A stretch of DNA of 64,000 nucleotides from Elusimicrobiota bacterium (GTDB taxonomy: Bacteria > CG03 > SLGR01). The translations under genes were made by a program, and so were the position numbers. Of the stretch, positions 1 to 64,000 are shown one piece after another. Under the pieces are notes generated by a model that saw nothing but the letters and a program-made list of their open reading frames with translations, was not told the origin of the DNA and ran no database searches. Numbering within the stretch: position 1 is the stretch's first letter; the number at the start of each line of letters is the position of its first letter. Location: positions 1 to 64,000 of the forward strand of contig PWEK01000052.1 of the NCBI GenBank assembly GCA_003553445.1, read 5' to 3'.

Positions 1-1
1 T

Positions 2-2509
2 ATAATAAACGCAACAGATCCGGTGCTTATATTTGCACTATTAATGCTGACGGCACTTATAGCGCCTCTTATTGCAGAAAAATTTAAACTGCCCGGAATT
101 ATTGGCCTTATCGTCGCCGGAATATTGCTGGGACCTCACGGGTTGGGCATTCTTGAAAGAGGTCTTGAAGTTGAACTTCTCGGTACAGTAGGTCTTTTGT
201 ATATAATGTTCCTTGCAGGATTGGAACTAGATCTCATACAGTTCAAAAAACATAAAAACCACAGCATTATATTCGGCATACTGACATTCAGCATCCCTCT
301 TATTCTTGGCACTCTTATGGGCCGTTATCTACTAAACTTTTCCTGGCCGGCTGCTGTACTCTTATCAACTATGTTTTCTTCTCACACTCTTATTACATAC
401 CCCATAGCCAGCCGTCTGGAATTAACTAAACAAAGAGCCGTTACCGCCACCATAGGAGGAACTTTGTTTACTGATACTGCAGCACTGCTGGTTCTGGCTG
501 TAATAGCAGCTTCCCATAAAGGAAGCACCGGCATATCTTTCTGGATACAGCTTTCGATGCACATGATTATCTACATTGCAGCCGCCATAATAATCCTTCC
601 CCGAATATGCCGCTGGTTCTTCAGAAATATCGCTTCCGATGGCATAGTCGCTTTTACAGGGGTTCTGGGAGCAGCTTTCCTGAGCTCTCATATGGCACAC
701 ATAGCAGGCCTTGAACCTATAATAGGCGCCTTTTTAGCGGGCCTCGTACTAAACAGATTGATTCCGGAAAACAGCACTCTAATGAATCGGATACAGTTTG
801 TGGGACATTCCTTATTTATACCGTTTTTCCTAATATCAGTGGGGATGCTGGTGAATATAAACCTTCTCCTTACTGGCGGCACTGCGGCCTTCATCGCTCT
901 TTCAATGGTAACTGCCGGAATGACAACCAAATTTCTGGCAGCACTTATGACTAAAGAAATTCTCTCATACACTAAAAATGAAGGCATGCTTATATATGGA
1001 CTCACTGTCAACCAGGCCGCCGCAACCCTGGCAGCTGTACTCGTGGGGTATAACATAGGCATATTCACGGAACCGGTATTGACAGGAACAATTATTATGA
1101 TACTGATTACCAGCCTATCCGGATCATGGCTGACAGATAAATATGCAAGAAAAATAGCTCTTTCAAAAGAAAATAAGCCATACAGTTCTACGGGAAGATC
1201 TCAACGCATACTTATACCGCTCGCAAATCCACATACCGCAGAAGAGCTGATGAGTCTTGCCATGATGATGAGAAAAAAAGATTCACACGAACCTCTTTAC
1301 CCGTTAACAGTTGTACAATCGGGAGATAAAACAGAAGAGCGAATAGCCGAGGCAGAAAAACTGCTCGGTTCAGCCGTGGTCAAGGCGCTCTCTGCAGATG
1401 TTCCGGTAACCCCCGTAACCAGATCCGCCCTGGATGTCGCCTCAGGCATAAAACAGGCTTCCACAGACCTGAGAATATCAACTATAATTGCCGGATGGAA
1501 AGGATCTGTCTCTTCTCACTCACGGACATTCGGACATATCCTTGACAGCGTAAAGACCGACAGCACTCAAATGCTGCTGATAAGCCGTTGTATTAATCCA
1601 GTAAACACTTTTAAACGAATTATTCTTGCTGTTCCTCCCCTTTTCGAATACCAGCCCGGCTTCACAACAGCTGTGAATTCGGCAATAACACTTGCGCAGC
1701 AGATGGGAGTATCAATGTCAATTGCAGCCATACCGGATACCCGTAGACATATTCGAAGTATCCTTGAGAAAAACCAGACAAAAATCAAGACCGAAGAACT
1801 GAGCATTACAAACTGGAATGACACACCTGTTTTTATTAAAAACAATATAAAAAAAAAAGATGAGCTTCTTGTTCTTCTTAGTGTGCGCAAAGGCAGAATT
1901 GCCTGGCAGCCGCTTCTCAGTAAAATGCCCCGAATTATAACAGAAAAAATAAAAGACATAAACTTAGTGGTTCTCTATCCACCCGAACGGCCCTGCTCAA
2001 AATCTATTATATCCCCGGATGTATATCCTTCCGAATACAAAACGCTGCTTCCTCCGCACCATATACAACCTAACCTTAAAAACACAGAACTTAAAAAAGC
2101 TGTCTACCTTCTTCTTTCTTGCGGTTTTGGACATAATTTAGCTCCAGTGATGGAAATTACAAGGCAACTCACAGGAGAAAATTCCAAAGAACCCATGGAA
2201 CTTACCCCTGGAGCTCTCCTTATTCATGCGCACATAACCGGAATAAATTCATCAACAGCATTTTTAGGGATAAATAAAAATGGTTGGAAAACGACATATA
2301 CAACAGAGAAAGCCCGGGTTCTTTTCATCCTTCTGAGTCCAAGAGACGCAACACCAGAGATTCACCTTAAAGCCCTCGCTTATCTCGCAGGCCCGCTTCA
2401 CAGGGAAAATGCAATGGATAAAATTTTATCTGCAAAATCTGCAGGAGCAATTTCAAGAATTTTTCATCAGAAAAAAAGGTCAAAAGGGAAACTTGACAAC
2501 AAACCGTAA
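2..2509 (+). CDS. CPA2-family Na+(K+)/H+ antiporter with C-terminal USP-like region (5' truncated)
   Basis: Membrane antiporter of the KefB/NapA (CPA2) type, exchanging Na+ or K+ for protons. About 12 hydrophobic segments fill residues 1-380, with the family-typical LPGIIGLIVAGILLGP stretch near the start. Residues about 395-830 are soluble. The part from about 395 to 530 (beginning RILIPLA) resembles a universal-stress-protein domain, and the rest looks like a second divergent copy plus a tail. No TrkA-N domain is visible. The frame stays open to the first bases of the window, and the residues before the GTG at 23 (INATDPV) match the usual family N-terminus, so the true start probably lies outside. 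The mgtE pair follows 45 bp downstream on the same strand, suggesting one ion-homeostasis operon. The ion transported cannot be read from sequence. Confidence 0.85.
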   Translation: MINATDPVLIFALLMLTALIAPLIAEKFKLPGIIGLIVAGILLGPHGLGILERGLEVELLGTVGLLYIMFLAGLELDLIQFKKHKNHSIIFGILTFSIPLILGTLMGRYLLNFSWPAAVLLSTMFSSHTLITYPIASRLELTKQRAVTATIGGTLFTDTAALLVLAVIAASHKGSTGISFWIQLSMHMIIYIAAAIIILPRICRWFFRNIASDGIVAFTGVLGAAFLSSHMAHIAGLEPIIGAFLAGLVLNRLIPENSTLMNRIQFVGHSLFIPFFLISVGMLVNINLLLTGGTAAFIALSMVTAGMTTKFLAALMTKEILSYTKNEGMLIYGLTVNQAAATLAAVLVGYNIGIFTEPVLTGTIIMILITSLSGSWLTDKYARKIALSKENKPYSSTGRSQRILIPLANPHTAEELMSLAMMMRKKDSHEPLYPLTVVQSGDKTEERIAEAEKLLGSAVVKALSADVPVTPVTRSALDVASGIKQASTDLRISTIIAGWKGSVSSHSRTFGHILDSVKTDSTQMLLISRCINPVNTFKRIILAVPPLFEYQPGFTTAVNSAITLAQQMGVSMSIAAIPDTRRHIRSILEKNQTKIKTEELSITNWNDTPVFIKNNIKKKDELLVLLSVRKGRIAWQPLLSKMPRIITEKIKDINLVVLYPPERPCSKSIISPDVYPSEYKTLLPPHHIQPNLKNTELKKAVYLLLSCGFGHNLAPVMEITRQLTGENSKEPMELTPGALLIHAHITGINSSTAFLGINKNGWKTTYTTEKARVLFILLSPRDATPEIHLKALAYLAGPLHRENAMDKILSAKSAGAISRIFHQKKRSKGKLDNKP

Positions 2510-2554
2510 TTTTGAAATTATTAATATGATAAAAATAATTAAAATTAAAAACCG

Positions 2555-3916
2555 ATGAATCTGGCAAAATTACTGACACAGGATCTAAAATATTATCTGT
2601 CCAAAAGGGACAGAAGAGAGTTGAGGTACATCCTTAATGAAATGGAGCCTGTCGATATCGCTCTGGCCTGGAAAGAATTCTCAGAGCACGACCGGCATAT
2701 TCTTTTTTCACTTATAAAACCTCAGCGGCAGGCATCCCTGCTGGGCCGTTTGGAAAAAGAATTTCAGGAAGAAATAACCTCATACCTTTCTTCATCAGAG
2801 CTGGCCGAAATCATCAACCTGATGGCTCCTGACGAAAGAGCTGATTTACTTGAAGGACAAAAACCTGGCCGGCTGAAAGATATTTTTGCGGCCATGGGGC
2901 CGGAAGCGGCCCGCGATGCAAAAAACCTGATGTTATACGCGCCGGATACCGCCGGCGGTGTAATGACCACAGAATATGCAGGAGTAAATGAAGATATGAC
3001 CGCCAGGGAAACCCTTCTTAACCTACAGGGCTCCATACCTAAAGAGCGCCAAAGAAATATAAATGCGGTATATTCAGTTGATAATAGCGGACGTGTTTCC
3101 GGAGCCTGTTCCATCATGAACCTTATTACCGCTGACCCTGAAGAAAAAATCTCTGACATTTCCAGGGATGTAAAGAACATAAAAATTCTTGCCGGCACGG
3201 ATATTGAAGAAGTAGCGGCGCTTTTTACCCGTTATGATATGCTTTCAGCGCCAGTTATTGATAAAAATGAAAGGCTTGTTGGAATCATTACTATCGACGA
3301 TGTAATAGATGTAATAAGAGACGAAGCTGAAGAAGACATTGCCTTTATGGCAGGTGTTAATCCAGAAGATTTTCACAGACAGAAACTTTCCGGAAAGCTG
3401 AAAACAAGGGTTCCCTGGCTGCTACTTGCCTGGATAGGCGGAATTGTAGCTGGTGGAATAATAGATGCTTACGAGCAGACTCTTGAACAGGCAGTTGCCC
3501 TGGCTGCATTTATCCCGGTAATAATGCATATGGGAGGTACTATCGGGGTTCAATCATCAACGGTTGTTGTCCGATGGCTTGCGTTTAAAAAAATAGCCCC
3601 CACCGGTATTCTCCGTATCTTTTTAAGAGAATTCTCAACAGGCTTTATTCTCAGTCTTATCTATGCCGCCCTGCTGGCTGCAGTATCTCATATAAGATAC
3701 GGTTCTTTTTCAGAAATGTCGAGATTATGGCTCGTAACAGGCGGGGGAATTGGAGCTGTTATGCTGCTTGCAGCTTTTACAGGTGTAATTCTGCCTTTAG
3801 GATTCAAAAAATTCAGCATTGACCCTGCGGTAGCTACCGGGCCTATAATTACAACAGCAATTGATGTGCTGGGATTGGGTGTATATTTTATTCTTGCAAC
3901 AAGGATCCTTTTATGA
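2555..3916 (+). CDS. mgtE: Magnesium transporter MgtE (copy 1, variant pore loop)
   Basis: Inner-membrane Mg2+ channel/transporter, 453 residues, normal family length. It has the N-terminal helical MgtE_N domain (to about 125), a CBS pair (about 130-255; IITIDDVIDVI is the end of CBS2), then about five membrane helices. The final helix has the conserved DPAVATGP and TTAIDVLGLG segments that carry the pore aspartate. The usual pore-region motif MDMGGNVGVQSS seen in its neighbour is changed here to MHMGGTIGVQSS, losing an Asp and the conserved Asn. Its ATG/TGA overlaps the next mgtE by 4 bp, so the two are translationally coupled. The pore change could alter selectivity or make this a regulatory subunit; that is inference. 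Confidence 0.93.
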   Translation: MNLAKLLTQDLKYYLSKRDRRELRYILNEMEPVDIALAWKEFSEHDRHILFSLIKPQRQASLLGRLEKEFQEEITSYLSSSELAEIINLMAPDERADLLEGQKPGRLKDIFAAMGPEAARDAKNLMLYAPDTAGGVMTTEYAGVNEDMTARETLLNLQGSIPKERQRNINAVYSVDNSGRVSGACSIMNLITADPEEKISDISRDVKNIKILAGTDIEEVAALFTRYDMLSAPVIDKNERLVGIITIDDVIDVIRDEAEEDIAFMAGVNPEDFHRQKLSGKLKTRVPWLLLAWIGGIVAGGIIDAYEQTLEQAVALAAFIPVIMHMGGTIGVQSSTVVVRWLAFKKIAPTGILRIFLREFSTGFILSLIYAALLAAVSHIRYGSFSEMSRLWLVTGGGIGAVMLLAAFTGVILPLGFKKFSIDPAVATGPIITTAIDVLGLGVYFILATRILL

Positions 3917-5256
3917 AATTAAGAAGAAGAACTCCCGTCAAATCAATTAAACGCCTACTGAAATCAAATTCCCAGGAGATAGAATCCGCTCTCGACCGCC
4001 TGCAGGCGGTTGACCTGGCTGAGATATGGCATCATTTTAACACTGAGGAAAGAGTTGGGCTTTTTGAATCAATCAGCAGAGATTTCCAAAGCGAAGTATT
4101 CGAGAAGCTCGATTTGGAGTATCAGAAAGAACTCCTTGACAATTTAAACACTTCACAGATATCTCAAACCCTTAATTCAATGGCCCCGGACGACCGCGCC
4201 GATCTTTTTGCCAAACTTCCGGAATATAAAGCAGAAAGCCTTCTGTCGGTAATGAAAAGGACAGAGGCCCGGGACGTGAGAGACCTCCTGGAATACGAGG
4301 AACACACAGCGGGCGGTAAGATGACCACCGACTTTGTAACGCTCTCCCCGGAAATGACAGCCAGAGAGGCGCTTGCAAAAATACAGGACTCCGTTGATAA
4401 AGAACATCAGCGTAACATTTATGCCGTATATTCCGTTGATTCTTCCGGACATCTTTTAGCTGGAATACTTCTGCAAAAACTGATTGCATCAGACCCCGAT
4501 GTAAAAATTAAAGACATTACCCGGACTGTCGATCGAATAAAGATCAATGAAAAAGAAGACCAGGAACGGGTGGCAAATATATTCGCTCATTATGATCTTC
4601 TTTCGGCTCCTGTTGTAGATGACGATGACAAATTAGTAGGTGTAATCACAATTGATGATATCGTAGATGTAATCCATGAAGAATTAAATGAAGACATCGC
4701 CATAAAAGCAGGAACCGAGGTGCTTGACTTTGAACCGAAAAGCATACTTAAGTCTGTTAAAACACGCTGGCTGTGGCTTATGACATCATTTGCCGGCGGC
4801 TTAGCAGCCGCAGTAATAATTGGTATATTTGAAGGAACTCTGGCCGAAGTTGCGGCGCTTGCGGTATTTATACCAATAATCATGGATATGGGGGGAAACG
4901 TGGGAGTGCAGTCCTCAACAGTTGTGGTTCGGCGGCTGGCATTAAACAGGGCAGAACATAACTGGCATGAAATAGCATCTGGTGAGCTTCTTTCCGGGTT
5001 GCTGATGAGCGCAGGATTCGGGATCCTTTTGTGGATCGCTGCAAACTACCGGTATACTTCCAGTATTGCCTGGGCCAGCGGACTAGGGATAGCTCTTGCT
5101 CTGGCTATTTCAACCGTACTGGGAGTTTTTCTACCTATTTTTTTTCATAAACATAATATCGACCCCGCTATTTCAACCGGCCCGTTAATCACAACCGCAA
5201 TAGATGTTATAGGCCTTGGAGTTTATTTTCTACTTGCAATATGGATTGTTCTTTAA
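3913..5256 (+). CDS. mgtE: Magnesium transporter MgtE (copy 2)
   Basis: Second MgtE, 447 residues: MgtE_N superhelical domain, CBS pair (ending VITIDDIVDVI) and a five-helix membrane domain. The pore motif MDMGGNVGVQSS and the C-terminal DPAISTGP/TTAIDVIGLG segments are intact, so this copy should be a functional Mg2+ transporter. In the family the cytosolic N and CBS domains bind Mg2+ and close the pore when the ion is plentiful. It overlaps copy 1 by 4 bp (ATGA) and was probably produced by tandem duplication. No M-box riboswitch can fit upstream of the pair, because the gap before copy 1 is only 45 bp. The gene converges on nikR with 7 bp between stops and no visible terminator. Confidence 0.95.
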   Translation: MKLRRRTPVKSIKRLLKSNSQEIESALDRLQAVDLAEIWHHFNTEERVGLFESISRDFQSEVFEKLDLEYQKELLDNLNTSQISQTLNSMAPDDRADLFAKLPEYKAESLLSVMKRTEARDVRDLLEYEEHTAGGKMTTDFVTLSPEMTAREALAKIQDSVDKEHQRNIYAVYSVDSSGHLLAGILLQKLIASDPDVKIKDITRTVDRIKINEKEDQERVANIFAHYDLLSAPVVDDDDKLVGVITIDDIVDVIHEELNEDIAIKAGTEVLDFEPKSILKSVKTRWLWLMTSFAGGLAAAVIIGIFEGTLAEVAALAVFIPIIMDMGGNVGVQSSTVVVRRLALNRAEHNWHEIASGELLSGLLMSAGFGILLWIAANYRYTSSIAWASGLGIALALAISTVLGVFLPIFFHKHNIDPAISTGPLITTAIDVIGLGVYFLLAIWIVL

Positions 5257-5263
5257 GATATTT

Positions 5264-5698
5264 TTAAGTATTCAAAGTATGTTCGGGCCTGCATTCTTCA
5301 AGACAGGCAACCGTCAACGAGGCAAATTTAACCCCCTTCTGAGACCTTAGCTTATTTGTTAAATGCTGCATTTCCTTTCCGGTTCCCTTTACAATTATTA
5401 TTTCCATGCAATTATTGTGATCCAGGTGTATATGCTGGTTGCAGATTGCTACTCCGTGAAATCCGTGCTGTATCTCAACGATTTTTGAAACAAGATTCCG
5501 TTTATGATGATTATATACAACTATTATTGCCCCGTTAGCTTTCTTATCAGCGGAGACTGCTTCCTTCTTCAATGAATCGCGTATTATGTCTTCAATCGCT
5601 TTGGATCTTGTGGAGTATCCCCTTCGCTTAACATAATCATCAAATTTTTCAACGAGATACTTATCAGCTGAAATTCCGAATCTTTTTAATTCAGCCAT
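5264..5698 (-). CDS. nikR: Nickel-responsive transcriptional regulator NikR
   Basis: Ribbon-helix-helix repressor with a C-terminal ACT-like nickel-sensing domain, 144 residues. The N-terminal RHH part is about residues 1-48 (RFGIS, YSTRSKAIEDIIRD). The four high-affinity Ni2+ ligands known in E. coli NikR (His76, His87, His89, Cys95) are present with identical spacing as His78, His89, His91 and Cys97. It normally represses nickel uptake genes when nickel is bound. No nickel transporter or nickel enzyme is in this window, and no GTATGA-N16-TCATAC operator was found. It lies 27 bp downstream of two DUF4168 lipoprotein genes and may be transcribed with them. Confidence 0.93.
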   Translation of the reverse strand: MAELKRFGISADKYLVEKFDDYVKRRGYSTRSKAIEDIIRDSLKKEAVSADKKANGAIIVVYNHHKRNLVSKIVEIQHGFHGVAICNQHIHLDHNNCMEIIIVKGTGKEMQHLTNKLRSQKGVKFASLTVACLEECRPEHTLNT

Positions 5699-5725
5699 CA
5701 GCTTTTTTCCAATTCCTTTTTCTGA

Positions 5726-6214
5726 TTATTTACCTTCATCGCGTATTGACATGTATTTTTGATAAAGTTCCTCATCATACTGAAGCGATGCTGAAATTTC
5801 CTCATATCTTTCAAGCGTCATTCCCGAGTCTTCTATGACCTCTTCCTGCTTTCTTTTATTCTTTTCCCGAAGCTCCTCCACCTTTTCACTTGCCTGTGAA
5901 TACCTCTGCATCTCTTCTTCAGAAACTTCAATATCAAGAGCCTGCAGTTGAGCCCTGTCTATTTCATGAAACCTCTCCACCTCCAAGCCGGCATTTTCTA
6001 TTTCTGATATCATTGTATTTTGAATATCAGCAGCTACATTCTGAGCTTTTTCTGTAATACGCGTATATTCTCTAAGGTCTTCCTCGCTTATATCTTCTTC
6101 ATAAATATCCAGTGCCATGTCCGTATCAACTTCTTCATGTTCAAGCTCCCTGGCCGCGCAAGCAAACATCAAAAAACAAATAACCACAAACAAAAATCCT
6201 GCTGATTTCCTCAT
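5726..6214 (-). CDS. DUF4168-type lipoprotein (second of a tandem pair)
   Basis: Predicted exported lipoprotein, 162 residues, function unknown. It has a short charged start, a hydrophobic stretch and a Cys at about position 19 in a lipobox-like context (LMFACA). The mature part is strongly charged and helical. It holds two copies of the pattern seen in DUF4168 proteins: an acidic start (SEEDLREY, SEEEMQRY), a coiled-coil-like helix and a GLEVERFHEI or GMTLERYEEI segment. It lies 25 bp downstream of a paralogue with the same layout, so the pair arose by duplication. DUF4168 proteins are usually periplasmic or envelope-associated, but no activity is established. Confidence 0.75.
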   Translation of the reverse strand: MRKSAGFLFVVICFLMFACAARELEHEEVDTDMALDIYEEDISEEDLREYTRITEKAQNVAADIQNTMISEIENAGLEVERFHEIDRAQLQALDIEVSEEEMQRYSQASEKVEELREKNKRKQEEVIEDSGMTLERYEEISASLQYDEELYQKYMSIRDEGK

Positions 6215-6239
6215 GTACTTCTCCCCTTATATTCTTTTT

Positions 6240-6803
6240 TTACTTTGCCAGCTCTATGTATCTTTGCCTTACCGCAGGGTTCTGCTGAACACTGATTGAT
6301 ATTTCCTGAAACCTCTGGAAATCCAATCCTGCATCCTTTATTTTTCTTTCCTGCTTTTTGTGCAGTTCCGGCTGTATTTCTTCTACATCTCGCTGGGCAA
6401 TTTTGAACATTTCCCTTTTCTCGTCGTCAAGCTCCATATCTCTTCCCTGATACTTTGCCTCTCTTATCTCCTTAAACCTTTCCAGCTCCAGACCGTATTG
6501 CCCTACAATTTCATCAATTTTCTCATCGATCTCTACAGCGACCTTTTGAATATTACGTGAAGCCTCTATATATTTTTTAATATCCTCATCTGTTATATCG
6601 GTTTCTTCATATTCCTTCGCTATTTCATCGTCAGCTTCCTGTCTTTTCTGCTCGGCGTCCGGAACTTCTTTATTTTCTTCCTCCCTGAATAAATCCGTAT
6701 ACTCCTTTTCAGGAGACGGTCTCCGAGTATCCTTTACGGACGTACATGCGGCAAAAAACAGAAACAACAATAAGAACGCTGCTGACATTACTATGGATTT
6801 CAT
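6240..6803 (-). CDS. DUF4168-type lipoprotein (first of a tandem pair)
   Basis: Predicted lipoprotein, 187 residues, paralogous to the next gene. A signal peptide is followed by a lipobox ending FFAAC, which places the modified Cys near residue 20. A low-complexity charged linker (about 25-70) follows, then two DUF4168-like units (TDEDIKKY...LELERFKEI and a second ending GLDFQRFQEI). An SD-like GGAGGG precedes the ATG, and a well-formed promoter lies at 6838-6866. The gene heads a likely transcript with the second lipoprotein and nikR. The role is unknown; envelope stress or metal-related roles are only guesses from position. Confidence 0.75.
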   Translation of the reverse strand: MKSIVMSAAFLLLFLFFAACTSVKDTRRPSPEKEYTDLFREEENKEVPDAEQKRQEADDEIAKEYEETDITDEDIKKYIEASRNIQKVAVEIDEKIDEIVGQYGLELERFKEIREAKYQGRDMELDDEKREMFKIAQRDVEEIQPELHKKQERKIKDAGLDFQRFQEISISVQQNPAVRQRYIELAK

Positions 6804-6837
6804 ATTGCCCTCCTAATTTTTCTTCTTACTTATTACA

Positions 6838-6866
6838 AGTATAGTATTTAAACTAATTATTTTCAA
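6838..6866 (-). promoter_or_regulatory. Sigma70-type promoter for the DUF4168-nikR cluster
   Basis: Read on the minus strand: -35 TTGAAA (6861-6866), a 17-base spacer and -10 TATACT (6838-6843), about 34 bases before the start codon of the first lipoprotein gene. Both boxes are five of six to consensus. Confidence 0.55.
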
Positions 6867-6921
6867 TTTACCGACATATTGAAAATAGATTGTTTTTTAT
6901 ATTATTATAAGAAAAGAGGAA

Positions 6922-7761
6922 ATGAAAAATCAACTTCCGGAAAATCTAAAAGGGAAAGAATTAAAAGATTCATATAAAAGTCTTTCCCGCTTGCTTATAA
7001 ATCGCCCTGCAAAAGAAAAGAAGGTTACGGGTATCAACGGTCCTCCCGGCTGCGGAAAAACAACACTATGCAGAAAAATAAAACATCACCTTCGAAAAAA
7101 TGACATCAATACGGTTACCCTCTCTATAGACGACTTTTACTGGACATATAACAGAAGAAAAAGCGAAGCTAACGATAAAAAGCTTTTGGACGTTAGAGGA
7201 CCGGGAACCCATGACATACCTCTAGCCTTAAAAACACTTAATAACCTTCTGAAAGCAAAAGAAGGGTCAGAAACCCCCCTGCCACGCTTTAACAAGTGGC
7301 TAAAAAACGGCAGGGGGGACAGGGCTCCGGCAAATGAATGGGAAATATTCAAGGGTTCCCCGGATATAATCATACTTGAAGGCTGGAATATCTGTCAGGA
7401 ACCGATTCCTGACAGCGAACTTAAACGCCCTTTCAACATTCTGGAAAAATCAGACTCTCCAAACGGCAGGACAAGAAAATATATCAACAAAAGGCTCAAA
7501 GAAGATTATCCGAAGCTATGGAAATACATCGGATTTCTGATAATGATAAAAATAGATGGCATAAAAACAGTCTATAAACAAAGAGAAGAGCAGGAAAAAG
7601 AGCTAAGAAAGAAGGGCAAAAGCGCAATGAAAGAAAAAGAAATAGTTGACTTCATAAACCATTACGAACGATGGATTATAAACATACAAAAAACCCTTGG
7701 AGAAAAGTCGGACGTAGTTATTGAAATAGATGAAGATAGGAAAATAAGGAGAGTAAAATGA
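6922..7761 (+). CDS. D-glycerate 3-kinase-like P-loop kinase
   Basis: Probable ATP-dependent kinase making 3-phosphoglycerate from D-glycerate, 279 residues, length and layout of the plant/fungal GLYK family (related to PRK/uridine kinases). The Walker A motif is GPPGCGKT (residues 40-47). A DDFYWT motif and the family-typical RGPGTHD segment follow, then IIILEGW as the Walker B-like strand. The start is the ATG with AGAGGA just upstream. The stop overlaps the ATG of the mannosylglycerate synthase gene by 4 bp (ATGA). Glycerate is the acceptor of that synthase, and 3-phosphoglycerate is the acceptor used by MpgS next door, so the kinase probably sets which route is fed. The substrate assignment rests on family resemblance and this context. 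Confidence 0.8.
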   Translation: MKNQLPENLKGKELKDSYKSLSRLLINRPAKEKKVTGINGPPGCGKTTLCRKIKHHLRKNDINTVTLSIDDFYWTYNRRKSEANDKKLLDVRGPGTHDIPLALKTLNNLLKAKEGSETPLPRFNKWLKNGRGDRAPANEWEIFKGSPDIIILEGWNICQEPIPDSELKRPFNILEKSDSPNGRTRKYINKRLKEDYPKLWKYIGFLIMIKIDGIKTVYKQREEQEKELRKKGKSAMKEKEIVDFINHYERWIINIQKTLGEKSDVVIEIDEDRKIRRVK

Positions 7762-8951
7762 ACAAAAACACAAGCCTCGTATCATTTCCGTTTAAGGTTG
7801 AAGATGTTGACGTATTCGTAAACAACATACGCACTGCTGCATCGCTCCCGGTTGTTAATGAGGTTCTATGCGTAGGCGCAGAGAAAAACGAGTGTTACAA
7901 GAAAGCACAGAAAAAAGTTATGCAGGATCCTTGCTTAAAAGATAAAAACATTACTTTTAAGGTCCAGGAGCGCCTTGGAAGCAAAAGGCCCGGTAAAGGA
8001 GACGGAATGAATACCGCATTAAAATATTTCGTGGAAAACTCCAACTGCAGGAGGATTCACTTTTATGACGCCGACATAAAAAACTTTTCATATAAATGGG
8101 TCCTTGAATCAGAACGCTCTGCCAATATGGGGTTTGACGTTGTACGGCACTACTTTCCGCGCGCCAGAACAGATGCTATGATAACATGGATGATTACGAA
8201 AACCGGTTTTTCAATACTCTTTCCGGATTCTCAGCTTCCTTTTATCGAACAGCCCCTGGGCGGCGAACTTCTGATGGAAAAAAAAGTGGCAGAGAAGTTA
8301 ATTTCGGATAAGGATGTAATAATTCAATCAGACTGGGGCATTGACACAATTTACACCTACAAAATGATTAAGAACCGGTTTTCAATGTATGAAGCTTATA
8401 TGAGCGAAGGAAAAAGTCATTCGCTTTATCCGGGGCTTGATTCCCTTGAATCAATGCTTTACGAATGTTTCTGTGTTATTTATAATCTGAAGGATAAAAA
8501 AAAGAAAATCAAGCACATAAAACACAGAATAGAGCACGCATCCAGCGTTTCAAATGAGGTTGAACACAAGCTGGGATTTGACATACAAAAAACCCTCCTG
8601 CTCCTTAAGCAGGGCTGGACTGAGAAACAATTTGAGCTCCTTGAGTTTTTTCCCGGGGAAGTAAGAGACAACATGAAAAAGAATAAAGAGATCCCAATTT
8701 TTGACTTTATGGATGATGCGGCATGGTATAAAACCTATAAAACTATGCTCGAGAACTTTGTTCAAGGAGACAAAGACTGGAGAAAGCTCATTTTCAAACT
8801 CTGGGTAGCCAGGGTTCTGTGGTATACTACTAACGTTGCCCTGAAAGGCTATGATTTTTCATTTATGCACTTATACAGGATGATTGATAATTATGCGCGG
8901 GTCTCAAAAAACGTTGAAACTAATGACACTTTTCAGGCTCCCGAAGTATAA
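7758..8951 (+). CDS. mgs: Mannosylglycerate synthase (single-step, GT78)
   Basis: Glycosyltransferase using GDP-mannose and D-glycerate to form the osmolyte 2-O-alpha-mannosylglycerate in one step. The 397-residue protein matches the Rhodothermus marinus enzyme, as I recall its sequence, along its whole length. Shared segments include PFKVEDVDVFVNN at the N-terminus, RPGKGDGMNTAL (residues 77-88), the metal-binding DAD at 104-106 (HFYDADI), RHYFPRA, TDAMITWMITKTGF, EQPLGGELLM and SDWGIDT. The C-terminal helical part is also conserved (FKLWVARVL, ALKGYD). It overlaps the upstream kinase by 4 bp. Its 3' end overlaps the convergent mpgP by 32 bp. GT78 enzymes can be loose about acceptor and sugar, so glucosylglycerate as product cannot be excluded. 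Confidence 0.93.
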   Translation: MNKNTSLVSFPFKVEDVDVFVNNIRTAASLPVVNEVLCVGAEKNECYKKAQKKVMQDPCLKDKNITFKVQERLGSKRPGKGDGMNTALKYFVENSNCRRIHFYDADIKNFSYKWVLESERSANMGFDVVRHYFPRARTDAMITWMITKTGFSILFPDSQLPFIEQPLGGELLMEKKVAEKLISDKDVIIQSDWGIDTIYTYKMIKNRFSMYEAYMSEGKSHSLYPGLDSLESMLYECFCVIYNLKDKKKKIKHIKHRIEHASSVSNEVEHKLGFDIQKTLLLLKQGWTEKQFELLEFFPGEVRDNMKKNKEIPIFDFMDDAAWYKTYKTMLENFVQGDKDWRKLIFKLWVARVLWYTTNVALKGYDFSFMHLYRMIDNYARVSKNVETNDTFQAPEV

Positions 8952-9717
8952 CATCCTCCACCGCTTCGGCAAAACCAGAAGGGCCTGTTGAAGAAGTCAG
9001 GTAAAATTTCTCATCATAAACCCTTTTGGCGCTTACTAAAATAGGGTTGTCAACTGACCTGAGTAAGGGAATATCGTTTTCGCTGTCTCCTATACCGTAG
9101 GTTACAGTATCACCCCATTTTCTTTTATATAAACCAATAAGCAAACCTGCGGCTTTACCCTTGTCCGCACCGGACCCTATAAGATTCATATACTTACCAC
9201 CGTGCACTAACGTCAATGAATATTTCGAAGCCGCTTTTCTGACAACTTCCATATTCCCCTCGAAGGAAAAACTTTCACTGTATTTCCTTCTCCTGGCCAA
9301 TTCGGCAAGCTCATAAGACATATTCGCTTCTTTAGCGACTTCTTCAGCAGTCAACTCCTTGCGGCCCTTTATATTGCAGCCTGTCTTCTCTCTTATTTCT
9401 CTCATGGCTTTTTTAATTATCTTGTATGAAACACCCAATTCAATTATATTATATTTACCCCATTCCCTGGAATATCCGTATTTAAAATCAAAGTATTTCT
9501 TTGGAATGTAAACAGCAGAGCCGTTTTCTGTAATGAAAGGCTGGTGCAACCAGAAAACATTCTGGTAATACTCATTTTCCGCAGGAGTCTTACCAGTGGC
9601 AAAAACTAACGGAATTGAATGTTTTTTTAACTTTTCAACCGAGGGAAGAGACTCCTCAAATGAATAATTTTTGAAATCTATTAGAGTTCCGTCTAAATCC
9701 GTAAAAACTATCTTCAT
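8920..9717 (-). CDS. mpgP: Mannosyl-3-phosphoglycerate phosphatase
   Basis: HAD-superfamily (Cof/MPGP type) phosphatase removing phosphate from mannosyl-3-phosphoglycerate to give mannosylglycerate, 265 residues. The HAD motifs are FTDLDGT with nucleophile Asp7 and Asp9, FATGK for motif 2, and IGDSENDIPLL for motif 4. The cap region and the segment NLIGSGADKGKA match MPGP proteins. It lies 6 bp after mpgS on the same strand, the usual mpgS-mpgP pairing. It ends with TAG and its last 32 bp run antisense into the end of mgs. The start at 9717 gives the standard MKIVFTDLDGT N-terminus. Confidence 0.93.
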   Translation of the reverse strand: MKIVFTDLDGTLIDFKNYSFEESLPSVEKLKKHSIPLVFATGKTPAENEYYQNVFWLHQPFITENGSAVYIPKKYFDFKYGYSREWGKYNIIELGVSYKIIKKAMREIREKTGCNIKGRKELTAEEVAKEANMSYELAELARRRKYSESFSFEGNMEVVRKAASKYSLTLVHGGKYMNLIGSGADKGKAAGLLIGLYKRKWGDTVTYGIGDSENDIPLLRSVDNPILVSAKRVYDEKFYLTSSTGPSGFAEAVEDVILREPEKCH

Positions 9718-9723
9718 TCTGCT

Positions 9724-10917
9724 TCAGGATTTCAGAGTTGTAATTAATTCTTCAGGCAGATTTTTTTCAAAAGCCTTGTAGTTTAATTTGGAAAGAGGAG
9801 GATAATATATGCCTTTCTCCAGTTTTTCCTCCTTTTTTAATGCATTTCGTGATGTCAGCTCCTGAATTATCTCTTTTTTGAGCGGGTCAGGACACACATG
9901 AGAATGATACATCACTTTTAGGGAATCTTTTATCATGTTATTTATATGATTTTTACCCTTCTTCTGGTGAAAATGAGGGTTCCTTGAATTTACCTGGAAA
10001 ATTTCAATAAAGTCATTCATTACTCTTTTTTCAGGAACTTTTTCCAATCCGCCGAATTTTTCCATAAGACTTATGTAATGATATGTTTCGATTGAATAAC
10101 CCGATGAATACCCGAGAACCATTGCAAGATCCGTTGATAGTGCATGCTCACCGGCATTTCCCGTCCTTATAATCTCCGTTTCAAAACCGGTATAGTAACT
10201 TATCAGTTTATTTAGAAATTTGTTTGTAACCACTGAAGATCGGCCCTGTTTCGTGAAAAAAAGGTTATTTCTGGATATCTCCGGCTTGTTATACCAGGAT
10301 ATTCTTATCATTGAAAACCTTGATTCACTTATGGAAAACCCCGCTGCATACTCCTTAATGTACTCATGCACCGAACCCGGGAAATAATTATCAGCATCAA
10401 TAAACCCGATATATTTCTTTCCCGATATCTTTGCAAGCGCCATGGCAAGAACCATCCCCTCGCCTTTGCCATCTTTTATAATTCCCTTTTTATCCAGTAT
10501 TTCGGTATAATTGGCTTCTTTTAAGGCTCTGGCAATTTTTTTATCTTTCTGATATACAATTGTTATCGGCCTTCCTGTCGTCTTTCGAATATTGTCAACA
10601 AGCTTTTTCTCCATTATAAATCTGTCAGCCGGCTCCTTGCTGCTGTTTGACACCACGATAACCTCACAATGATGCGGCACGGCAAAAAGAACTCCTTCAA
10701 TAAGCTTAAGCGGTACATCTCTTACAGGGACAACTATTGCCATTTTTTCTTCTATCGCATACGATTCTTCATAAGAGATATTATAATATGGAAGGCTTAT
10801 TGACTCCTTTTCGGGAGACTTCTTACGCAAGCCGGAATCAAGCAGCATTACGCGCTGAAGCTCATATATTATATTTGCGCCAAATCTTTCAAGTTCTCCG
10901 GGTATTTCTATAATCAT
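9724..10917 (-). CDS. mpgS: Mannosyl-3-phosphoglycerate synthase (GT55)
   Basis: Transfers mannose from GDP-mannose to 3-phosphoglycerate, the first step of the two-step mannosylglycerate route. The 397-residue protein matches archaeal and Thermus MpgS throughout. Recognisable segments are the start IEIPGELERFGA, MAIVVPVRD (about 59-67), KGEGM (151-155), the metal-binding DADNY (174-178), TGNAGEHALS, GYSIETYHYI and NPHFHQKKGK. MpgS from several lineages is fused to its phosphatase; here they are separate genes 6 bp apart. The N-terminus aligned with known enzymes supports the ATG at 10917. No Shine-Dalgarno precedes it; instead a -10 box sits 6 bases upstream, so the mRNA may be leaderless. 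Confidence 0.95.
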   Translation of the reverse strand: MIIEIPGELERFGANIIYELQRVMLLDSGLRKKSPEKESISLPYYNISYEESYAIEEKMAIVVPVRDVPLKLIEGVLFAVPHHCEVIVVSNSSKEPADRFIMEKKLVDNIRKTTGRPITIVYQKDKKIARALKEANYTEILDKKGIIKDGKGEGMVLAMALAKISGKKYIGFIDADNYFPGSVHEYIKEYAAGFSISESRFSMIRISWYNKPEISRNNLFFTKQGRSSVVTNKFLNKLISYYTGFETEIIRTGNAGEHALSTDLAMVLGYSSGYSIETYHYISLMEKFGGLEKVPEKRVMNDFIEIFQVNSRNPHFHQKKGKNHINNMIKDSLKVMYHSHVCPDPLKKEIIQELTSRNALKKEEKLEKGIYYPPLSKLNYKAFEKNLPEELITTLKS

Positions 10918-10923
10918 AATAGA

Positions 10924-10952
10924 ATTATACCTATTTCCTCATTTTTTTGCAA
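10924..10952 (-). promoter_or_regulatory. Promoter of mpgS, probably giving a leaderless mRNA
   Basis: On the minus strand: -35 TTGCAA (10947-10952), 17-base spacer, -10 TATAAT (10924-10929, perfect consensus). Only 6 bases separate the -10 box from the ATG at 10917, so transcription should begin at or next to the start codon. The upstream repeat at 10965-10990 ends 12 bp from the -35 box. Confidence 0.6.
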
Positions 10953-10964
10953 AAATTGAAGCCG

Positions 10965-10990
10965 AGCCGGACTTATACTTTATGACTTAT
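10965..10990 (+). repeat. Solitary copy of the 26-bp RAYT-associated repeat
   Basis: Exact 26-bp match (AGCCGGACTTATACTTTATG followed by ACTTAT) to the core of the two inverted repeats that bound the RAYT-like gene at 35126-35968. It lies in the divergent gap between mpgS and the RNase Z-like gene with no transposase beside it, so it is either a dispersed REP-like element or the trace of an excised copy. Confidence 0.85.
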
Positions 10991-11010
10991 CAACTGCAAA
11001 TTCACTCTAT

Positions 11011-11038
11011 TTTACACTCTTAAAAAAATAAATAGAAT
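11011..11038 (+). promoter_or_regulatory. Promoter of the RNase Z-like gene, possibly leaderless
   Basis: -35 TTTACA (11011-11016), 16-base spacer, -10 TAGAAT (11033-11038), then 6 bases to the ATG at 11045. No Shine-Dalgarno is present, which agrees with a leaderless transcript. Confidence 0.42.
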
Positions 11039-11044
11039 AACTTT

Positions 11045-11776
11045 ATGGAAATAGTTTTTTTAGGAACAAGCTCGGCAATAGCCACTGCAGAACGTGATAA
11101 TACTGCCGTTTTCGTAAAGTATTCAGGGAAAAGAGTCCTTATAGACTGCCCCGGCTCAATTGTACATAAACTGGCCAGAGCCTCGTTTAACTTTCTGAAT
11201 ATTGATGCAATCTTAATTTCCCACTCCCATCCTGATCACCTGTACGGTCTGCCGTCATTAATTCATTCTTTCGCTCCATACGCGACACCTCCCCCCATAT
11301 ATGCTCCGGATAAAACCATAAAAAAAATAAAAACCCTTTTAAGCCTATTCAATCTACGAGGCAACATTAAAAGATTGAGAAAAAATATAGATGAACTTGA
11401 TATTGAAACATTCAAAACAATGCACACAGACGAATCAGCCGGATTTTTATTCAAAGAAAACAAAAACGAAACCATATATACGTCGGATACAGGACCATTA
11501 CCCGGAAGGAAGAAACGGTACTTAAATGCCGACTGTCTAATACATGACTGCTTTTCTCCCTCAAGACACAAAAAGTCCATGCCGTTTTTAGACAACACAC
11601 ATACATCAGCCCTGGAACTTGGTAAAATCGCATCGTTAAATAATATAAAGAAACTTGTTCCTGTACATTTTTCCGGAGAACATAGTTATAAGATGGAAGA
11701 AATAATAAAAGAAATTAGAAAGAATTACAAAGGAAACATTTTAATTCCGAAAGATCTGGGTTTTTTAATCATTTAA
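11045..11776 (+). CDS. RNase Z-like metallo-beta-lactamase-fold hydrolase
   Basis: Metal-dependent hydrolase of the RNase Z/ElaC-like MBL group, 243 residues. The start MEIVFLGTSSA and the zinc motif HSHPDH (residues 60-65) are typical, as is the later YTSDTG strand that carries the bridging Asp. HDCF and HTSALELGKIA follow, and PVHFSG supplies the last His. RNase Z proper (about 305 residues) has a longer exosite arm; this short form may be a tRNA 3'-processing enzyme or another MBL phosphodiesterase. It stands alone on the plus strand, facing amrS. No Shine-Dalgarno is present before the ATG. Confidence 0.75.
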   Translation: MEIVFLGTSSAIATAERDNTAVFVKYSGKRVLIDCPGSIVHKLARASFNFLNIDAILISHSHPDHLYGLPSLIHSFAPYATPPPIYAPDKTIKKIKTLLSLFNLRGNIKRLRKNIDELDIETFKTMHTDESAGFLFKENKNETIYTSDTGPLPGRKKRYLNADCLIHDCFSPSRHKKSMPFLDNTHTSALELGKIASLNNIKKLVPVHFSGEHSYKMEEIIKEIRKNYKGNILIPKDLGFLII

Positions 11777-11796
11777 AAGGCATAATGGTTTTTATT

Positions 11797-12810
11797 TTAT
11801 GCCCAAACCCCTTTTATAATTTCCCCGCAATCGGGACAGCTTCCCTTTTCCGAAATCCTGTTTTCTGTAATGTCAAATCCGGCTCTTTGAATAAGCTCGC
11901 TCGAACAGGCCGGGCAACAAGTTATCGCAGCCTTATTTACATTTCCCATATAAACATACTTTAATCCCGCTTCTTTCCCCGATTTTGCAGCCTTCTTCAT
12001 GCTCTCATATGGCGTCGGCTTTTTATATTTACACTTGTAATCGGGGAAAAAGCGTGATATATGCCAGGGGATATTCTTATCAAGTGAAGCTATATAAGAA
12101 GCAATTTTATTAAATTCATCCGGAGAATCATTCACCCCGGGAATTATAAGTGTTGTTATTTCTATCCAGACACCAAGTTTTTTCATTTTTTCTATTGAAT
12201 CAAGAACCGGCCTCAATTCACCTCCGCTTTTATCTGCATATAAACCTTCGCTGAAATACTTTAAATCCACGTTTGCTGCATCCAAATACGGACTGATTTT
12301 TTCAATAGCATCAAGCGAAATAAAGCCATTTGTAACAAAAATGTTTTTCAAGCCTTTTTGATGAGCGAGCTTAGATGTTTCATAGGCATATTCAAAAAAG
12401 ATGGCGGGTTCGCTGTATGTATAAGATATGCTTTCTGCTCCTCTCATGTCGGCTCTTTCAACAATTTCTTCCGGATACAGCGTAGTTGATATACTCTTAA
12501 AACATTCATATGGTTTATGCTGAGATATCCTCCAGTTCTGGCAGAAATCACACCTTAGATTGCAACCGGCTGCAGCTACAGAAAACGAAAGTGTTCCGGG
12601 CAGGAAATGATACAAAGGTTTTTTCTCTATCGGATCCGTGTTAAAAGCCACGGCATCTGCGTAATTCATGCTGTAGAGCTCACCCTCAATATTTTTCCTT
12701 ACCCGGCACATCCCGTACCTGCCATTTTTAATCTTGCATTCATGAGGACACAGCTTGCAAAAAACTTTATTATCTTCTGCTTTATTGTAAAAACAGGCGG
12801 GGTGTTTCAC
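11797..12810 (-). CDS. amrS: AmmeMemoRadiSam-system radical SAM enzyme (AmrS)
   Basis: Radical SAM protein of the PflA-like AmrS family, 337 residues; the biochemical role of the family is not established. The SAM cluster motif is C83-x3-C87-x2-C90 (AAGCNLRCDFCQNW). An N-terminal cysteine set (CKLCPHECKI, GMCRVR) and a C-terminal zinc-ribbon-like set (CCPACSS, CPDCGE) are typical of the family. The usual partners AmrA (AMMECR1) and AmrB (Memo) are not in this window. It begins 6 bp after the stop of a small ferredoxin gene on the same strand, a plausible electron donor. Confidence 0.88.
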   Translation of the reverse strand: MKHPACFYNKAEDNKVFCKLCPHECKIKNGRYGMCRVRKNIEGELYSMNYADAVAFNTDPIEKKPLYHFLPGTLSFSVAAAGCNLRCDFCQNWRISQHKPYECFKSISTTLYPEEIVERADMRGAESISYTYSEPAIFFEYAYETSKLAHQKGLKNIFVTNGFISLDAIEKISPYLDAANVDLKYFSEGLYADKSGGELRPVLDSIEKMKKLGVWIEITTLIIPGVNDSPDEFNKIASYIASLDKNIPWHISRFFPDYKCKYKKPTPYESMKKAAKSGKEAGLKYVYMGNVNKAAITCCPACSSELIQRAGFDITENRISEKGSCPDCGEIIKGVWA

Positions 12811-12816
12811 TTTTTA

Positions 12817-13005
12817 TCATTCAATCACAGCTATAGCATCCGTTGGGCAACTCTCCGCTGCGTCCTTTACTTCATCTTCATTCTCTGCGGAAACCGGATC
12901 CTGAATAACAACCGCTACTTCATCGCTCATTTCAAAAACATCCGGAACTGTTTGGGAACATAAATCACAGCCTATGCATGCTTCTTCATCAATTTTAACC
13001 TTCAT
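12817..13005 (-). CDS. Single-cluster [4Fe-4S] ferredoxin
   Basis: Small electron carrier, 62 residues, with one [4Fe-4S] site: Cys10, Cys13, Cys16 (CIGCDLC) and distal Cys53 followed by Pro (ESCPTDAI). The region that would hold a second cluster has lost its cysteines, as in Thermotoga-type ferredoxins. A strong AAAGGAGGTGA ribosome-binding site sits 5-10 bases before the ATG. It is directly upstream of amrS and probably co-transcribed, suggesting it reduces the radical SAM cluster; this is inference from position. Confidence 0.9.
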   Translation of the reverse strand: MKVKIDEEACIGCDLCSQTVPDVFEMSDEVAVVIQDPVSAENEDEVKDAAESCPTDAIAVIE

Positions 13006-13044
13006 AAATCACCTCCTTTAATTCACTATATTCATTATATATTA

Positions 13045-13073
13045 TATATACACAATTTCTTACTCAAATACAA
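13045..13073 (-). promoter_or_regulatory. Putative promoter for ferredoxin-amrS
   Basis: Minus strand: -35 TTGTAT (13068-13073), 17-base spacer, -10 TATATA (13045-13050), about 40 bases upstream of the ferredoxin start. The region is very AT-rich, so other registers are possible. Confidence 0.4.
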
Positions 13074-13127
13074 CCACAATTGACTTATTTACTGATTTAT
13101 GATAATTAAAATTATACCGTTAGAAAA

Positions 13128-14462
13128 ATGAACTATGATGATTTAACAATACTTATCACAGAAACAGCCCCGGGTAAAAATAACCTTAGCCGTTTCATAT
13201 CTAAGCTGAGTGAGTTTTACCCTGGCTCAAGCATAATTGTGTCATCAGAAAAGGCATATAAAAATCTTCTTGAGAAAACACATTTAAACTTATCTAAAAT
13301 ATACCTCTTTAATAATAAGACAAATAAAATTTCAACAAATATAAATGAATTTAATATAAACAAAGTTGATAAGGACCCCTTGAATATAAGAAATATATCG
13401 GGATATAGCGCTTCAGTGCTGAAAACACTATGCTTCGTCTATACGGAAAAATTTATAGTTATTGACTCGTTGGACGAAAACTTTTTACATCTACCGGGAA
13501 TATTCTACAAGCACCTAAATGAAAATGATTTTGTTGCAGGCCACCATAAAAACCAAAAAAAACTTCCAGTACAGAAAAGAGCCTTAATTAAAACCGCCAA
13601 TAAAATTGCAGCTATCCGGCTGCCCAAACACGCCAGAGTAAAAGAGCCCATGAGCAGAATATTCGGCGGAAAAACATCCAAATTAAAAGAATTTTTTCTT
13701 TACAAAAGCCACCACGAATTGAGAAGTTTCACAGTTTTATTTGATATTCTTTCTAACCTGCCCCCTAAAATGAAAATAAAAGATATTTTCTATAGGCGAA
13801 AAAACCCTCAGAGTTTTAATTCAGCTCAATTAAAACTTTTACTCAAGTCTGCAATTGACATAAAAACAGCAAAGCTTTTAATCGGTCTTTCAATTATCGC
13901 ACTTACACTTATTTTTTCAAATATACTCGTATTTGTTTTTGGTGATTATAATATTTCCCGTGGAATAAGAGTATTCGGAAAAGAAAACCCCTGGGTAAAA
14001 TCGATCTTCAGGTTTATTTCAAACTACGGGATTCACTTATATCACACCCTTTTTGTATGTCTTATTCTTACCGGAATTTTTACAAAAAGAAAAAAGGTCT
14101 TGAAACTCGGACTTGTTTATATTCTTGTCCAGCTTATAGCTACAATAATTATTAACGGAGGATTCAAAATAGCGATTGGAAGGTCCCGGCCGGGAAGAGG
14201 ATTTCAATACCGTTTTTTCACCGGAAGATCCAGGTACCAGTCATTTACCTCGGGGCATGCAACGGATGCATTCTCTTCAGCCGGCACTTTATGGGGATAC
14301 CTCTCATCCTACTGGGCATCGCTGCTTTTTTTCTTTTTTTCTGTTTTAATAGGTTTTTCAAGAATCATACTCGGCTCACACTATTTTATGGACGTAGTAG
14401 GCGGTATGACCATAGGATATACCACCGGGATTGTTATCACATATCACTTCTTTCGAAATTAA
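13128..14462 (+). CDS. Dpm1-like (degenerate) GT2 domain fused to a PAP2 membrane phosphatase
   Basis: Two-part protein, 444 residues. Residues about 245-444 form a PAP2-type membrane phosphatase: several helices and the three phosphatase motifs, K-x6-RP (KIAIGRSRP), the SGH motif (here FTSGHAT) and SR-x5-H-x3-D (SRIILGSHYFMD). Such enzymes hydrolyse lipid phosphates, including undecaprenyl or phosphatidylglycerol phosphates. Residues 1-240 resemble a dolichol-phosphate-mannose-synthase-type GT2 fold: FIVIDSLDENFLHLP sits where the DAD metal motif should be, and KEPMSRIFGG matches the DPMSGFF segment. The metal motif is not conserved (IDSLDE), so glycosyl transfer may be lost. No Shine-Dalgarno is seen before the ATG. 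Confidence 0.72.
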   Translation: MNYDDLTILITETAPGKNNLSRFISKLSEFYPGSSIIVSSEKAYKNLLEKTHLNLSKIYLFNNKTNKISTNINEFNINKVDKDPLNIRNISGYSASVLKTLCFVYTEKFIVIDSLDENFLHLPGIFYKHLNENDFVAGHHKNQKKLPVQKRALIKTANKIAAIRLPKHARVKEPMSRIFGGKTSKLKEFFLYKSHHELRSFTVLFDILSNLPPKMKIKDIFYRRKNPQSFNSAQLKLLLKSAIDIKTAKLLIGLSIIALTLIFSNILVFVFGDYNISRGIRVFGKENPWVKSIFRFISNYGIHLYHTLFVCLILTGIFTKRKKVLKLGLVYILVQLIATIIINGGFKIAIGRSRPGRGFQYRFFTGRSRYQSFTSGHATDAFSSAGTLWGYLSSYWASLLFFFFSVLIGFSRIILGSHYFMDVVGGMTIGYTTGIVITYHFFRN

Positions 14463-14488
14463 AATCCCAAGTTTTATAAATATCTATT

Positions 14489-15850
14489 CTATGCAAGCAA
14501 GGCGATAAAAGCAGTTGAAAGCCCCAGGTATATGCTTACACCGGTTATATCTGTAATTGTGGTAAGAACCGGTCCTGTCATCATTGCAGGATCCTTTCCA
14601 AGTGACTTTATCAAGAATGGAAGTGTTCCTCCAACAAACCCTGCCACCAGAACATTTATACCGAGAGCCGCACCCGCTACAAGCCCCAAATAAGGGTTCC
14701 CGCGCATAAAAAAGGCTACAAAAGCAAACAAAAGTCCCAGCGCCAGGCCATTCATCATACCTACAGCAACCTCTTTTTTTATTACTTTTTTAAAATCACT
14801 TATCCTGGCCTCCTCCATGGCTATGCTCCTTATAGCAACAGAAAGAGCCTGTATCCCGACATTGCCCCCCATATCAGTTATCATAGGTATAAAAGCCGCA
14901 AGTATAGCCACCCTGGCAATTGTTTCTTCAAAACCGGTGATTACAGCCACCGCCCCCAGGTTTAGAAACACATTTGCCGCCATCCACGGCAGCCTTCCCC
15001 TTACCGCCTTAACAGGCGGTGTGAAAAATGACTCTTCGGGGGAAACGGCAGAATGGGACGTAATCAACTGCGCCGATTCGTTTGACAGCACCCTCATAGC
15101 ATCGTCAAAGGTTATTACCCCTGCTATTTGCCCATTACCGTCTACTACCGGAAGCATCATTAACTTGCGGTTTCTTATTATAGCTGCAGCCTGATGATCG
15201 CTATCTGATACCGAAACCGTTACCAATGCCGGGTTCATCACGTCTTTAACCGGCCTCGTTTTCTCAGCTCTAAGAAGATCCTTTATTGAAATAACCCCGG
15301 CAGGCCTATTCTTATTGTCAAGCACATAAACATAAGGCGTATGCTCGATTTCCGGCGGTGCGGATAGAATGCTTTCCATTGTTTCTTTAACGGTTTGGTG
15401 TCCATATGCCGAAACATAATAAGGCGAAATAAGGCGCCCCGCGCTGTTTTCCGGGTAATTTTTTATATTCCTAATATGATCCTGAATTTTTTTTTCAAGT
15501 TGCCCCGTAAGTTTTTTTTCTTCCTCTTCATCAAGAGATTCAAGTATCGCTAAAATATTGTCAGCCGGAATATTGTTAACTATTTTTACTTTAATGGGAT
15601 AGGGAAGAGTTTCAAGAACACTGGATGCGAAATCCATCGACATCCTGGAAAGAACCCTTCCCGCATAATTTTTATCCATCTTCAACAGGCACTGCCCTGC
15701 CTTTTCAGGTTCCGTCCCTTCAAGAATATATGCAGCTCTTGAAGGCGATAGCTGGCGACTTAAATAAACCGCCTTCTTAAATTTCCCCGCCTCAATGCTT
15801 TCCGCCATTTGTAACGCTGTTTCTTCAAGCAATTGTGAATTTATAATCAT
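14489..15850 (-). CDS. mgtE: Magnesium transporter MgtE (copy 3)
   Basis: Third MgtE of the window, 453 residues, on the opposite strand and about 9 kb from the tandem pair. It has MgtE_N (to about 130), a CBS pair (VISIKDLLRAE, VITFDDAMRVL) and a five-helix membrane domain. The pore motif TDMGGNVGIQAL is close to consensus, and the last helices keep DPAMMTGPVLTTITDITG with the pore aspartates. It is more divergent from copies 1 and 2 than they are from each other, so it is not a recent duplicate. It ends in TAG and stands apart from its neighbours as a single gene. Confidence 0.93.
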   Translation of the reverse strand: MIINSQLLEETALQMAESIEAGKFKKAVYLSRQLSPSRAAYILEGTEPEKAGQCLLKMDKNYAGRVLSRMSMDFASSVLETLPYPIKVKIVNNIPADNILAILESLDEEEEKKLTGQLEKKIQDHIRNIKNYPENSAGRLISPYYVSAYGHQTVKETMESILSAPPEIEHTPYVYVLDNKNRPAGVISIKDLLRAEKTRPVKDVMNPALVTVSVSDSDHQAAAIIRNRKLMMLPVVDGNGQIAGVITFDDAMRVLSNESAQLITSHSAVSPEESFFTPPVKAVRGRLPWMAANVFLNLGAVAVITGFEETIARVAILAAFIPMITDMGGNVGIQALSVAIRSIAMEEARISDFKKVIKKEVAVGMMNGLALGLLFAFVAFFMRGNPYLGLVAGAALGINVLVAGFVGGTLPFLIKSLGKDPAMMTGPVLTTITDITGVSIYLGLSTAFIALLA

Positions 15851-16012
15851 CCTGCTTTCCTCCCTTCCCTATTTTAAAAAATAATAACATATTCTTTATT
15901 AAAAAAAAATAAATCGATTTAAATAACCTTTTTTCATTTTGTTTGAATTGTATTGACATAAAGTATTTAATAATCTAACCTATGTATAATAAACAAGGAG
16001 TAGTAATCAAGA

Positions 16013-17080
16013 ATGCGAATAGGAATTATTGCACCTCCGTTTATACCTATCCCGCCAAAAGGATACGGAGGAACGGAACTGGTTATATATAATCTGGTAG
16101 AAGGCCTGTGTCGCCTTGGCCATGAGGTCCTGCTGTTTGCTCCCCGAGATACAAAAACAGCATGCTCTAAATTATTCAAATACATAGAAGACAATAGCGT
16201 TAATTTAAATTTGGCTTCTCCACTTGACGTAAAGCTGCTGGCAAGCGAACTCTGCGGAAAATATGCATACAGCATGTCTGCATATATGGGCGCAGACATT
16301 ATACATGACCATACGCTTTCAACAAACATAACGCATCTTCCGGCAGTTCATACGCTTCACGGCCCCGGAACCGAAGGGGCCGTTGACCGATGCACAGAAC
16401 TCACGAAAAACCCCAATAATTATTTTGTGTCAATTTCTAACAGACAGCGTAAAATATATCTTACTTTAAGTAAAAAGATAAGGTTTACGGAAACCGTCTA
16501 CAACTCCATTGATATTCATAAAACAAAATGGACCGCCAATAAGGAGGATTTCTTCCTTTTTGTCGGAAGAATAAACTGGGAAAAAGGCCCGGATATGGCT
16601 ATAAAAGTAGCAGGGAAACTCAAAAAACCGCTGGTTATGATAGTAAAAATGAGCGAACAGTTTGAAAAGGATTTTTTTTCTAAAAACATTCAGCCTCTTA
16701 TGAGGGAGTTTCCTAAAAATCTATCCTTAAAGCTTTATGAAGAACCCCCTCATAACTTCAAATTCCAACTTTACCAAAAAGCGAAATGCACCCTTTTCAC
16801 AAGCCAGTGGGAAGAACCGTTCGGACTTGTTATGATAGAGTCAATGGCTTCCGGTACGCCTGTTGTTGCACTAAACCGGGGGGCGGCACCTGAAGTAATA
16901 AAAGACGGTGTTACCGGTTTTGTAGTAAATAACGAAAAAGAATTTATTGAAGCCTTAAGAAATATTGATAAAATTAATCCTGAGGACTGCAGAAAACATA
17001 TTGAAAAATATTTTTCGGTAGAAAAGATGGCTGAAGATTACATATCAGTATATAAGAAAATACTTGGAGATAAAAAATGA
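16013..17080 (+). CDS. GT4 glycosyltransferase (intact motifs)
   Basis: Retaining GT-B glycosyltransferase, 355 residues, of the group starting with an APPFIPIPPKGYGGTE-like N-terminal motif. The C-terminal nucleotide-sugar domain shows FVGRINWEKG (Arg likely contacts phosphate) and the E-x7-E motif at Glu268-Glu276 (EPFGLVMIE), then GTPVVALNRGAAPEVI. No signal peptide or membrane span is seen, so it is cytosolic. An AAGGAG ribosome-binding site sits 12 bases before the ATG. It overlaps the next, homologous GT4 gene by 4 bp. Donor and acceptor cannot be told; the neighbouring GH65 phosphorylase hints at storage or osmolyte sugars. A TTGACA at 15953-15958 may belong to its promoter. Confidence 0.85.
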   Translation: MRIGIIAPPFIPIPPKGYGGTELVIYNLVEGLCRLGHEVLLFAPRDTKTACSKLFKYIEDNSVNLNLASPLDVKLLASELCGKYAYSMSAYMGADIIHDHTLSTNITHLPAVHTLHGPGTEGAVDRCTELTKNPNNYFVSISNRQRKIYLTLSKKIRFTETVYNSIDIHKTKWTANKEDFFLFVGRINWEKGPDMAIKVAGKLKKPLVMIVKMSEQFEKDFFSKNIQPLMREFPKNLSLKLYEEPPHNFKFQLYQKAKCTLFTSQWEEPFGLVMIESMASGTPVVALNRGAAPEVIKDGVTGFVVNNEKEFIEALRNIDKINPEDCRKHIEKYFSVEKMAEDYISVYKKILGDKK

Positions 17081-18144
17081 AAATAGCAATAATTGCTCCT
17101 CCTTGGAGAACATTACCTGCACACAAAAGCGCAGGCATAGAATCCACAATAACTGATTTATGTGAAGAATTCCATTCAATGAACCAAGACACCCTGCTCT
17201 TTGCGCCACGGGGTTCATCGGTAACATCACCTATTGAGCACTACCCGTATAACAGATCAAAAACCAACTTTCACGATTATGATGAAGATACAAGAAATTA
17301 CATTAAACAGATTCTTACAAAGTATGCTTCTGTAAAGGCAGTCAACCTGGGGGCCGATATAATACATAACTTCACATTATCGGGAGAATACGAAAACCCC
17401 GTACCATCGCTTCATACCGTATACGGCCCGCCTTCAGAAAAAACGGTAAAAGAAATAAAAAACATATCCCATAAACCCAGTAACTACTTTGTCTCTGTAT
17501 GCGACTATCAGAAAGTTCTTTTTTCAAGAATTTCACCCAGCATTAATTTTATCGATACGGTATATAAGTCAATCAATACAGAAAAAATAGAATGGACATC
17601 AAAAAAGAACAATTACCTTCTTTTTATGGGATACCATCAGCATTTTAAAGAACTTCAACTGGCTAGCAGGGTTTCCAAAGCGGCCGGAATAAGACTTGTT
17701 GCGATTATGCAAAAAGACAACAGGCAAACATACAAAGAAGAAATCAAGCCGTGGCTTAAATCCAAAACAATAAATTTGAGTCTTCAATTCAGTGAAGAAT
17801 TACTGCCTGAAGCAAGGTACGACATGTATAAAAAAGCAGCCGCAACAATCCATATAAACCATTGGGATGACCCTTTTGGAATGCAGATGCTTGAATCACT
17901 GGCCTGCGGAACGCCGGTTATTGCTCTTAAAAAGGGCGCAGCGTCTGAAGTAATCAAAAACGGAATGAACGGTTATATTGCCTCTACCGAATTAGAACTC
18001 ATAGAAGCCTTAAAAAATATAGATAAAATAAACAGGAAAAACTGCAGAAAATCGGTGGAAACTAAATTCTCTTCTAAGGTTATTGCAAAAAAATACCTTC
18101 AAATATATAAAAATATTTTGAACGGAAAAATACTTGATCAGTAG
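17077..18144 (+). CDS. GT4-like paralogue with degraded active-site motifs
   Basis: Paralogue of the preceding gene with the same length (355 residues), start (KIAIIAPPWRTLP) and ending (EALKNIDKINRKNCRK). Key positions have changed: GYGGTE became SAGIES, FVGRINWEKG became FMGYHQHFKE (losing the Arg and Lys that bind the donor phosphate), and the first Glu of E-x7-E is Asp265 (DPFGMQMLE). The fold is kept, so it may be an inactive partner of the upstream enzyme. It is coupled to that gene by ATGA and ends in TAG. Its last 7 bp overlap the convergent GH65 gene. Confidence 0.82.
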   Translation: MKIAIIAPPWRTLPAHKSAGIESTITDLCEEFHSMNQDTLLFAPRGSSVTSPIEHYPYNRSKTNFHDYDEDTRNYIKQILTKYASVKAVNLGADIIHNFTLSGEYENPVPSLHTVYGPPSEKTVKEIKNISHKPSNYFVSVCDYQKVLFSRISPSINFIDTVYKSINTEKIEWTSKKNNYLLFMGYHQHFKELQLASRVSKAAGIRLVAIMQKDNRQTYKEEIKPWLKSKTINLSLQFSEELLPEARYDMYKKAAATIHINHWDDPFGMQMLESLACGTPVIALKKGAASEVIKNGMNGYIASTELELIEALKNIDKINRKNCRKSVETKFSSKVIAKKYLQIYKNILNGKILDQ

Positions 18145-20852
18145 TATCCGCCCAGATAATCCGCAATTATGTCCCTTCGGTCTATTACCCCAATAACCTT
18201 ATCCTTTTCAATAACAGGCAGTCTTCTAATACCATGCCCTGTAAAAACCTTTGTTACTTCTTCTATTGACTCGTTGAAATCTACAGAAACGTAATTACTG
18301 CTCATTATATCCTTGGCTTTCAACTTTTCATAATCTGAGCGATAAGAGACTGCTTTTATAATATCCCTCTCAGAAATAACCCCCTCAATTTTCATTTTTT
18401 CATCTACAACAGGTATACTTGAGACCTTTCTTTCAAGTATTATCTTTCCAACTTCTTTTACAGGTTCATTTTCTTTTACATATACATCATTTCCAGGTTT
18501 TATCATGTCTTTTGCTGTTTCCATATATCCAAAACCTCCATCCTTTCTAATTTCCTTACATTCCCCCGGCTTTAATTTTATTTTTCTTCCATAAACTTTT
18601 ATTTCTCTGGATCCTGAATCGCTAAATGCAGAATTCTTAACCTTTATACTAACTGACTTATTTTCCCTTATTTCAATTTCAAATAAAGATTTCCTGAAAA
18701 ATAAACTAAACCTTATCCTTTTGAAGTTCCCCGGCAACACAGGATTGATGCTTAGAATTCCTTCCCTGCATCGAACACCTGCAAAACCGAAAATTACAGC
18801 CTGCCAGACCCCGCCAAGGTTTGCAGCATGGATTCCATCTTCAAGATTTTTTGGTATATTTTTTAAGTCTATATTTGCAGCGCCCCAAAAAAAATTAAAT
18901 GCATTAAACCTCTCAGCAATCTGTGATGAGATTAATGAATGCATTGAATACGACAGAGAGGACTTGTGAAGTGTCCGGTTTACATAATAACTGTAGTTTC
19001 TTTTCTTTTCCTTGTCTGAAAAATCCGACGGGAATAGATTAAAAAGAAGAAGCACATCGGCCTGCTTTATAAATCTGGATTTTTCAAGCCTTCTGCTGGT
19101 TTCGTAAATTTTAGGTGCTTGAGGCATAAAATATCTGTCATATCCCGATATGCTAACATCCTTTTTTCTTAAATAGTTTCTAAACTGTTTTATTATACCA
19201 AGTTTCTTTGAACGAAGCACCGCGAAATTTTCAGCCATTTCCCCCCATCTGAGAACTTCCGAAACCTTTAAATCTATTTTTTTCATCATGTTTTTAATTT
19301 TAGGATAATCTTTAAACTCTTCATATATTTCCCGTCCGTATCTCAAGTTCCACATAGCCATATAATTTGTAAAAGCGTTATCATCAACATTTGTATGAAA
19401 CTCGTCAGGCCCCGTGACACCTTTCACATGATATTTATTGTCAGAGGAATCATACGATGCCCTCTCACTCCAGAACCTTGCGGTTTCAAAAATCACTTCT
19501 ACGGCATGATCTATCATGAATTCTTCATCATCTGTGTTTTGATAATAATCATATATCCCGTAGGCAACATCTGCCGTTATATGGTGCTCATAGTCCATTG
19601 TAGTGACTTCAACAATGCTTCCATCCACATCCTTTGCATATCTTGGGGTTTGTTCAGTTCCGCTAACAGTTGTCTCCCAGGGATACATCGCTCCCCGGAA
19701 ACCATTTTTACGAGCATTTGCCCTTGCTTCATCCAGTGCCGAGCACCTGAACATAAGTATTTCTTTTGCAATCTCAGGCTGAGTATGAATAAGAAAAGGA
19801 AGAATATATAACTCTGTGTCCCAGAAAACATGTCCTCTGTAACCCTGGCCGCTCATTGTTTTTGCGCCTATGCTGTTAATACTGGAGTACTCCCTGCTGG
19901 TACATATTAGAATATGGTAAATGTTAAACCTTACAGCTCGCTGACTTTCACTATCACCCTCAATTTCCACATCGCACCTTTTCCAGCGTTTACTCATTGC
20001 CTCTTTATGTTCAGAAAACAGTTTTTCATATCCCTTGTCTACGGCCATAGACAGTTTTCTCATAGCAGAAGACTTTATCGACCTTCTCGAATATTCCCTG
20101 CCGGCACCTATTGTGAAATATTTTGTAAATGTGATATTCTGGCCTTTTTTCAATTCAAACCAGTATATCCTGTCAATCAAAGATAATCCTGAGCTACCTT
20201 TTTTGACATGGATTAAATCTGCATAAGAAACAAGGTTTTTATAAGAATGAGTTGAAAAAAGAGTATAGTCGGCAGTCCCCTCCTTATCAACTTTTATTGT
20301 ATCAAAATGCCTTCTCCTTGAAAGCATCATTCCTCCGCTGTTAAATACAGAATCATCAATCCCGTTGACCATTGTGAGAGATGCCGACCCTTTCAGCTGT
20401 GACAATTTCACCTTTAAAGCGCCTATGTGAGGATCTGCCATGCTGAAAAATCTTGCCGACTGATAAAGGTATTTTCTTTTTTTGGCATCCTCATATACTG
20501 TGCTTCTTAACAAAACACCGTTTTTCATATCCAGAATTCTTCTGTGACATAAATAGTTCATGGTGCCTATGTCAAATTTTTCCCCCTCAACTGCAATCAT
20601 AATATTAATCGGGTTAGGAAGGTTTACAAGCTCTTCTACCTGAGCTCCTGATCTGTCATAAATCCCTGCCACAAATGTTCCAGGTTGAGAGCCCGGTGTG
20701 TTTTCTTCATAAATGCCACGGGAGCCTATCAGGCCGTTTCCCAGAGTAAATAGGGTTTCGTAGTTATTTAACTTTTCTTTTGTAAACCCCTTTTCTTCTA
20801 CATGAAATGTTTTTTCTAAGGAAAGATACTTGTTAAAAAAATCACTTTTCAT
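18138..20852 (-). CDS. GH65 glycoside phosphorylase with C-terminal CBS pair
   Basis: Cytosolic inverting phosphorylase of the maltose/trehalose/kojibiose phosphorylase family (GH65), 904 residues. It would split an alpha-linked glucoside with phosphate to give beta-glucose 1-phosphate. Residues 1-270 form the N-terminal beta-sandwich (NYETLFTLGNGLIGSRG). The (alpha/alpha)6 barrel carries FWDTELYILP, and GPDEFHTNVDDNAFTNYM holds the general acid Glu484. HKSSLSYSMHS is the phosphate-site segment. From about residue 785 two CBS motifs follow (VSSIPVVDEK...GVISERDIIK; RRLPVIEKDKVIGVIDRRDII), an unusual addition. The substrate is unknown. It is coupled to the aminotransferase gene by ATGA and overlaps the GT4 pair at its 3' end. 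Confidence 0.88.
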   Translation of the reverse strand: MKSDFFNKYLSLEKTFHVEEKGFTKEKLNNYETLFTLGNGLIGSRGIYEENTPGSQPGTFVAGIYDRSGAQVEELVNLPNPINIMIAVEGEKFDIGTMNYLCHRRILDMKNGVLLRSTVYEDAKKRKYLYQSARFFSMADPHIGALKVKLSQLKGSASLTMVNGIDDSVFNSGGMMLSRRRHFDTIKVDKEGTADYTLFSTHSYKNLVSYADLIHVKKGSSGLSLIDRIYWFELKKGQNITFTKYFTIGAGREYSRRSIKSSAMRKLSMAVDKGYEKLFSEHKEAMSKRWKRCDVEIEGDSESQRAVRFNIYHILICTSREYSSINSIGAKTMSGQGYRGHVFWDTELYILPFLIHTQPEIAKEILMFRCSALDEARANARKNGFRGAMYPWETTVSGTEQTPRYAKDVDGSIVEVTTMDYEHHITADVAYGIYDYYQNTDDEEFMIDHAVEVIFETARFWSERASYDSSDNKYHVKGVTGPDEFHTNVDDNAFTNYMAMWNLRYGREIYEEFKDYPKIKNMMKKIDLKVSEVLRWGEMAENFAVLRSKKLGIIKQFRNYLRKKDVSISGYDRYFMPQAPKIYETSRRLEKSRFIKQADVLLLFNLFPSDFSDKEKKRNYSYYVNRTLHKSSLSYSMHSLISSQIAERFNAFNFFWGAANIDLKNIPKNLEDGIHAANLGGVWQAVIFGFAGVRCREGILSINPVLPGNFKRIRFSLFFRKSLFEIEIRENKSVSIKVKNSAFSDSGSREIKVYGRKIKLKPGECKEIRKDGGFGYMETAKDMIKPGNDVYVKENEPVKEVGKIILERKVSSIPVVDEKMKIEGVISERDIIKAVSYRSDYEKLKAKDIMSSNYVSVDFNESIEEVTKVFTGHGIRRLPVIEKDKVIGVIDRRDIIADYLGGYY

Positions 20853-21988
20853 CTACCGCTGAACTTCTCTAAAGCGGCTTTAACTCCGCATCCAAGGACA
20901 TTTCTTTCTCCCAGATCGTTTAATGTAGCTTCGATGGCGGCAAGAGATTTCACAACATCCATCTCATCATAATATCCCATATGCGCAATTCTGAATATTT
21001 TTCCTTTTAGATGAGCCTGGCCTCCCGCAAGAACAACTCCATATTTTTTTTCACAATGCTTTGTAAAACTCTCTCCGATCTTATCGGGAGAAGGTATCTT
21101 AACTGCAGTAAGTCCGGCGGCGGGCGACTTTGAAAATATTTCAAGCCCCATTTCTTCTATTCCCGCCTGCGCGCCACCGGACAGTTTTTGATGACGCCCC
21201 CAGACAGCCTCCATCCCCTCCGAAATTATCATCTTTAAAGAGTTATTTAAGCCTTTTATCAGGTTTACCGGGGAAGTGTAGGGTGTCTGCATTTTACCAA
21301 GGGATTTCTGTGATTTTTTCAAATTCCAGTAATAATTCTTTCTTTTATTTTCCTGTAATGCATCTTTAGCTTTTGAGTTCACGCATACAAACCCCAATCC
21401 CGGCGGAGTCATAAGCGCTTTTTGGGAACCGGAAACGACAACATCGACATCCCATTTATCCATTTCAAGTCTATCGCAGCCGAGTCCGCTTACAGCATCT
21501 ACCACAAGCAACACCCCTGCCTGCGAAGTGACTTCGGCCAATTCTCTAATTGGGTTTACGGTACCGGTTGATGTTTCTACGAGTGTTGCAAAAACCGCTT
21601 TTATATTTTTTTCTTTAATAACTTTCCTAACATCATCTGGCTTGCAATAATCCCCCCATTCATATTCAATAATTTCGGCATTTACATCAAAGGACTTACA
21701 TAAATCCCTCCAGCGCTCTCCGAACTTCCCAGATACGATAACGGCGGCAGAATCTCCGGGAGAAGTAAAATTTAAAACAGCTGCCTCCATTGCTCCCGTT
21801 CCTGTTGATGAAAGTATATGCACGTCGCTTTTTTCTGACGCAAATACATATTTAAGGTTTTCTGTTGTCTCCCTAAAAAGTTCTTTAAAAACCTGTTTTC
21901 TATGATGAATTACAGGTTTTGCACTCTCTAAAAGTGTTTCCTGGGGAACTTCTGTAGGTCCCGGTGTAAAAAGCTGTTTTTTATCCAT
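20849..21988 (-). CDS. Class V aminotransferase (alanine/serine-glyoxylate or -pyruvate type)
   Basis: PLP enzyme of the AGXT/serine-pyruvate aminotransferase group, 379 residues. The N-terminus LFTPGPTEVP is diagnostic, SSTGTGAMEA binds the cofactor phosphate, VVDAVSGLG carries the ring-binding Asp, and Lys190 in SGSQKALMTPPG forms the Schiff base. Related enzymes convert serine or alanine with glyoxylate or pyruvate. The product hydroxypyruvate can lead to glycerate, which would link it to the glycerate-based osmolyte genes, but that is speculative. AAGGAG precedes the ATG. It lies 26 bp after purH and overlaps the GH65 gene by 4 bp, so the three probably form one transcript. Confidence 0.88.
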   Translation of the reverse strand: MDKKQLFTPGPTEVPQETLLESAKPVIHHRKQVFKELFRETTENLKYVFASEKSDVHILSSTGTGAMEAAVLNFTSPGDSAAVIVSGKFGERWRDLCKSFDVNAEIIEYEWGDYCKPDDVRKVIKEKNIKAVFATLVETSTGTVNPIRELAEVTSQAGVLLVVDAVSGLGCDRLEMDKWDVDVVVSGSQKALMTPPGLGFVCVNSKAKDALQENKRKNYYWNLKKSQKSLGKMQTPYTSPVNLIKGLNNSLKMIISEGMEAVWGRHQKLSGGAQAGIEEMGLEIFSKSPAAGLTAVKIPSPDKIGESFTKHCEKKYGVVLAGGQAHLKGKIFRIAHMGYYDEMDVVKSLAAIEATLNDLGERNVLGCGVKAALEKFSGR

Positions 21989-22014
21989 TATTTCTCCTTC
22001 CTTTTTTATTTATC

Positions 22015-23493
22015 CTAATGTAAAAAGTGTCGCCTGCCTGTAAAAACCATGCTGATACCCAGCTTATTTGCGGCTTCTATGACTTTAACATCATTCTTTG
22101 AACCTCCGGGTTGAACTATCGCCTTCACCCCGGCCCTGGAAGCCTCTTCGACAGCATCCGGAAAAGGGAAAAAACCATCCGATGCCATGACTAAATTTTC
22201 TTCCCCCGGAAAAAAATCCTTCATTTTCTCTATTGCAATTTTAACTGCCATCACCCGTGCAGTCTCACCGCTTCCCAAACCCTTAGTCTGTCCGTCTTTT
22301 GCAATTACTATAGCGTTAGATTTTAAAAATCTTGCGATTTTCCAGGAAAACTCAAGGTCTTTTAACTGTCCTTCAGAAGGTTTTTTACAAGTTACGGTTT
22401 TCCACTCCTCACTTTCAAATGTATCTGCATTTTGTCTTAACATACCGCCTGTTATTTTTCTTAAATCCCGATCGTCGTCTTTTTTACTGTATTTAACTAC
22501 CCTTAAATTGGGTTTTTCCTCCAATTTCTTTAAGGCCTTTTTTGAAAAAGAGGGCGCTGCCACTACCTCAAAAAAATTTTTTGAAATTTCTTTAGCCACC
22601 TGCTCTGTCAATTCTCTGTTTAGACCAATTACTCCCCCAAAAGCACTCATTGTATCGGATTTGTGGGCTTTTTTAAACGAATCATACACATCACCCGATA
22701 CCGCTGCGCCGCAGGGTACCGTGTGTTTTATAATGGAGGTTGCGGGAAGGTCGAAATTCTTTACAATTGCAATTGCAGATTCGATATCCTGATAATTATT
22801 AAAGCTTAATTCTTTTTTTCCGGAATGCTTTTCCAATGGAATATCTCCGTATAATGAAGCGCTTTGATGAGGATTCTCACCATACCTTAAATCGCTTATT
22901 TTTCTCATGCTAACTGTTATCCCATCGGAACCTGTATAGTAGTCTCTTATTGCTATATCATAAGAAGCGGTATGCTCAAAGGCTTTCGCGGCAAATTCTT
23001 TTCTTACTCTCTTATCCAGTTTCCCGTTCTCCAATAATTCTACAACTCTACCGTAATCTGAAGGATCTGTAACCGAGAGTACATTTTTATAGTTTTTGGC
23101 CGCTGCCCTAAGCAGCGCCACTCCGCCTATATCTATATTCTCTAAAACCCTGTCTTCATTTTTTTGTCCCGAGAATCTTTCAGCAGCCAGCTGAAACGGA
23201 TACAGGTTGCAACATACAAGGTCAATTCTCTCAATTCCATGCTTTTCAATCTCTTCCTGCTGGTTTTCATCGGCAAGAATCGCGCCAAAAATTTTTGGAT
23301 GCAGCGTTTTAACGCGCCCCCTTAGTATTTCCGGAAATCCTGTAACTTCTGAAACCTTTATCGGGCTTAAACCTGCTTCCATGAGCACATCATGGGTTCC
23401 CCCTGTAGACACCAGCTCCCAACCCTTTTTATTCAGAGCTCCTGCAAAATATTCAATACCATTCTTATCATAAACGCTTATAAGGGCTCTCAA
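22015..23493 (-). CDS. purH: Bifunctional AICAR formyltransferase/IMP cyclohydrolase PurH
   Basis: Catalyses the last two steps of IMP synthesis, 492 residues, near the usual 510-530. The N-terminal IMP cyclohydrolase (MGS-like) domain shows ISVYDKNG, STGGTHDVL and GGRVKTLHPKI-like GRVKTLHPKIFG. The formyltransferase domain shows RYGENPHQSASLYG, IKHTVPCGAA, the KSNAIV segment and ASDGFFPFPD. The start is a TTG at 23493 with a strong AGGAGG six bases upstream; no better start exists nearby. It ends in TAG. It is first in a likely operon with the class V aminotransferase and the GH65 phosphorylase, an unusual setting for a purine gene. Confidence 0.95.
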   Translation of the reverse strand: MRALISVYDKNGIEYFAGALNKKGWELVSTGGTHDVLMEAGLSPIKVSEVTGFPEILRGRVKTLHPKIFGAILADENQQEEIEKHGIERIDLVCCNLYPFQLAAERFSGQKNEDRVLENIDIGGVALLRAAAKNYKNVLSVTDPSDYGRVVELLENGKLDKRVRKEFAAKAFEHTASYDIAIRDYYTGSDGITVSMRKISDLRYGENPHQSASLYGDIPLEKHSGKKELSFNNYQDIESAIAIVKNFDLPATSIIKHTVPCGAAVSGDVYDSFKKAHKSDTMSAFGGVIGLNRELTEQVAKEISKNFFEVVAAPSFSKKALKKLEEKPNLRVVKYSKKDDDRDLRKITGGMLRQNADTFESEEWKTVTCKKPSEGQLKDLEFSWKIARFLKSNAIVIAKDGQTKGLGSGETARVMAVKIAIEKMKDFFPGEENLVMASDGFFPFPDAVEEASRAGVKAIVQPGGSKNDVKVIEAANKLGISMVFTGRRHFLH

Positions 23494-23590
23494 AACAAGC
23501 CTCCTTTTATTCTATATATTTCCGACAAAAAATATTCTACTAATTTATTAATTAATATCAATTTAAAGATTAATTATATCCTTGTCAAAT

Positions 23591-23630
23591 TGAAGAAAAA
23601 ACCCCCTTCTATTTTTAGAAGGGGGTTTTA
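23591..23630 (-). terminator. Rho-independent terminator of groESL
   Basis: A perfect 10-bp stem (ACCCCCTTCT / AGAAGGGGGT, 23601-23610 and 23616-23625) with a 5-base loop. Read on the minus strand it is followed by a run of six T, 30 bases after the groEL stop. The opposite side also has TTTTA, so it may act weakly in both directions. Confidence 0.9.
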
Positions 23631-23660
23631 CTGTTTCAACTACGGAAATGAGAGGGCTGT

Positions 23661-25325
23661 TTACATCATTCCGCCCATTCCTCCTCCCATTCCGCCCATT
23701 CCACCCATTCCTCCTCCGCCTGCAGGCATTGAAGGTGCTGACTTTTCGTCATCTTCAGGCTTGTCTGTAATCAAACACTTTGTTGTCAGTATTGTAGACG
23801 CGACCGAAGCGGCGTTTTCAAGAGCGGAACGAGTGACTTTAGCCGGGTCGATTATACCTTTCTTTATCATATCAACATACTCATTGCTTTCCGCATCATA
23901 ACCGATTCCCGATTCGCTGTTGCGTATTTTTTCAACAACTATTGAACCTTCTGCGCCGGAATTAATCGCAATCTGCCTTAAAGGAGCTTCAAGCACTCTC
24001 TTTACAATATTAATACCGACAGTTTCGTCAGCATCGCTGCCTTTAAGCCCGTCAAGCGCTTTAATTGCTGACAGAAGAGCTACTCCACCACCGGCAACTA
24101 TTCCTTCGTCAACGGCAGCCCTGGTGGCATTTACAGCGTCTTCAACCTTAAACTTCCTTGCCTTCATCTCGGTCTCTGTTGCCGCCCCGACTTTTATTAC
24201 CGCAACACCGCCAACGAGCTTTGCAAGGCGCTCTTCCAGCTTTTCCCGGTCATAATCTGAATCCGTTTCCTCCATCTGTCTCTTAATCTGAGACACTCTG
24301 GCATTAATATCTTCCTTTTTACCGGAACCGCCGACAATAGTGGTGTTTTCATTATCAATAGTTACCCTCTTTGCACGTCCAAGCATATTTACATCCACAT
24401 TTTCCAGCTTAGCACCAAGCTCTTCAGTAATTACCTGGCCTCCGGTTAAGATTGCTATATCCTTGAGCATCTCTTTCCTTCTGTCACCAAACCCCGGAGC
24501 TTTTACTGCGGCGCACTTGAGCGTTCCTCGAATCTTGTTAACAACAAGGGTTGCAAGAGCTTCTCCTTCAACCTCTTCTGATATTATAAGGAAGGGTTTG
24601 CCGGTTTTTGCAATTTTCTCCAGAAGCGGAAGCATATCCTGCAGGTTTGATATTTTTGAATCTGTAATAAGAAGATATGCATCTTCCAGTATCGCTTCCA
24701 TTCTTTCGGTGTCCGTCACGAAATACGGTGAAAGATATCCGCGGTCAAACTGCATTCCTTCAACCACATCAAGCACAGTTTCGGCGCCTTTGCCTTCCTC
24801 CACTGATATAACACCGTCTTTTCCGACCTTATCCATTGCATCCGAAATAAGTGTTCCTATCTCTTTATCCGCAGCCGATATTGAAGCAACCTGAGCGATT
24901 TCCTCTTTTGTTTTAATCTGTTTTGCTTCACCTTTTATCTGCTCAACAACTTTTTTTACCGCTTTGTCGATTCCGGCTTTTATGTGCCTGGAATTGGCTC
25001 CTGCCGTAATGTTTCTGAATCCCTGCTGTATCATAGACCTGCCAAGAACTATAGCGGTAGTGGTGCCGTCTCCGGCCACATCGTTAGTCTGTGAAGCAAC
25101 CTCTTTTAGCAACTGCGCTCCCATGTTCTGAAACTTATCTTCCAGTTCGACTTCTTTAGCTATAGTGACACCATCTGAAGATATTGTCGGAGAACCGAAG
25201 CTTTTATCAAGAATTACCTGACTTCCCTTCGGCCCCAGTGTTATTTGAACCGCATCAGCTATTTGATGTACGCCGTCTAAAAGCGCATGTGATGCTTCAT
25301 CTTTAAACTTTAGTAGTTTAGACAT
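23661..25325 (-). CDS. groL: Chaperonin GroEL (60 kDa)
   Basis: ATP-driven 14-mer folding chaperone, 554 residues. Conserved segments are [14 protein letters not shown], the ATPase motif GDGTTT (around residue 87), the apical domain with [15 protein letters not shown], and [10 protein letters not shown]. It ends in a flexible Gly-Met tail of GGM repeats, whose coding DNA (about 23661-23720) is low complexity but normal for the family. It follows groES by 21 bp with an AAGGAGGGA ribosome-binding site. No CIRCE inverted repeat was found upstream of the operon, so HrcA control is not evident. Confidence 0.98.
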
Positions 25326-25346
25326 TTTTCTCCCTCCTTATTATAT

Positions 25347-25634
25347 TTACTCCATTACACCTAGAATATCATCTTCGTGCATTATGAGATATTTCTCATT
25401 ATCAAAGCCTATCTCGGTTCCTGAATATTTACCGTACAAGACCTTATCGCCTTTTTTTACATTCATCGGAAGCCGGTCGCCCTTTTCCGTCATTTTCCCC
25501 TGGCCTACAGCCTCCACAACTCCTTCCATGGGTTTTTCCTTTGCGGTATCAGGAATTATTATACCCCCTTTTTTTTCTTCTTTCTTCTCAACAGGCTTCA
25601 CAAGGACCCTGTCTCCTAACGGTTTGATTTGCAT
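25347..25634 (-). CDS. groS: Co-chaperonin GroES (10 kDa)
   Basis: Heptameric lid of GroEL, 95 residues, normal length. It shows [20 protein letters not shown], the mobile loop [16 protein letters not shown], and the C-terminal strand [12 protein letters not shown]. The ATG is preceded by GGAGGG. It is first in the two-gene groES-groEL operon. A consensus-like promoter lies at 25695-25722, about 60 bases upstream. Confidence 0.98.
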
Positions 25635-25694
25635 ATCACCCTCCTTTCAGTTTAACTATTTGATTCCCGTTATTTCCTTTAACTTTAAGAGTTT

Positions 25695-25722
25695 AATATA
25701 TTAATTTTGAATGGTTTGTCAA
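25695..25722 (-). promoter_or_regulatory. Sigma70-type promoter of groESL
   Basis: Minus strand: -35 TTGACA (25717-25722, perfect), 16-base spacer, -10 TATATT (25695-25700). This predicts a leader of roughly 55 bases before groES. Confidence 0.68.
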
Positions 25723-25763
25723 GTCTTTTTTCTCTCTTAGGCAAGGTTATGTTACGAGGTCTT

Positions 25764-27203
25764 TTATGACCTGCTTTTCCACACAGAAAGAAGTCCTTTC
25801 AGGGTTAAATTCTCATCAATAATATACTGCTCAAGATACTCTTTATCTTCCCGGAGATAATTTACCCCACCCCCTGTGATAATTACTCTGAAAAAACTCT
25901 TTTTTTCCGCCCTGATTTTATCTATAATTTTTTCAATCTGGCCTCTTAAAGTATAAAACAACCCTGAATTCAGCGCTGACGCAGTACTCTTTCCGATTAC
26001 ACTCTTCGGATATGAAAACTTTACAGATTTCAGTTTATCTGCCTTTGAAACAAGAGAATCATACATTGCTCCCGCTCCGGGAGCTATAACCCCGCCATCA
26101 AATTCATAATTCTCATTGATAAAATCAAAAGTATTGGCCGTTCCCAAATCAATTACAACGGCACCTGAACCATAGTAATCACAAACCGCTGCAGCATTGC
26201 ATATTCTGTCCCCTCCAACTTCCGCGGCATTTTGTACTTTTAATTTAATATTTCCCCTGTTCTTTCTGTTCACACATACCGTATCATCACAACGCAGCTT
26301 CAACACCTCATAAATGCTTTTCTCAACACTTTCAACGACCGATGATAATGCCGCCCCATCGCATCTTTGACCTATTTTAAAATCGCTTATAGCGCAATCT
26401 ACTCTTTCCCGTAGGCTTTCATGCGGTTTGGTGCTTAAATCACTGACCGTAAATCCCCTTTTTTCAGGGAGAGTGAGACCTACCCTGGTCCTGGAATTTC
26501 CAACATCAACACATATTATACGACTATCCATTTCAGGGACGTTTTTTAAAATTACAACTCTTCCGAAAGAAACTTTTTTTATTTCAGATCCTGTATTAAT
26601 CTCAATCCTGCCTCTTGAATCAATACCCTCTGCATTTCCTTCTACAGAACCCGATCTTATGTTTTTCCCTTTAAGAAAATTTCTTTTGTTTAGTTTTCCC
26701 AAAGGAGAAACTCTTTTGTCGATATAAGCTGATAATTTTTCTAAAAAATCATTAATAAATGTATTCTTGTCAATTTCTACAACCTCAATAATATCTCTCA
26801 AATAATGACTGAAATCAGCTTTGTTTATATTCGCATTTAATCCCACTCCAGCTACAAACCTGTATTCATCAAGAGAGTGTAAAATTATTCCTGCGGCTTT
26901 ATTACCATTTATAATTATATCATTGGGCCATTTATAATCGGCTGTTACTCCCTGTTTTTCCAGGGCTTCAAGCACTGCCGCCGCCGCCATATGAGATGCC
27001 AGCTCTCTTTTTTCTAAAGGACAATTTTTTATTACTGAGATATAAAGCCCCCCGTAAGGGGACTCCCATTTGGAGCACCTGCGCCCTATGCCCCCTGTCT
27101 GGGCCTCGGCAATTATAATCGCCTCCCCGGAAAAACCGCCCTTTGCCAATTCTATTGCCTTTTTCTGAGTAGAATCTATTACTTGATATTTTTTTCTCAG
27201 CAT
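25764..27203 (-). CDS. BirA-CoaX fusion: biotin--protein ligase plus type III pantothenate kinase
   Basis: Bifunctional protein, 479 residues. Residues 1-220 are a biotin protein ligase lacking the DNA-binding HTH: STQKKA, the biotin/ATP loop GGIGRRCSKWESPYGG, YKWPNDIIINGNKAAGI, and a short C-terminal SH3-like domain. From about residue 224 a complete type III pantothenate kinase follows: VDVGNSRTRVG (phosphate loop), GGDRICNAAA, IDLGTANTFD and the GGVIAPGAG segment. It would attach biotin to carboxylase carriers and start CoA synthesis. Similar BirA-CoaX fusions are known in Neisseria. It overlaps nadC by 7 bp and lies in a cofactor-rich run. Confidence 0.92.
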   Translation of the reverse strand: MLRKKYQVIDSTQKKAIELAKGGFSGEAIIIAEAQTGGIGRRCSKWESPYGGLYISVIKNCPLEKRELASHMAAAAVLEALEKQGVTADYKWPNDIIINGNKAAGIILHSLDEYRFVAGVGLNANINKADFSHYLRDIIEVVEIDKNTFINDFLEKLSAYIDKRVSPLGKLNKRNFLKGKNIRSGSVEGNAEGIDSRGRIEINTGSEIKKVSFGRVVILKNVPEMDSRIICVDVGNSRTRVGLTLPEKRGFTVSDLSTKPHESLRERVDCAISDFKIGQRCDGAALSSVVESVEKSIYEVLKLRCDDTVCVNRKNRGNIKLKVQNAAEVGGDRICNAAAVCDYYGSGAVVIDLGTANTFDFINENYEFDGGVIAPGAGAMYDSLVSKADKLKSVKFSYPKSVIGKSTASALNSGLFYTLRGQIEKIIDKIRAEKKSFFRVIITGGGVNYLREDKEYLEQYIIDENLTLKGLLSVWKSRS

Positions 27204-28057
27204 TTTTGAGCTATCATTGAAAAATCCAGCGACGGGGCTGAAGCAGTAATTCTCCCGATAGATATTCTGTTCACACCCGCTGACGCCATAAGAGGGGCTA
27301 TTCTCATATTTATACCTCCCGAAACCTCTATTTCTATTTCAGTTTTAACTCCTCTTATAGCCCGGCAGGCTGATTCAACCCCTTTAACGGAAAAATTATC
27401 CAGCATAATAATATCCACTCCGCTTTCTGCTGCCTTGAGGGCCTGAGATTCTGTTTCAACCTCTATTTCCACTAAAACATCCCGGGCGGTATTTTCCCTT
27501 ACGCTCTTAACAATCTCATCAATTTTTTTTCCTGAAAAAGAAATATGATTTTCCTTTATCAAAACCTGTTCAGAAAGATCCATTCTATGGTTTTTTCCCC
27601 CTCCGGTACATACAGCATATTTCTCAAGCTTCCTTAAACCCGGAAGCGTTTTCCTTGTGTCGTAGACATCGCATTCAGGGTTTTTGTTTTTTACTTTTTC
27701 TACATACTTAGATGTTATAGTGGCAATTCCAGACATATGGGAAATAATATTGAGAGAGGTTCTTTCCGCAGCCAGAATATCATATGGTTTACCGGTAATT
27801 TGAGCCACGGTTTCAGGCGGCTCTACAACATCACCGTCGTTCTTATATTTGTCGAAAATCAACTCCGGTGAAACCTGTCTAAAAACCGCGGCGGCAATAT
27901 CTATTCCGCAGAGGACCCCGCGCTGCCGGGCTTTTATAGAAGCCTTCCCTCTTTTTATTTTAAAATTAAGCGCCCGAGAGGTTATGTCCTTATTGTAAAC
28001 ATCCTCATTTAAAGCTGTTGAGACCACAGTTTCTATTTCATTTTTCTTTAATTTCAT
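27197..28057 (-). CDS. nadC: Nicotinate-nucleotide pyrophosphorylase (carboxylating) NadC
   Basis: Converts quinolinate and PRPP to nicotinate mononucleotide in NAD synthesis, 286 residues, normal length. Motifs include the N-terminal ALNEDVYNKDIT, AERTSLNIISHMSGIAT, the catalytic-pocket DTRKTLPGLRKLEKYA and CTGGGKNHRMDL. The C-terminal ISGGIN-like barrel segment is VSGGINMRIAPLMA, and IEVEVET and DIIMLDN lie between. It overlaps uvrB upstream by 20 bp and the birA-coaX fusion downstream. NadA and NadB are not in the window. Confidence 0.96.
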   Translation of the reverse strand: MKLKKNEIETVVSTALNEDVYNKDITSRALNFKIKRGKASIKARQRGVLCGIDIAAAVFRQVSPELIFDKYKNDGDVVEPPETVAQITGKPYDILAAERTSLNIISHMSGIATITSKYVEKVKNKNPECDVYDTRKTLPGLRKLEKYAVCTGGGKNHRMDLSEQVLIKENHISFSGKKIDEIVKSVRENTARDVLVEIEVETESQALKAAESGVDIIMLDNFSVKGVESACRAIRGVKTEIEIEVSGGINMRIAPLMASAGVNRISIGRITASAPSLDFSMIAQKC

Positions 28058-30014
28058 ATATTTTATCCCTTATTGCAGCTGCCAATTCAAAATCAAGCAT
28101 CTCTGCCGCCTCTTTCATGTCTTTTTCCATTATCTTAATGATTTTTTCCCGGGGAAGTTCATCTTCCTTTTCCCAACCTGCTTGCACAACATATTCAACA
28201 GCCTCTTTCTTTACAGCCTGCTCGAATTCTTTCTCTTCACGTATAGCCTTTACAATACTTTTTGGGGTCACTCCATGCTTTGCATTAAAATCCAGCTGCT
28301 TTTTACGCCGGCGACTCATTTCGTTAATCGCCCTTTTCATTGAACCGGTGTAATTATCTGCGTACATTATAACTTTTCCATCAATATTTCTGGCCGCCCT
28401 CCCGCAAACCTGAATAAGAGAAGTCTCGCTTCTTAAAAAGCCCTCCTTGTCTGCATCAAGTATAGCGACAAGGGAAACTTCCGGAAGATCAAGTCCCTCT
28501 CTGAGCAAATTAACCCCCACCAGAGAGTCATAAGAACCTTTTCTTAACTCTTTAAGTATTTCTATTCGTTCCAGCGTATCCACATCTGAATGCAAATATC
28601 TTACCCTTATGCCCTGATTTTCAAGATACTCAGTTAAATCTTCCGCCATTTTTTTCGTAAGCGTTGTAACCAGCGCCCTCTGACCTCTTTCCGCAGTAAC
28701 CCTTATTTCCTTTTCCAGATCCTCTACCTGACAGCCAGCAGAACGAATATCCACAATTGGATCAACAAGATAAGTGGGACGTATTACCTGTTCAACAACG
28801 CAACCCGAGGCTTTTTTGGTTTCATAAGGCCCGGGAGTTGCTGATACATATACGTTTTTGTCCAGAAGTTTCTCAAATTCCCTGAACTTTAAGGGCCTAT
28901 TATCAAGAGCGGACGGAAGACGGAATCCATAATCAACCAGATTTTGCTTTCGCGAACGATCCCCTGCATACATAGCCTTTATCTGAGGAATGGTTACATG
29001 AGATTCATCAATTATGGTCAAAAACTCTTTCGGAAAATAATTAATCAGGCAATGAGGAGCCGAACCGGGATCCCTGCCTGATATATGGCGAGAGTAGTTT
29101 TCAATTCCGTGAGTATATCCTGTTTCTTCAAGCATCTCCATATCGTATTCTGTTCTCATTTCCAACCTCTGAGCTTCAAGGTGCTTATTCTGCTTTCTTA
29201 ATTCTTCAAGTCTATCATCAAGCTCAGTTTTTATAGAATTTATTGCCCTTTCCAGTTTTGAACGCCTCGTAACAAAATGAGTGGCCGGATATATAACATA
29301 CTTTTCGTATTCGTGAATTTTCATGCCCTTTAAAGGGTCGATGGTATAAATTGAACTAATCTTATCTCCGTCCAGCCGAACCCTTACCGCTTCGTTTTCC
29401 ATATAAGCGGGAAAAATATCCACCACCCCTCCCCTTACACGAAAGGAACCGCTGTCAAAATCAACATTATTTCTCTCATACTGAATATTCGCAAGGTTTT
29501 CAGTTAAGGTTTTGCGGGGATATTTCTTTCCTTTTTCCAGTATAACCAGCGTTTCTTCCCACTCCCTGGGATCGCCAATGCCGTAAATGCATGATACAGA
29601 TGCGACAATAATTACGTCTTTTCTAGATAATAGTGAAGAAGCCGCTTTCAAACGAAGCCGCTCAATTCTTTCGTTTATGGAAGAATCTTTTTCTATATAG
29701 GTATCCGAATGCGCCACATATGCTTCGGGCTGATAGTAATCATAGTAAGATACAAAATATTCAACCGCGTTATCAGGAAAGAATGATTTGAATTCACTAT
29801 AAAGCTGAGCCGTTAAGGTTTTATTATGCGATATTATCAGTGTGGGTAACTGCAGGTTTTCTATAACCCTGGCAGCAGTATAGGTCTTACCGGACCCAGT
29901 AACTCCCAGCAGAACCTGATCCTTTTTCGCTCTTTTTATATTCTCAGTGAGTTTCCTGATAGCCTGAGGCTGGTCCCCCTTGTCAGAAAATCCGGTTTTC
30001 AGTTCAAATCCCAT
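28038..30014 (-). CDS. uvrB: Excinuclease ABC subunit B
   Basis: Damage-verifying helicase-like subunit of nucleotide excision repair, 658 residues, normal length. It carries Walker A GVTGSGKTYTAA (near residue 38) and the beta-hairpin region YYDYYQPEAYV that inserts at lesions. TIDESHVTIPQ is the DESH box, GREGLDLPEVSLV-like LLREGLDLPEVSL is motif V, and QVCGRAARN is motif VI. The C-terminal UVR domain (AAEMLDFELAAAIRD) binds UvrC. It overlaps surE by 16 bp and nadC by 20 bp. Confidence 0.98.
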   Translation of the reverse strand: MGFELKTGFSDKGDQPQAIRKLTENIKRAKKDQVLLGVTGSGKTYTAARVIENLQLPTLIISHNKTLTAQLYSEFKSFFPDNAVEYFVSYYDYYQPEAYVAHSDTYIEKDSSINERIERLRLKAASSLLSRKDVIIVASVSCIYGIGDPREWEETLVILEKGKKYPRKTLTENLANIQYERNNVDFDSGSFRVRGGVVDIFPAYMENEAVRVRLDGDKISSIYTIDPLKGMKIHEYEKYVIYPATHFVTRRSKLERAINSIKTELDDRLEELRKQNKHLEAQRLEMRTEYDMEMLEETGYTHGIENYSRHISGRDPGSAPHCLINYFPKEFLTIIDESHVTIPQIKAMYAGDRSRKQNLVDYGFRLPSALDNRPLKFREFEKLLDKNVYVSATPGPYETKKASGCVVEQVIRPTYLVDPIVDIRSAGCQVEDLEKEIRVTAERGQRALVTTLTKKMAEDLTEYLENQGIRVRYLHSDVDTLERIEILKELRKGSYDSLVGVNLLREGLDLPEVSLVAILDADKEGFLRSETSLIQVCGRAARNIDGKVIMYADNYTGSMKRAINEMSRRRKKQLDFNAKHGVTPKSIVKAIREEKEFEQAVKKEAVEYVVQAGWEKEDELPREKIIKIMEKDMKEAAEMLDFELAAAIRDKIYEIKEK

Positions 30015-30778
30015 TTCTCAATATATTTTTTCATCTCAGAATCCGTGTAATCAAGTTTTAAGGGAGTCAATGAAGCATAGTCGCGGGCTATTGCCTCAAA
30101 ATCAGTTCCCTGTTCTTTAACCCCGTCTATCCTGCTTCCGACAATCCAGTAATACTTTCTTCCCGCCGGATCTACTCTTTCACGCACTTTGCGGTCGTAA
30201 ACCCTTCTGCCCAGCCTGCATGCCTTTATTCCTTTTACCTCTCCATCGGGTAAATCAGGTATATTTAGATTAAGTATTTTTCTTTCGGCCATCTTTTCTT
30301 TAACCATAAGTTTTGCAACTTTAAGGGTAATTTCCGCAGCCTGACTGTAATTAACCCCTACACATCCATTCTCTATAACAAGAGAAGAAGCAATTGCGGG
30401 TACCCCCAGCAGAGAAGCCTCCCTTGCAGCAGCGACCGTTCCCGAGTATCCGACATCATCCCCTAAATTTGCTCCGGAATTTATACCGGATATAACAAGA
30501 TCAACTTCTTCTTCCAGTACTTTCAAAATACCCACCCTGACACAGTCTGCGGGCGTTCCGCTCACAGAGAATTTGCCGCTGCTGACCCTACTTAACCTCA
30601 CGGGCTTATGAAGAGTAAGTGAACTACCTGTAGCGCTTTGAGGAGATGAGGGGGCTACAATAGTAATATTTCCCAGCTCAGAAATGCTTTCCTTCAAGAT
30701 GTCTAACGCAGGCGCGTTTATGCCGTCATCATTTGTAATCAGTATTTTTTTCTGCGGCATTAGTTTATTCTTACCCAT
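29999..30778 (-). CDS. surE: 5'/3'-nucleotidase SurE
   Basis: Metal-dependent survival-protein phosphatase acting on nucleoside monophosphates, 259 residues. The metal site ITNDDGINAPAL (Asp-Asp) is at the start, with SGTPADCVRVG, the VISGINSGANLGDDVGYSGTV segment in two parts, and AREASLLGVPAIA. The sequence reads MGKNKLMPQKKILITNDDG; the second Met (residue 7, MPQKK) would match the family N-terminus better, and the longer start overlaps yjbQ by 19 bp. A GGAGGAG-like stretch inside the yjbQ end supports initiation in this area but does not settle which Met. Confidence 0.95.
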   Translation of the reverse strand: MGKNKLMPQKKILITNDDGINAPALDILKESISELGNITIVAPSSPQSATGSSLTLHKPVRLSRVSSGKFSVSGTPADCVRVGILKVLEEEVDLVISGINSGANLGDDVGYSGTVAAAREASLLGVPAIASSLVIENGCVGVNYSQAAEITLKVAKLMVKEKMAERKILNLNIPDLPDGEVKGIKACRLGRRVYDRKVRERVDPAGRKYYWIVGSRIDGVKEQGTDFEAIARDYASLTPLKLDYTDSEMKKYIEKWDLN

Positions 30779-31158
30779 ACTTTTCTCCTCCTGGGTCCAT
30801 CAAATTCACAAAAAAAGACCGACTGCCATGTTCCCAGTTTTAACCTCCCCCCCTCAATTATCAGGGTTTGGGAGCAGCCTATAAGGGATGACTTCACATG
30901 TGCGGCCGAGTTGCCCTCAGCGTGAGAATATGAAGAATGGCTCCATGGTATTTTGATATCAAGCATTCTGTTTATGTCCTTTTCCACAGAAGGGTCAGCG
31001 TTTTCGTTAATCGTTACCCCTGCTGTTGTGTGAGGAATAAAAACCGTGCATATTCCCTCTTTTACCCCCGTTCCGCTTAATATTTTCTGTATCTTATCAC
31101 TTATATCAATCATCTGACTTCTGTTTGAAGTAGAAACATTAAAATTCTCTTTAATCAT
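30760..31158 (-). CDS. YjbQ/UPF0047 family protein
   Basis: Small beta-fold protein of the YjbQ (UPF0047) family, 132 residues, normal length. The conserved IPHTTAGVTINENADPSV segment, HSSYSHAEGNSAAHVK and LGTWQSVFFCEFDGPRRR carry the His and acidic residues thought to bind a metal. Some members show weak thiamin-phosphate synthase activity, but the physiological role is unclear. It lies between murI and surE with a 19-bp overlap into surE, likely in one transcript from the TPR-protein gene at 34264 through nadC. Confidence 0.92.
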   Translation of the reverse strand: MIKENFNVSTSNRSQMIDISDKIQKILSGTGVKEGICTVFIPHTTAGVTINENADPSVEKDINRMLDIKIPWSHSSYSHAEGNSAAHVKSSLIGCSQTLIIEGGRLKLGTWQSVFFCEFDGPRRRKVWVRIN

Positions 31159-31180
31159 TTTTTCCTCCCATAATATTCTT

Positions 31181-31972
31181 TTAATCTATACGAACGTAAG
31201 AGACTTTTTTCACTTTTTTCTCTAAAAAAAGACTGCTTCTTTCTTTGAAAAGTTCGGGGGCATCGCTTACGCAGAATCTGCTTTCACCCATCTTTTTTTG
31301 CGATAAACCTTCAGTCCTTATTTTGTTTTTTACGCTTTTTGCAACTTCTACGGCAGAATCTATAACCCTGATTTCATCTCCCAATGTTGAAGAAATAACT
31401 TTCTTGAGAAGCGGGTAATGTGTGCAGGCAAGAATAATCGAATCTATTCTGCCCTTCAAATCCGAAAGGTATATATCCGAAACCATATATGTCACCGGAT
31501 GCTCTACCCATCCCTCCTCAACCAGCGGAACAAACAAAGGACAGGCACTCGAATATATTTTTACTTCTTTTTTCATAAGCCGCAATTTTTCTTCATAAAG
31601 CCCGCTTTGTATTGTGCCGTAGGTACCTATAACCCCTACTGCCTCGCTCACTTTCCTCATTGCCGCTTTAACAGCCGGTTCTATAACACCCAGCACCGGA
31701 AAATTCATTTTATTTTGAAGATGCTCAAGAGCAAAAACTGAGGCGGTATTGCAGGCAACTATCATAAGCTTAACATTCTCCGAACTGAAATAATCTCCTA
31801 TTGCTGCTGAATATTTTTTTACCGCTTCCGGCGACTTCGTTCCATAAGGCAAGTGCGCAGTATCACCAAAATATATAATATCTTCGCGGGGTAGAAGATC
31901 TGTTAGGGCATTGTAAACAGTAAGACCTCCCATTCCGGAATCAAGAATTCCTATTGGAGCAGAATTCATCAA
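31181..31972 (-). CDS. murI: Glutamate racemase
   Basis: Makes D-glutamate for peptidoglycan, 263 residues. Both catalytic cysteines are present, in VACNTAS and LACTHYPLL. The N-terminal GILDSGMGGLTV and the YFGDTAHLPYGTKS segment are typical. Its start overlaps the end of the amidase gene by 4 bp (ATGA), so two wall enzymes are translationally coupled. The overall length is normal. Confidence 0.97.
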   Translation of the reverse strand: MMNSAPIGILDSGMGGLTVYNALTDLLPREDIIYFGDTAHLPYGTKSPEAVKKYSAAIGDYFSSENVKLMIVACNTASVFALEHLQNKMNFPVLGVIEPAVKAAMRKVSEAVGVIGTYGTIQSGLYEEKLRLMKKEVKIYSSACPLFVPLVEEGWVEHPVTYMVSDIYLSDLKGRIDSIILACTHYPLLKKVISSTLGDEIRVIDSAVEVAKSVKNKIRTEGLSQKKMGESRFCVSDAPELFKERSSLFLEKKVKKVSYVRID

Positions 31973-33474
31973 CGCTTTTTTATCCAGTCTCTGTACTGCT
32001 CAACCGCATCGCATATTGAAGAAGCCAGCTTTTTTTGAAAGTCTTCATCATTAAGTTTTTTCTCTTCCTCTCTGTTAGATATAAAACCTGCTTCTACAAG
32101 AATAGCCGGCATCCTGGCCCCTCGCATAACATGAAAAGCCGCCTGCCTTACACCTCTGTCAACCATACCTGTCCTGTCAATAACAGCAGAATTCACAAAA
32201 GAACACAACTCGCTTGACTCGTTCATAAACTGATTCATGGTAAGAGACCACAATATGGTGGATACCCTGTCCATATTTTTAGTTCTTTCCTCCATCGCCA
32301 TTACAGAATTTTCCCTTCTTGCCACGGCTTCAGCTTCCTTGTCTGAAGCATCCTCTGAGAGAAAGAAAACCTCAAACCCCCTCGCGTCAGGATTAAGTGA
32401 AGCATTTGTGTGTATTGAAATAAAAATATCCGCTTCTTTTGAATTGGCAATTCTTGTTCTATCCGCAAGGGGGACAAAATAATCATGGGTTCTCGTAAGA
32501 ACAGCCCTTACATTTAATCTTTCCCTGATTTTCCCTGCCAATTTTTTTGATATCTCCAAAGCAATATCTTTTTCCCTTGTACCCATGGGGCCTATGGCTC
32601 CCGGGTCTCTGCCCCCGTGCCCCGGGTCAATAACAACAAGATTAATATCCTCAATCTGAGTAGCATTTCTCAAATCCTCCTGTACGGTATGGGTGGAGAC
32701 GCTTTTTTCCCTCCGGCTTTTTTCATCCGTATTCTGGACATCCAAAACAACCCTTGTCGGGCCGGGCATTTTCATTGTCTCATGTTTGCCGGCATTTTTT
32801 CCCAGCTTCACTTTAAACACTGTACCGGCCTCTTTTTCCGCAATACCAACATAATCTATAACATCGTCATTTATTATCAACTCTTCGTCGGGAAAGGCAA
32901 GACTGCCATTATCTATTTTAAGATAAACAATTCCATTTTCCTCATCACTTCTGTACTCCAGCGGCTTTGTGGTCTCTATTACAAGCCTCGTATAACCATC
33001 ATATGTATAATTTCTTATATCCGAAATATTTCCTTCATAAGAAACCCGTAGCTTTCTTTCCGAAAAATCCCATCTGATTTTAGCTCCGCTTGCGCTCTGA
33101 AAGGCGCGGGTTATAACCGCCTCAAGAGGAACATAGTACTGATTTTCTATCTCAAGAGGGGTTTTCATCATTTTTCTCTCAATCCCCTCAATCTCAACAT
33201 ATTTGCTGCCGACAGTAAAATCCACAAGAACATCGTCCCAGGAAAAACTCACTTTTTCTTCTTCAAGGCATTTTTCCAGCCCGCAGGAAAAAACATCTGC
33301 AATAACCGAAGGCTTTAAATAGCCCATCTTTTCTACAAGTATCAATTCAATATCAGCATAATGCTCTCCATCTTTTATAACATCCACATCCAGTTTTTGA
33401 ATCGCATGTATTCTGCCGTGGAGCGCAATCATAACCGATATTATCAAAACTACTTTCTTAATTTTCAACTTCAT
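31969..33474 (-). CDS. Periplasmic N-acetylmuramoyl-L-alanine amidase (AMIN + Amidase_3)
   Basis: Zinc amidase cutting the bond between MurNAc and the stem peptide. I choose the ATG at 33474, with AGGAA six bases upstream, because it gives a proper signal peptide (MKLKIKKVVLIISVMIALHG); an ATG at 33576 is open but would mask it. The N-terminal half is beta-rich with an AMIN-like region around IRNYTYDGYTRLVIET. The catalytic domain shows VVIDPGHGGRDPGA, GTREKDIALEI, ISIHTNAS and ILVEAGFISN, giving the zinc His/Glu and catalytic Glu. It overlaps the upstream TPR gene by 17 bp and murI by 4 bp. Confidence 0.93.
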   Translation of the reverse strand: MKLKIKKVVLIISVMIALHGRIHAIQKLDVDVIKDGEHYADIELILVEKMGYLKPSVIADVFSCGLEKCLEEEKVSFSWDDVLVDFTVGSKYVEIEGIERKMMKTPLEIENQYYVPLEAVITRAFQSASGAKIRWDFSERKLRVSYEGNISDIRNYTYDGYTRLVIETTKPLEYRSDEENGIVYLKIDNGSLAFPDEELIINDDVIDYVGIAEKEAGTVFKVKLGKNAGKHETMKMPGPTRVVLDVQNTDEKSRREKSVSTHTVQEDLRNATQIEDINLVVIDPGHGGRDPGAIGPMGTREKDIALEISKKLAGKIRERLNVRAVLTRTHDYFVPLADRTRIANSKEADIFISIHTNASLNPDARGFEVFFLSEDASDKEAEAVARRENSVMAMEERTKNMDRVSTILWSLTMNQFMNESSELCSFVNSAVIDRTGMVDRGVRQAAFHVMRGARMPAILVEAGFISNREEEKKLNDEDFQKKLASSICDAVEQYRDWIKKR

Positions 33475-34264
33475 CCGCTTTCCTGAATTCTTCTTGCGCC
33501 CTGTTAAAAAAACCATACTTCTGATAAGTTTTTCCCAGCATCCTGTGATTATCAGCAGAAGGATCTTCCCAAACAAGTATTTTTCGGTAATAAAGACTTT
33601 CTTTTATAAAATCCTTTACAGGCCGGGATATCTTATCGATTTTTCTGCCTGCATCATTCATACGACCCCTCATATAATATTTTTTCGCATTCATAAGCAT
33701 CCTATAATCCTTTTCCTCATCACATGAAAGGTCCTGTATGTCTCTATACGGTTTTTTAACATAAACCCCTTTAATCCTGTCCAGTCTCCTTCTTTTCGCG
33801 CTTTCGGCAAAGCTTGTGTTAGGAAAGTCCTCAATTATCAGTTCATAAAACTCTTCTGCTCCGGACTCATTTCTAAAATATACCATTTCCATATCAGCAA
33901 CCCTCAGTAAATACTCAGGCGTTTTCTCATGATCCGGAAAATATTCGTAGAATTTTTTCATGTATTCTTTTTTTTCTTCACGCCTGCCCATTACTCTCAA
34001 TACCTTAACCGATTCCTGCAGTGAATCAAAAAGATAGTCGCTTTTTCTGTAATTTTCAATTATTTCCGAATAATTTTCAAGGGCTTCCTGATATCTTCCC
34101 GACTGATACAGCTTATGCCCCTCCATATACAAAGGTTTTGATAATTTATTATGCTCTTGAATCTTATATATTCTCGACTGGTTGTAGAATGTAAAGACCA
34201 AAGCAGATATCGCAGCTGCCGTTAAAATTACATAAAAGAAAATGTTTTTGAGTTTATATTTCAT
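33458..34264 (-). CDS. Membrane-anchored TPR protein (BamD/YfgM-like)
   Basis: Function unknown. The 268-residue protein has one N-terminal membrane anchor (about residues 7-27, IFFYVILTAAAISALVF) and then helical repeats resembling TPRs: LYQSGRYQEALENYSEII, ADMEMVYFRNESGAEEFYELII and a C-terminal unit ending MLGKTYQKYGFFNRAQEEFRKA. It faces the periplasm and may be a scaffold for the downstream amidase, whose start codon lies inside this gene. No Shine-Dalgarno is visible; a good promoter lies 24 bp upstream. Confidence 0.72.
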   Translation of the reverse strand: MKYKLKNIFFYVILTAAAISALVFTFYNQSRIYKIQEHNKLSKPLYMEGHKLYQSGRYQEALENYSEIIENYRKSDYLFDSLQESVKVLRVMGRREEKKEYMKKFYEYFPDHEKTPEYLLRVADMEMVYFRNESGAEEFYELIIEDFPNTSFAESAKRRRLDRIKGVYVKKPYRDIQDLSCDEEKDYRMLMNAKKYYMRGRMNDAGRKIDKISRPVKDFIKESLYYRKILVWEDPSADNHRMLGKTYQKYGFFNRAQEEFRKADEVEN

Positions 34265-34287
34265 TATGGCTTATATATATTTAACTA

Positions 34288-34316
34288 ATTATAATTGTGA
34301 AGATAACAAAACACAA
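34288..34316 (-). promoter_or_regulatory. Promoter for the TPR-amidase-murI run
   Basis: Minus strand: -35 TTGTGT (34311-34316), 17-base spacer, -10 TATAAT (34288-34293), about 23 bases before the start codon. Confidence 0.55.
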
Positions 34317-34336
34317 GCTAATTTGCTGTGTTTAAA

Positions 34337-35104
34337 TCATATTCTGTGGAGTTCTAACAAAAATTGAGAAAAATTTACATAAATAACAGCCGCAGCTGCC
34401 AGATAGGGGCCGAACGGGATATACTGAAACTTATCCATTCTGCCTGCTATTTTCATAAAAAGCCCAGCCAGGCTTCCAAGTATGCTGGCGATAAAGAGCG
34501 TCCAAAAAATACCCCACATACCCGTAAATGCCCCTATCCCCATCATCAGCTTTAAATCCCCCAGCCCCATTGATTCCCTTCCAAAGGCTTTATTTCCCAA
34601 CGCGCGAATTATAAATATAACTAATCCTGCGACAACCATTGATAAAAAGGAATAAAACACACCGCCCGAAAAAAACCGGTTAAAAGGGGAAAAAACCACG
34701 CCCAGAATCATTAACGGATACGAAAGCTCAGGCGCTATAATCTGATGATCTATATCAATCCCGGAAATTATCACCAGAAAAACACCGAATACGGTAAAAA
34801 TCAACGAAGTGTAAATATGGTCAAATCTCAAAAACCAGGATGCGGTTATTACCGCCGTTATAAATTCCACAAGAGGGTACCTTATATTTATTTTTGCGCC
34901 GCATTCTCTGCATTTGCCTTTCAACAGAATATAGCTTAATAACGGAATATTAAGATACCACGGTATTTTTTTTCTGCACAAAGGACAAAAAGACCCGGGG
35001 TTTATTATGGACATATTTTCCGGAATTCTCACAATGCATACATTGGCAAAACTTCCAAAAATCAAACCAAACAAAAAAGCCGCAAAAACAATAAAACAGT
35101 TCAT
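34337..35104 (-). CDS. Prepilin peptidase / N-methyltransferase (GspO/PilD, A24)
   Basis: Inner-membrane aspartic protease that cleaves and methylates type IV pilin-like proteins, 255 residues, about seven to eight helices. The cytosolic zinc-type loop has the CPLC...CREC cysteine pairs (FCPLCRKKIPW, GKCRECGAKI). The protease Asp residues are in SGIDIDHQIIAPELS and LGDLKLMMGIGA. Its target is presumably the pilin at 36084-36536. The RAYT element sits directly upstream, and its left repeat ends 5 bp before this start codon. No Shine-Dalgarno is visible. Confidence 0.95.
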   Translation of the reverse strand: MNCFIVFAAFLFGLIFGSFANVCIVRIPENMSIINPGSFCPLCRKKIPWYLNIPLLSYILLKGKCRECGAKINIRYPLVEFITAVITASWFLRFDHIYTSLIFTVFGVFLVIISGIDIDHQIIAPELSYPLMILGVVFSPFNRFFSGGVFYSFLSMVVAGLVIFIIRALGNKAFGRESMGLGDLKLMMGIGAFTGMWGIFWTLFIASILGSLAGLFMKIAGRMDKFQYIPFGPYLAAAAVIYVNFSQFLLELHRI

Positions 35105-35109
35105 AATTA

Positions 35110-35137
35110 AAGCCGGACTTATACTTTATGACTTATT
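35110..35137 (+). repeat. Left inverted repeat of the RAYT-like element
   Basis: 28 bp (AAGCCGGACTTATACTTTAT then GACTTATT), identical in reverse complement to 35987-36014. It overlaps the last codons and stop of the transposase-like gene and lies 5 bp from the prepilin peptidase start. The complementary strand reads as three near-identical heptamers ATAAGTC-ATAAAGT-ATAAGTC followed by CGGCTT. Confidence 0.92.
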
Positions 35138-35968
35138 TGAATTGCCATATTTTCTGTGAGCCTTTTCAACTATCCTGAACGTTCTATTAAAATATCTTCC
35201 AGTTTCACTATATCCATACCCCTCATCATACATCCGCGCCATGGCCATGTGGCGCAGTCTGCTCAACTCCCTCCTGCGGCTGCTGCTTAGCAGGTCCTGA
35301 ACCTTATAGGAAGTACCCCTGCATACATCATTTGCTATTCTTTCCATGCTTTTTCTTCCTCTTTTTTCACGATATGCCCCTGCCCTGCGGCCCTCTTTTC
35401 TCTTTTCTGTTTCTTCCCATTGCTCTTTAGAGCCTATATAGCTTGCACCCCCGGGCATATTTCCTCTAACACACTCCATACTTTCAGAGAAACAGGACTC
35501 AAAACTCTTTAAATCAGCCCACAGATTATTTCCCTCATACCAGTTCCATGAACTCCATTTATAGTCCTTAGAACTTTCTGAAATCCCCTTCTTTACCGGA
35601 TAACCGTGTATCATTTCAATAATATTTTTTAGATATCTATCATCAAGTATTATTTTGCAAAACGGCCTTCCCTCAAAAACGTGCCCGTTTGTTTCTCTCT
35701 TTTTGTTAAAATACTTTGCATACCCGCAATTAACCCTGTGGTAAATATTATTAAGCGGTGTCTTTCCCTGCTTCAGCAAAAGGTAGACATAGCAGTTCAT
35801 CAGCACAAAAGCCCCCAGTTTTCCGCCATTTTTGAATAGGTGATAATCCAGAGTTTTTATATATTTAATCCGGTCGTCAGGTGAGAAAAAAAGCGGCTGA
35901 AGACGCTGTCCTTTAAGAATTATATAATACCAGTGGTTTTCTTTAAATACCCTGTATCGCTGCGGCAA
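35126..35968 (-). CDS. RAYT-like (REP-associated tyrosine transposase) protein lacking the HUH histidines
   Basis: Protein of the IS200-like Y1/RAYT group, 280 residues. Family segments are the start YRVFKENHWYYIILKGQR (where the family has a YHV-RG motif), the FFSPDDRIKYIKTL helix, YAKYFNKKRETNGHVFEGRP and DDRYLKNIIEMIHGYPVKKG. The HUH motif usually read as MPNHxHLL is MNCYVYLLL here, so both metal-binding histidines are replaced by tyrosine. The C-terminus (SRRRELSRLRHMAMARM...YSETGRYFNRT) resembles a DnaA C-terminal-like DNA-binding helix set. The start is TTG with AAGGAGA upstream. Perfect inverted repeats bound the gene. It is either degenerate or a domesticated DNA-binding protein. Confidence 0.85.
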   Translation of the reverse strand: MPQRYRVFKENHWYYIILKGQRLQPLFFSPDDRIKYIKTLDYHLFKNGGKLGAFVLMNCYVYLLLKQGKTPLNNIYHRVNCGYAKYFNKKRETNGHVFEGRPFCKIILDDRYLKNIIEMIHGYPVKKGISESSKDYKWSSWNWYEGNNLWADLKSFESCFSESMECVRGNMPGGASYIGSKEQWEETEKRKEGRRAGAYREKRGRKSMERIANDVCRGTSYKVQDLLSSSRRRELSRLRHMAMARMYDEGYGYSETGRYFNRTFRIVEKAHRKYGNSNKS

Positions 35969-35986
35969 TCAAAACTCTCCTTTTTT

Positions 35987-36014
35987 AATAAGTCATAAAG
36001 TATAAGTCCGGCTT
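35987..36014 (-). repeat. Right inverted repeat of the RAYT-like element
   Basis: Reverse complement of 35110-35137 over 28 bp without mismatch. It lies 18 bp upstream of the transposase-like gene's start codon and 8 bp from the pilin terminator hairpin. Confidence 0.92.
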
Positions 36015-36021
36015 GGGGTGT

Positions 36022-36056
36022 AAAAAAGCGGGGAAGAAATTTATTCTTCCCCGCTT
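36022..36056 (-). terminator. Rho-independent terminator of the pilin gene
   Basis: Perfect 13-bp stem AAGCGGGGAAGAA / TTCTTCCCCGCTT (36026-36038 and 36044-36056) with a 5-base loop, followed on the minus strand by TTTT. It lies 28 bp after the pilin stop, so the pilin transcript should end before the RAYT-like gene. Confidence 0.9.
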
Positions 36057-36083
36057 CCGGTCTTTACAAAACAATCTTTCACT

Positions 36084-36536
36084 CTACCACGTAAATATCT
36101 GGTCACCCTGTGAATCCAGTTCGTCGCTTTCTATCCATACGTGCAGATTTACTTCGTCGTAGTGCCAGCCGGCATTTGAATCTCCATCTCCATCGTGATC
36201 TTCTCCACCCCAGCTAGCTTCAGAATTATGAGTACCATCGTCCCATTCAATTGTTTCATCCATATCTCCATCAACATAATAACGGAAACTGACACCGGGC
36301 AGTGAGCCAATGTAATCATCGACCAGCTGATCCAGTTCTTCCGCGGCACCCGCGTTTCTACCGTAGTAGATTGTTAGAGAGCTTCTTATTGCACCCAGGT
36401 CGGCCTGTGCGTTTGACTCCCTTGCGCGGTTTAACATGTCCGCAAACCTGGGAATCGCCACAGCTGCAAGTATTCCTATAATTGCTACAACAATCATCAG
36501 CTCAACGAGGGTGAATCCTTTATTTTTCATTCTCAT
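36084..36536 (-). CDS. Type IV pilin / type II pseudopilin (GspG/PilA-like)
   Basis: Prepilin of 150 residues. A short basic leader MRMKNKG is cleaved before Phe (G-FTLVELMIVVAIIGILAA); Glu5 of the mature protein is present, and a single hydrophobic helix anchors and assembles the fibre. The C-terminal half is unusually acidic, with an Asp-rich turn (EDHDGDGDSN, about residues 111-120) that looks like a calcium-binding loop as in GspG pseudopilins. A strong GGAGGTGA precedes the ATG. It is 87 bp downstream of gspF and ends at a strong terminator. Whether it belongs to a secretion system or a pilus cannot be settled here. Confidence 0.92.
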   Translation of the reverse strand: MRMKNKGFTLVELMIVVAIIGILAAVAIPRFADMLNRARESNAQADLGAIRSSLTIYYGRNAGAAEELDQLVDDYIGSLPGVSFRYYVDGDMDETIEWDDGTHNSEASWGGEDHDGDGDSNAGWHYDEVNLHVWIESDELDSQGDQIFTW

Positions 36537-36623
36537 CTTTTCTCACCTCCTTCCGGAACTTCATATTGTTTTTAGCTCCACTAAATAAGTAATTCAGAAA
36601 CGGGAAAAAGTCAAGTTTTATTT

Positions 36624-37844
36624 CTAAGCGGCCAGCTGAGACATCTCAAAAATCGGCAGAAACATCGCTATAACTATGGCTCCAATGACGATACCCATTA
36701 TCACAATAATAATAGGCTCAATCATTGAGGTAAGGCCATCCACAGCCCTGTCCACCTCGGAATCATAAAAATCGGCTATCTTTGCAAGCATCATATCCAG
36801 GTTTCCGGTCTCCTCACCTATGGATATCATCTGCATCACCATAGGGGGAAAGACGCCGCTCTTCTGAAGCGGCTCGGCTATTTTCTCGCCCTCCCGTATC
36901 GCATCCTTCGCATCCAAAACGGCAGCCTCAATAACCCTGTTCCCGGATGTGTGGGCAACAGTCTCAAGGGCTTCAAGTATGGGAACACCGCTTTTTACAA
37001 GCGTCCCGAAGGTCCTGGTAAACCTTGCTATGGCGGCCTTTCTTACCAATATCCCGAAAACAGGAACATTCAGCATAAATTGGTCAATCTTGCGGCTGCC
37101 CTCATCGGTATCATAATATTTCTTGAGACCGACAAGCATCAAAATAAATGCGGGTATCATATAAAGAATATATCTTCCCAGAAAATCGCTCAGCCCCAGA
37201 AGCATCTGTGTGGGAAGAGGCAGCTCCTGTCCGAACTCTGCAAATGTTTCACCGAAAGAAGGAATGATAACAATCAAAAGAAAGAGTGTCACAGCCAGCG
37301 CCACAAAACTAATAACCCCGGGGTATACCATCGCCCCCCTTATTTTTGACTTTAGAGCGCTGGAGGATTCAAGAAAATCGGCCATTCTCTGGAGAATCAC
37401 ATCAAGAATACCTCCCAGTTCACCCGCTTTTACCATGTTAACAAAGAGCTCTCCAAAGGCGGAGGGGTGTTTTTCCATCGCTTCGGCAATAGCCGAGCCG
37501 CTTTCAATATCTTCCCGCATTCTGTTTACTATATTCCTAAAATACTCATTCTCTATCTGCCGGATCAAAATAGAAAGCCCCTGGACAATGGGGACGCCGG
37601 CGCTGACCAGGGTTGAAAGCTGACGTGCAAAAACAACAAGGTCTTTTTCTTTTACCCTGTTCTTAAGCGGGTTCATCCGGTTGAGCATATCAGATGTAAA
37701 GTCAGCGCCCTTTTCAGAGATATCAAGGACTATCATCCTCTTATTTCTGAGACGGTCTATGGCTGCGCGTTTCTGCGGGGCCTCTATCTCCCCCTTTATT
37801 ACTTCCCCCCCTGGAGATTTGGCCTTATATAAAAAGGAAGGCAT
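36624..37844 (-). CDS. Type II secretion / type IV pilus inner-membrane platform protein (GspF/PilC)
   Basis: Polytopic assembly platform protein, 406 residues, normal length. It has two homologous T2SSF domains: the first about residues 65-190 (FARQLSTLVSAGVPIVQGL, GELGGILDVIL) and the second about 265-390 (FTRTFGTLVKSGVPILEAL, GEETGNLDMMLAKIADFYD). Membrane helices close each half, and the C-terminus is EPIIIVIMGIVIGAIVIAMFLPIFE. The N-terminal segment FLYKAKSPGGEVIKGEIEA is diagnostic. The ATPase (GspE/PilB) and secretin genes are not in the window. Confidence 0.95.
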   Translation of the reverse strand: MPSFLYKAKSPGGEVIKGEIEAPQKRAAIDRLRNKRMIVLDISEKGADFTSDMLNRMNPLKNRVKEKDLVVFARQLSTLVSAGVPIVQGLSILIRQIENEYFRNIVNRMREDIESGSAIAEAMEKHPSAFGELFVNMVKAGELGGILDVILQRMADFLESSSALKSKIRGAMVYPGVISFVALAVTLFLLIVIIPSFGETFAEFGQELPLPTQMLLGLSDFLGRYILYMIPAFILMLVGLKKYYDTDEGSRKIDQFMLNVPVFGILVRKAAIARFTRTFGTLVKSGVPILEALETVAHTSGNRVIEAAVLDAKDAIREGEKIAEPLQKSGVFPPMVMQMISIGEETGNLDMMLAKIADFYDSEVDRAVDGLTSMIEPIIIVIMGIVIGAIVIAMFLPIFEMSQLAA

Positions 37845-37869
37845 TATCTTTATTAAACTCCCGTCTTAT

Positions 37870-38739
37870 TCATTTACTTTTATTCGCCTGCGCTGCCGTA
37901 AAAGCAATTACATTCATTATATCCTCCACACTGCTGCCCCGGGAAAGATCATTAACCGGTTTTTTAAACCCCTGCATTATAGGTCCTATCGCTTTCGCGC
38001 CTGCCATCCTCTCGGTAAGTTTATAGCCTATATTGGCGGCATTCAAATCTGGGAATACCAGGATATTTGCCCGCCCCCCCAATTTTCCCTGAGGATCTTT
38101 TTTTTCAGCCACCTCGGGTATCACCGCAGCATCAAGCTGGAGCTCCCCGTCGTAATCGAAATCCGGTGAAAGTCTCCGGAGTTCATCCATGGCAAGTCTT
38201 ATCTTAGTGATTTTATCATGCTCTGCGCTGCCCTTTGTTGAAAAAGAAAGAAAAGCCACCCTGGGCGACCAGCTCAATATATCTCTGGCGTTATGCGCTG
38301 TATCAGTAGCTATCCTGGCCAGAGCGAAAGGATCGGGTGATGGGATAACCGCGCAGTCCGCAAAAAGAAAAGCGCCCTTCTCCCCCATTTGTTTTTTATC
38401 CGTCTGCATAAGAAAAAATGAAGAAACAAGGGAGTTCTTTTTAGCGCCTATGTTTTTTAATGCCTCCTTTATAACTTTTGCGGTATTGGTGACGGCTCCC
38501 AGTACAATACCGTCATATTTTCCCCGCGAAACAAGCTTCATTGAGTGAGATATTCTGTTTCTGACAGGTTTAACCAGATGACAGTTATCCACCGGGGTAT
38601 CGCCCATTACGCCTATTTCTGCAAGTTTTTTGCCGGCCGCCGAAGCTGCAGCATTCCTTATCCTCTCATCGTCCCCTTCCGGAAGGATGAGTCTTGCCTT
38701 TCCCTGAGCTGCTTTTTTATGTATAAGTTCTATCCACAT
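37870..38739 (-). CDS. pta: Phosphate acetyltransferase (phosphotransacetylase)
   Basis: Interconverts acetyl-CoA and acetyl phosphate, 289 residues, shorter than the usual 320-335. Family segments are ILPEGDDERI at the N-terminus, DGIVLGAVTNTAKVIKEAL, FLFADCAVIPSPDP, VAFLSFSTKGSAEHDK, ELQLDAAVIPEVAEKK and NILVFPDLNAANIGYKL ahead of IGPIMQGFKKPVNDLSRG. The region missing relative to longer members lies in the N-terminal third (about residues 35-60), but the catalytic C-terminal part is complete. Acetate kinase is not adjacent. A phosphate butyryltransferase role is less likely given the match to Pta motifs. Confidence 0.9.
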   Translation of the reverse strand: MWIELIHKKAAQGKARLILPEGDDERIRNAAASAAGKKLAEIGVMGDTPVDNCHLVKPVRNRISHSMKLVSRGKYDGIVLGAVTNTAKVIKEALKNIGAKKNSLVSSFFLMQTDKKQMGEKGAFLFADCAVIPSPDPFALARIATDTAHNARDILSWSPRVAFLSFSTKGSAEHDKITKIRLAMDELRRLSPDFDYDGELQLDAAVIPEVAEKKDPQGKLGGRANILVFPDLNAANIGYKLTERMAGAKAIGPIMQGFKKPVNDLSRGSSVEDIMNVIAFTAAQANKSK

Positions 38740-38755
38740 GATTTCGCTAAATCTA

Positions 38756-38784
38756 ATACTAATTGAAAATTAAATTATATTCAA
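38756..38784 (-). promoter_or_regulatory. Possible promoter of pta
   Basis: Minus strand: -35 TTGAAT (38779-38784), 17-base spacer, -10 TAGTAT (38756-38761), 16 bases before the pta start codon, which lacks an obvious Shine-Dalgarno. Confidence 0.4.
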
Positions 38785-39263
38785 AGTTTTTCTAAAAGAT
38801 TTTTTTCTACAGTTTCCGGTACGAGGTCTTTTATATTCCCGCCAAGAGAACAAACCTCTTTTATAAGAGAGGAAGAAAGAAAAGTAAATTCCGGTGATGG
38901 CATCAGGTATACTGATTTTATCTCCGGGGCCATCCTCCTGTTCATCAGCGCCATCTGAAACTCATACTCAAAATCCGAAACCGCTCGCAAACCCCTAATA
39001 ATTGTATTGGCTCCCATCTTTTTCGCATACTCAACAAGAAGCCCGTCAAAGCTTGAAACCTTCACCCCTTTATAATTTTTTAACGCGCTCTTTATCATTT
39101 CAACGCGCTCCCGGGTGGAAAAAAGGGCCTTTTTTGAAGGATTTTTAATAACACTTACTTCAATCTCATCAAAAATCGTTAGAGACCTTTCGATAACATC
39201 AAGGTGGCCGTTGGTTATCGGGTCAAAACTACCCGGGTATATCGCTTTTCTGTGTTTTTCCAT
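38781..39263 (-). CDS. coaD: Phosphopantetheine adenylyltransferase
   Basis: Penultimate enzyme of CoA synthesis, forming dephospho-CoA. I choose the ATG at 39263 (MEKHRKAIYPGSFDP), giving about 160 residues as in the family; an ATG at 39302 is open but adds an unmatched 13 residues. Motifs are YPGSFDPITNGHLD (nucleotidyltransferase T/HxGH), TIIRGLRAVSDFEYE and SPEFTFLSSSLIKEV. It follows recG closely. A TATAAT box lies 6 bases before this ATG, with no Shine-Dalgarno, so a leaderless transcript is plausible. CoaX (25764) and CoaB/CoaC (62077-63265) supply other steps of the pathway within the window. Confidence 0.95.
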   Translation of the reverse strand: MEKHRKAIYPGSFDPITNGHLDVIERSLTIFDEIEVSVIKNPSKKALFSTRERVEMIKSALKNYKGVKVSSFDGLLVEYAKKMGANTIIRGLRAVSDFEYEFQMALMNRRMAPEIKSVYLMPSPEFTFLSSSLIKEVCSLGGNIKDLVPETVEKNLLEKL

Positions 39264-39269
39264 GATTAA

Positions 39270-39298
39270 ATTATAATTTATATTATAGTCCGATGCAA
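39270..39298 (-). promoter_or_regulatory. Promoter-like site of coaD, possibly leaderless
   Basis: Minus strand: -35 TTGCAT (39293-39298), 17-base spacer, -10 TATAAT (39270-39275), 6 bases before the ATG at 39263. The -35 box is weak. Confidence 0.42.
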
Positions 39299-39311
39299 AC
39301 AATAATTGTTT

Positions 39312-41372
39312 TCAGCTTACATCCGCAAATTGAAATTTTCCGGAATATTCTTGAATAATTCTCTCCTTTAATTTCCTTTCGTCCGAAATAATACCGGGTA
39401 TCCTCTCAAAGGCATATTTTCTCGCATCAAGCATTATATTAAAATCTCCAAGTATGTCCCCGGTTTTAAAAGTCATAAGACCCTTCTGTCTTGTTCCGAA
39501 AATCTCTCCGGCTCCCCTCAATGCGAGATCCTTCCGGGCAATTTCAAAACCGTCATTGCTTTTAGTTATAATATCAAGCCTTTTTGCCGACTCTTCGGTG
39601 GTTATTTTGCCTGTAAGAAAAAAATGCGGCTGTCTGCAGCTGCGGGCTATGCGTCCTCTCAACTGATGCAGTGTTGAAAGACCGTAGCGATTAAAGTTCT
39701 CAACAATCATAACGGTTGCCTCGGGAACATTCACCCCTACCTCTATTACGGTCGTGGTAAAGAGAACCCTGCTTTTGCCTGAAGAAAAGCTCTTCATCTT
39801 GCTTTCTTTTTCCCGGGCATCCATCCTTCCATGAAGAAGCTCGCAGTTAAAATCCCTGAAAACCGTTTTTCTCAATTTTTCAAATCTCTTTTCTGCAGAC
39901 CTCCATTCTTCTTTGTCAGACTCGCTTATTAGAGGATGAACAATGTAAACCCTGTATCCTTTTTTCGCCTCCCCTGCGGCAAAACGGTATGCAGTTTTGT
40001 CATCAACAAACCTCGTAAGGGGCCTCTTCCTTCCGGGAGGGAGCTTCTTTATTGTAGATATATCAAGATCCCCATAAGTTGATAAAGCGACCGTCCTGGG
40101 AATGGGGGTGGCGCTCATTACAAGCACATCCAGCTCCTTATTTTTACCCACAAGAACCGCCTTCTGCTCTACACCGAAGCGGTGCTGTTCATCAATAACG
40201 CATACCGAAGCGTAGGAAATGTCAACATCACTCTCCAGAAGCGCATGTGTCCCTACAATTATATCAATCTCTCTCCCTTTGATTTTTCTTAAAAGATTTT
40301 TTCTTTCACTTTTTCTCATTTTTCCCTTCAACAAGGCTGTTTTTACACCCATATCCTTCAGATAAGATTTAAATGTCAGGTAGTGCTGATGGGCAAGTAT
40401 TTCCGTCGGAGCTATAAGAATCCCCTGGTATCCGTTCTCCACCGCCAGCAAAAGAGCCGACAGGGCGACCGCGGTTTTTCCGCTTCCAACCTCCCCCTGA
40501 AGAAGCCTTCGCATGGGAAAGGGGGAAGACATATCTTTAAATATGCTGTTTATGGCTTTCTTTTGATCACCTGTAAACTCAAAGCCCAGCTTTTCCTTAA
40601 AAGGAGTCAGCAGGGTTCTTTTCAATATATATGAATGTTTTTTTTCAGAGCGTTTTGTAATTGCTTTTTTGTAATACAGAGCCGACTGAAAAAGAAAAAA
40701 CTCTGCAAAAACGAGCCTTCGCCTTGCTTCATTTTTCATTTTAATTGAAGAGGGAAAATGAATATTTCTATAGGCCTCCTCAAGACTCATGAGTCTTTCA
40801 CTCCTTATTATTCTCTCAGGCATAAAGTCTTCTAAAGGGCCCTTCAACCTTTCGAATACAGAGAAAACCGTCTTGCGGAAACGCTTCTGAGATAATCCTT
40901 GAGGTAGTGAGTAAACGGGAACAATCCTGTTTATATTCGTTTTTGGTTTTCCGCTGCCGTCTTTAGGTTCCAAGGTAAATCTTGACGTTTGCAGGCCGTA
41001 TTTGCTTTTTACAAACCTGCCGAATATAAAATACTCTTCCCCCTTTTTTAATGCATTCATCATATAAGGGCGGTTAAAGGCAAGCAGTGTTACAACCCCC
41101 GTATAGTCTGAAACTGTTATCTTAACCAGTTTTTTTCCTCTTCTCAGATAAACCAGTCTCTTATTAACCACAAAGGCTTTTATAAGGGCCGACTGGTTAT
41201 CTCTGAGTCGGGATATTTTTTCCATACTTCTTCTGTCTTCATAGCGAAGAGGAAATTTATTAATTAAATCACCTATTGTTTTCACTCCCATGCCGGCAAG
41301 TTTTGCCGCGATCTTTGGCCCCACTCCCTTTAGAAGGGATACATTGTCGGATAACTTTAAAGGTTTGTTCAT
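39312..41372 (-). CDS. recG: ATP-dependent DNA helicase RecG
   Basis: Branched-DNA translocase that remodels stalled forks and Holliday junctions, 686 residues. It begins with a helix-hairpin-helix/wedge region (LLKGVGPKIAAKLAGMGVKTIGDL), then an OB-fold wedge. Helicase motifs are LLQGEVGSGKTAVAL (Walker A), the motif II VIDEQHRFGVEQ, VMSATPIPRT, VEVGVNVPEATVMIVEN-like VIEVGVNVPEAT and HQLRGRIARS. The C-terminal TRG region is present. It starts divergently from rpmB and is followed by coaD. Confidence 0.98.
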   Translation of the reverse strand: MNKPLKLSDNVSLLKGVGPKIAAKLAGMGVKTIGDLINKFPLRYEDRRSMEKISRLRDNQSALIKAFVVNKRLVYLRRGKKLVKITVSDYTGVVTLLAFNRPYMMNALKKGEEYFIFGRFVKSKYGLQTSRFTLEPKDGSGKPKTNINRIVPVYSLPQGLSQKRFRKTVFSVFERLKGPLEDFMPERIIRSERLMSLEEAYRNIHFPSSIKMKNEARRRLVFAEFFLFQSALYYKKAITKRSEKKHSYILKRTLLTPFKEKLGFEFTGDQKKAINSIFKDMSSPFPMRRLLQGEVGSGKTAVALSALLLAVENGYQGILIAPTEILAHQHYLTFKSYLKDMGVKTALLKGKMRKSERKNLLRKIKGREIDIIVGTHALLESDVDISYASVCVIDEQHRFGVEQKAVLVGKNKELDVLVMSATPIPRTVALSTYGDLDISTIKKLPPGRKRPLTRFVDDKTAYRFAAGEAKKGYRVYIVHPLISESDKEEWRSAEKRFEKLRKTVFRDFNCELLHGRMDAREKESKMKSFSSGKSRVLFTTTVIEVGVNVPEATVMIVENFNRYGLSTLHQLRGRIARSCRQPHFFLTGKITTEESAKRLDIITKSNDGFEIARKDLALRGAGEIFGTRQKGLMTFKTGDILGDFNIMLDARKYAFERIPGIISDERKLKERIIQEYSGKFQFADVS

Positions 41373-41388
41373 ATTATTTTCATAGGAT

Positions 41389-41417
41389 TTGAAATCTTCT
41401 GTCTCTTTTTCTATACT
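41389..41417 (+). promoter_or_regulatory. Promoter of rpmB, probably leaderless
   Basis: -35 TTGAAA (41389-41394), 17-base spacer, -10 TATACT (41412-41417), then only 8 bases to the ATG at 41426. No Shine-Dalgarno exists in that interval. Confidence 0.58.
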
Positions 41418-41425
41418 TACTAACT

Positions 41426-41617
41426 ATGAGTAAAAAATGCACAATATGTAATAAGAAAACGAATACAGGCAATAACGTAAGCAAATCAAACCGGAAAACA
41501 AAGCGGACATTCAAGGCAAATCTGCAGAAAGTTAAAATTCTGCTTGACGGAAAAAAAGTCAGAACTTATGTCTGTACCCGCTGTATTAAATCAAACCGGA
41601 TTCAGAAAATAGCTTAA
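41426..41617 (+). CDS. rpmB: 50S ribosomal protein L28 (zinc-ribbon form)
   Basis: Small basic ribosomal protein, 63 residues. It has two cysteine pairs (CTICNKK near the start and CTRCIKS near the end), the zinc-binding C+ form, and the core NVSKSNRKTKRTFKANLQKV expected of L28. It is the only plus-strand gene between 18 kb and 56 kb. Its last 4 bp overlap the convergent barrel-protein gene. The start codon lacks a Shine-Dalgarno and follows a -10 box by 8 bases. Confidence 0.95.
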   Translation: MSKKCTICNKKTNTGNNVSKSNRKTKRTFKANLQKVKILLDGKKVRTYVCTRCIKSNRIQKIA

Positions 41618-42603
41618 AAAGGTATAATCCCTGAAAGGGATACCCTTATAACACTATCTTCTTCTATATAAAACTGCCTTGCAGCAAGGTTCAGCCTGTA
41701 ATTTTCCTGGCTGTATCCAACGCCGGCAGTGTAGGTTGTATTATATCTATCATCAAGATCTGAGCCGTATATTCCCGCTCTCAGCGCAATATCATTTGTA
41801 ATATTATGCTCCAATCCAAAATGCAACTCACCCGTATCAGATAATGAATCATCATAAAAACCCTTGGAGTAATCAATAGAGGCCGACATGATGCGAGTAA
41901 GCCTCAGATTAGCGCCCCCCTTCAAAATTACAGGCAGGCTGTCTCTGCCGTGTCCGTCTCCCCAGTAAATCATAGCCGGCCCGTTAAGCAAGGTCAAGCC
42001 AAGGTCTATCATTTCTGTGGCTTCATAAATCATACCCCAATCCAATCCCCATCCATATCCGTAAGGAACCCCAATTTCTACTGACTCTGTATTTTTCTCA
42101 GCAAATGCATAAGTGCCAAAAAGAAAGTTTATATTCATTCCAAAATCCATCTTTTCAGTATGAGGAATCCCCACCGACAAACCAAACGTATTAACCTTTA
42201 CGTCTCTTTTAACCGTTACACCGTTATCGGATTCTTCCAAAGAAATATTTGAAAGGGGCCTCCAGTAAAGAGAAACCTCGGGAGCGCTTATTGAAATGAA
42301 ATTAAGTTTCTGTCCCTGAAGAGGATAATTGGCGTGTAGCTCATCTTCACTCAATTCAGTCTCTGAAAATAAATTCATAGATATCCCAAGAGAATTTTCC
42401 CTTAGCCGTGCAAGCCCCGCCGGATTCCAGAATGCGGCAAACGAATCATCCGCAACAGCTGTATAGGCCCCTCCTCTTGCAATCGCAGCGGCGCCCGGTT
42501 TCTCACCTACATAATACCTGTCTTCAAGCACACTTCCTTGAGCCATTGTGTATAACCCTGAAAAAATCGCCAATACCAATAAATATGTTTTTATGTTTTT
42601 CAA
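41614..42603 (-). CDS. Outer-membrane beta-barrel protein, PorV/PorQ (UPF0164)-like
   Basis: Predicted outer-membrane protein, 329 residues. A signal peptide (about 1-23) is followed by the family-typical GARAAG-type start, here GEKPGAAAIARGGAYTAVADD, and FAAFWNPAGLAR, shared with PorV/PorQ, UPF0164 and FadL-like proteins. The remainder alternates hydrophobic and polar residues and ends with an aromatic, RVSLSGIIPF, as barrel proteins do. The gene overlaps mnmA by 4 bp. The cargo or partner is unknown; PorV-type proteins serve in type IX secretion, but no other such gene is seen here. Confidence 0.78.
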   Translation of the reverse strand: MKNIKTYLLVLAIFSGLYTMAQGSVLEDRYYVGEKPGAAAIARGGAYTAVADDSFAAFWNPAGLARLRENSLGISMNLFSETELSEDELHANYPLQGQKLNFISISAPEVSLYWRPLSNISLEESDNGVTVKRDVKVNTFGLSVGIPHTEKMDFGMNINFLFGTYAFAEKNTESVEIGVPYGYGWGLDWGMIYEATEMIDLGLTLLNGPAMIYWGDGHGRDSLPVILKGGANLRLTRIMSASIDYSKGFYDDSLSDTGELHFGLEHNITNDIALRAGIYGSDLDDRYNTTYTAGVGYSQENYRLNLAARQFYIEEDSVIRVSLSGIIPF

Positions 42604-43637
42604 ATTATTTCTCCTCCTCCGACTACAATATCTCTCTTGTATAAAACAACACTCTGCCCGGGCGTGGGAGCCCGCTGGGGTATTATAAATTCAATTTTAC
42701 ATATATTCGTCTTCGTGTCCAGAGCCGCTATGCGGCAGGCGGCAGGCTTCTGAGCATACCGGATTTTTGCTTCTAAACTGTCGGATTTCACGGATAAAAC
42801 ACTCTCAGAAGAAACCCTGAACTTTAAATTTTTTCTGAAAAGTCTCTCTTCGTCTCCCATAACAACCCTGTTTTCTTCCGGGATTATAGCGGTAATATAC
42901 TTTTTCTCCTTCAAGCCGCCTATTCTGACTCTTTGTCCCAGTGTATAGTTGTAGTAACCCTTATGACCGGCCACTACCCTTCCCGACTCATCTACAACAT
43001 CCCCTGGAAACTCCCCGATCTCCTTCTTAAGATAGCTTCCCAGACCTCCCCCCTTTAATATACAGCAATCCTGCGACTCCCGGGAATTTTTTACGGGAAG
43101 CCCGGCCTCTTTCGCTATCCGCCTTACCTTCTCTTTTGTGGTATTACCGAGAGGAAAGATTATACTATTCAGCCTCTTTCTACCAATCCCGTATAAAAAA
43201 TAGGATTGATCCTTGGAAGAATCCCTGGCCTTTGCAAGCGCCGAATCCTTTATTCGGGCATAATGACCTGTTGCCAGCATATTAAATCCCATGGAAATAA
43301 TTTTATCCATAAAGATTCCAAAACGGAGCCGGCTGTTGCACCATACGCAGGGGTTGGGGGTCTTTCCCATCCTGTAATATTTTACAAAAGGTTCAATAAT
43401 CTCCCGGTCATAATCCCTTTTCATGTCTACCGAATAAAACGGAACTTTAAGCATATCGGCAGTTTCTCTCGCCGTTCTGACATTATCCGTTCCGCAGCAG
43501 GAGCTGCCTCCCCGGGGGCTCTCACATTTAAAATAGTCTGTAAAAAAAGCCGCTACACTAAAGCCTTCTTTTTTCAATAGATAAAGAGCCGTACCCGAAT
43601 CCACTCCTCCCGACACAGCAACTGCAACTTTCGTCAT
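42600..43637 (-). CDS. mnmA: tRNA 2-thiouridylase MnmA
   Basis: ATP-dependent thiouridylase modifying U34 of tRNA, 345 residues. It has the PP-loop AVSGGVDSGTAL at the start, GKTPNPCVWCNSRLRFG with one catalytic Cys, LATGHYARI, and SQDCCILKGG with the second catalytic Cys. The C-terminal barrel includes YTLGQRVRIGGL. Sulfur probably comes from the cysteine desulfurase encoded about 2 kb upstream on the same strand. It is coupled to the barrel-protein gene by ATGA. Confidence 0.96.
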   Translation of the reverse strand: MTKVAVAVSGGVDSGTALYLLKKEGFSVAAFFTDYFKCESPRGGSSCCGTDNVRTARETADMLKVPFYSVDMKRDYDREIIEPFVKYYRMGKTPNPCVWCNSRLRFGIFMDKIISMGFNMLATGHYARIKDSALAKARDSSKDQSYFLYGIGRKRLNSIIFPLGNTTKEKVRRIAKEAGLPVKNSRESQDCCILKGGGLGSYLKKEIGEFPGDVVDESGRVVAGHKGYYNYTLGQRVRIGGLKEKKYITAIIPEENRVVMGDEERLFRKNLKFRVSSESVLSVKSDSLEAKIRYAQKPAACRIAALDTKTNICKIEFIIPQRAPTPGQSVVLYKRDIVVGGGEII

Positions 43638-43653
43638 TGTCCAGCCTTTTTTT

Positions 43654-44397
43654 TCAGATCCCTTCCCCGCCGCTGTATTTCTTATCAGACTGTGAGAATT
43701 CCTTTAGAAGCTCCTGCTTCTTTAGCTCCATGACATTGTCAATATGCGATTTCAGTCCCTCATGCTCCTCAATCTTTGATAGCCTTTCTTCTATTTTTTC
43801 CTGCTCTTTAATTACATAACGCACGGCATCTGCAACAGGGTCAGGAAGCCTTCCGTGCTCCAACGCCTTGATATCTTCTCCGGAAAAACCGAGCCCCACT
43901 TTAGCCGGGACCCCCACTGCCGTAGCTCCGTCCGGAACATCATTAATGACCACCGCGCCTGCCCCCACCCGTGAATTATTTCCCAAAACTACAGGGCCCA
44001 GAATAATAGCCCCGGCTCCAACAACCACATTATCTTTCAGTGTCGGGGGGCGCTTTTTTCTTTCAAGGCTTGTTCCTCCCAAAACAACTCCCTGGTAAAT
44101 AAGGCAGTTGTCTCCAATTTCAGCGGTTTCTCCTATCACCCCTCCGCTTCCGTGATCTATGAAAAAACCCGATCCTATACGAGCCCCCGGATGAATTTCA
44201 ATGCCCGTCATAAAACGGCTTACCGCCGAAATTAACCTGGCAATGGAGAACTCTCCCTTTTTGTATAACCAATGAGCAATTCTGTGCATCCATATGGAAT
44301 GAAGCCCCGGGTATGTTAATATAACCTCAAAAGTGCTCTTTGCTGCCGGATCTTTTTTAAATACAGTTTTTATATCCTGCTTAATTTTCTTTAACAT
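43654..44397 (-). CDS. cysE: Serine O-acetyltransferase
   Basis: First enzyme of cysteine synthesis, acetylating serine with acetyl-CoA, 247 residues. The N-terminal helical part ([20 protein letters not shown]) precedes a left-handed beta helix of hexapeptide repeats ([23 protein letters not shown], split here as two runs) and the VGVPAKVG end. A helical, charged C-terminal tail of about 50 residues extends beyond the usual short form. It sits between a cysteine desulfurase and mnmA, a sulfur-themed run. AGAGG precedes the ATG. Confidence 0.95.
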
Positions 44398-44547
44398 CTT
44401 TATTAAACCTCTTTAAGTGCAAATTCCTTAACCGCCTTTTTCTACTTTAACTTTTTGTACTGAAATTTCAAAAAGTCCGTCCCGGCGCAAATTATTGGAG
44501 CCCCCTTTAACTGCAAAAAATATCCGGTTAAGCTTTTTAAATGAAAT

Positions 44548-45699
44548 TTATTTCACTCTTCCGGAATGCTTTGAAATTCTTTCAGCCGCGGCGGCGGTTT
44601 TTTCTATTACATAATCTATCTCTTTTTCGGTATTGTCTTTTGATAAGGAAAACCTTACGGAACCGCCTGCCGGGACAGGATCAACCCCCATTGCCTTTAA
44701 TACGTGCGAGGCTCCCTCCTTACCCGATAAACACGCAGATCCTGATGAAACTGCAATACCTTCCATGTCCAGCATCATAATCAGCGAATCACTCTCTACA
44801 TTAGGGAAACTTACATTAAGCGTGTTTGGAAGCGCTTGCCGCCAGTCTCCGTTTAGCCTTAAACCGGAAATCTTTTCAAAAAGCCCTTTTTTAAGCCTCT
44901 CTTTCAATCTTTGCATCTTTCTTACTGATATCCTCATATCCCCTGCAGCCAATTCAGCCGCCCTGGCAAAACCGGCTATACCCACAACATTTTCGGTGCC
45001 GGGCCTTATGCCTTTTTCCTGGTGTCCGCCCTTAAAGATGGAATTCAAATTTATTCCATCCCTAATGTAAAGTGCGCCGATTCCCCTGGGTCCGTTTATT
45101 TTATGAGCTGAAAAAGAAGCCATATCCACCCCCAGATCATCGATATTAAAATCCACCTTTCCCAGTGCCTGGACCGCGTCCGTATGGATCACTATCTTAT
45201 CTGAAAAATTCCTGACCCCTTCTACAATCTCCTGCAGGGGCTCAATAGTACCCACTTCATTATTTGCATACATGATAGTAACCATAGCAGTACCATCCCT
45301 GAGAGAGGAAAGTACATCATCCGGATTCACCCTTGCGTTTTTATCCACATCCACCCATGAGACATTAAAGCCGCTGTGCTGCAGATGCCTCACGCTGTTT
45401 ATTACAGTTGGGTGTTCTATAACCGACGTTACAATATGCTTACCCTTAAAAGACGCCACAGCCCCGAATAAAGCAAGATTGTTGGCTTCTGTTCCTCCTG
45501 AAGTGAATATTATTCTGTCAGGATGACAGCCCAATAATTCAGAGATTTTAATGCGGGATTTTTCTACAATATTTCTTGTCCTGTTTCCAAAAGAATGGGG
45601 AGACGAGGGGTTTCCGCATTCAGCGGAAACCTTTATTATTTCTTTTCTGACTTTGTCTGCCAGAGGCGTAGTTGCGTTATTGTCAAGATAAATCCTCAT
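44548..45699 (-). CDS. Cysteine desulfurase (NifS/IscS family)
   Basis: PLP enzyme releasing sulfur from cysteine for Fe-S clusters and thiolation, 383 residues. Segments are YLDNNATTPL at the start, FTSGGTEANNLAL, SAHKINGPRGIG with the Schiff-base Lys, and SSGSACLSGKEGASHVLKAMG with the active Cys in the mobile loop. There is no IscU, IscA or IscR neighbour. MnmA and CysE lie downstream on the same strand, so thiouridine synthesis is a likely outlet. The 150 bp between this gene and cysE hold no clear terminator or RNA. Confidence 0.95.
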   Translation of the reverse strand: MRIYLDNNATTPLADKVRKEIIKVSAECGNPSSPHSFGNRTRNIVEKSRIKISELLGCHPDRIIFTSGGTEANNLALFGAVASFKGKHIVTSVIEHPTVINSVRHLQHSGFNVSWVDVDKNARVNPDDVLSSLRDGTAMVTIMYANNEVGTIEPLQEIVEGVRNFSDKIVIHTDAVQALGKVDFNIDDLGVDMASFSAHKINGPRGIGALYIRDGINLNSIFKGGHQEKGIRPGTENVVGIAGFARAAELAAGDMRISVRKMQRLKERLKKGLFEKISGLRLNGDWRQALPNTLNVSFPNVESDSLIMMLDMEGIAVSSGSACLSGKEGASHVLKAMGVDPVPAGGSVRFSLSKDNTEKEIDYVIEKTAAAAERISKHSGRVK

Positions 45700-45760
45700 T
45701 TTTTTATCTTAGTAATATTGTTGGGTATTTCAAATATTAAATTTTTATAAAACCCGTCTT

Positions 45761-46759
45761 TTAGTTTTCATGGCCGTATATTCTGGGGGAAGTATACCGG
45801 TTTATCATGGGCGTGAGGGCATTCATTAATAGGATGGAAAACAATACCCCTTCTGCATAACCGCTGAAATTTCTTATTATAACTGTAAGTGCACCTGCTG
45901 AAACACCGAAAATCCACTTACCCCTGCCGTTTACGGGGGTTGTAACAGGGTCTGTCACCATATAGGTCCCACCGAAAAGAACCCCGCCGGTGAACAGGGC
46001 CAGAATGGGGTTCAAAAACTTTCCGGGAGAAACCAGCCACAGCAGCGAAGAAAGAACAGTAAAAGAGGAAAAATAAGACAGGGGAAGCCTCCAGTCTGCA
46101 GTTTTAGTATAAAGAAGAAGCGCCAATCCAAGCAAAATCATCACCCCGGAGGTCTCTCCTGCACTCCCCTTCATTTCTCCCAGCATAAAAGCCGGCATAT
46201 TTTCAGATGCATCCAGCTTTTCCCCCTCAAAACGCGCTCGATTAAGAGGCGTAGCCGAAGTAACCGTATCTTCGTTAACCGTACTTAAAGATCTGGGAAC
46301 AACATCATAAGTTGTTATCATTATCGGAAAAGCGGCGGCCAGAAAAGCCCTTCCCACAAGCGCCGGATTAAAAATATTCTCGCCAAGCCCTCCGAATATA
46401 TGCTTTGCTATACAGATTGAAAGAAAAGAGGCCCCCGCCGCATGGACAAAAGAAAATGACGGAGGAAGAATTAAAGCCAGCAACGTTCCTGTGACAAAAG
46501 CGCTCCCGTCCGTAACCTGTACTTTCCTTCCCCTCAATAAAGTACACAGCACCTCGCCAAAAACAGCACTTAATACACATACAAGTATCATCAGCAGAAT
46601 TCTCGACCCGAAAAAATAAACCGCTGCTGCCGCCGGAAATATAAGGGATATCATAGTAGTCCACATCATGCGCGGCATGGACCCACTAGCTTTTATGTGC
46701 GGAGCAGTGAGAACCTTTAAACGGAACTTTTTTTCTTTCTCAATTTCTTTTTTGCTCAT
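45761..46759 (-). CDS. rnfD: RnfD/NqrB-like membrane subunit (orphan)
   Basis: Polytopic membrane protein of the RnfD/NqrB family, 332 residues, about nine to ten helices. Signs are APHIKASGSMPRMMW at the start, VTDGSAFVTGTLLALILPP, GGLGENIFNPALVGRAFL and TSATPLNRAR, where the family Thr in an S/T-GATPL motif carries covalent FMN. The C-terminal GGTYMVTDPVTTPV is also present. It normally works with RnfA, B, C, E and G to couple ferredoxin oxidation to ion pumping, yet no other rnf gene lies on either side: proS is upstream (4-bp overlap) and the cysteine desulfurase downstream. Confidence 0.9.
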   Translation of the reverse strand: MSKKEIEKEKKFRLKVLTAPHIKASGSMPRMMWTTMISLIFPAAAAVYFFGSRILLMILVCVLSAVFGEVLCTLLRGRKVQVTDGSAFVTGTLLALILPPSFSFVHAAGASFLSICIAKHIFGGLGENIFNPALVGRAFLAAAFPIMITTYDVVPRSLSTVNEDTVTSATPLNRARFEGEKLDASENMPAFMLGEMKGSAGETSGVMILLGLALLLYTKTADWRLPLSYFSSFTVLSSLLWLVSPGKFLNPILALFTGGVLFGGTYMVTDPVTTPVNGRGKWIFGVSAGALTVIIRNFSGYAEGVLFSILLMNALTPMINRYTSPRIYGHEN

Positions 46760-48462
46760 TTTCCTAAAATATCTCCCAGTCTCTCTTCAATTTCCTCCTT
46801 ATGTAAAAACTCCTTTTCACCAGTATTTCTGTATTGAATCTCAAGTTTTTTATCACTAAGATACTTCTTACCTATAATTATATGCACCGGTATCCCGACA
46901 AGAAGGGCATCCTTGAACTTCACTCCCGGAGTTTCATCACGATCATCCCATAGCACATCATATTTCTCACCCAGCTCTTTATACATTTCTTTGCAAATAT
47001 CCGAGGTTTTTTTACCCAGCTGAATTAACACCACATCAAAAGGGGCTATCGCGGGCGGCCAGACAATCCCGTCTTTATCATGATGCTGCTCTATTGCCGC
47101 GGCCGCTATCCTGGTTACACCTATACCGTAGCATCCCATTATCATCTCTCTGCTTATGCCTTTTTCATCGGTGAAAACCGCATTCAAAGCCGAAGAATAT
47201 TTTTTTCCCAGAAGGAATGTATGGCCGACCTCTATTCCCCGTTTTAATTCCAGAACTCCCCCGCAGGATTGACAAAGGTCACCGGTCTTGACTTTTCTTA
47301 GGGGTCCTTTCCAGTTTACTTTATAGTCTCTAGGGTAATTGATATTTAAAAGATGAGCATCTTTTTCATTGGCGCCGCTGACGCCATTTTCCATTCTTAA
47401 AACATCTCTATCAGCGAAAATATATTCCGGATTTACTCCCAGAGGACCTGAAAACCCAGGAGGGCCCCCGGTAAGCTCCTGGATGGTTTCTTCATCAGCC
47501 ATTTTAAGCTCGGAAACTCCAGCAGCCTCTTTAAGAAAATTTTCATTAAGCTCATCATCGCCCTTGATTAATGCAACAACCGGCCCTTTTTCGGTATCAT
47601 ATACAAGTGTTTTTATAAATATTTCCGACCCAAGAGAAAGATACCCGCTTACCTCTTCCACAGTCCTCATCCGGGGAGTTTTAACCTTCTCGAGTCTCTT
47701 CTGCTTTACAGAACTGTCAGTTTTTTCTTCTCTTATACGGTAAGGGGCAAGTTCTGAATTCGCGCCGAATCCGCAGGAACAGAGAGCTATCTCATCTTCT
47801 CCATTATCCGCGGTTACCATAAACTCGTGGGAGTATTTTCCACCTATGCTACCTGTGGCCGCTTCCACCATGGCAAAATCAAGACCGCATCTTTTAAATA
47901 TATTTTTGTATGCATCCACATGATTCTCATAGGATTTTCTGCAGCCATCCATTGAGTAGTCAAAGCTGTATGCATCCTTCATATAAAACTCCCGGGCCCT
48001 CATAACCCCGAATCTCGGCCTGATTTCATCTCTGAATTTCATCTGAAACTGATACAAAGTAAAAGGCAGCTCCTTGTAAGAACTAATCTCCGAAGCCGCA
48101 AGTTTCGTTATTACCTCTTCATGGGTCGGTCCCAGGCAGAAATCCCGTTTTTTTCTGTCCTTCAACCTGAAGAGCTCCGGCCCGTACTCATTCCATCTGC
48201 CGCTTTCTTCCCACAGACCCCTGGGCTGCAGAGCGCTCATCATCATTTCCTGGGCCCCTATGGAGTCCATCTCTTCTCTGATTATCTTTTCAATCTTCCT
48301 TACTACCCGCCACCCCGCAGGCAGAAGTTCGTAAATACCGGATGAAATTTTACGTATAAGCCCCGCTCTCACCATAAGCCTGTGAGAAACTATATCAGCC
48401 TCCCTCGGATCTTCCTTTAAAGTAGGAAGAAAATAACCGGATAACTTTCTTCTGTATTTCAT
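46756..48462 (-). CDS. proS: Prolyl-tRNA synthetase
   Basis: Class II aminoacyl-tRNA synthetase of the long bacterial type, 568 residues. Motif 1 region is LLPAGWRVVRKIEKI, motif 2 is FRDEIRPRFGVMRAREFYMKDAYSFD (in two overlapping parts), and motif 3 is GCYGIGVTRIAAAAIEQ. Between motifs 2 and 3 is the YbaK-like editing insertion (FIKTLVYDTEKG, LIKGDDELNE). The C-terminal anticodon domain ends in a helical tail. ATGA overlaps join it to ispG upstream and rnfD downstream. Confidence 0.97.
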   Translation of the reverse strand: MKYRRKLSGYFLPTLKEDPREADIVSHRLMVRAGLIRKISSGIYELLPAGWRVVRKIEKIIREEMDSIGAQEMMMSALQPRGLWEESGRWNEYGPELFRLKDRKKRDFCLGPTHEEVITKLAASEISSYKELPFTLYQFQMKFRDEIRPRFGVMRAREFYMKDAYSFDYSMDGCRKSYENHVDAYKNIFKRCGLDFAMVEAATGSIGGKYSHEFMVTADNGEDEIALCSCGFGANSELAPYRIREEKTDSSVKQKRLEKVKTPRMRTVEEVSGYLSLGSEIFIKTLVYDTEKGPVVALIKGDDELNENFLKEAAGVSELKMADEETIQELTGGPPGFSGPLGVNPEYIFADRDVLRMENGVSGANEKDAHLLNINYPRDYKVNWKGPLRKVKTGDLCQSCGGVLELKRGIEVGHTFLLGKKYSSALNAVFTDEKGISREMIMGCYGIGVTRIAAAAIEQHHDKDGIVWPPAIAPFDVVLIQLGKKTSDICKEMYKELGEKYDVLWDDRDETPGVKFKDALLVGIPVHIIIGKKYLSDKKLEIQYRNTGEKEFLHKEEIEERLGDILGK

Positions 48463-49478
48463 AACTGCCTTATTTCCCTTATAAGAACATCAACTATTTC
48501 TTTCTTATCTACCTTACCTATGCGGTTTCCTTTTTTTATAAGCATACCTGAGGATTTCATCCCGCAGATACCAACATCGGACCTTGCCGCCTCACCGGGC
48601 CCGTTAACCTCACAACCCATAACCGCCACGCTTAATGGCTTCTTTAAATCCTCTTCACTCAAATCCGAAATAAGCCTTTCCACCAATCCCAATACATCCA
48701 CCCTGCTTCTTGAACATGTAGGGCACGAGATTATCTCCAGTTTTCGGTTTCTTCCCTCAATTGATTCTTTAAGAATCACAGCTGCCTCCACCTCTTTTTC
48801 AGAAGAACCCGTAACAGAAACCCTTATGGTATCCCCCACCTCATCAACCAGCAGGGCTCCAAGACCAGCAGAGGATTTAATTAATCCTTCAAAAGAAGGC
48901 CCTGATGCAGTAACTCCAATGTGAAGTGGCGTATCCGAATGGGTAGAAAAAATACGGTTGGACTCAACCGTTTCCTTTACAGAAGCTGACTTCATAGAAA
49001 CCACAAAATTTTTAAATCCTGCATTAATAAGCCTTCTGTCCCATTTCAGGGCCAAATTAGCCAGCTCCACCGGCCCCTTTGCTGAGCAGGAGCCGGTATT
49101 GAAACCAAGTCTCAGCGCCTTACCGTATTTCTGGGCCAGTTCCACTGATTTCATTACCGTATCTTCCCGCATATTTCCCGGATTTACCCTTATTTTATCA
49201 AAGCCCGCACTGAAAGCGGCTTTCACAATAGATTCCTGAAAATGACAGTCAGCAACGAGAGGCAGCCCGATATCTTTAAGGACAGAGTATATCACTTCGG
49301 CATCTTCTTTTTTTTCAACAGCGCACCTTATTATTTCAGCTCCTGCACATACCAGCTTCCGGGCCTCCTTTTTAAGCCCTTCCCGGTCTTTTATCGGTGT
49401 TTTAAGCATACCCTGTATCCTGAGCGGATTACTCCCGCCGATTTCGATATTTCCTATTTTTACCTTTCTTGTGATCAT
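48459..49478 (-). CDS. ispG: 4-hydroxy-3-methylbut-2-enyl diphosphate synthase IspG (GcpE)
   Basis: Fe-S enzyme of the MEP isoprenoid pathway, 339 residues. The TIM-barrel part has VKIGNIEIGGSNPLRIQ and ADCHFQ (VADCHF), FDKIRVNPGN and RLGFNTGS. The C-terminal cluster domain has ISCPTCSRSRVD and VMGCEVNGPGEA, giving the three Cys plus Glu ligands. The usual Met-Thr after the SNP segment (PVxVQSMT) reads RIQGMLKT here, a small deviation. It lies in the same run as dxr and uppS, so three isoprenoid steps are clustered. Confidence 0.96.
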   Translation of the reverse strand: MITRKVKIGNIEIGGSNPLRIQGMLKTPIKDREGLKKEARKLVCAGAEIIRCAVEKKEDAEVIYSVLKDIGLPLVADCHFQESIVKAAFSAGFDKIRVNPGNMREDTVMKSVELAQKYGKALRLGFNTGSCSAKGPVELANLALKWDRRLINAGFKNFVVSMKSASVKETVESNRIFSTHSDTPLHIGVTASGPSFEGLIKSSAGLGALLVDEVGDTIRVSVTGSSEKEVEAAVILKESIEGRNRKLEIISCPTCSRSRVDVLGLVERLISDLSEEDLKKPLSVAVMGCEVNGPGEAARSDVGICGMKSSGMLIKKGNRIGKVDKKEIVDVLIREIRQL

Positions 49479-50506
49479 TCTATCAGTCGCAAAATATCCT
49501 GCCAGCTCACATATATAAATAAAAGAAGTATTAATACAAGTCCAACCATATTGGCTGCCGCAATCTCTTTGGGCTTTAAAGAGGATCCCTTTAACCTCTC
49601 AATTATAGCCATAACTATATGCCCCCCGTCCAGAACAGGAACGGGAAGAAGATTTATGACTCCAAGATTAATGCTTATAATTGCAATCAATTCAAAGAGC
49701 GGGGCAATGCCTACACGCACGGCCTGCGCAACCATATCCCCCAAGCCTATAACCCCCATAAGCTCAGGAGCCATCTCTCCGGATATTATTAGCCACAATA
49801 CTGCAATAATTGAAAAAACCATTTCACCGGTAAACCTTATTCCAGTAATAAAAGCTTCTATTACCCCAAGCCTTTCTGTCTCATACAAAGTGCTGAAACC
49901 TATAACAACACGCTCCAACTCCAGATCGTATTCCGGAATGAGTTTCATTTCTATCAATTGACCGTCTCTCTCAATTTTCACCTCAGTTTCACGACCTATA
50001 TATGAAGCCAACCCCCTCTCCCATTCTTTTATTTTTTTACCCTCTATTTCAACTACTCTGTCACCTTTTTGAATCCCTGCCTCTTCAGCCGGACTGCCCG
50101 ATCTAACCTGTCCCACAAGCGGTTCATCGGGCAAATAAGGCATCCCGGAAATCCACAGAACCAAAAACATAATAAAAGCGCCGGTTATAAGGTTCATCAA
50201 ACTTCCCGCCATCAGTATAGGGATTCTCTTTAAGGGTGAAAGCCCCAGAAAAGAATCCGGCTCAAAGGCCTCATCTTCTTCAAGGTTGTCACCCTTCATT
50301 TTCACATAACCGCCCAGCGGCACAGCGCTTACTTTATAACGCACACCATTTTTATTCCACCCCAAAAGCTCCGGTCCGAAGCCGATTGAAAAGGTTTCAA
50401 CCTTTACGCCGCTTTTTAAAGCAACAACAAGGTGCCCGATTTCATGAACCACTATTACAAGCGACAGCGTTATAATTATCGCCACTGCAAATCTTATTAT
50501 TTCCAC
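49475..50506 (-). CDS. rseP: Site-2 intramembrane metalloprotease RseP
   Basis: Membrane zinc protease that cuts anti-sigma factors or signal peptide remnants within the bilayer, 343 residues. It has the zinc motif HEIGH in the first helix region (VVHEIGHLVVALKSG), one PDZ domain (VRSGSPAEEAGIQKGDRVVEI) and the third zinc ligand in NLLPVPVLDGGH near the C-terminus. E. coli RseP has two PDZ domains; the single one is common elsewhere. It overlaps dxr by 10 bp and ispG by 4 bp in the conserved uppS-cdsA-dxr-rseP-ispG order. Confidence 0.96.
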   Translation of the reverse strand: MEIIRFAVAIIITLSLVIVVHEIGHLVVALKSGVKVETFSIGFGPELLGWNKNGVRYKVSAVPLGGYVKMKGDNLEEDEAFEPDSFLGLSPLKRIPILMAGSLMNLITGAFIMFLVLWISGMPYLPDEPLVGQVRSGSPAEEAGIQKGDRVVEIEGKKIKEWERGLASYIGRETEVKIERDGQLIEMKLIPEYDLELERVVIGFSTLYETERLGVIEAFITGIRFTGEMVFSIIAVLWLIISGEMAPELMGVIGLGDMVAQAVRVGIAPLFELIAIISINLGVINLLPVPVLDGGHIVMAIIERLKGSSLKPKEIAAANMVGLVLILLLFIYVSWQDILRLIE

Positions 50507-51642
50507 TCTTTTAACTCCTTTTGCACCCTTTTGTAAATAATATTGTACTCTTTTTCAACTTTATCATATGAGGAAATATTTGAAGGCGGCTTGTTTTCAA
50601 ACTCCCTTGTGATAACATCCGGAATCTGCATAAACCCTATCTCTTCTTCCCCGAATGCCTTAACCGCGGCTTCATCCGCCGCGCAAAGCTGTATGCATCG
50701 CCCCGGAGACGTTTTACCTGCCTCCACTGCAATCTTGAGGCATGGAAACTTTTTGACATCCGGGGTTTCAAACTCCAGATTGGATATGTCATCAACCCTA
50801 AGCCTCCTCGCAGGCGACTCAACCCTGCGCGGGTGTGTGATTGCATACTGGATAGGAATACGCATGTCGCTTACCCCCATATGCGCCACCACGGACCCAT
50901 CTGAGAGCTCCAGAAAAGCATGCACAATTGACTGTGGGTGAATAAAAACATCAACATTTCCATAGTCCAATTCAAATATATTACACGCTTCAATTATTTC
51001 AAGCCCCTTGTTCATCAATGTAGCAGAATCAATTGTGATTTTAAACCCCATATCCCAGGTAGGATGATTCAAGCACTCCCGGGGAGAGGTTTCTTCAAGT
51101 TCTTTAATACTTTTTCTGTAAACCGCACCGCCGGAAGCAGTTAAAATAACCCTTTTTATATCTGACTTATCCTCTCCTTTCATAAGCTGAAGCAGAGCCG
51201 AGTGCTCGCTGTCTACAGGTATAAACTGCCCCTCATACTTAATCTCTTTTCTTATTAAGTGCCACCCCATCACTATTGATTCCTTGTTTGCCGAAGCCAC
51301 CCGTTTTCCCGCCTTTAGAGCCTTCACAGTGGGCTCAAGACCCGCCATTCCGCTTAGGGCATTAAATACTAGGTCAACCTAATCGGCCGTCGCAATTTCA
51401 TTCACTCCCTTTCTTCCTTTGAGAATTTTTAATCCGCGGGTTTTAGATTTATCATACTCTTTAAATGAATTAGAATCCGAAATTGCGGCCATTTTCGGAT
51501 TATATTCGGATATCTGCCTATAAAGCATCTCGGTGTTGCGGTTTGCCGAAATGGCGTAAATCTCAACCCCATCCATTGCCAAAGAAACGTCCAGGACATT
51601 CCTGCCGACCGACCCCGTAGCTCCAAGCACAGTAATTTTCAC
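50497..51642 (-). pseudogene. dxr: 1-deoxy-D-xylulose 5-phosphate reductoisomerase interrupted by one in-frame TAG
   Basis: Second enzyme of the MEP pathway. If the TAG at 51379-51381 is read through, the frame gives 381 residues, the normal length, with all motifs intact: ITVLGATGSVGRN (NADPH fold), then after the stop FNALSGMAGLEP, ASANKESIVMG, VDSEHSALLQL, ILTASGGAVYRK and HPTWDMGFKI. The stop falls at codon 88 in the sequence ATAD-stop-VDLVF, where relatives usually have Glu or another residue. I place the start at the GTG 51642, because AGGTGG lies 8 bases upstream and GTGA overlaps the cdsA stop. Possible causes are a sequencing error, a real nonsense mutation or readthrough. The rest of the gene shows no decay. 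Confidence 0.88.
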
Positions 51643-52463
51643 AATATTACCCACCTGCATGTATAATACACAAAAGGAACCGTAAAAAGCATACTGTCCA
51701 TTCTATCGAGAACACCCCCGTGACCGGGAAGGAAACTTCCCGAATCCTTTCTCTTGAGGTTTCTTTTAAAAAGCGATTCAGTAAGGTCTCCCATAATTGA
51801 TATAAATCCTACCATGCCGCCGAGAATCAAAGCCGCCGAGGCGGTCATAAAATACAGCCCGAAAAGATTCTTCAGTATAAAAACAGCAGCCGCGCCCCCA
51901 ACAACCGAACCTAACGCCCCGGCCCTGCTTTTATTTGGACTTATAACGCTAAGCCGCCTCTTTCCGAATTTAATGCCTGTAAGGTAAGCAATTGTATCGG
52001 AAGCCCACGTCGCCGAAACAGCCAGTATGAGAAACTCTCTTCCGAAAGGCTTCATTTCCCTTAAAAGAACCGAATGAAGAATAAGCCAGCTTACATAGAA
52101 TACCCCCGTAGCGGTCACCCCGAAAGAAATAACCGAATTTTTCATTTCCATTTTAAATACCAGAAAAAACCCCGTACCGATAACAAGAAGTGTTATAACC
52201 GGGTAGGTGTAATCCCTTATAAAAACCGGTTCACCCGAGCCGACTATAAGATAAGCATTTAGAAAAAGGAGCGCGGTTATAACAAATCCCCACCACCTGA
52301 CTGAAGGATATCCTTTCTCTTTACACATCCGGTAAAATTCATTTTGCCCCCCTATTGCCAGAGCAAAAACAAAAATTGCAAAAGGGAAACCTCCCCACAC
52401 CATTAACAGGAGAGCTACAGGAATAGCAACTATTCCCGAAATTATTCTTTTCTTTTTTGTCAT
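51639..52463 (-). CDS. cdsA: Phosphatidate cytidylyltransferase
   Basis: Membrane enzyme making CDP-diacylglycerol for phospholipids, 274 residues, about eight helices. The CDP-alcohol synthase signature is present near the C-terminus: SLFKRNLKRKDSGSFLPGHG, then GVLDRMDS. WASDTIAYLTGIKFGKRRL and ISPNKSRAGALGS are also typical. It overlaps uppS by 4 bp upstream and dxr by a GTGA junction downstream. Confidence 0.97.
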   Translation of the reverse strand: MTKKKRIISGIVAIPVALLLMVWGGFPFAIFVFALAIGGQNEFYRMCKEKGYPSVRWWGFVITALLFLNAYLIVGSGEPVFIRDYTYPVITLLVIGTGFFLVFKMEMKNSVISFGVTATGVFYVSWLILHSVLLREMKPFGREFLILAVSATWASDTIAYLTGIKFGKRRLSVISPNKSRAGALGSVVGGAAAVFILKNLFGLYFMTASAALILGGMVGFISIMGDLTESLFKRNLKRKDSGSFLPGHGGVLDRMDSMLFTVPFVYYTCRWVIL

Positions 52464-53143
52464 TCGCGCAGCCCGAAGCGTCTCTGCCGCCTGTTAAAAG
52501 ATTTAACCGCTTTCTCAAGGTGTTCACTCGAGAAATCAGGCCACAGAACATCGGTAAAATACAACTCTGCATATGACATCTGCCAAAGCATAAAATTTGA
52601 AATTCTCTCTTCCCCGCTTGTCCTTATCAGGAGATCAATTTCAGGGAATTCAGGCACATAAAGATTCCGACTCAATTCCTTCTCGCTTATGATCCTTCCT
52701 GACACCTTATTAACCGCATCTAAAATCTCCTGTCTTCCTCCGTAATCAAGACATAAAATAAGGTTGAGTCCGGTATTATCCATGGTGGATGATACCGCCT
52801 TATCCAGCGCGGCATTCACCTTATTTGAAAACCTGTCTCGCCTGCCCGAAAACTTAAAGAGAATATTTTTTGATTTCATATCATTTAGCTTCTCATTTAT
52901 GAACTCCACCAGAAGCTGCATAAGCGCATCAATCTCTTCGTCCGGTCTTTTCCAATTTTCCGATGAAAATGCAAATAAGGAAAGATTTTTTACACTGTTT
53001 TCACTGCACGCATTGATTACTTCGTTTACGCGCTCTGCGCCTTTTTTATGACCGAATGCTGTATCAAGTCCCCTCATTCTCGCCCAGCGGCTGTTTCCAT
53101 CCATTATAATAGCTATACCCCCGGGATACGTATAGGAACTCAA
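52460..53143 (-). CDS. uppS: Undecaprenyl diphosphate synthase (cis-prenyltransferase)
   Basis: Builds the C55 lipid carrier for wall and surface glycans, 227 residues. The N-terminal AIIMDGNSRWARMRG holds the catalytic Asp, GHKKGAERV follows, LSLFAFSSENWKRP is the substrate region, and IDLLIRTSGEERISNFMLWQ gives the C-terminal signature. Length is slightly below the E. coli enzyme. It begins 6 bp after frr and overlaps cdsA by ATGA. Confidence 0.98.
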   Translation of the reverse strand: MSSYTYPGGIAIIMDGNSRWARMRGLDTAFGHKKGAERVNEVINACSENSVKNLSLFAFSSENWKRPDEEIDALMQLLVEFINEKLNDMKSKNILFKFSGRRDRFSNKVNAALDKAVSSTMDNTGLNLILCLDYGGRQEILDAVNKVSGRIISEKELSRNLYVPEFPEIDLLIRTSGEERISNFMLWQMSYAELYFTDVLWPDFSSEHLEKAVKSFNRRQRRFGLRE

Positions 53144-53149
53144 CTGCTC

Positions 53150-53707
53150 TTATTCTTCCTTTATTTCTTTTTCTTTTTTTTCGAGAATATCATTGATTTT
53201 ATTGATATGCTTATCAGTGATGCCCTGTACTCTGTCCATCTGACGGTATGCCTCATCTTCAGATATTTCACCTGATTTTTTTGCTTTTTTTATAGTATCG
53301 TTGGCATCTCTTCTAATATTTCTTACTTCCACCCTGAACTCTTCAACTATCTCATGCACATGCCTTATGAGATCCTCTCTTCTTTCCTTGGTTAAACTTG
53401 GCATGTTAAGCCTTATGGTTTTTCCATCAGTATTCGGAGTCAAACCTATGCTGGAGGTCATAATGGCTTTTTCAACAGGAGCCACAGCATTATCATCCCA
53501 AACCTTAATTTCTATCATCCTGGGCTGAGGAATATTGATATTTCCAACCTGGTTCAGGGGAAGTTTTGAGCCGTAATAGTCAACCCTTATACCCTCAAGT
53601 ATGGCCGCAGATGCCCGGCCGGTTCTTATTCCCCTTACCTCCTGCGCAAGAGTTTCAATAACCTTTTCCATTTTCCTTTTTGTTTTCTTTTCAATGTCGT
53701 TATCCAT
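53150..53707 (-). CDS. frr: Ribosome recycling factor
   Basis: Two-domain tRNA-mimic protein that splits post-termination ribosomes with EF-G, 185 residues, normal length. Signature segments are VRGIRTGRASAAILEGIRV, LNQVGNINIPQPRMIEIKVWD, GLTPNTDGKTIRLNMPSLTKERR and NIRRDANDTIKKAKK. It lies 44 bp after pyrH in the usual rpsB-tsf-pyrH-frr order. Confidence 0.98.
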   Translation of the reverse strand: MDNDIEKKTKRKMEKVIETLAQEVRGIRTGRASAAILEGIRVDYYGSKLPLNQVGNINIPQPRMIEIKVWDDNAVAPVEKAIMTSSIGLTPNTDGKTIRLNMPSLTKERREDLIRHVHEIVEEFRVEVRNIRRDANDTIKKAKKSGEISEDEAYRQMDRVQGITDKHINKINDILEKKEKEIKEE

Positions 53708-53751
53708 AAAAACCTCCGATCACCTTTTGAAGGCGCCGCTTCTATAAATCA

Positions 53752-54456
53752 TCAGCATATTGTAGTTCCGACAGCCTCCCCCTCTACAACCTTTTTCAGA
53801 TTACCACTTTTCAAAAAATTAAACACATTTACAGGCAGTCCGTTCTCTTCAACAAGAGATAAAGCTGCTCTGTCCATTATTTTCAGGTTTTTTTTAATAA
53901 CTTCACCGTAAGGAATTTTGCCTTTTAATAATTTTGCTTTACTGTTTTTTTCCGGATCGCTGTCATAAACCCCGTCAACTTTCGTAGCCTTTAACAAAAT
54001 ATCCGCTTTTATCTCCAGTGCTCTTAAAACAGCGCCGGTATCAGTAGTAAAATATGGCGAACCGGTTCCGCCCGCAAATATTACCACCCTGGAATTCTTA
54101 AGATAATCATCAGCCTTTTCTACAATTAATTCCTCGGTTATTCCCTCTACATTGACGGCGCTCAAAAGAGATGCTCCGACTCCGGAAGACTTAAGTATGC
54201 TCTTAAGTCCAATCGCATTTATTACAGTTGCAGTAAGCCCCATGAAATCCGCGCTTAGCCTGTCAACCCCATCAGAGTCTCTTGCTCTCATTATATTTCC
54301 GCCTCCCACCAGAAGCGCCACTTCCACCCCCTTATCAATTATCTGCCTTATTTCTCCGGCAGCTCTTGTGGCCATTGAAGCTGAAAACCCGCCTTTCTTT
54401 TCGCCGAGCATCTCTCCGCTCAACTTTATAAGAATTCTTTTATATCCGGGGTTCAC
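53752..54456 (-). CDS. pyrH: UMP kinase
   Basis: Hexameric bacterial UMP kinase of the amino-acid kinase fold, 234 residues. It shows RILIKLSGEMLGEKKGG, VALLVGGGNIMRA, DFMGLTATVINA, VVIFAGGTGSPYFTTDTGAVL and ATKVDGVYDSDPEK. It produces UDP for pyrimidine nucleotide supply and is often feedback-regulated by UTP and GTP. It is coupled to tsf by a 4-bp overlap. Confidence 0.98.
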   Translation of the reverse strand: MNPGYKRILIKLSGEMLGEKKGGFSASMATRAAGEIRQIIDKGVEVALLVGGGNIMRARDSDGVDRLSADFMGLTATVINAIGLKSILKSSGVGASLLSAVNVEGITEELIVEKADDYLKNSRVVIFAGGTGSPYFTTDTGAVLRALEIKADILLKATKVDGVYDSDPEKNSKAKLLKGKIPYGEVIKKNLKIMDRAALSLVEENGLPVNVFNFLKSGNLKKVVEGEAVGTTIC

Positions 54457-55043
54457 TTTCCGATTTCAAACCTGCAAAATCGCGAAACCTGAATGTTTTC
54501 ACCCAGTTTACTTATTGAATCCTGGATAATGTCTTTTACTGTCTTTTTTTCCTCCCTAATATAGGGCTGTTCCAGAAGACATCTCTGAGAGTAAAACTTA
54601 CCCAGCTTTCCTTCTATGATTTTTTCAATTATATTTACGGGCTTGTTCTGCTCCTTAAGCTGCTTGGTTATAACATTTTTCTCTCTTTCTATATCTTCCT
54701 GTGAAACTTCTTCCCGTGAAACCCACCTGGGATCTGCAGCGGCAATCTGCATTGCTATTTCCTTTACAAGATTTTTAAAATCATCTGTTTTTGCCACAAA
54801 GTCCGTTTCGCAGTTCACTTCTACAAGCACCCCTATTTTATTTCCCGGATGTATATATGAGTAAACAATACCCTCGTCGGCATCCCTATCCGCCTTTTTC
54901 GCGGCTTCGGCCTTCCCTTTTTCTCTTAAATAGTCAACCGACTTTTCAATATCATAATTATTTTTCTTCAACGCCCCCTTGCAATCCATTATCCCTGATC
55001 CTGTCATCCGCCTCAACTTTTGAATCTGTTCCAATTCGCTCAT
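54453..55043 (-). CDS. tsf: Elongation factor Ts
   Basis: Nucleotide exchange factor for EF-Tu, 196 residues, the short form also seen in Thermus. It has the N-terminal UBA-like domain (IQKLRRMTGSGIMDCKGALKK, with DYLREKG) and the core VEVNCETDFVAKTDDFK. The ATG at 55043 is supported by a strong GGAGAGGAGG ribosome-binding site and by the family N-terminus. This start lies 86 bp inside the rpsB frame, so the two proteins share DNA in different frames. Confidence 0.97.
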   Translation of the reverse strand: MSELEQIQKLRRMTGSGIMDCKGALKKNNYDIEKSVDYLREKGKAEAAKKADRDADEGIVYSYIHPGNKIGVLVEVNCETDFVAKTDDFKNLVKEIAMQIAAADPRWVSREEVSQEDIEREKNVITKQLKEQNKPVNIIEKIIEGKLGKFYSQRCLLEQPYIREEKKTVKDIIQDSISKLGENIQVSRFCRFEIGK

Positions 55044-55866
55044 TTATTTCCTCCTCTCCTTTTATCTCCTTTTTTATGCTTTTTTCTTTTTCTTTCTCTG
55101 ATTCCGGAATCTTCTCTTCCCTGCTCTCTTCTTCGCCGGGCTCTTTTTTTTCCAGTTCTTTTTCAACTGAAACCGAGTCCTTTCTTAATTCAATCCCTTC
55201 CAGGGCAGCATCCGCAATCGCAGAGGTCACCAGATTTATTGACCTTAAGGCATCATCGTTTCCCGGAACAACATAGTCTATTTCCTTTGGAGAGCAGTTA
55301 GTATCGACCAGCCCCACTATTGGAATATTAAGTTTTCTCGCTTCCTTAACAGCTATTTCCTCAAGTTCAATATCAACAATAAAAATAACCCCCGGAGTTC
55401 GCTGCATTTCCTTTATTCCGCAGAGTCCCCTGTTGAGCCTGTATCTTTCTTTAGTGAGGCGGGATTGTTCTTTTTTTGAAAGTTTCTCCATTTGCCCCTC
55501 TTCTTCGAGTCTTTCCAGATCTTTAAGACGTTCAACGCTTTTCGAAATTGTGGAGAAGTTTGTCAACATGCCGCCCCACCACCTGTAGTTCACATAAAAC
55601 ATGCCGCATCTTTCCGCCTGCTCTTTTATAATTTCACTTCCCTGTCTCTTTGTGCAAACAAAAAGAACATCTTCTCCCTCTGCAACCCTGTTTCTTACAA
55701 AGTTATATGCTTCACTCATTTTCTCCACAGTCTTTTCAAGATTTATAATGTGAATCCTGTTTCTTGACGTAAATATATATGGATCCATATCAGGATCCCA
55801 ATCACTTGTCTGATGCCCGAAATGCACACCAGTCTCCAGCAGCTGCTTAATTGTAACAATTGCCAT
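54958..55866 (-). CDS. rpsB: 30S ribosomal protein S2 with long charged C-terminal tail
   Basis: Ribosomal protein S2, 302 residues. The core, to about residue 228, is standard: IKQLLETGVHFGHQTSDWDP, ILFVCTKRQ (VLFVCTKRQ), NYRWWGGMLTNFSTI, PGVIFIVDIELEEIAVKEA and IVGLVDTNCSPKEIDYVVPGNDDA. About 75 residues follow that are rich in Glu and Lys and probably disordered. The last 86 bp overlap tsf; the Glu-rich codons around 55044-55060 form the tsf ribosome-binding site. AAAGGAG precedes the rpsB ATG. Confidence 0.97.
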   Translation of the reverse strand: MAIVTIKQLLETGVHFGHQTSDWDPDMDPYIFTSRNRIHIINLEKTVEKMSEAYNFVRNRVAEGEDVLFVCTKRQGSEIIKEQAERCGMFYVNYRWWGGMLTNFSTISKSVERLKDLERLEEEGQMEKLSKKEQSRLTKERYRLNRGLCGIKEMQRTPGVIFIVDIELEEIAVKEARKLNIPIVGLVDTNCSPKEIDYVVPGNDDALRSINLVTSAIADAALEGIELRKDSVSVEKELEKKEPGEEESREEKIPESEKEKEKSIKKEIKGEEEINERIGTDSKVEADDRIRDNGLQGGVEEK

Positions 55867-56097
55867 TTAATATTTCTCCTTTCAATAATTTAAATTACCT
55901 TTTTCTCTTTTCTAGATTTTATTTCCATAGGTTGATTTATCTTCCACCAAATAAAACTTGAGTTGATTTTAATAAAATTTCAATTTATATTCAAGTACCT
56001 CGGATATTAAGTATTATTATCAAAAAATTGTAATTTTTTTTATAATTTCTAAAATATATTTTAATCAGTGTTAATTTTTAAGAGGAAGGGAAACGCA
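55867..56097. other. Longest intergenic gap: divergent promoter region rpsB / DUF1015
   Basis: 231 bp of very AT-rich sequence between divergent genes. It holds the minus-strand rpsB promoter-like site and, for the DUF1015 gene, TTATCA (56017-56022), an 18-base spacer and TATAAT (56041-56046) on the plus strand. No hairpin, RNA gene or small ORF is apparent. Confidence 0.5.
55966..55994 (-). promoter_or_regulatory. Putative promoter of the rpsB operon
   Basis: Minus strand: -35 TTGAAT (55989-55994), 17-base spacer, -10 TAAAAT (55966-55971), leaving a leader of roughly 95 bases before rpsB. That is long enough for S2 autoregulation, though no structure was recognised. Confidence 0.5.
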
Positions 56098-57312
56098 ATG
56101 GAAAATATAATACAGTTTAAGGGAATCAGATTCAATGCTGCAGATGGGAATATTTCAAAATACACAGCACCTCCATATGATGTATTTAATTATGGAGACA
56201 GCACCGATAAACTTCTTCGATCCAATCCGCATAACATAGTTCATATACAAAAACCCGAAGGATATGAAGATTTAAAATATTCAAATGCGGCAGATATCTT
56301 CAAAAATTTTCTTTCCCGGAAAATACTTATAGAAGAGAAAGAAAAAGGCGCATATGTTATAAGACAGAAGTGGAATAAAGGGGCAAGAACGGGGCTGATC
56401 GCATCAGTGCTTCTTGACGATTCATATAAGAGAATAAAACCCCACGAAGAAACAAAACCCGGACCTATAAGCGACAGATTAAAACTGACCAGGGCTGCCG
56501 GAGTAAATATAGGCTGTATCTTTGCTGTTTTCCCGGACAGGAACAACCATGCGGCAGACCTTCTTTCAAAAGAGATGAATAATCTGCCGGCCCTTTATGA
56601 CTTCAGCTATCCTGAAAACATTCATAATAAAACGGTGTTTTCAAAAAGCCGGGAACTTCTTTCAATTATTGAAGATAAAACCCTCTACATAGCCGACGGA
56701 CACCATCGCTATCGAACCATGATTGATTACAGAAACTATATGCGCCTCAAAACCGGAAAAAGAGAGGAGGCTTATGAGTACACCATGATGTACCTTGTTC
56801 CGGACAGCGAACTTACCATTCTTCCGTATCACAGGCTTATAAAAAAGTCGGAAGCAGACCCTGCGAAAACACTAAAAAAAATAAAACAGCAATTCAATAT
56901 GACTAAAAAAAGAAATATAAAGATTCCCCCTAAAGGAAATATCGGCATGTATCTGAAAGACGAATATTTTATCCTATCCCCTACGGAAAAAACCCTTTCC
57001 AAACTAAAATCTTCAAAACACAAAATGCCGGACGCCCAGATTCTTCACGATTATATTATCCATCCCATACTTGAAATTGATGACAAAATGGCTAAATCCG
57101 GTGAATATATTGAATTTCTTCCCGGGGATAAAAAAACAAGCAGTATTAAGGAGCTCTTCAATCAAAATAAATACGAAATGGCTTTTCTTCTTTCCCCCGC
57201 TGGTTTTGAAGATATAAAGAGCACAGCGGATTCCGGAAGAACAATGCCCCCGAAATCAACCTATTTTTACCCTAAAATACCTTCCGGAATAGTACTGAGA
57301 AAGTGCAGATAA
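56098..57312 (+). CDS. DUF1015 family protein
   Basis: Protein of unknown function with the complete DUF1015 layout, 404 residues from the chosen start. The ATG at 56098 is used because GAGGAAGGG lies just upstream; an in-frame ATG at 56068 would include that site. Landmarks are YTAPPYDVFN near the N-terminus, NPHNIVHI, RTGLIASVLLDD, HEETKPGPISDRLKL, and the highly conserved ADGHHRYRT, which suggests an enzyme active site. The family is widespread in anaerobes and is sometimes near serine or glycerate metabolism genes, but no reaction is established. It is the only plus-strand gene after rpmB. Confidence 0.9.
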   Translation: MENIIQFKGIRFNAADGNISKYTAPPYDVFNYGDSTDKLLRSNPHNIVHIQKPEGYEDLKYSNAADIFKNFLSRKILIEEKEKGAYVIRQKWNKGARTGLIASVLLDDSYKRIKPHEETKPGPISDRLKLTRAAGVNIGCIFAVFPDRNNHAADLLSKEMNNLPALYDFSYPENIHNKTVFSKSRELLSIIEDKTLYIADGHHRYRTMIDYRNYMRLKTGKREEAYEYTMMYLVPDSELTILPYHRLIKKSEADPAKTLKKIKQQFNMTKKRNIKIPPKGNIGMYLKDEYFILSPTEKTLSKLKSSKHKMPDAQILHDYIIHPILEIDDKMAKSGEYIEFLPGDKKTSSIKELFNQNKYEMAFLLSPAGFEDIKSTADSGRTMPPKSTYFYPKIPSGIVLRKCR

Positions 57313-57323
57313 GCCAATAAAAG

Positions 57324-58001
57324 CTACCCCTTTGCAATCTCCTCAAGCTTATCTTTAAGTTTATAAATATCCACACAAGTATCCTGGCAGGGTCCATTGG
57401 GCCTTAAATTTCTTAAAGCATGTATGGGTATATGCCAGACCCTGTTGATTCCTTCTGCAAGCTCCTCCTCGCATGCTACCGCTATTACGCCGTCGGGTTT
57501 AAGGTCTTCTATTATATTCATAGCCTGTCGGCCGCCGCCAGCCATTCTTACAGTGACGTTTTCCGGAGAAATCCCAACTATTTCATCGGTCTGACACCTT
57601 CCGCATCTCTGGCAATTTTCGACATCACCGCACACATCGTTTTTACAGGTAGAATTTTGCAGGCACCTCGGAAGAAGCAACAGAATATTTCCTTGTAACT
57701 TACCGTTTATAGTGTTGCTGACTTGAATAAAATATTCCGCAAGATCGGCTTTTTTTACACCCAGTAAAGGGCAGATGCGCATTGAAATTAAAAAAACTAC
57801 TCTAAACAAAACCCATTTTTTAAAAGCTACGGGCGCCGGGGTTTTTTCAAAAACCCCCAGGGCACACAAAAGACTGGATATCCCGGCAAATAAAAGAAAA
57901 AATCCTGACAAAAGCAAAAGAACATTTTCCTGAATCATAAGCACCAACCCTGACAAAAGAAGAAAACCGGAGTTTATAAACAATGAGGTTTTTACATTCA
58001 C
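57324..58001 (-). CDS. DUF116 family membrane-anchored Cys-rich protein
   Basis: Unknown function, 225 residues. Two or three N-terminal hydrophobic segments (to about residue 50) precede a soluble DUF116 domain. That domain has LLPRCLQNSTCKND, CGDVENCQRCGRC, GGGRQAMNIIEDL, IAVACEEEL and LRPNGPCQDTCVD. The many cysteines suggest a metal or Fe-S site. It overlaps fmt by 4 bp and ends the priA-def-fmt run, an arrangement I recall in several anaerobic lineages. It converges with the DUF1015 gene with 11 bp between stops. Confidence 0.88.
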   Translation of the reverse strand: MNVKTSLFINSGFLLLSGLVLMIQENVLLLLSGFFLLFAGISSLLCALGVFEKTPAPVAFKKWVLFRVVFLISMRICPLLGVKKADLAEYFIQVSNTINGKLQGNILLLLPRCLQNSTCKNDVCGDVENCQRCGRCQTDEIVGISPENVTVRMAGGGRQAMNIIEDLKPDGVIAVACEEELAEGINRVWHIPIHALRNLRPNGPCQDTCVDIYKLKDKLEEIAKG

Positions 58002-58939
58002 CTGAACATATCTCCCTTTTCTATTTGATTTCCGGCCAAAAAAGACGAAACATCCATCTCTCTTTTTCCAGCAGGCTTAACCCTTAAAACTTTTACCCCC
58101 CCCTCCCCGCAGGCCACTTTAAAACATCTCTTTGAAACCTCCGAGACCATGCCCGGCTTGCCTCGAATATTTTCATCAATTTCGGCATCAGTTATTATTA
58201 TGCTTTTCTTTTCTTTTTCATGAAACGTTCTACAACCCGGTGCGGGACTTAAAGAGCGTATCCTGGAAAAAACCTGATGAGCACTAAGGTTCCAGTCAAT
58301 TTGACACATCTCTTTAGAAAGCTTACCGGCATAGTTTAAATTTTTTAATGAAAGCTGGCTTCGTCCGGACGGAACTTCACCTGAATATGTTTTTTCAACC
58401 AGGTCATCCAGGATTTCTATTCCTCTGGAAGTCAACCTGTCTTTAAGGGTTTTAAAGTTGTCTTCAGGGGTTATTTTCACCTCTTTTGAAGCTAAAATTT
58501 CTCCGGAATCAATCTTCTCATTCATTTTTATAAGCGACACACCCGTTTTTTCATAACCCTTCAAAAGCGCATGGCGAACAGGGTCGGGCCCCCTTAAATC
58601 CGGCAGAAGCGAATAATGAATATTAAAACAACCCAAAGGAAAAAGTGAAAGCACCTCGGAGGAAAGAATCTGTCCATAGTCTACCACAAAGCAAAGTTGA
58701 GCAGAATAACTTTTTAGCATATTGACAGCATGCGAAGAATTAATATCTTTCGGTTTTATAATGTCAACACCTTTTTCAACGCAATATTTAGCCACAGGGC
58801 TGGGTGTGATTTTCCTTCCCCTTCCACAGCGGCTGTCCGGACATGTTACCGCGTAAATCCGATCGACATCTGAATGCGCATGCAAGAAACGCAAATATCT
58901 GCATCCCGTAGAAGTAGATGACATAAAAACCAGGTTCAT
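57998..58939 (-). CDS. fmt: Methionyl-tRNA formyltransferase
   Basis: Formylates initiator Met-tRNA, 313 residues, normal length. The formyltransferase domain has FNIHYSLLPDLRGPDPVRHAL with the catalytic Asn-His-(Asp) arrangement, TGVSLIKMNEKIDSGEIL and a C-terminal OB-like tRNA domain (WNLSAHQVFSRIRSLSPAPG). The N-terminus MNLVFMSSTSTG lacks the usual GTP-like FxGTPxFA spelling but aligns with it. It overlaps def and DUF116 by ATGA junctions. Confidence 0.95.
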   Translation of the reverse strand: MNLVFMSSTSTGCRYLRFLHAHSDVDRIYAVTCPDSRCGRGRKITPSPVAKYCVEKGVDIIKPKDINSSHAVNMLKSYSAQLCFVVDYGQILSSEVLSLFPLGCFNIHYSLLPDLRGPDPVRHALLKGYEKTGVSLIKMNEKIDSGEILASKEVKITPEDNFKTLKDRLTSRGIEILDDLVEKTYSGEVPSGRSQLSLKNLNYAGKLSKEMCQIDWNLSAHQVFSRIRSLSPAPGCRTFHEKEKKSIIITDAEIDENIRGKPGMVSEVSKRCFKVACGEGGVKVLRVKPAGKREMDVSSFLAGNQIEKGDMFR

Positions 58940-59424
58940 CTCTTCTTTTTGGCCTTTAAGTACAGGTACTTTCTTTTGAAAAAACCCAGCCTGTCGGGAA
59001 ATAGGATTCCATCAAGATGGTCCATTTCATGCTGGATAACGATTGCCAGCATTCCCTCCGCTTCAATTACCCTTCTTTCACCGCGTAATCCGGTCTCCAC
59101 CTTGATAATGCTACTTCTGGGAACTTCGGCGGATATCGATTCAAGACTTAAACACCCCTCCTGGATACCTGTTCTTCCGGCAGTCTTAATGATCCTCGGA
59201 TTTATTAACACCAGAGGTTTTGAAATTTTCTCATCAGCCTTTTCAGAGACTACGGCCATTCTTTTACTTATTCCTATTTGCGGCGCAGCAAGGCCTATTC
59301 CGCCATTACTAATCATCAATGATACAAGTTTAGGCCCCAGTTTATCTGCCTCTTCTTTGGAAATATCTACAGATTTTTTCCTTAAAACTGAATCGGGATA
59401 TACCGCTAAAGCTGATTTCTTCAT
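58936..59424 (-). CDS. def: Peptide deformylase
   Basis: Metalloenzyme removing the N-formyl group from new proteins, 162 residues. All three family motifs are present: GIGLAAPQIG, EGCLSLES with the Cys ligand, and QHEMDHLDG with the two His ligands and the catalytic Glu. It pairs functionally with fmt, which it overlaps by 4 bp, and overlaps priA upstream by 4 bp. Confidence 0.98.
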   Translation of the reverse strand: MKKSALAVYPDSVLRKKSVDISKEEADKLGPKLVSLMISNGGIGLAAPQIGISKRMAVVSEKADEKISKPLVLINPRIIKTAGRTGIQEGCLSLESISAEVPRSSIIKVETGLRGERRVIEAEGMLAIVIQHEMDHLDGILFPDRLGFFKRKYLYLKAKKKR

Positions 59425-61409
59425 AGCATTTCTACAGGATCTGCATCTATTTTCAAATATTTTGCAAACCGCTCATCTGCCCTCATCTTTCTCAACATCT
59501 CCTTGACTTCAACATCTTTACCTTCTCTATACTTTAAAAGCATCTGCCACCTGTATTTACCTCTTAATCTCCCCCTGTGAGCTTTTGATGGCCCCAAAAA
59601 CTCAGTAAAAGGAAGTTTCTTTTTTATGTATTGAGCGCATAATCTCATTCTACTTTCAAGATTGTTTTCAGTTCTTCCCTCCCCTACTATTTTTACAAGT
59701 TTGCAGTAAGGCGGATAAAAACACTCCTTTCTTATTTCAAGTTCCTTCTCATAAAAAGATTCGTAGTCTCTTTCCGCCATATACCTGATTGCATAATGCC
59801 CCGGTGTTAACGTTTGAATGAAAACCTCACCATGCCGGCCGAATCGGCCGGACCTTCCCGTAACCTGTTTTAAAGAGCTGAAAGTTTTTTCCGCAGCCCT
59901 GAAATCAGGCATTGTCAAGGCGGACTCAGCCTGAAGGACACCAACAAGTTCAACTTCCGGAAAATCCCAGCCCTTTGTTACAAGCGCTGTCCCGACAAGA
60001 ATATCGTACTTATGATTCCGGAATTTTTCAAATACTCTTCGAGCGTCATCTTTTTTCCTTACCGAATCCGAATCCATTCGGCATATATTTGCATCCGGAA
60101 AGAGCTTTTCCAGCGCCTTCTTAACCCGCTCGGTTCCGGCCCCCCTGTATGCAAAAACTTCTCCTTTGCAATAAATGCATTTCCCCGGGTTTTTAAAAGA
60201 CGAACCGCATAAATGACAGGAGAGTTTACCGCTATTTCTGTGATAAACAAGGGAAGAGCTGCAATCACTGCATTTTATATTTTCTCCGCATTCCCTGCAT
60301 ATCACTGCAGGAGCATAACCTCTTCTGTTTATATAAATGATAATCTGTTTATTAACGGATAAAGCCTGCTCGATGCTTCTTAAAAGCCGGGTTGAAAATA
60401 TAGCGCCCTTAAACTTCACGGAATGGTTCATGTCAACAATGCGGACTTTCGTTTCATCGGATTTAAACACCTTCTGCGGAATCTTTAGATAATTAATCTC
60501 TTTCCTTTTAGACCTATACATCGTCTCCAGTGTAGGGGTGGCGCTGGAATAAACAACCACAGCATTTTCAATCTCCCCTCTCTTTTCAGATACCCATCTG
60601 GCATCATAGAAGGGCGAATTACCCTCTTTATATGAATGGTCGTGCTCCTCATCCACCACAATTCCACCCAAACTTTTAAAAGGAGCAAAAACAGCAGACC
60701 TTGAACCGATAAGAACCTTTAGATCCCCATTTTTTATTTTTCTTATGTTCTCCATTTTTTTTCCATTTGAAATACGGCTGTGCCACACACCCACGCTGGA
60801 TGAACCAAACCGCTTTATAAACATATCTATCATCTGAACTGTGATAGCTATTTCAGGAAGAAGGATTAAAGTCTGGCGGTTTTTTTCCGCAAGATATGAA
60901 GAAAGGCGCAAGTAAATTTCAGTCTTGCCGCTGGCATTTACTCCATGCAAAAGAAACTTTGACGGAAATGCACCCTCCTCATCCGCACGGATAATTCTTT
61001 GAAAGGCGTCTTCCTGAGCGGAATTCATAAGAAAACCAGTTTCAGATGACGGTTTTGTTTCTTTTTTTCTCTTTCTTTTTATTTTCGGGTAGGTAAGACG
61101 GGGTGGCAGCATTGCAGAATAAACCTCTCCCGGGGCAGATATATAATGAAAAATCATCTCGTCGGCAAGCCGGCACAGGCCATCCGTCAAAAGCGGCTCT
61201 TCATCTATTACCTCTTCAACCTCTTTTATTTTCCCGTAAGCATCCCCGCCGGTTTCTGTTAGTCTATCCAAAACAGCTGTTACATATCCCGTTCTGCGGG
61301 TTTTGCCGAAAGGTACTCTAACCCTCGCCCCTTTTGAAACCGGTTTCGTCGAAGAGTATACAAATGTAGTGAAAACCGGAGCCGGAATTGCCACGCGCAG
61401 ATACTTCAA
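59421..61409 (-). CDS. priA: Primosomal replication protein N' (PriA helicase)
   Basis: 3'-5' helicase that restarts collapsed replication forks, 662 residues, somewhat shorter than E. coli PriA (732). An N-terminal DNA-binding part (FVYSSTKPVSKGARVRVPFG) precedes Walker A GVNASGKTEIYL and the DEEH box IVVDEEHDHSY. The double zinc site is complete: CRECGENIKCSDC, then CHLCGSSFKNPGKCIYC. VTGRSGRFGRHG is the helicase motif VI. It is coupled to the UDG gene and def by 4-bp overlaps. Confidence 0.97.
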   Translation of the reverse strand: MKYLRVAIPAPVFTTFVYSSTKPVSKGARVRVPFGKTRRTGYVTAVLDRLTETGGDAYGKIKEVEEVIDEEPLLTDGLCRLADEMIFHYISAPGEVYSAMLPPRLTYPKIKRKRKKETKPSSETGFLMNSAQEDAFQRIIRADEEGAFPSKFLLHGVNASGKTEIYLRLSSYLAEKNRQTLILLPEIAITVQMIDMFIKRFGSSSVGVWHSRISNGKKMENIRKIKNGDLKVLIGSRSAVFAPFKSLGGIVVDEEHDHSYKEGNSPFYDARWVSEKRGEIENAVVVYSSATPTLETMYRSKRKEINYLKIPQKVFKSDETKVRIVDMNHSVKFKGAIFSTRLLRSIEQALSVNKQIIIYINRRGYAPAVICRECGENIKCSDCSSSLVYHRNSGKLSCHLCGSSFKNPGKCIYCKGEVFAYRGAGTERVKKALEKLFPDANICRMDSDSVRKKDDARRVFEKFRNHKYDILVGTALVTKGWDFPEVELVGVLQAESALTMPDFRAAEKTFSSLKQVTGRSGRFGRHGEVFIQTLTPGHYAIRYMAERDYESFYEKELEIRKECFYPPYCKLVKIVGEGRTENNLESRMRLCAQYIKKKLPFTEFLGPSKAHRGRLRGKYRWQMLLKYREGKDVEVKEMLRKMRADERFAKYLKIDADPVEML

Positions 61410-62080
61410 AGCAGCTTTTTAATAAGTTTAAAGTCTTTTTCAGTTTCCGCTTTTTTAGAAGGGCTTCTTAAAAGATAAGCAGGGTGGTATGTAGGAACTA
61501 TTTTTACTTTTGTATTTGAAAATCTCTTCTCAAATATATTACCCCTCAGCTTGGTAATCCCCGTTTTTCTTTTCAGTATTGTCCGGGTTGATGGAGACCC
61601 GAGTGTAACAACTACACTTGGTCTGATTAAATCCATCTGCTTTTCAAGGAATTTCTTTATACACACACCGGTCTCCTCTTCAGTCGGAGGCCTGTCATTG
61701 CCCCTTTTTTCAGGGTTGCTGGGATCTTTCATTGGATGACACTTTACTATGTTTGTTATAAATACATCTTTTCTCTCAAGCCCAAGGTTATCCCGGATAA
61801 TACTGTCAAGTAATTTTCCGGCTCTTCCAACAAATACCTCGCCTCTGTGGTCTTCCACAAAACCAGGGCCTTCTCCGATAAACATAATCTCGGTGTTATA
61901 GGTTCCATTACCAAAACATGGATTTAACCTGTATCTGCCAAGCCGGCAAGCCCTGCACTCCTCCATCTGTTTTTTTAATTCGTCCAACTGAAGGTTTTTA
62001 TTTCTTTTAGGAGAAAACCATAATCCTTCTTCTCCCGCATCCATTCGCAACTGAATATATTTTTTAAACTTTTCTTTCAT
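61406..62080 (-). CDS. Family 4 uracil-DNA glycosylase (Fe-S UDG)
   Basis: Thermostable-type uracil-DNA glycosylase with a [4Fe-4S] cluster. The first two Cys are in MEECRACRLGR. The active-site segment is IMFIGEGPGFVEDHRGEVFVGRAGKLLD, quoted here in two overlapping parts; VFITNIVKCHP follows, and PTYHPAYLLR near the end holds the catalytic His. I prefer the ATG at 62080, which makes an ATGA overlap with coaB; a GTG at 62101 is also open. Its position between coaB and priA is shared with other candidate-phylum genomes as I recall them. Confidence 0.95.
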   Translation of the reverse strand: MKEKFKKYIQLRMDAGEEGLWFSPKRNKNLQLDELKKQMEECRACRLGRYRLNPCFGNGTYNTEIMFIGEGPGFVEDHRGEVFVGRAGKLLDSIIRDNLGLERKDVFITNIVKCHPMKDPSNPEKRGNDRPPTEEETGVCIKKFLEKQMDLIRPSVVVTLGSPSTRTILKRKTGITKLRGNIFEKRFSNTKVKIVPTYHPAYLLRSPSKKAETEKDFKLIKKLL

Positions 62081-62715
62081 TTCCCCAGTAATTTTGAGCA
62101 CTCCTTCAATATAATCTCTGCCGAAGTATCTATATCAATATTTTTATATCCCCTGTATCCCTCCTCAGAGATAACAAGAAAACTCCTGTTTTCCTTTCCG
62201 AAATTCTCTGTGCTGTTTGCAATCATAATCTGGCAATTTTTTTCCTTCATCTTCCTGACAGCCGCTTTTTCATCAGTTTTATCCGAAAGGGAAAACCCCA
62301 CAAGAACCTTTGAATTTCTGTTTTCTCCGGCCCATTTCAATATATCCGGATTTCTCTCCAGCTGCATTGATATTCTTTTCTTTTTAATTCCTCTTTTGGA
62401 TATCTTACGAAAACTTCTCAGCGGTCTATAGTCGCATACTGCAGCAGAAGAAATAAAAACATCACACCATTTATAGGCTTCTTTTACAGCTGAAAACATA
62501 TCCCTTGCGCTCTCGGCATATTTGTGGCTCCACCTTCTGTCTTGATGTTCTTTAACGGATGAAACTAAAAAAACTGATGCCCCCTCTAATACAGCCCTCC
62601 GGGCTACTGCAGCGCCCATCATTCCGCTTGACCTGTTTGTGAGGTATCTTACCGTATCCCACATCTCCCGCGAAGGACCCGCAGTTATCAATATATTTGA
62701 GCCTTTAAGGCTCAT
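62077..62715 (-). CDS. coaB: Phosphopantothenate--cysteine ligase (CoaB, stand-alone)
   Basis: Second half of what is usually the fused CoaBC protein, 212 residues. It joins cysteine to 4'-phosphopantothenate. Signatures are ILITAGPSREMWDTVRYLTNRSSG at the start (given as ILITAGPSREM and RYLTNRSSGMMG), ISSAAVCDYRP, and LVGFSLSDKT. The gene overlaps coaC by 11 bp in a different frame, with no good ribosome-binding site. The junction includes five A's; removing one would fuse the two frames, so a frameshift or slippage is possible. Split genes are also known. Confidence 0.9.
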   Translation of the reverse strand: MSLKGSNILITAGPSREMWDTVRYLTNRSSGMMGAAVARRAVLEGASVFLVSSVKEHQDRRWSHKYAESARDMFSAVKEAYKWCDVFISSAAVCDYRPLRSFRKISKRGIKKKRISMQLERNPDILKWAGENRNSKVLVGFSLSDKTDEKAAVRKMKEKNCQIMIANSTENFGKENRSFLVISEEGYRGYKNIDIDTSAEIILKECSKLLGK

Positions 62716-63265
62716 TTTTATATGAAGAATGGCCGGATTCTTTAAGTGAGTTGTTGACTTTTTTGATAATATCCGCCGGCTCTTCCATTCTCCCGACGCC
62801 TTTTTCTCCGGAGGCTAATTTACCCCGTGCAGGGCCTATAATCCTGAAACCTCTTTCTTTTAAATTTTGTAAATTGTTTTGTGTTGCACAATTTTTATAC
62901 ATATTCTTGTGCATTGCGGGACATAAATAAACAGGACCGTCATAATCCAGTATAATCGCGGTCAACAACTCATCGGCTATACCTACAGACAGTTTGGCAA
63001 GGGTTGTGGCTGTTGCCGGCGCAACTATAATTAAATCAGCCCACCCGGCAAGTCCGGTATGCTTTTCATTAAATGTTCTTTCAAAAAGATCCGTGTATAC
63101 CCTGTTGGATGTTAAGCCCGAAAATGTATGCGATGTTATAAATTTTTCGGCCGATTTTGTCATGACAGTTTTCACTTCATGCGAGCTTTTAATAAGCCGG
63201 GATGCAAGCTCTGCAGACTTATATGCGGAAATCCCCCCGCAAACCCCCAGTAATACCCTTGCCAT
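62705..63265 (-). CDS. coaC: Phosphopantothenoylcysteine decarboxylase (CoaC, stand-alone)
   Basis: Flavoprotein decarboxylase step of CoA synthesis, 186 residues. The flavin-binding start is VLLGVCGGISAYKSAELASRL, given here as LLGVCGGISAYKS, with the active-site His in HTGLAGWADLIIVAPATATTL (HTGLAGWAD, IVAPATATT). The PXMNXXMW-type motif reads CPAMHKNMY, with His in place of Asn, a position normally important for catalysis in CoaBC. The length and end (EEPADIIKKVNN) match the CoaC half of CoaBC. It follows rpoZ in the classic gmk-rpoZ-coaBC order. Confidence 0.92.
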   Translation of the reverse strand: MARVLLGVCGGISAYKSAELASRLIKSSHEVKTVMTKSAEKFITSHTFSGLTSNRVYTDLFERTFNEKHTGLAGWADLIIVAPATATTLAKLSVGIADELLTAIILDYDGPVYLCPAMHKNMYKNCATQNNLQNLKERGFRIIGPARGKLASGEKGVGRMEEPADIIKKVNNSLKESGHSSYKNEP

Positions 63266-63271
63266 TTCAGT

Positions 63272-63535
63272 TTATCCCGACTTTACCGCCGCCTCAGTAT
63301 TTTTTTCTTTTTCCTGCTCTTCTTCCTGGGATTTTTTCTCGTCTTTTTCCTTTTCGGGTTTATCCTTTCCAGTTTTTTCAATTATCAAATCAGCCATTAC
63401 TTTGTCAATTTTAGGGGGAGACCCTATTCCTGCTGTTTTAAGGAATTCCTCTTTGTATTTTTTTGAAGCTTTTACTGCGAACTCCCACGGATTATCTACA
63501 TTATTGATGATTAACTTTCTTGTTTTTTCGTCCAC
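63272..63535 (-). CDS. rpoZ: RNA polymerase omega subunit
   Basis: Small RNA polymerase assembly subunit, 87 residues. Sequence similarity is modest: NPWEFAVKASKKYKEEFLKTAG corresponds to the N-terminal omega helices (shown as NPWEFAVKASKKY), and KVMADLIIEKTGK to the conserved ALREI-type helix. A Glu/Lys-rich tail follows. The identification leans on its place between gmk and coaBC, where rpoZ is found in many bacteria. Confidence 0.8.
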   Translation of the reverse strand: MDEKTRKLIINNVDNPWEFAVKASKKYKEEFLKTAGIGSPPKIDKVMADLIIEKTGKDKPEKEKDEKKSQEEEQEKEKNTEAAVKSG

Positions 63536-63544
63536 TTTTTCTCC

Positions 63545-64000
63545 TTAAGGTATCTTTAACTTTCTTTCCTGCGCCTTTACTATAGATTTCAATTCTGCTA
63601 TGGCGTCTTTCAACTCACGGTTTAAAACGTAATAATCATATTTATGAGCCGCCTCAACTTCGCTGTATGCATTTTCAAGGCGTTTTTCTATTTCCTCTTC
63701 TGAATTCTGCCTTCTTTTCCTGAGCCGCCTTTTAAGCTCTTCCATAGATGGAGGCAGTATAAAAATCAGCACCGCCTCCGGAATTTTTCTTTTCACCTGC
63801 ATTCCCCCCTGAACGTCTATATCAAGAACCACACATTTACCCTTATTGAGGGACCTCTTTACAAATTCGCCTGATGTTCCGTAGTAAGCTCCATGAACCC
63901 TGGCCCATTCTAGCAATGTTTTTTCGTTAATTCTTTTTTTAAACTCTTTTTCAGTAACAAATTCATAATCAACCCCCCTTTTTTCAGCTCCTCTGGGTTT
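63545..64000 (-). CDS. gmk: Guanylate kinase (5' part cut off by window edge)
   Basis: GMP kinase. The frame is open to the right edge, so the P-loop and start lie outside; about 151 residues are visible. They begin KPRGAEKRGVDYEFVT (the family TRxPRxGExxGxDYxFV motif) and continue with LLEWARVHGAYYGTS, VVLDIDVQGGMQVKRK, IFILPPSMEELKRRL and a final helix. The TTG at 63916 is internal, not a real start. The enzyme supplies GDP for nucleotide and GDP-mannose pools. Confidence 0.96.
   Translation of the reverse strand, partial: KPRGAEKRGVDYEFVTEKEFKKRINEKTLLEWARVHGAYYGTSGEFVKRSLNKGKCVVLDIDVQGGMQVKRKIPEAVLIFILPPSMEELKRRLRKRRQNSEEEIEKRLENAYSEVEAAHKYDYYVLNRELKDAIAELKSIVKAQERKLKIP

Follow-up and report, generated by a model that had tools for sequence, protein, structure and literature searches.

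Both routes to mannosylglycerate and a putative class III glycerate kinase in one Sumerlaeota locus, best read as a glycerate/3-phosphoglycerate node

The present analysis shows that both routes to mannosylglycerate (MG) and a putative D-glycerate 3-kinase are packed into one locus of a Sumerlaeota genome. In our preferred reading the locus is a glycerate/3-phosphoglycerate node for MG and more than two redundant pathways, and we consider it fairly probable that it forms a module for MG synthesis built on the D-glycerate/3-phosphoglycerate pair. The window, that is the whole stretch of 64,000 nucleotides analysed, is from a contig of a 2.22-Mb MAG with an estimated contamination of 5.6%. All four open reading frames that the preliminary description had placed at 6922-10917 were recovered. 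On the plus strand GLYK, assigned as a class III (plant-type) D-glycerate 3-kinase (6922-7761, 279 aa), is the first gene of a pair and overlaps by 4 bp the GT78 mannosylglycerate synthase MGS (7758-8951, 397 aa), for which the predicted acceptor is D-glycerate and the predicted donor GDP-mannose. On the minus strand the GT55 mannosyl-3-phosphoglycerate synthase MpgS (9724-10917, 397 aa) and the HAD-IIB mannosyl-3-phosphoglycerate phosphatase MpgP (8920-9717, 265 aa) are separated by a 6-bp gap. The two pairs are convergent, and the open reading frame ends and the sequence place a 32-bp overlap between the 3' ends of MGS and MpgP (8920-8951). Coordinates, families and overlap thus confirm that the two routes are present and physically joined tail to tail. 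Just upstream of the kinase gene, two tandem genes on the minus strand (5726-6214 and 6240-6803) code for small DUF4168-domain proteins whose starts resemble those of lipoproteins.

The family evidence is strong for both synthases. MGS matched the two MGS domains PF21969 (2.5e-93, 312 bits) and PF21967 (1.6e-32, 112 bits), passing the curated cut-off of 27 bits for each, and it aligned with the Rhodothermus marinus MGS structure 2bo4 at 5.9e-124 with about 49% identity. D100 and D102 of the DxD motif, K76, R131, T139, D192, H217 and Y220 are conserved; every active-site position checked carries the R. marinus residue, as do most of the binding positions. The residues chosen for this comparison are in part those which we take, from the structure papers, to be the relevant ones. 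MpgS passed the equivalog model TIGR02460 (5.3e-141, 470 bits against a cut-off of 351.2) and matched PF09488 (1.8e-143) and the structure 2zu7 (1e-103), its solved relatives being MpgS of P. horikoshii and T. thermophilus. MpgP passed the MPGP subfamily model TIGR01486 (208 bits against 164.75) and fell just below the cut-off of the equivalog TIGR02461 (1.1e-65, 221.9 bits against 244.35); its solved relative is the P. horikoshii-type MpgP (1wzc, 4e-36). It likely functions as MpgP in spite of the TIGR02461 score, because its partner MpgS adjoins it and because of the PDB matches.

The kinase gene showed only weak matches to the Pfam PRK/uridine-kinase families (PF00485, 1e-7, 32.4 bits against a cut-off of 22). 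The match to D-glycerate 3-kinase 7xpc was much clearer (1.3e-31 by phmmer and 7.3e-36 with a two-sequence profile, residues 35-249 being aligned), and the P-loop GINGPPGCGKTTL together with the motifs SIDDFY, RGPGTHD, PRFNK, GRGDRA and EGW align with GLYK. An AlphaFold model built from two sequences reached a mean pLDDT of 47.6. From the 7xpc match and the motifs the protein is assigned to the class III (GLYK-type) D-glycerate 3-kinases, which are unrelated to classes I and II and whose function in bacteria has been termed unclear (PMC2063504). The product of class III kinases is 3-phosphoglycerate (PMC10970406, PMC4378991), and from its class this would be the product of the present enzyme as well. 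GLYK is the sole recognised glycerate kinase in the MAG, and the genome-wide search found none of class I or II either there or in its relative CSSed165cm_109. It could be argued that only one true MG route is left, the GT78 or the kinase homologue having moved to a different substrate such as GDP-glucose, D-lactate or some other small acid; acceptor specificity cannot be fixed by sequence alone, and the class III kinases are part of a large P-loop family with varied substrates (PMC2063504). Against this stand the identity of all catalytic and most binding positions with those of R. marinus MGS and the intact GLYK motifs, and such drift is very improbable.

CSSed165cm_109, a MAG of a second Sumerlaeota genus, carries all four genes with order and orientation unchanged. 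The block claimed in the preliminary description is thus present and recurs, and its kinase, which had gone unnamed, is now assigned to class III. Identities are 80% for MpgS, 74% for MGS, 53% for GLYK and 52% for MpgP (the range is also given as 51-80%), the MGS/MpgP overlap is 20 bp, and no flanking open reading frame of this locus has a match in the window. Strong GT78, strong GT55 and true GLYK matches occurred only in these same two of 16 Sumerlaeota genomes, other matches in these genomes being weak. Such co-occurrence, together with a conserved block between unrelated flanks, indicates a unit that is gained or lost together. Unlinked routes in relatives had been named beforehand as an observation that would tell against the claim; in the sole Sumerlaeota relative having both, the routes are linked. 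That the genes are chance neighbours, or that the contig is an assembly chimera, is extremely improbable: the contamination estimate of the MAG speaks for it, but the presence of the block in an independently assembled MAG of another genus excludes an assembly artefact, and the wider survey below argues against chance.

The survey comprised 30 GT78 loci from a scan of named genomes, to which class-wide profile searches added Acidimicrobiia and Desulfovibrionia. GT78 and GT55 occur together in 11 genomes (two Sumerlaeota, two Desulfohalobiaceae, five Acidimicrobiia and two Rhodothermus MAGs). They are adjacent in nine of the 11, in three phyla and four gene orders, against a chance adjacency of about 0.2% per genome, and only the two Rhodothermus MAGs carry them on different contigs. 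The routes are convergent in Sumerlaeota and divergent in Desulfohalobiaceae. Among Acidimicrobiia all genes lie on one strand, in the order MpgS-MpgP-MGS in L022 and L102, the same order preceded by a hydrolase gene in L100 and L101, and MGS-MpgS-MpgP in L028. Opposite orientation, which had been put forward as a key feature of the locus, is therefore not general, and since orientation is not conserved, separate control of the two routes is only an inferred property. Across 296 Acidimicrobiia, GT78 was found in 26 genomes, GT55 in seven and both in four, all four being linked; the hypergeometric probability of this co-occurrence is 0.0014 if the kinship of the genomes is ignored. Neither GT78 nor GT55 was found in the plasmid collection. 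The two phylogenies that had been proposed as a check differ in what they give. In the GT55 tree the Sumerlaeota proteins are sister to the unlinked Rhodothermus GT55 (support 100/98), and a single GT55 clade for the linked loci, without Rhodothermus, unlinked Acidimicrobiia and Pyrococcus, was rejected (AU 8e-62) on a tree of few sequences and long branches. The GT78 tree is unresolved in its backbone (AU 0.07 for the linked loci as one group and 0.135 for the kinase-linked ones); it is compatible with one origin of the linked locus or several and does not decide between them. Because the GT55 of linked loci do not form one clade, the data favour, within the limits of so small and long-branched a tree, linked loci put together repeatedly and in different forms.

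When the neighbours of GT78 were annotated, a glycerate kinase was found directly adjoining MGS in nine genomes of three phyla. It is of class III in Sumerlaeota, of class I (PF02595), followed by ManC, in Desulfohalobiaceae, and of class II (PF13660/MOFRL) in five Acidimicrobiia, which are without GT55. In a genome-wide search, 24 of the 33 GT78 genomes had a class II kinase, three had class I and two class III, and in four none was found; in no genome did two classes occur together, and in all nine genomes with an adjoining kinase this was the only glycerate kinase copy found. Three unrelated kinases occupying the same place argue that the association with MGS is functional and that D-glycerate would be the shared substrate; they also point to glycerate against any drift in specificity. 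A fourth line of evidence is the GLYK-phosphatase fusion of Pseudoalteromonas described below. Other neighbours of GT78 were noted as well. A conserved 556-aa protein (L033, 6273-7943, and orthologues) lies beside GT78 in many Acidimicrobiia, mostly divergently; it has no Pfam or NCBIfam match, and by eye its motifs are those of a HerA-like ATPase. In L012, L013 and L017 (about 3880-10590), with parts in L014, L016, L021 and L023, GT78 ends an ABC sugar-transporter operon and is convergent with a regulator that is a GntR-solute-binding-protein fusion. The hosts are Bipolaricaulota and MAGs labelled Caldisericota and Neomarinimicrobiota; GT78 is nearly identical across these three named phyla, which points to transfer or to contigs binned wrongly.

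How the locus works can be pictured as follows. Since the gene pairs lie on opposite strands, separate transcripts are expected. The minus-strand transcript (MpgS, MpgP) would make MG from GDP-mannose and glycolytic 3-phosphoglycerate, the phosphatase making this route irreversible. The plus-strand transcript (GLYK, MGS) would handle free D-glycerate: MGS would mannosylate it directly to MG, and GLYK would convert leftover D-glycerate to 3-phosphoglycerate, the acceptor of MpgS. Either acceptor may thus end as MG, or the glycerate may re-enter central metabolism. For each arm we infer the substrates, the transcript, the direction of flux and the stress trigger, and, by analogy with R. marinus, the two arms may answer separate stimuli. 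No terminator-like site was found at the MGS/MpgP junction; each transcript therefore probably extends into the other, and they may interfere. A promoter scan gave candidates 5' of both operons, but excess matches were also obtained in AT-rich sequence and promoter assignment was dropped for either operon. The node reading has its own difficulties. A kinase in the MGS operon competes for the substrate of MGS, and the net benefit is not obvious. The five Acidimicrobiia with MGS and a class II kinase but without GT55 led us to reject, as a general rule, a kinase that solely feeds MpgS.

The main rival is salvage, in which MGS and MpgS/MpgP both synthesise, a degrading enzyme coded elsewhere frees glycerate from MG after stress and GLYK passes it to glycolysis. 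Glucosylglycerate phosphorylase genes often have a glycerate kinase, GpgS or GpgP nearby (PMC7178133), and Pseudoalteromonas offers an instance. There (L162, 5959-7704) a protein annotated as HAD-IIB hydrolase only joins GLYK (residues 2-275) and an MpgP/GpgP-type phosphatase (302-563) in one chain, and its gene is followed by GpgS and a sucrose-phosphorylase-like gene. Such fusions rank among the best annotated relatives of GLYK in the plasmid collection, and the locus is a predicted glucosylglycerate operon like those of PMC7178133. On the other side, the MGH1-type hydrolase (PF22422), which is what the search for MG-degrading enzymes covered, was not found in either Sumerlaeota genome or in any of the nine kinase-adjacent genomes, as compared with a match in 14 of 24 other GT78 genomes (Fisher 0.004); the contrast is a weak statistic, being drawn from three lineages only and falling to 0.16 with strong matches only. 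On this balance salvage is rather unlikely. A GH65 kojibiose-phosphorylase-like protein with C-terminal CBS domains is coded 7 kb from the locus (18138-20852, minus strand). Its gene overlaps by 4 bp that of a class V aminotransferase of serine-glyoxylate/serine-pyruvate type (20849-21988, minus strand), which could be a source of hydroxypyruvate and hence of D-glycerate.

The lack of a known MG hydrolase in kinase-adjacent genomes also bears on a reversible arm. Here MpgS/MpgP would synthesise irreversibly and GLYK-MGS would run backwards on stress relief, pulled by the kinase; we hold this to be quite unlikely. MG and GDP would then give GDP-mannose and D-glycerate, by analogy with sucrose synthase acting on sucrose, and as a reaction of MGS this too carries little probability. 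The reaction of glycerate kinase is highly exergonic (below -18 kJ/mol, PMC4378991); if MG is taken as 0.5 M and glycerate as micromolar, the concentration term would be about -20 to -33 kJ/mol, and convergent overlapping genes would favour alternating expression. The pool sizes are assumed, no report of MGS reversal was found in the accessible literature, and the Acidimicrobiia without GT55 need MGS for synthesis. In its widest form, with three unrelated kinase classes recruited independently beside GT78 as a reversible glycerate arm in hydrolase-free hosts whose arms alternate, the proposal is a long shot.

The locus had been taken as a sign of a halophilic or heat-adapted organism. Heat adaptation finds no support: in small samples, IVYWREL is 0.412 for the window proteins, lower than the 0.444-0.451 of Rhodothermus and the 0.461 of Bipolaricaulota loci. 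Halophily is a plausible trait, because the relative CSSed165cm_109 is, going by its MAG name, from Cock Soda Lake sediment; Sumerlaeota have been reported from that lake (PMC8092238). With a median pI of 8.8 the proteins of the window are not acidic, and an adaptation to salt, if there is one, would rely on organic solutes. The window also codes for a CPA2 Na+/H+ antiporter (23-2509) followed by tandem MgtE-type magnesium transporters (2555-3916 and 3913-5256, plus strand), the second assigned by sequence only, and for a further MgtE-type transporter 9 kb on (14489-15850, minus strand). The Sumerlaeota osmolytes that we found mentioned are betaine, proline and trehalose only (PMC8092238, PMC10866078), and MG is now added to the predicted ones. 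What had been treated as "two redundant pathways" in a single genus becomes a clustered arrangement that recurs and lends itself to comparison between phyla; class III glycerate kinases of bacteria gain a context-based role, and free D-glycerate is named as a branch-point metabolite. That both routes can coexist is already known, as are the enzymes. In the searchable literature, subscription papers being outside its scope, no description was found of the clustered forms, of a class III kinase in such a context or of unrelated kinases recurring beside GT78; the clustered arrangement and the recurrent kinase association thus appear to be new, though this is not certain.

Among known systems, R. 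marinus likewise has both MG routes in one organism, with a GT78 49% identical and a GT55 sister to that of Sumerlaeota. Specialised roles of its two routes had been cited earlier, and the title of Borges 2004, as given in the reference lists of PMC1224877 and PMC8490865, bears this out. Unlike in the present locus, the two Rhodothermus MAGs have the genes on separate contigs, with a hydrolase of MGH1 type beside MpgS and no glycerate kinase next to MGS. In Desulfohalobiaceae (L019, L020), too, a single locus brings MGS and a glycerate kinase together with MpgS and MpgP, but in divergent orientation and with the class I kinase downstream of MGS; their locus includes the GDP-mannose pyrophosphorylase ManC and an inositol-phosphate-synthase-like gene. 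In Acidimicrobiia (L022/L102, L028, L100/L101) MGS adjoins MpgS and MpgP as well, but on a single strand, in three layouts and with no adjacent kinase, and L100/L101 carry the extra hydrolase of MGH1 type. The glucosylglycerate operons (GGaP, GpgS, GpgP, glycerate kinase) similarly tie a glycerate kinase to glycosylglycerate metabolism (PMC7178133), and that of Pseudoalteromonas shares the class III kinase, there fused to the phosphatase. They differ in using glucose and not mannose, and GpgS and not GT55, in having a phosphorylase and in having no GT78.
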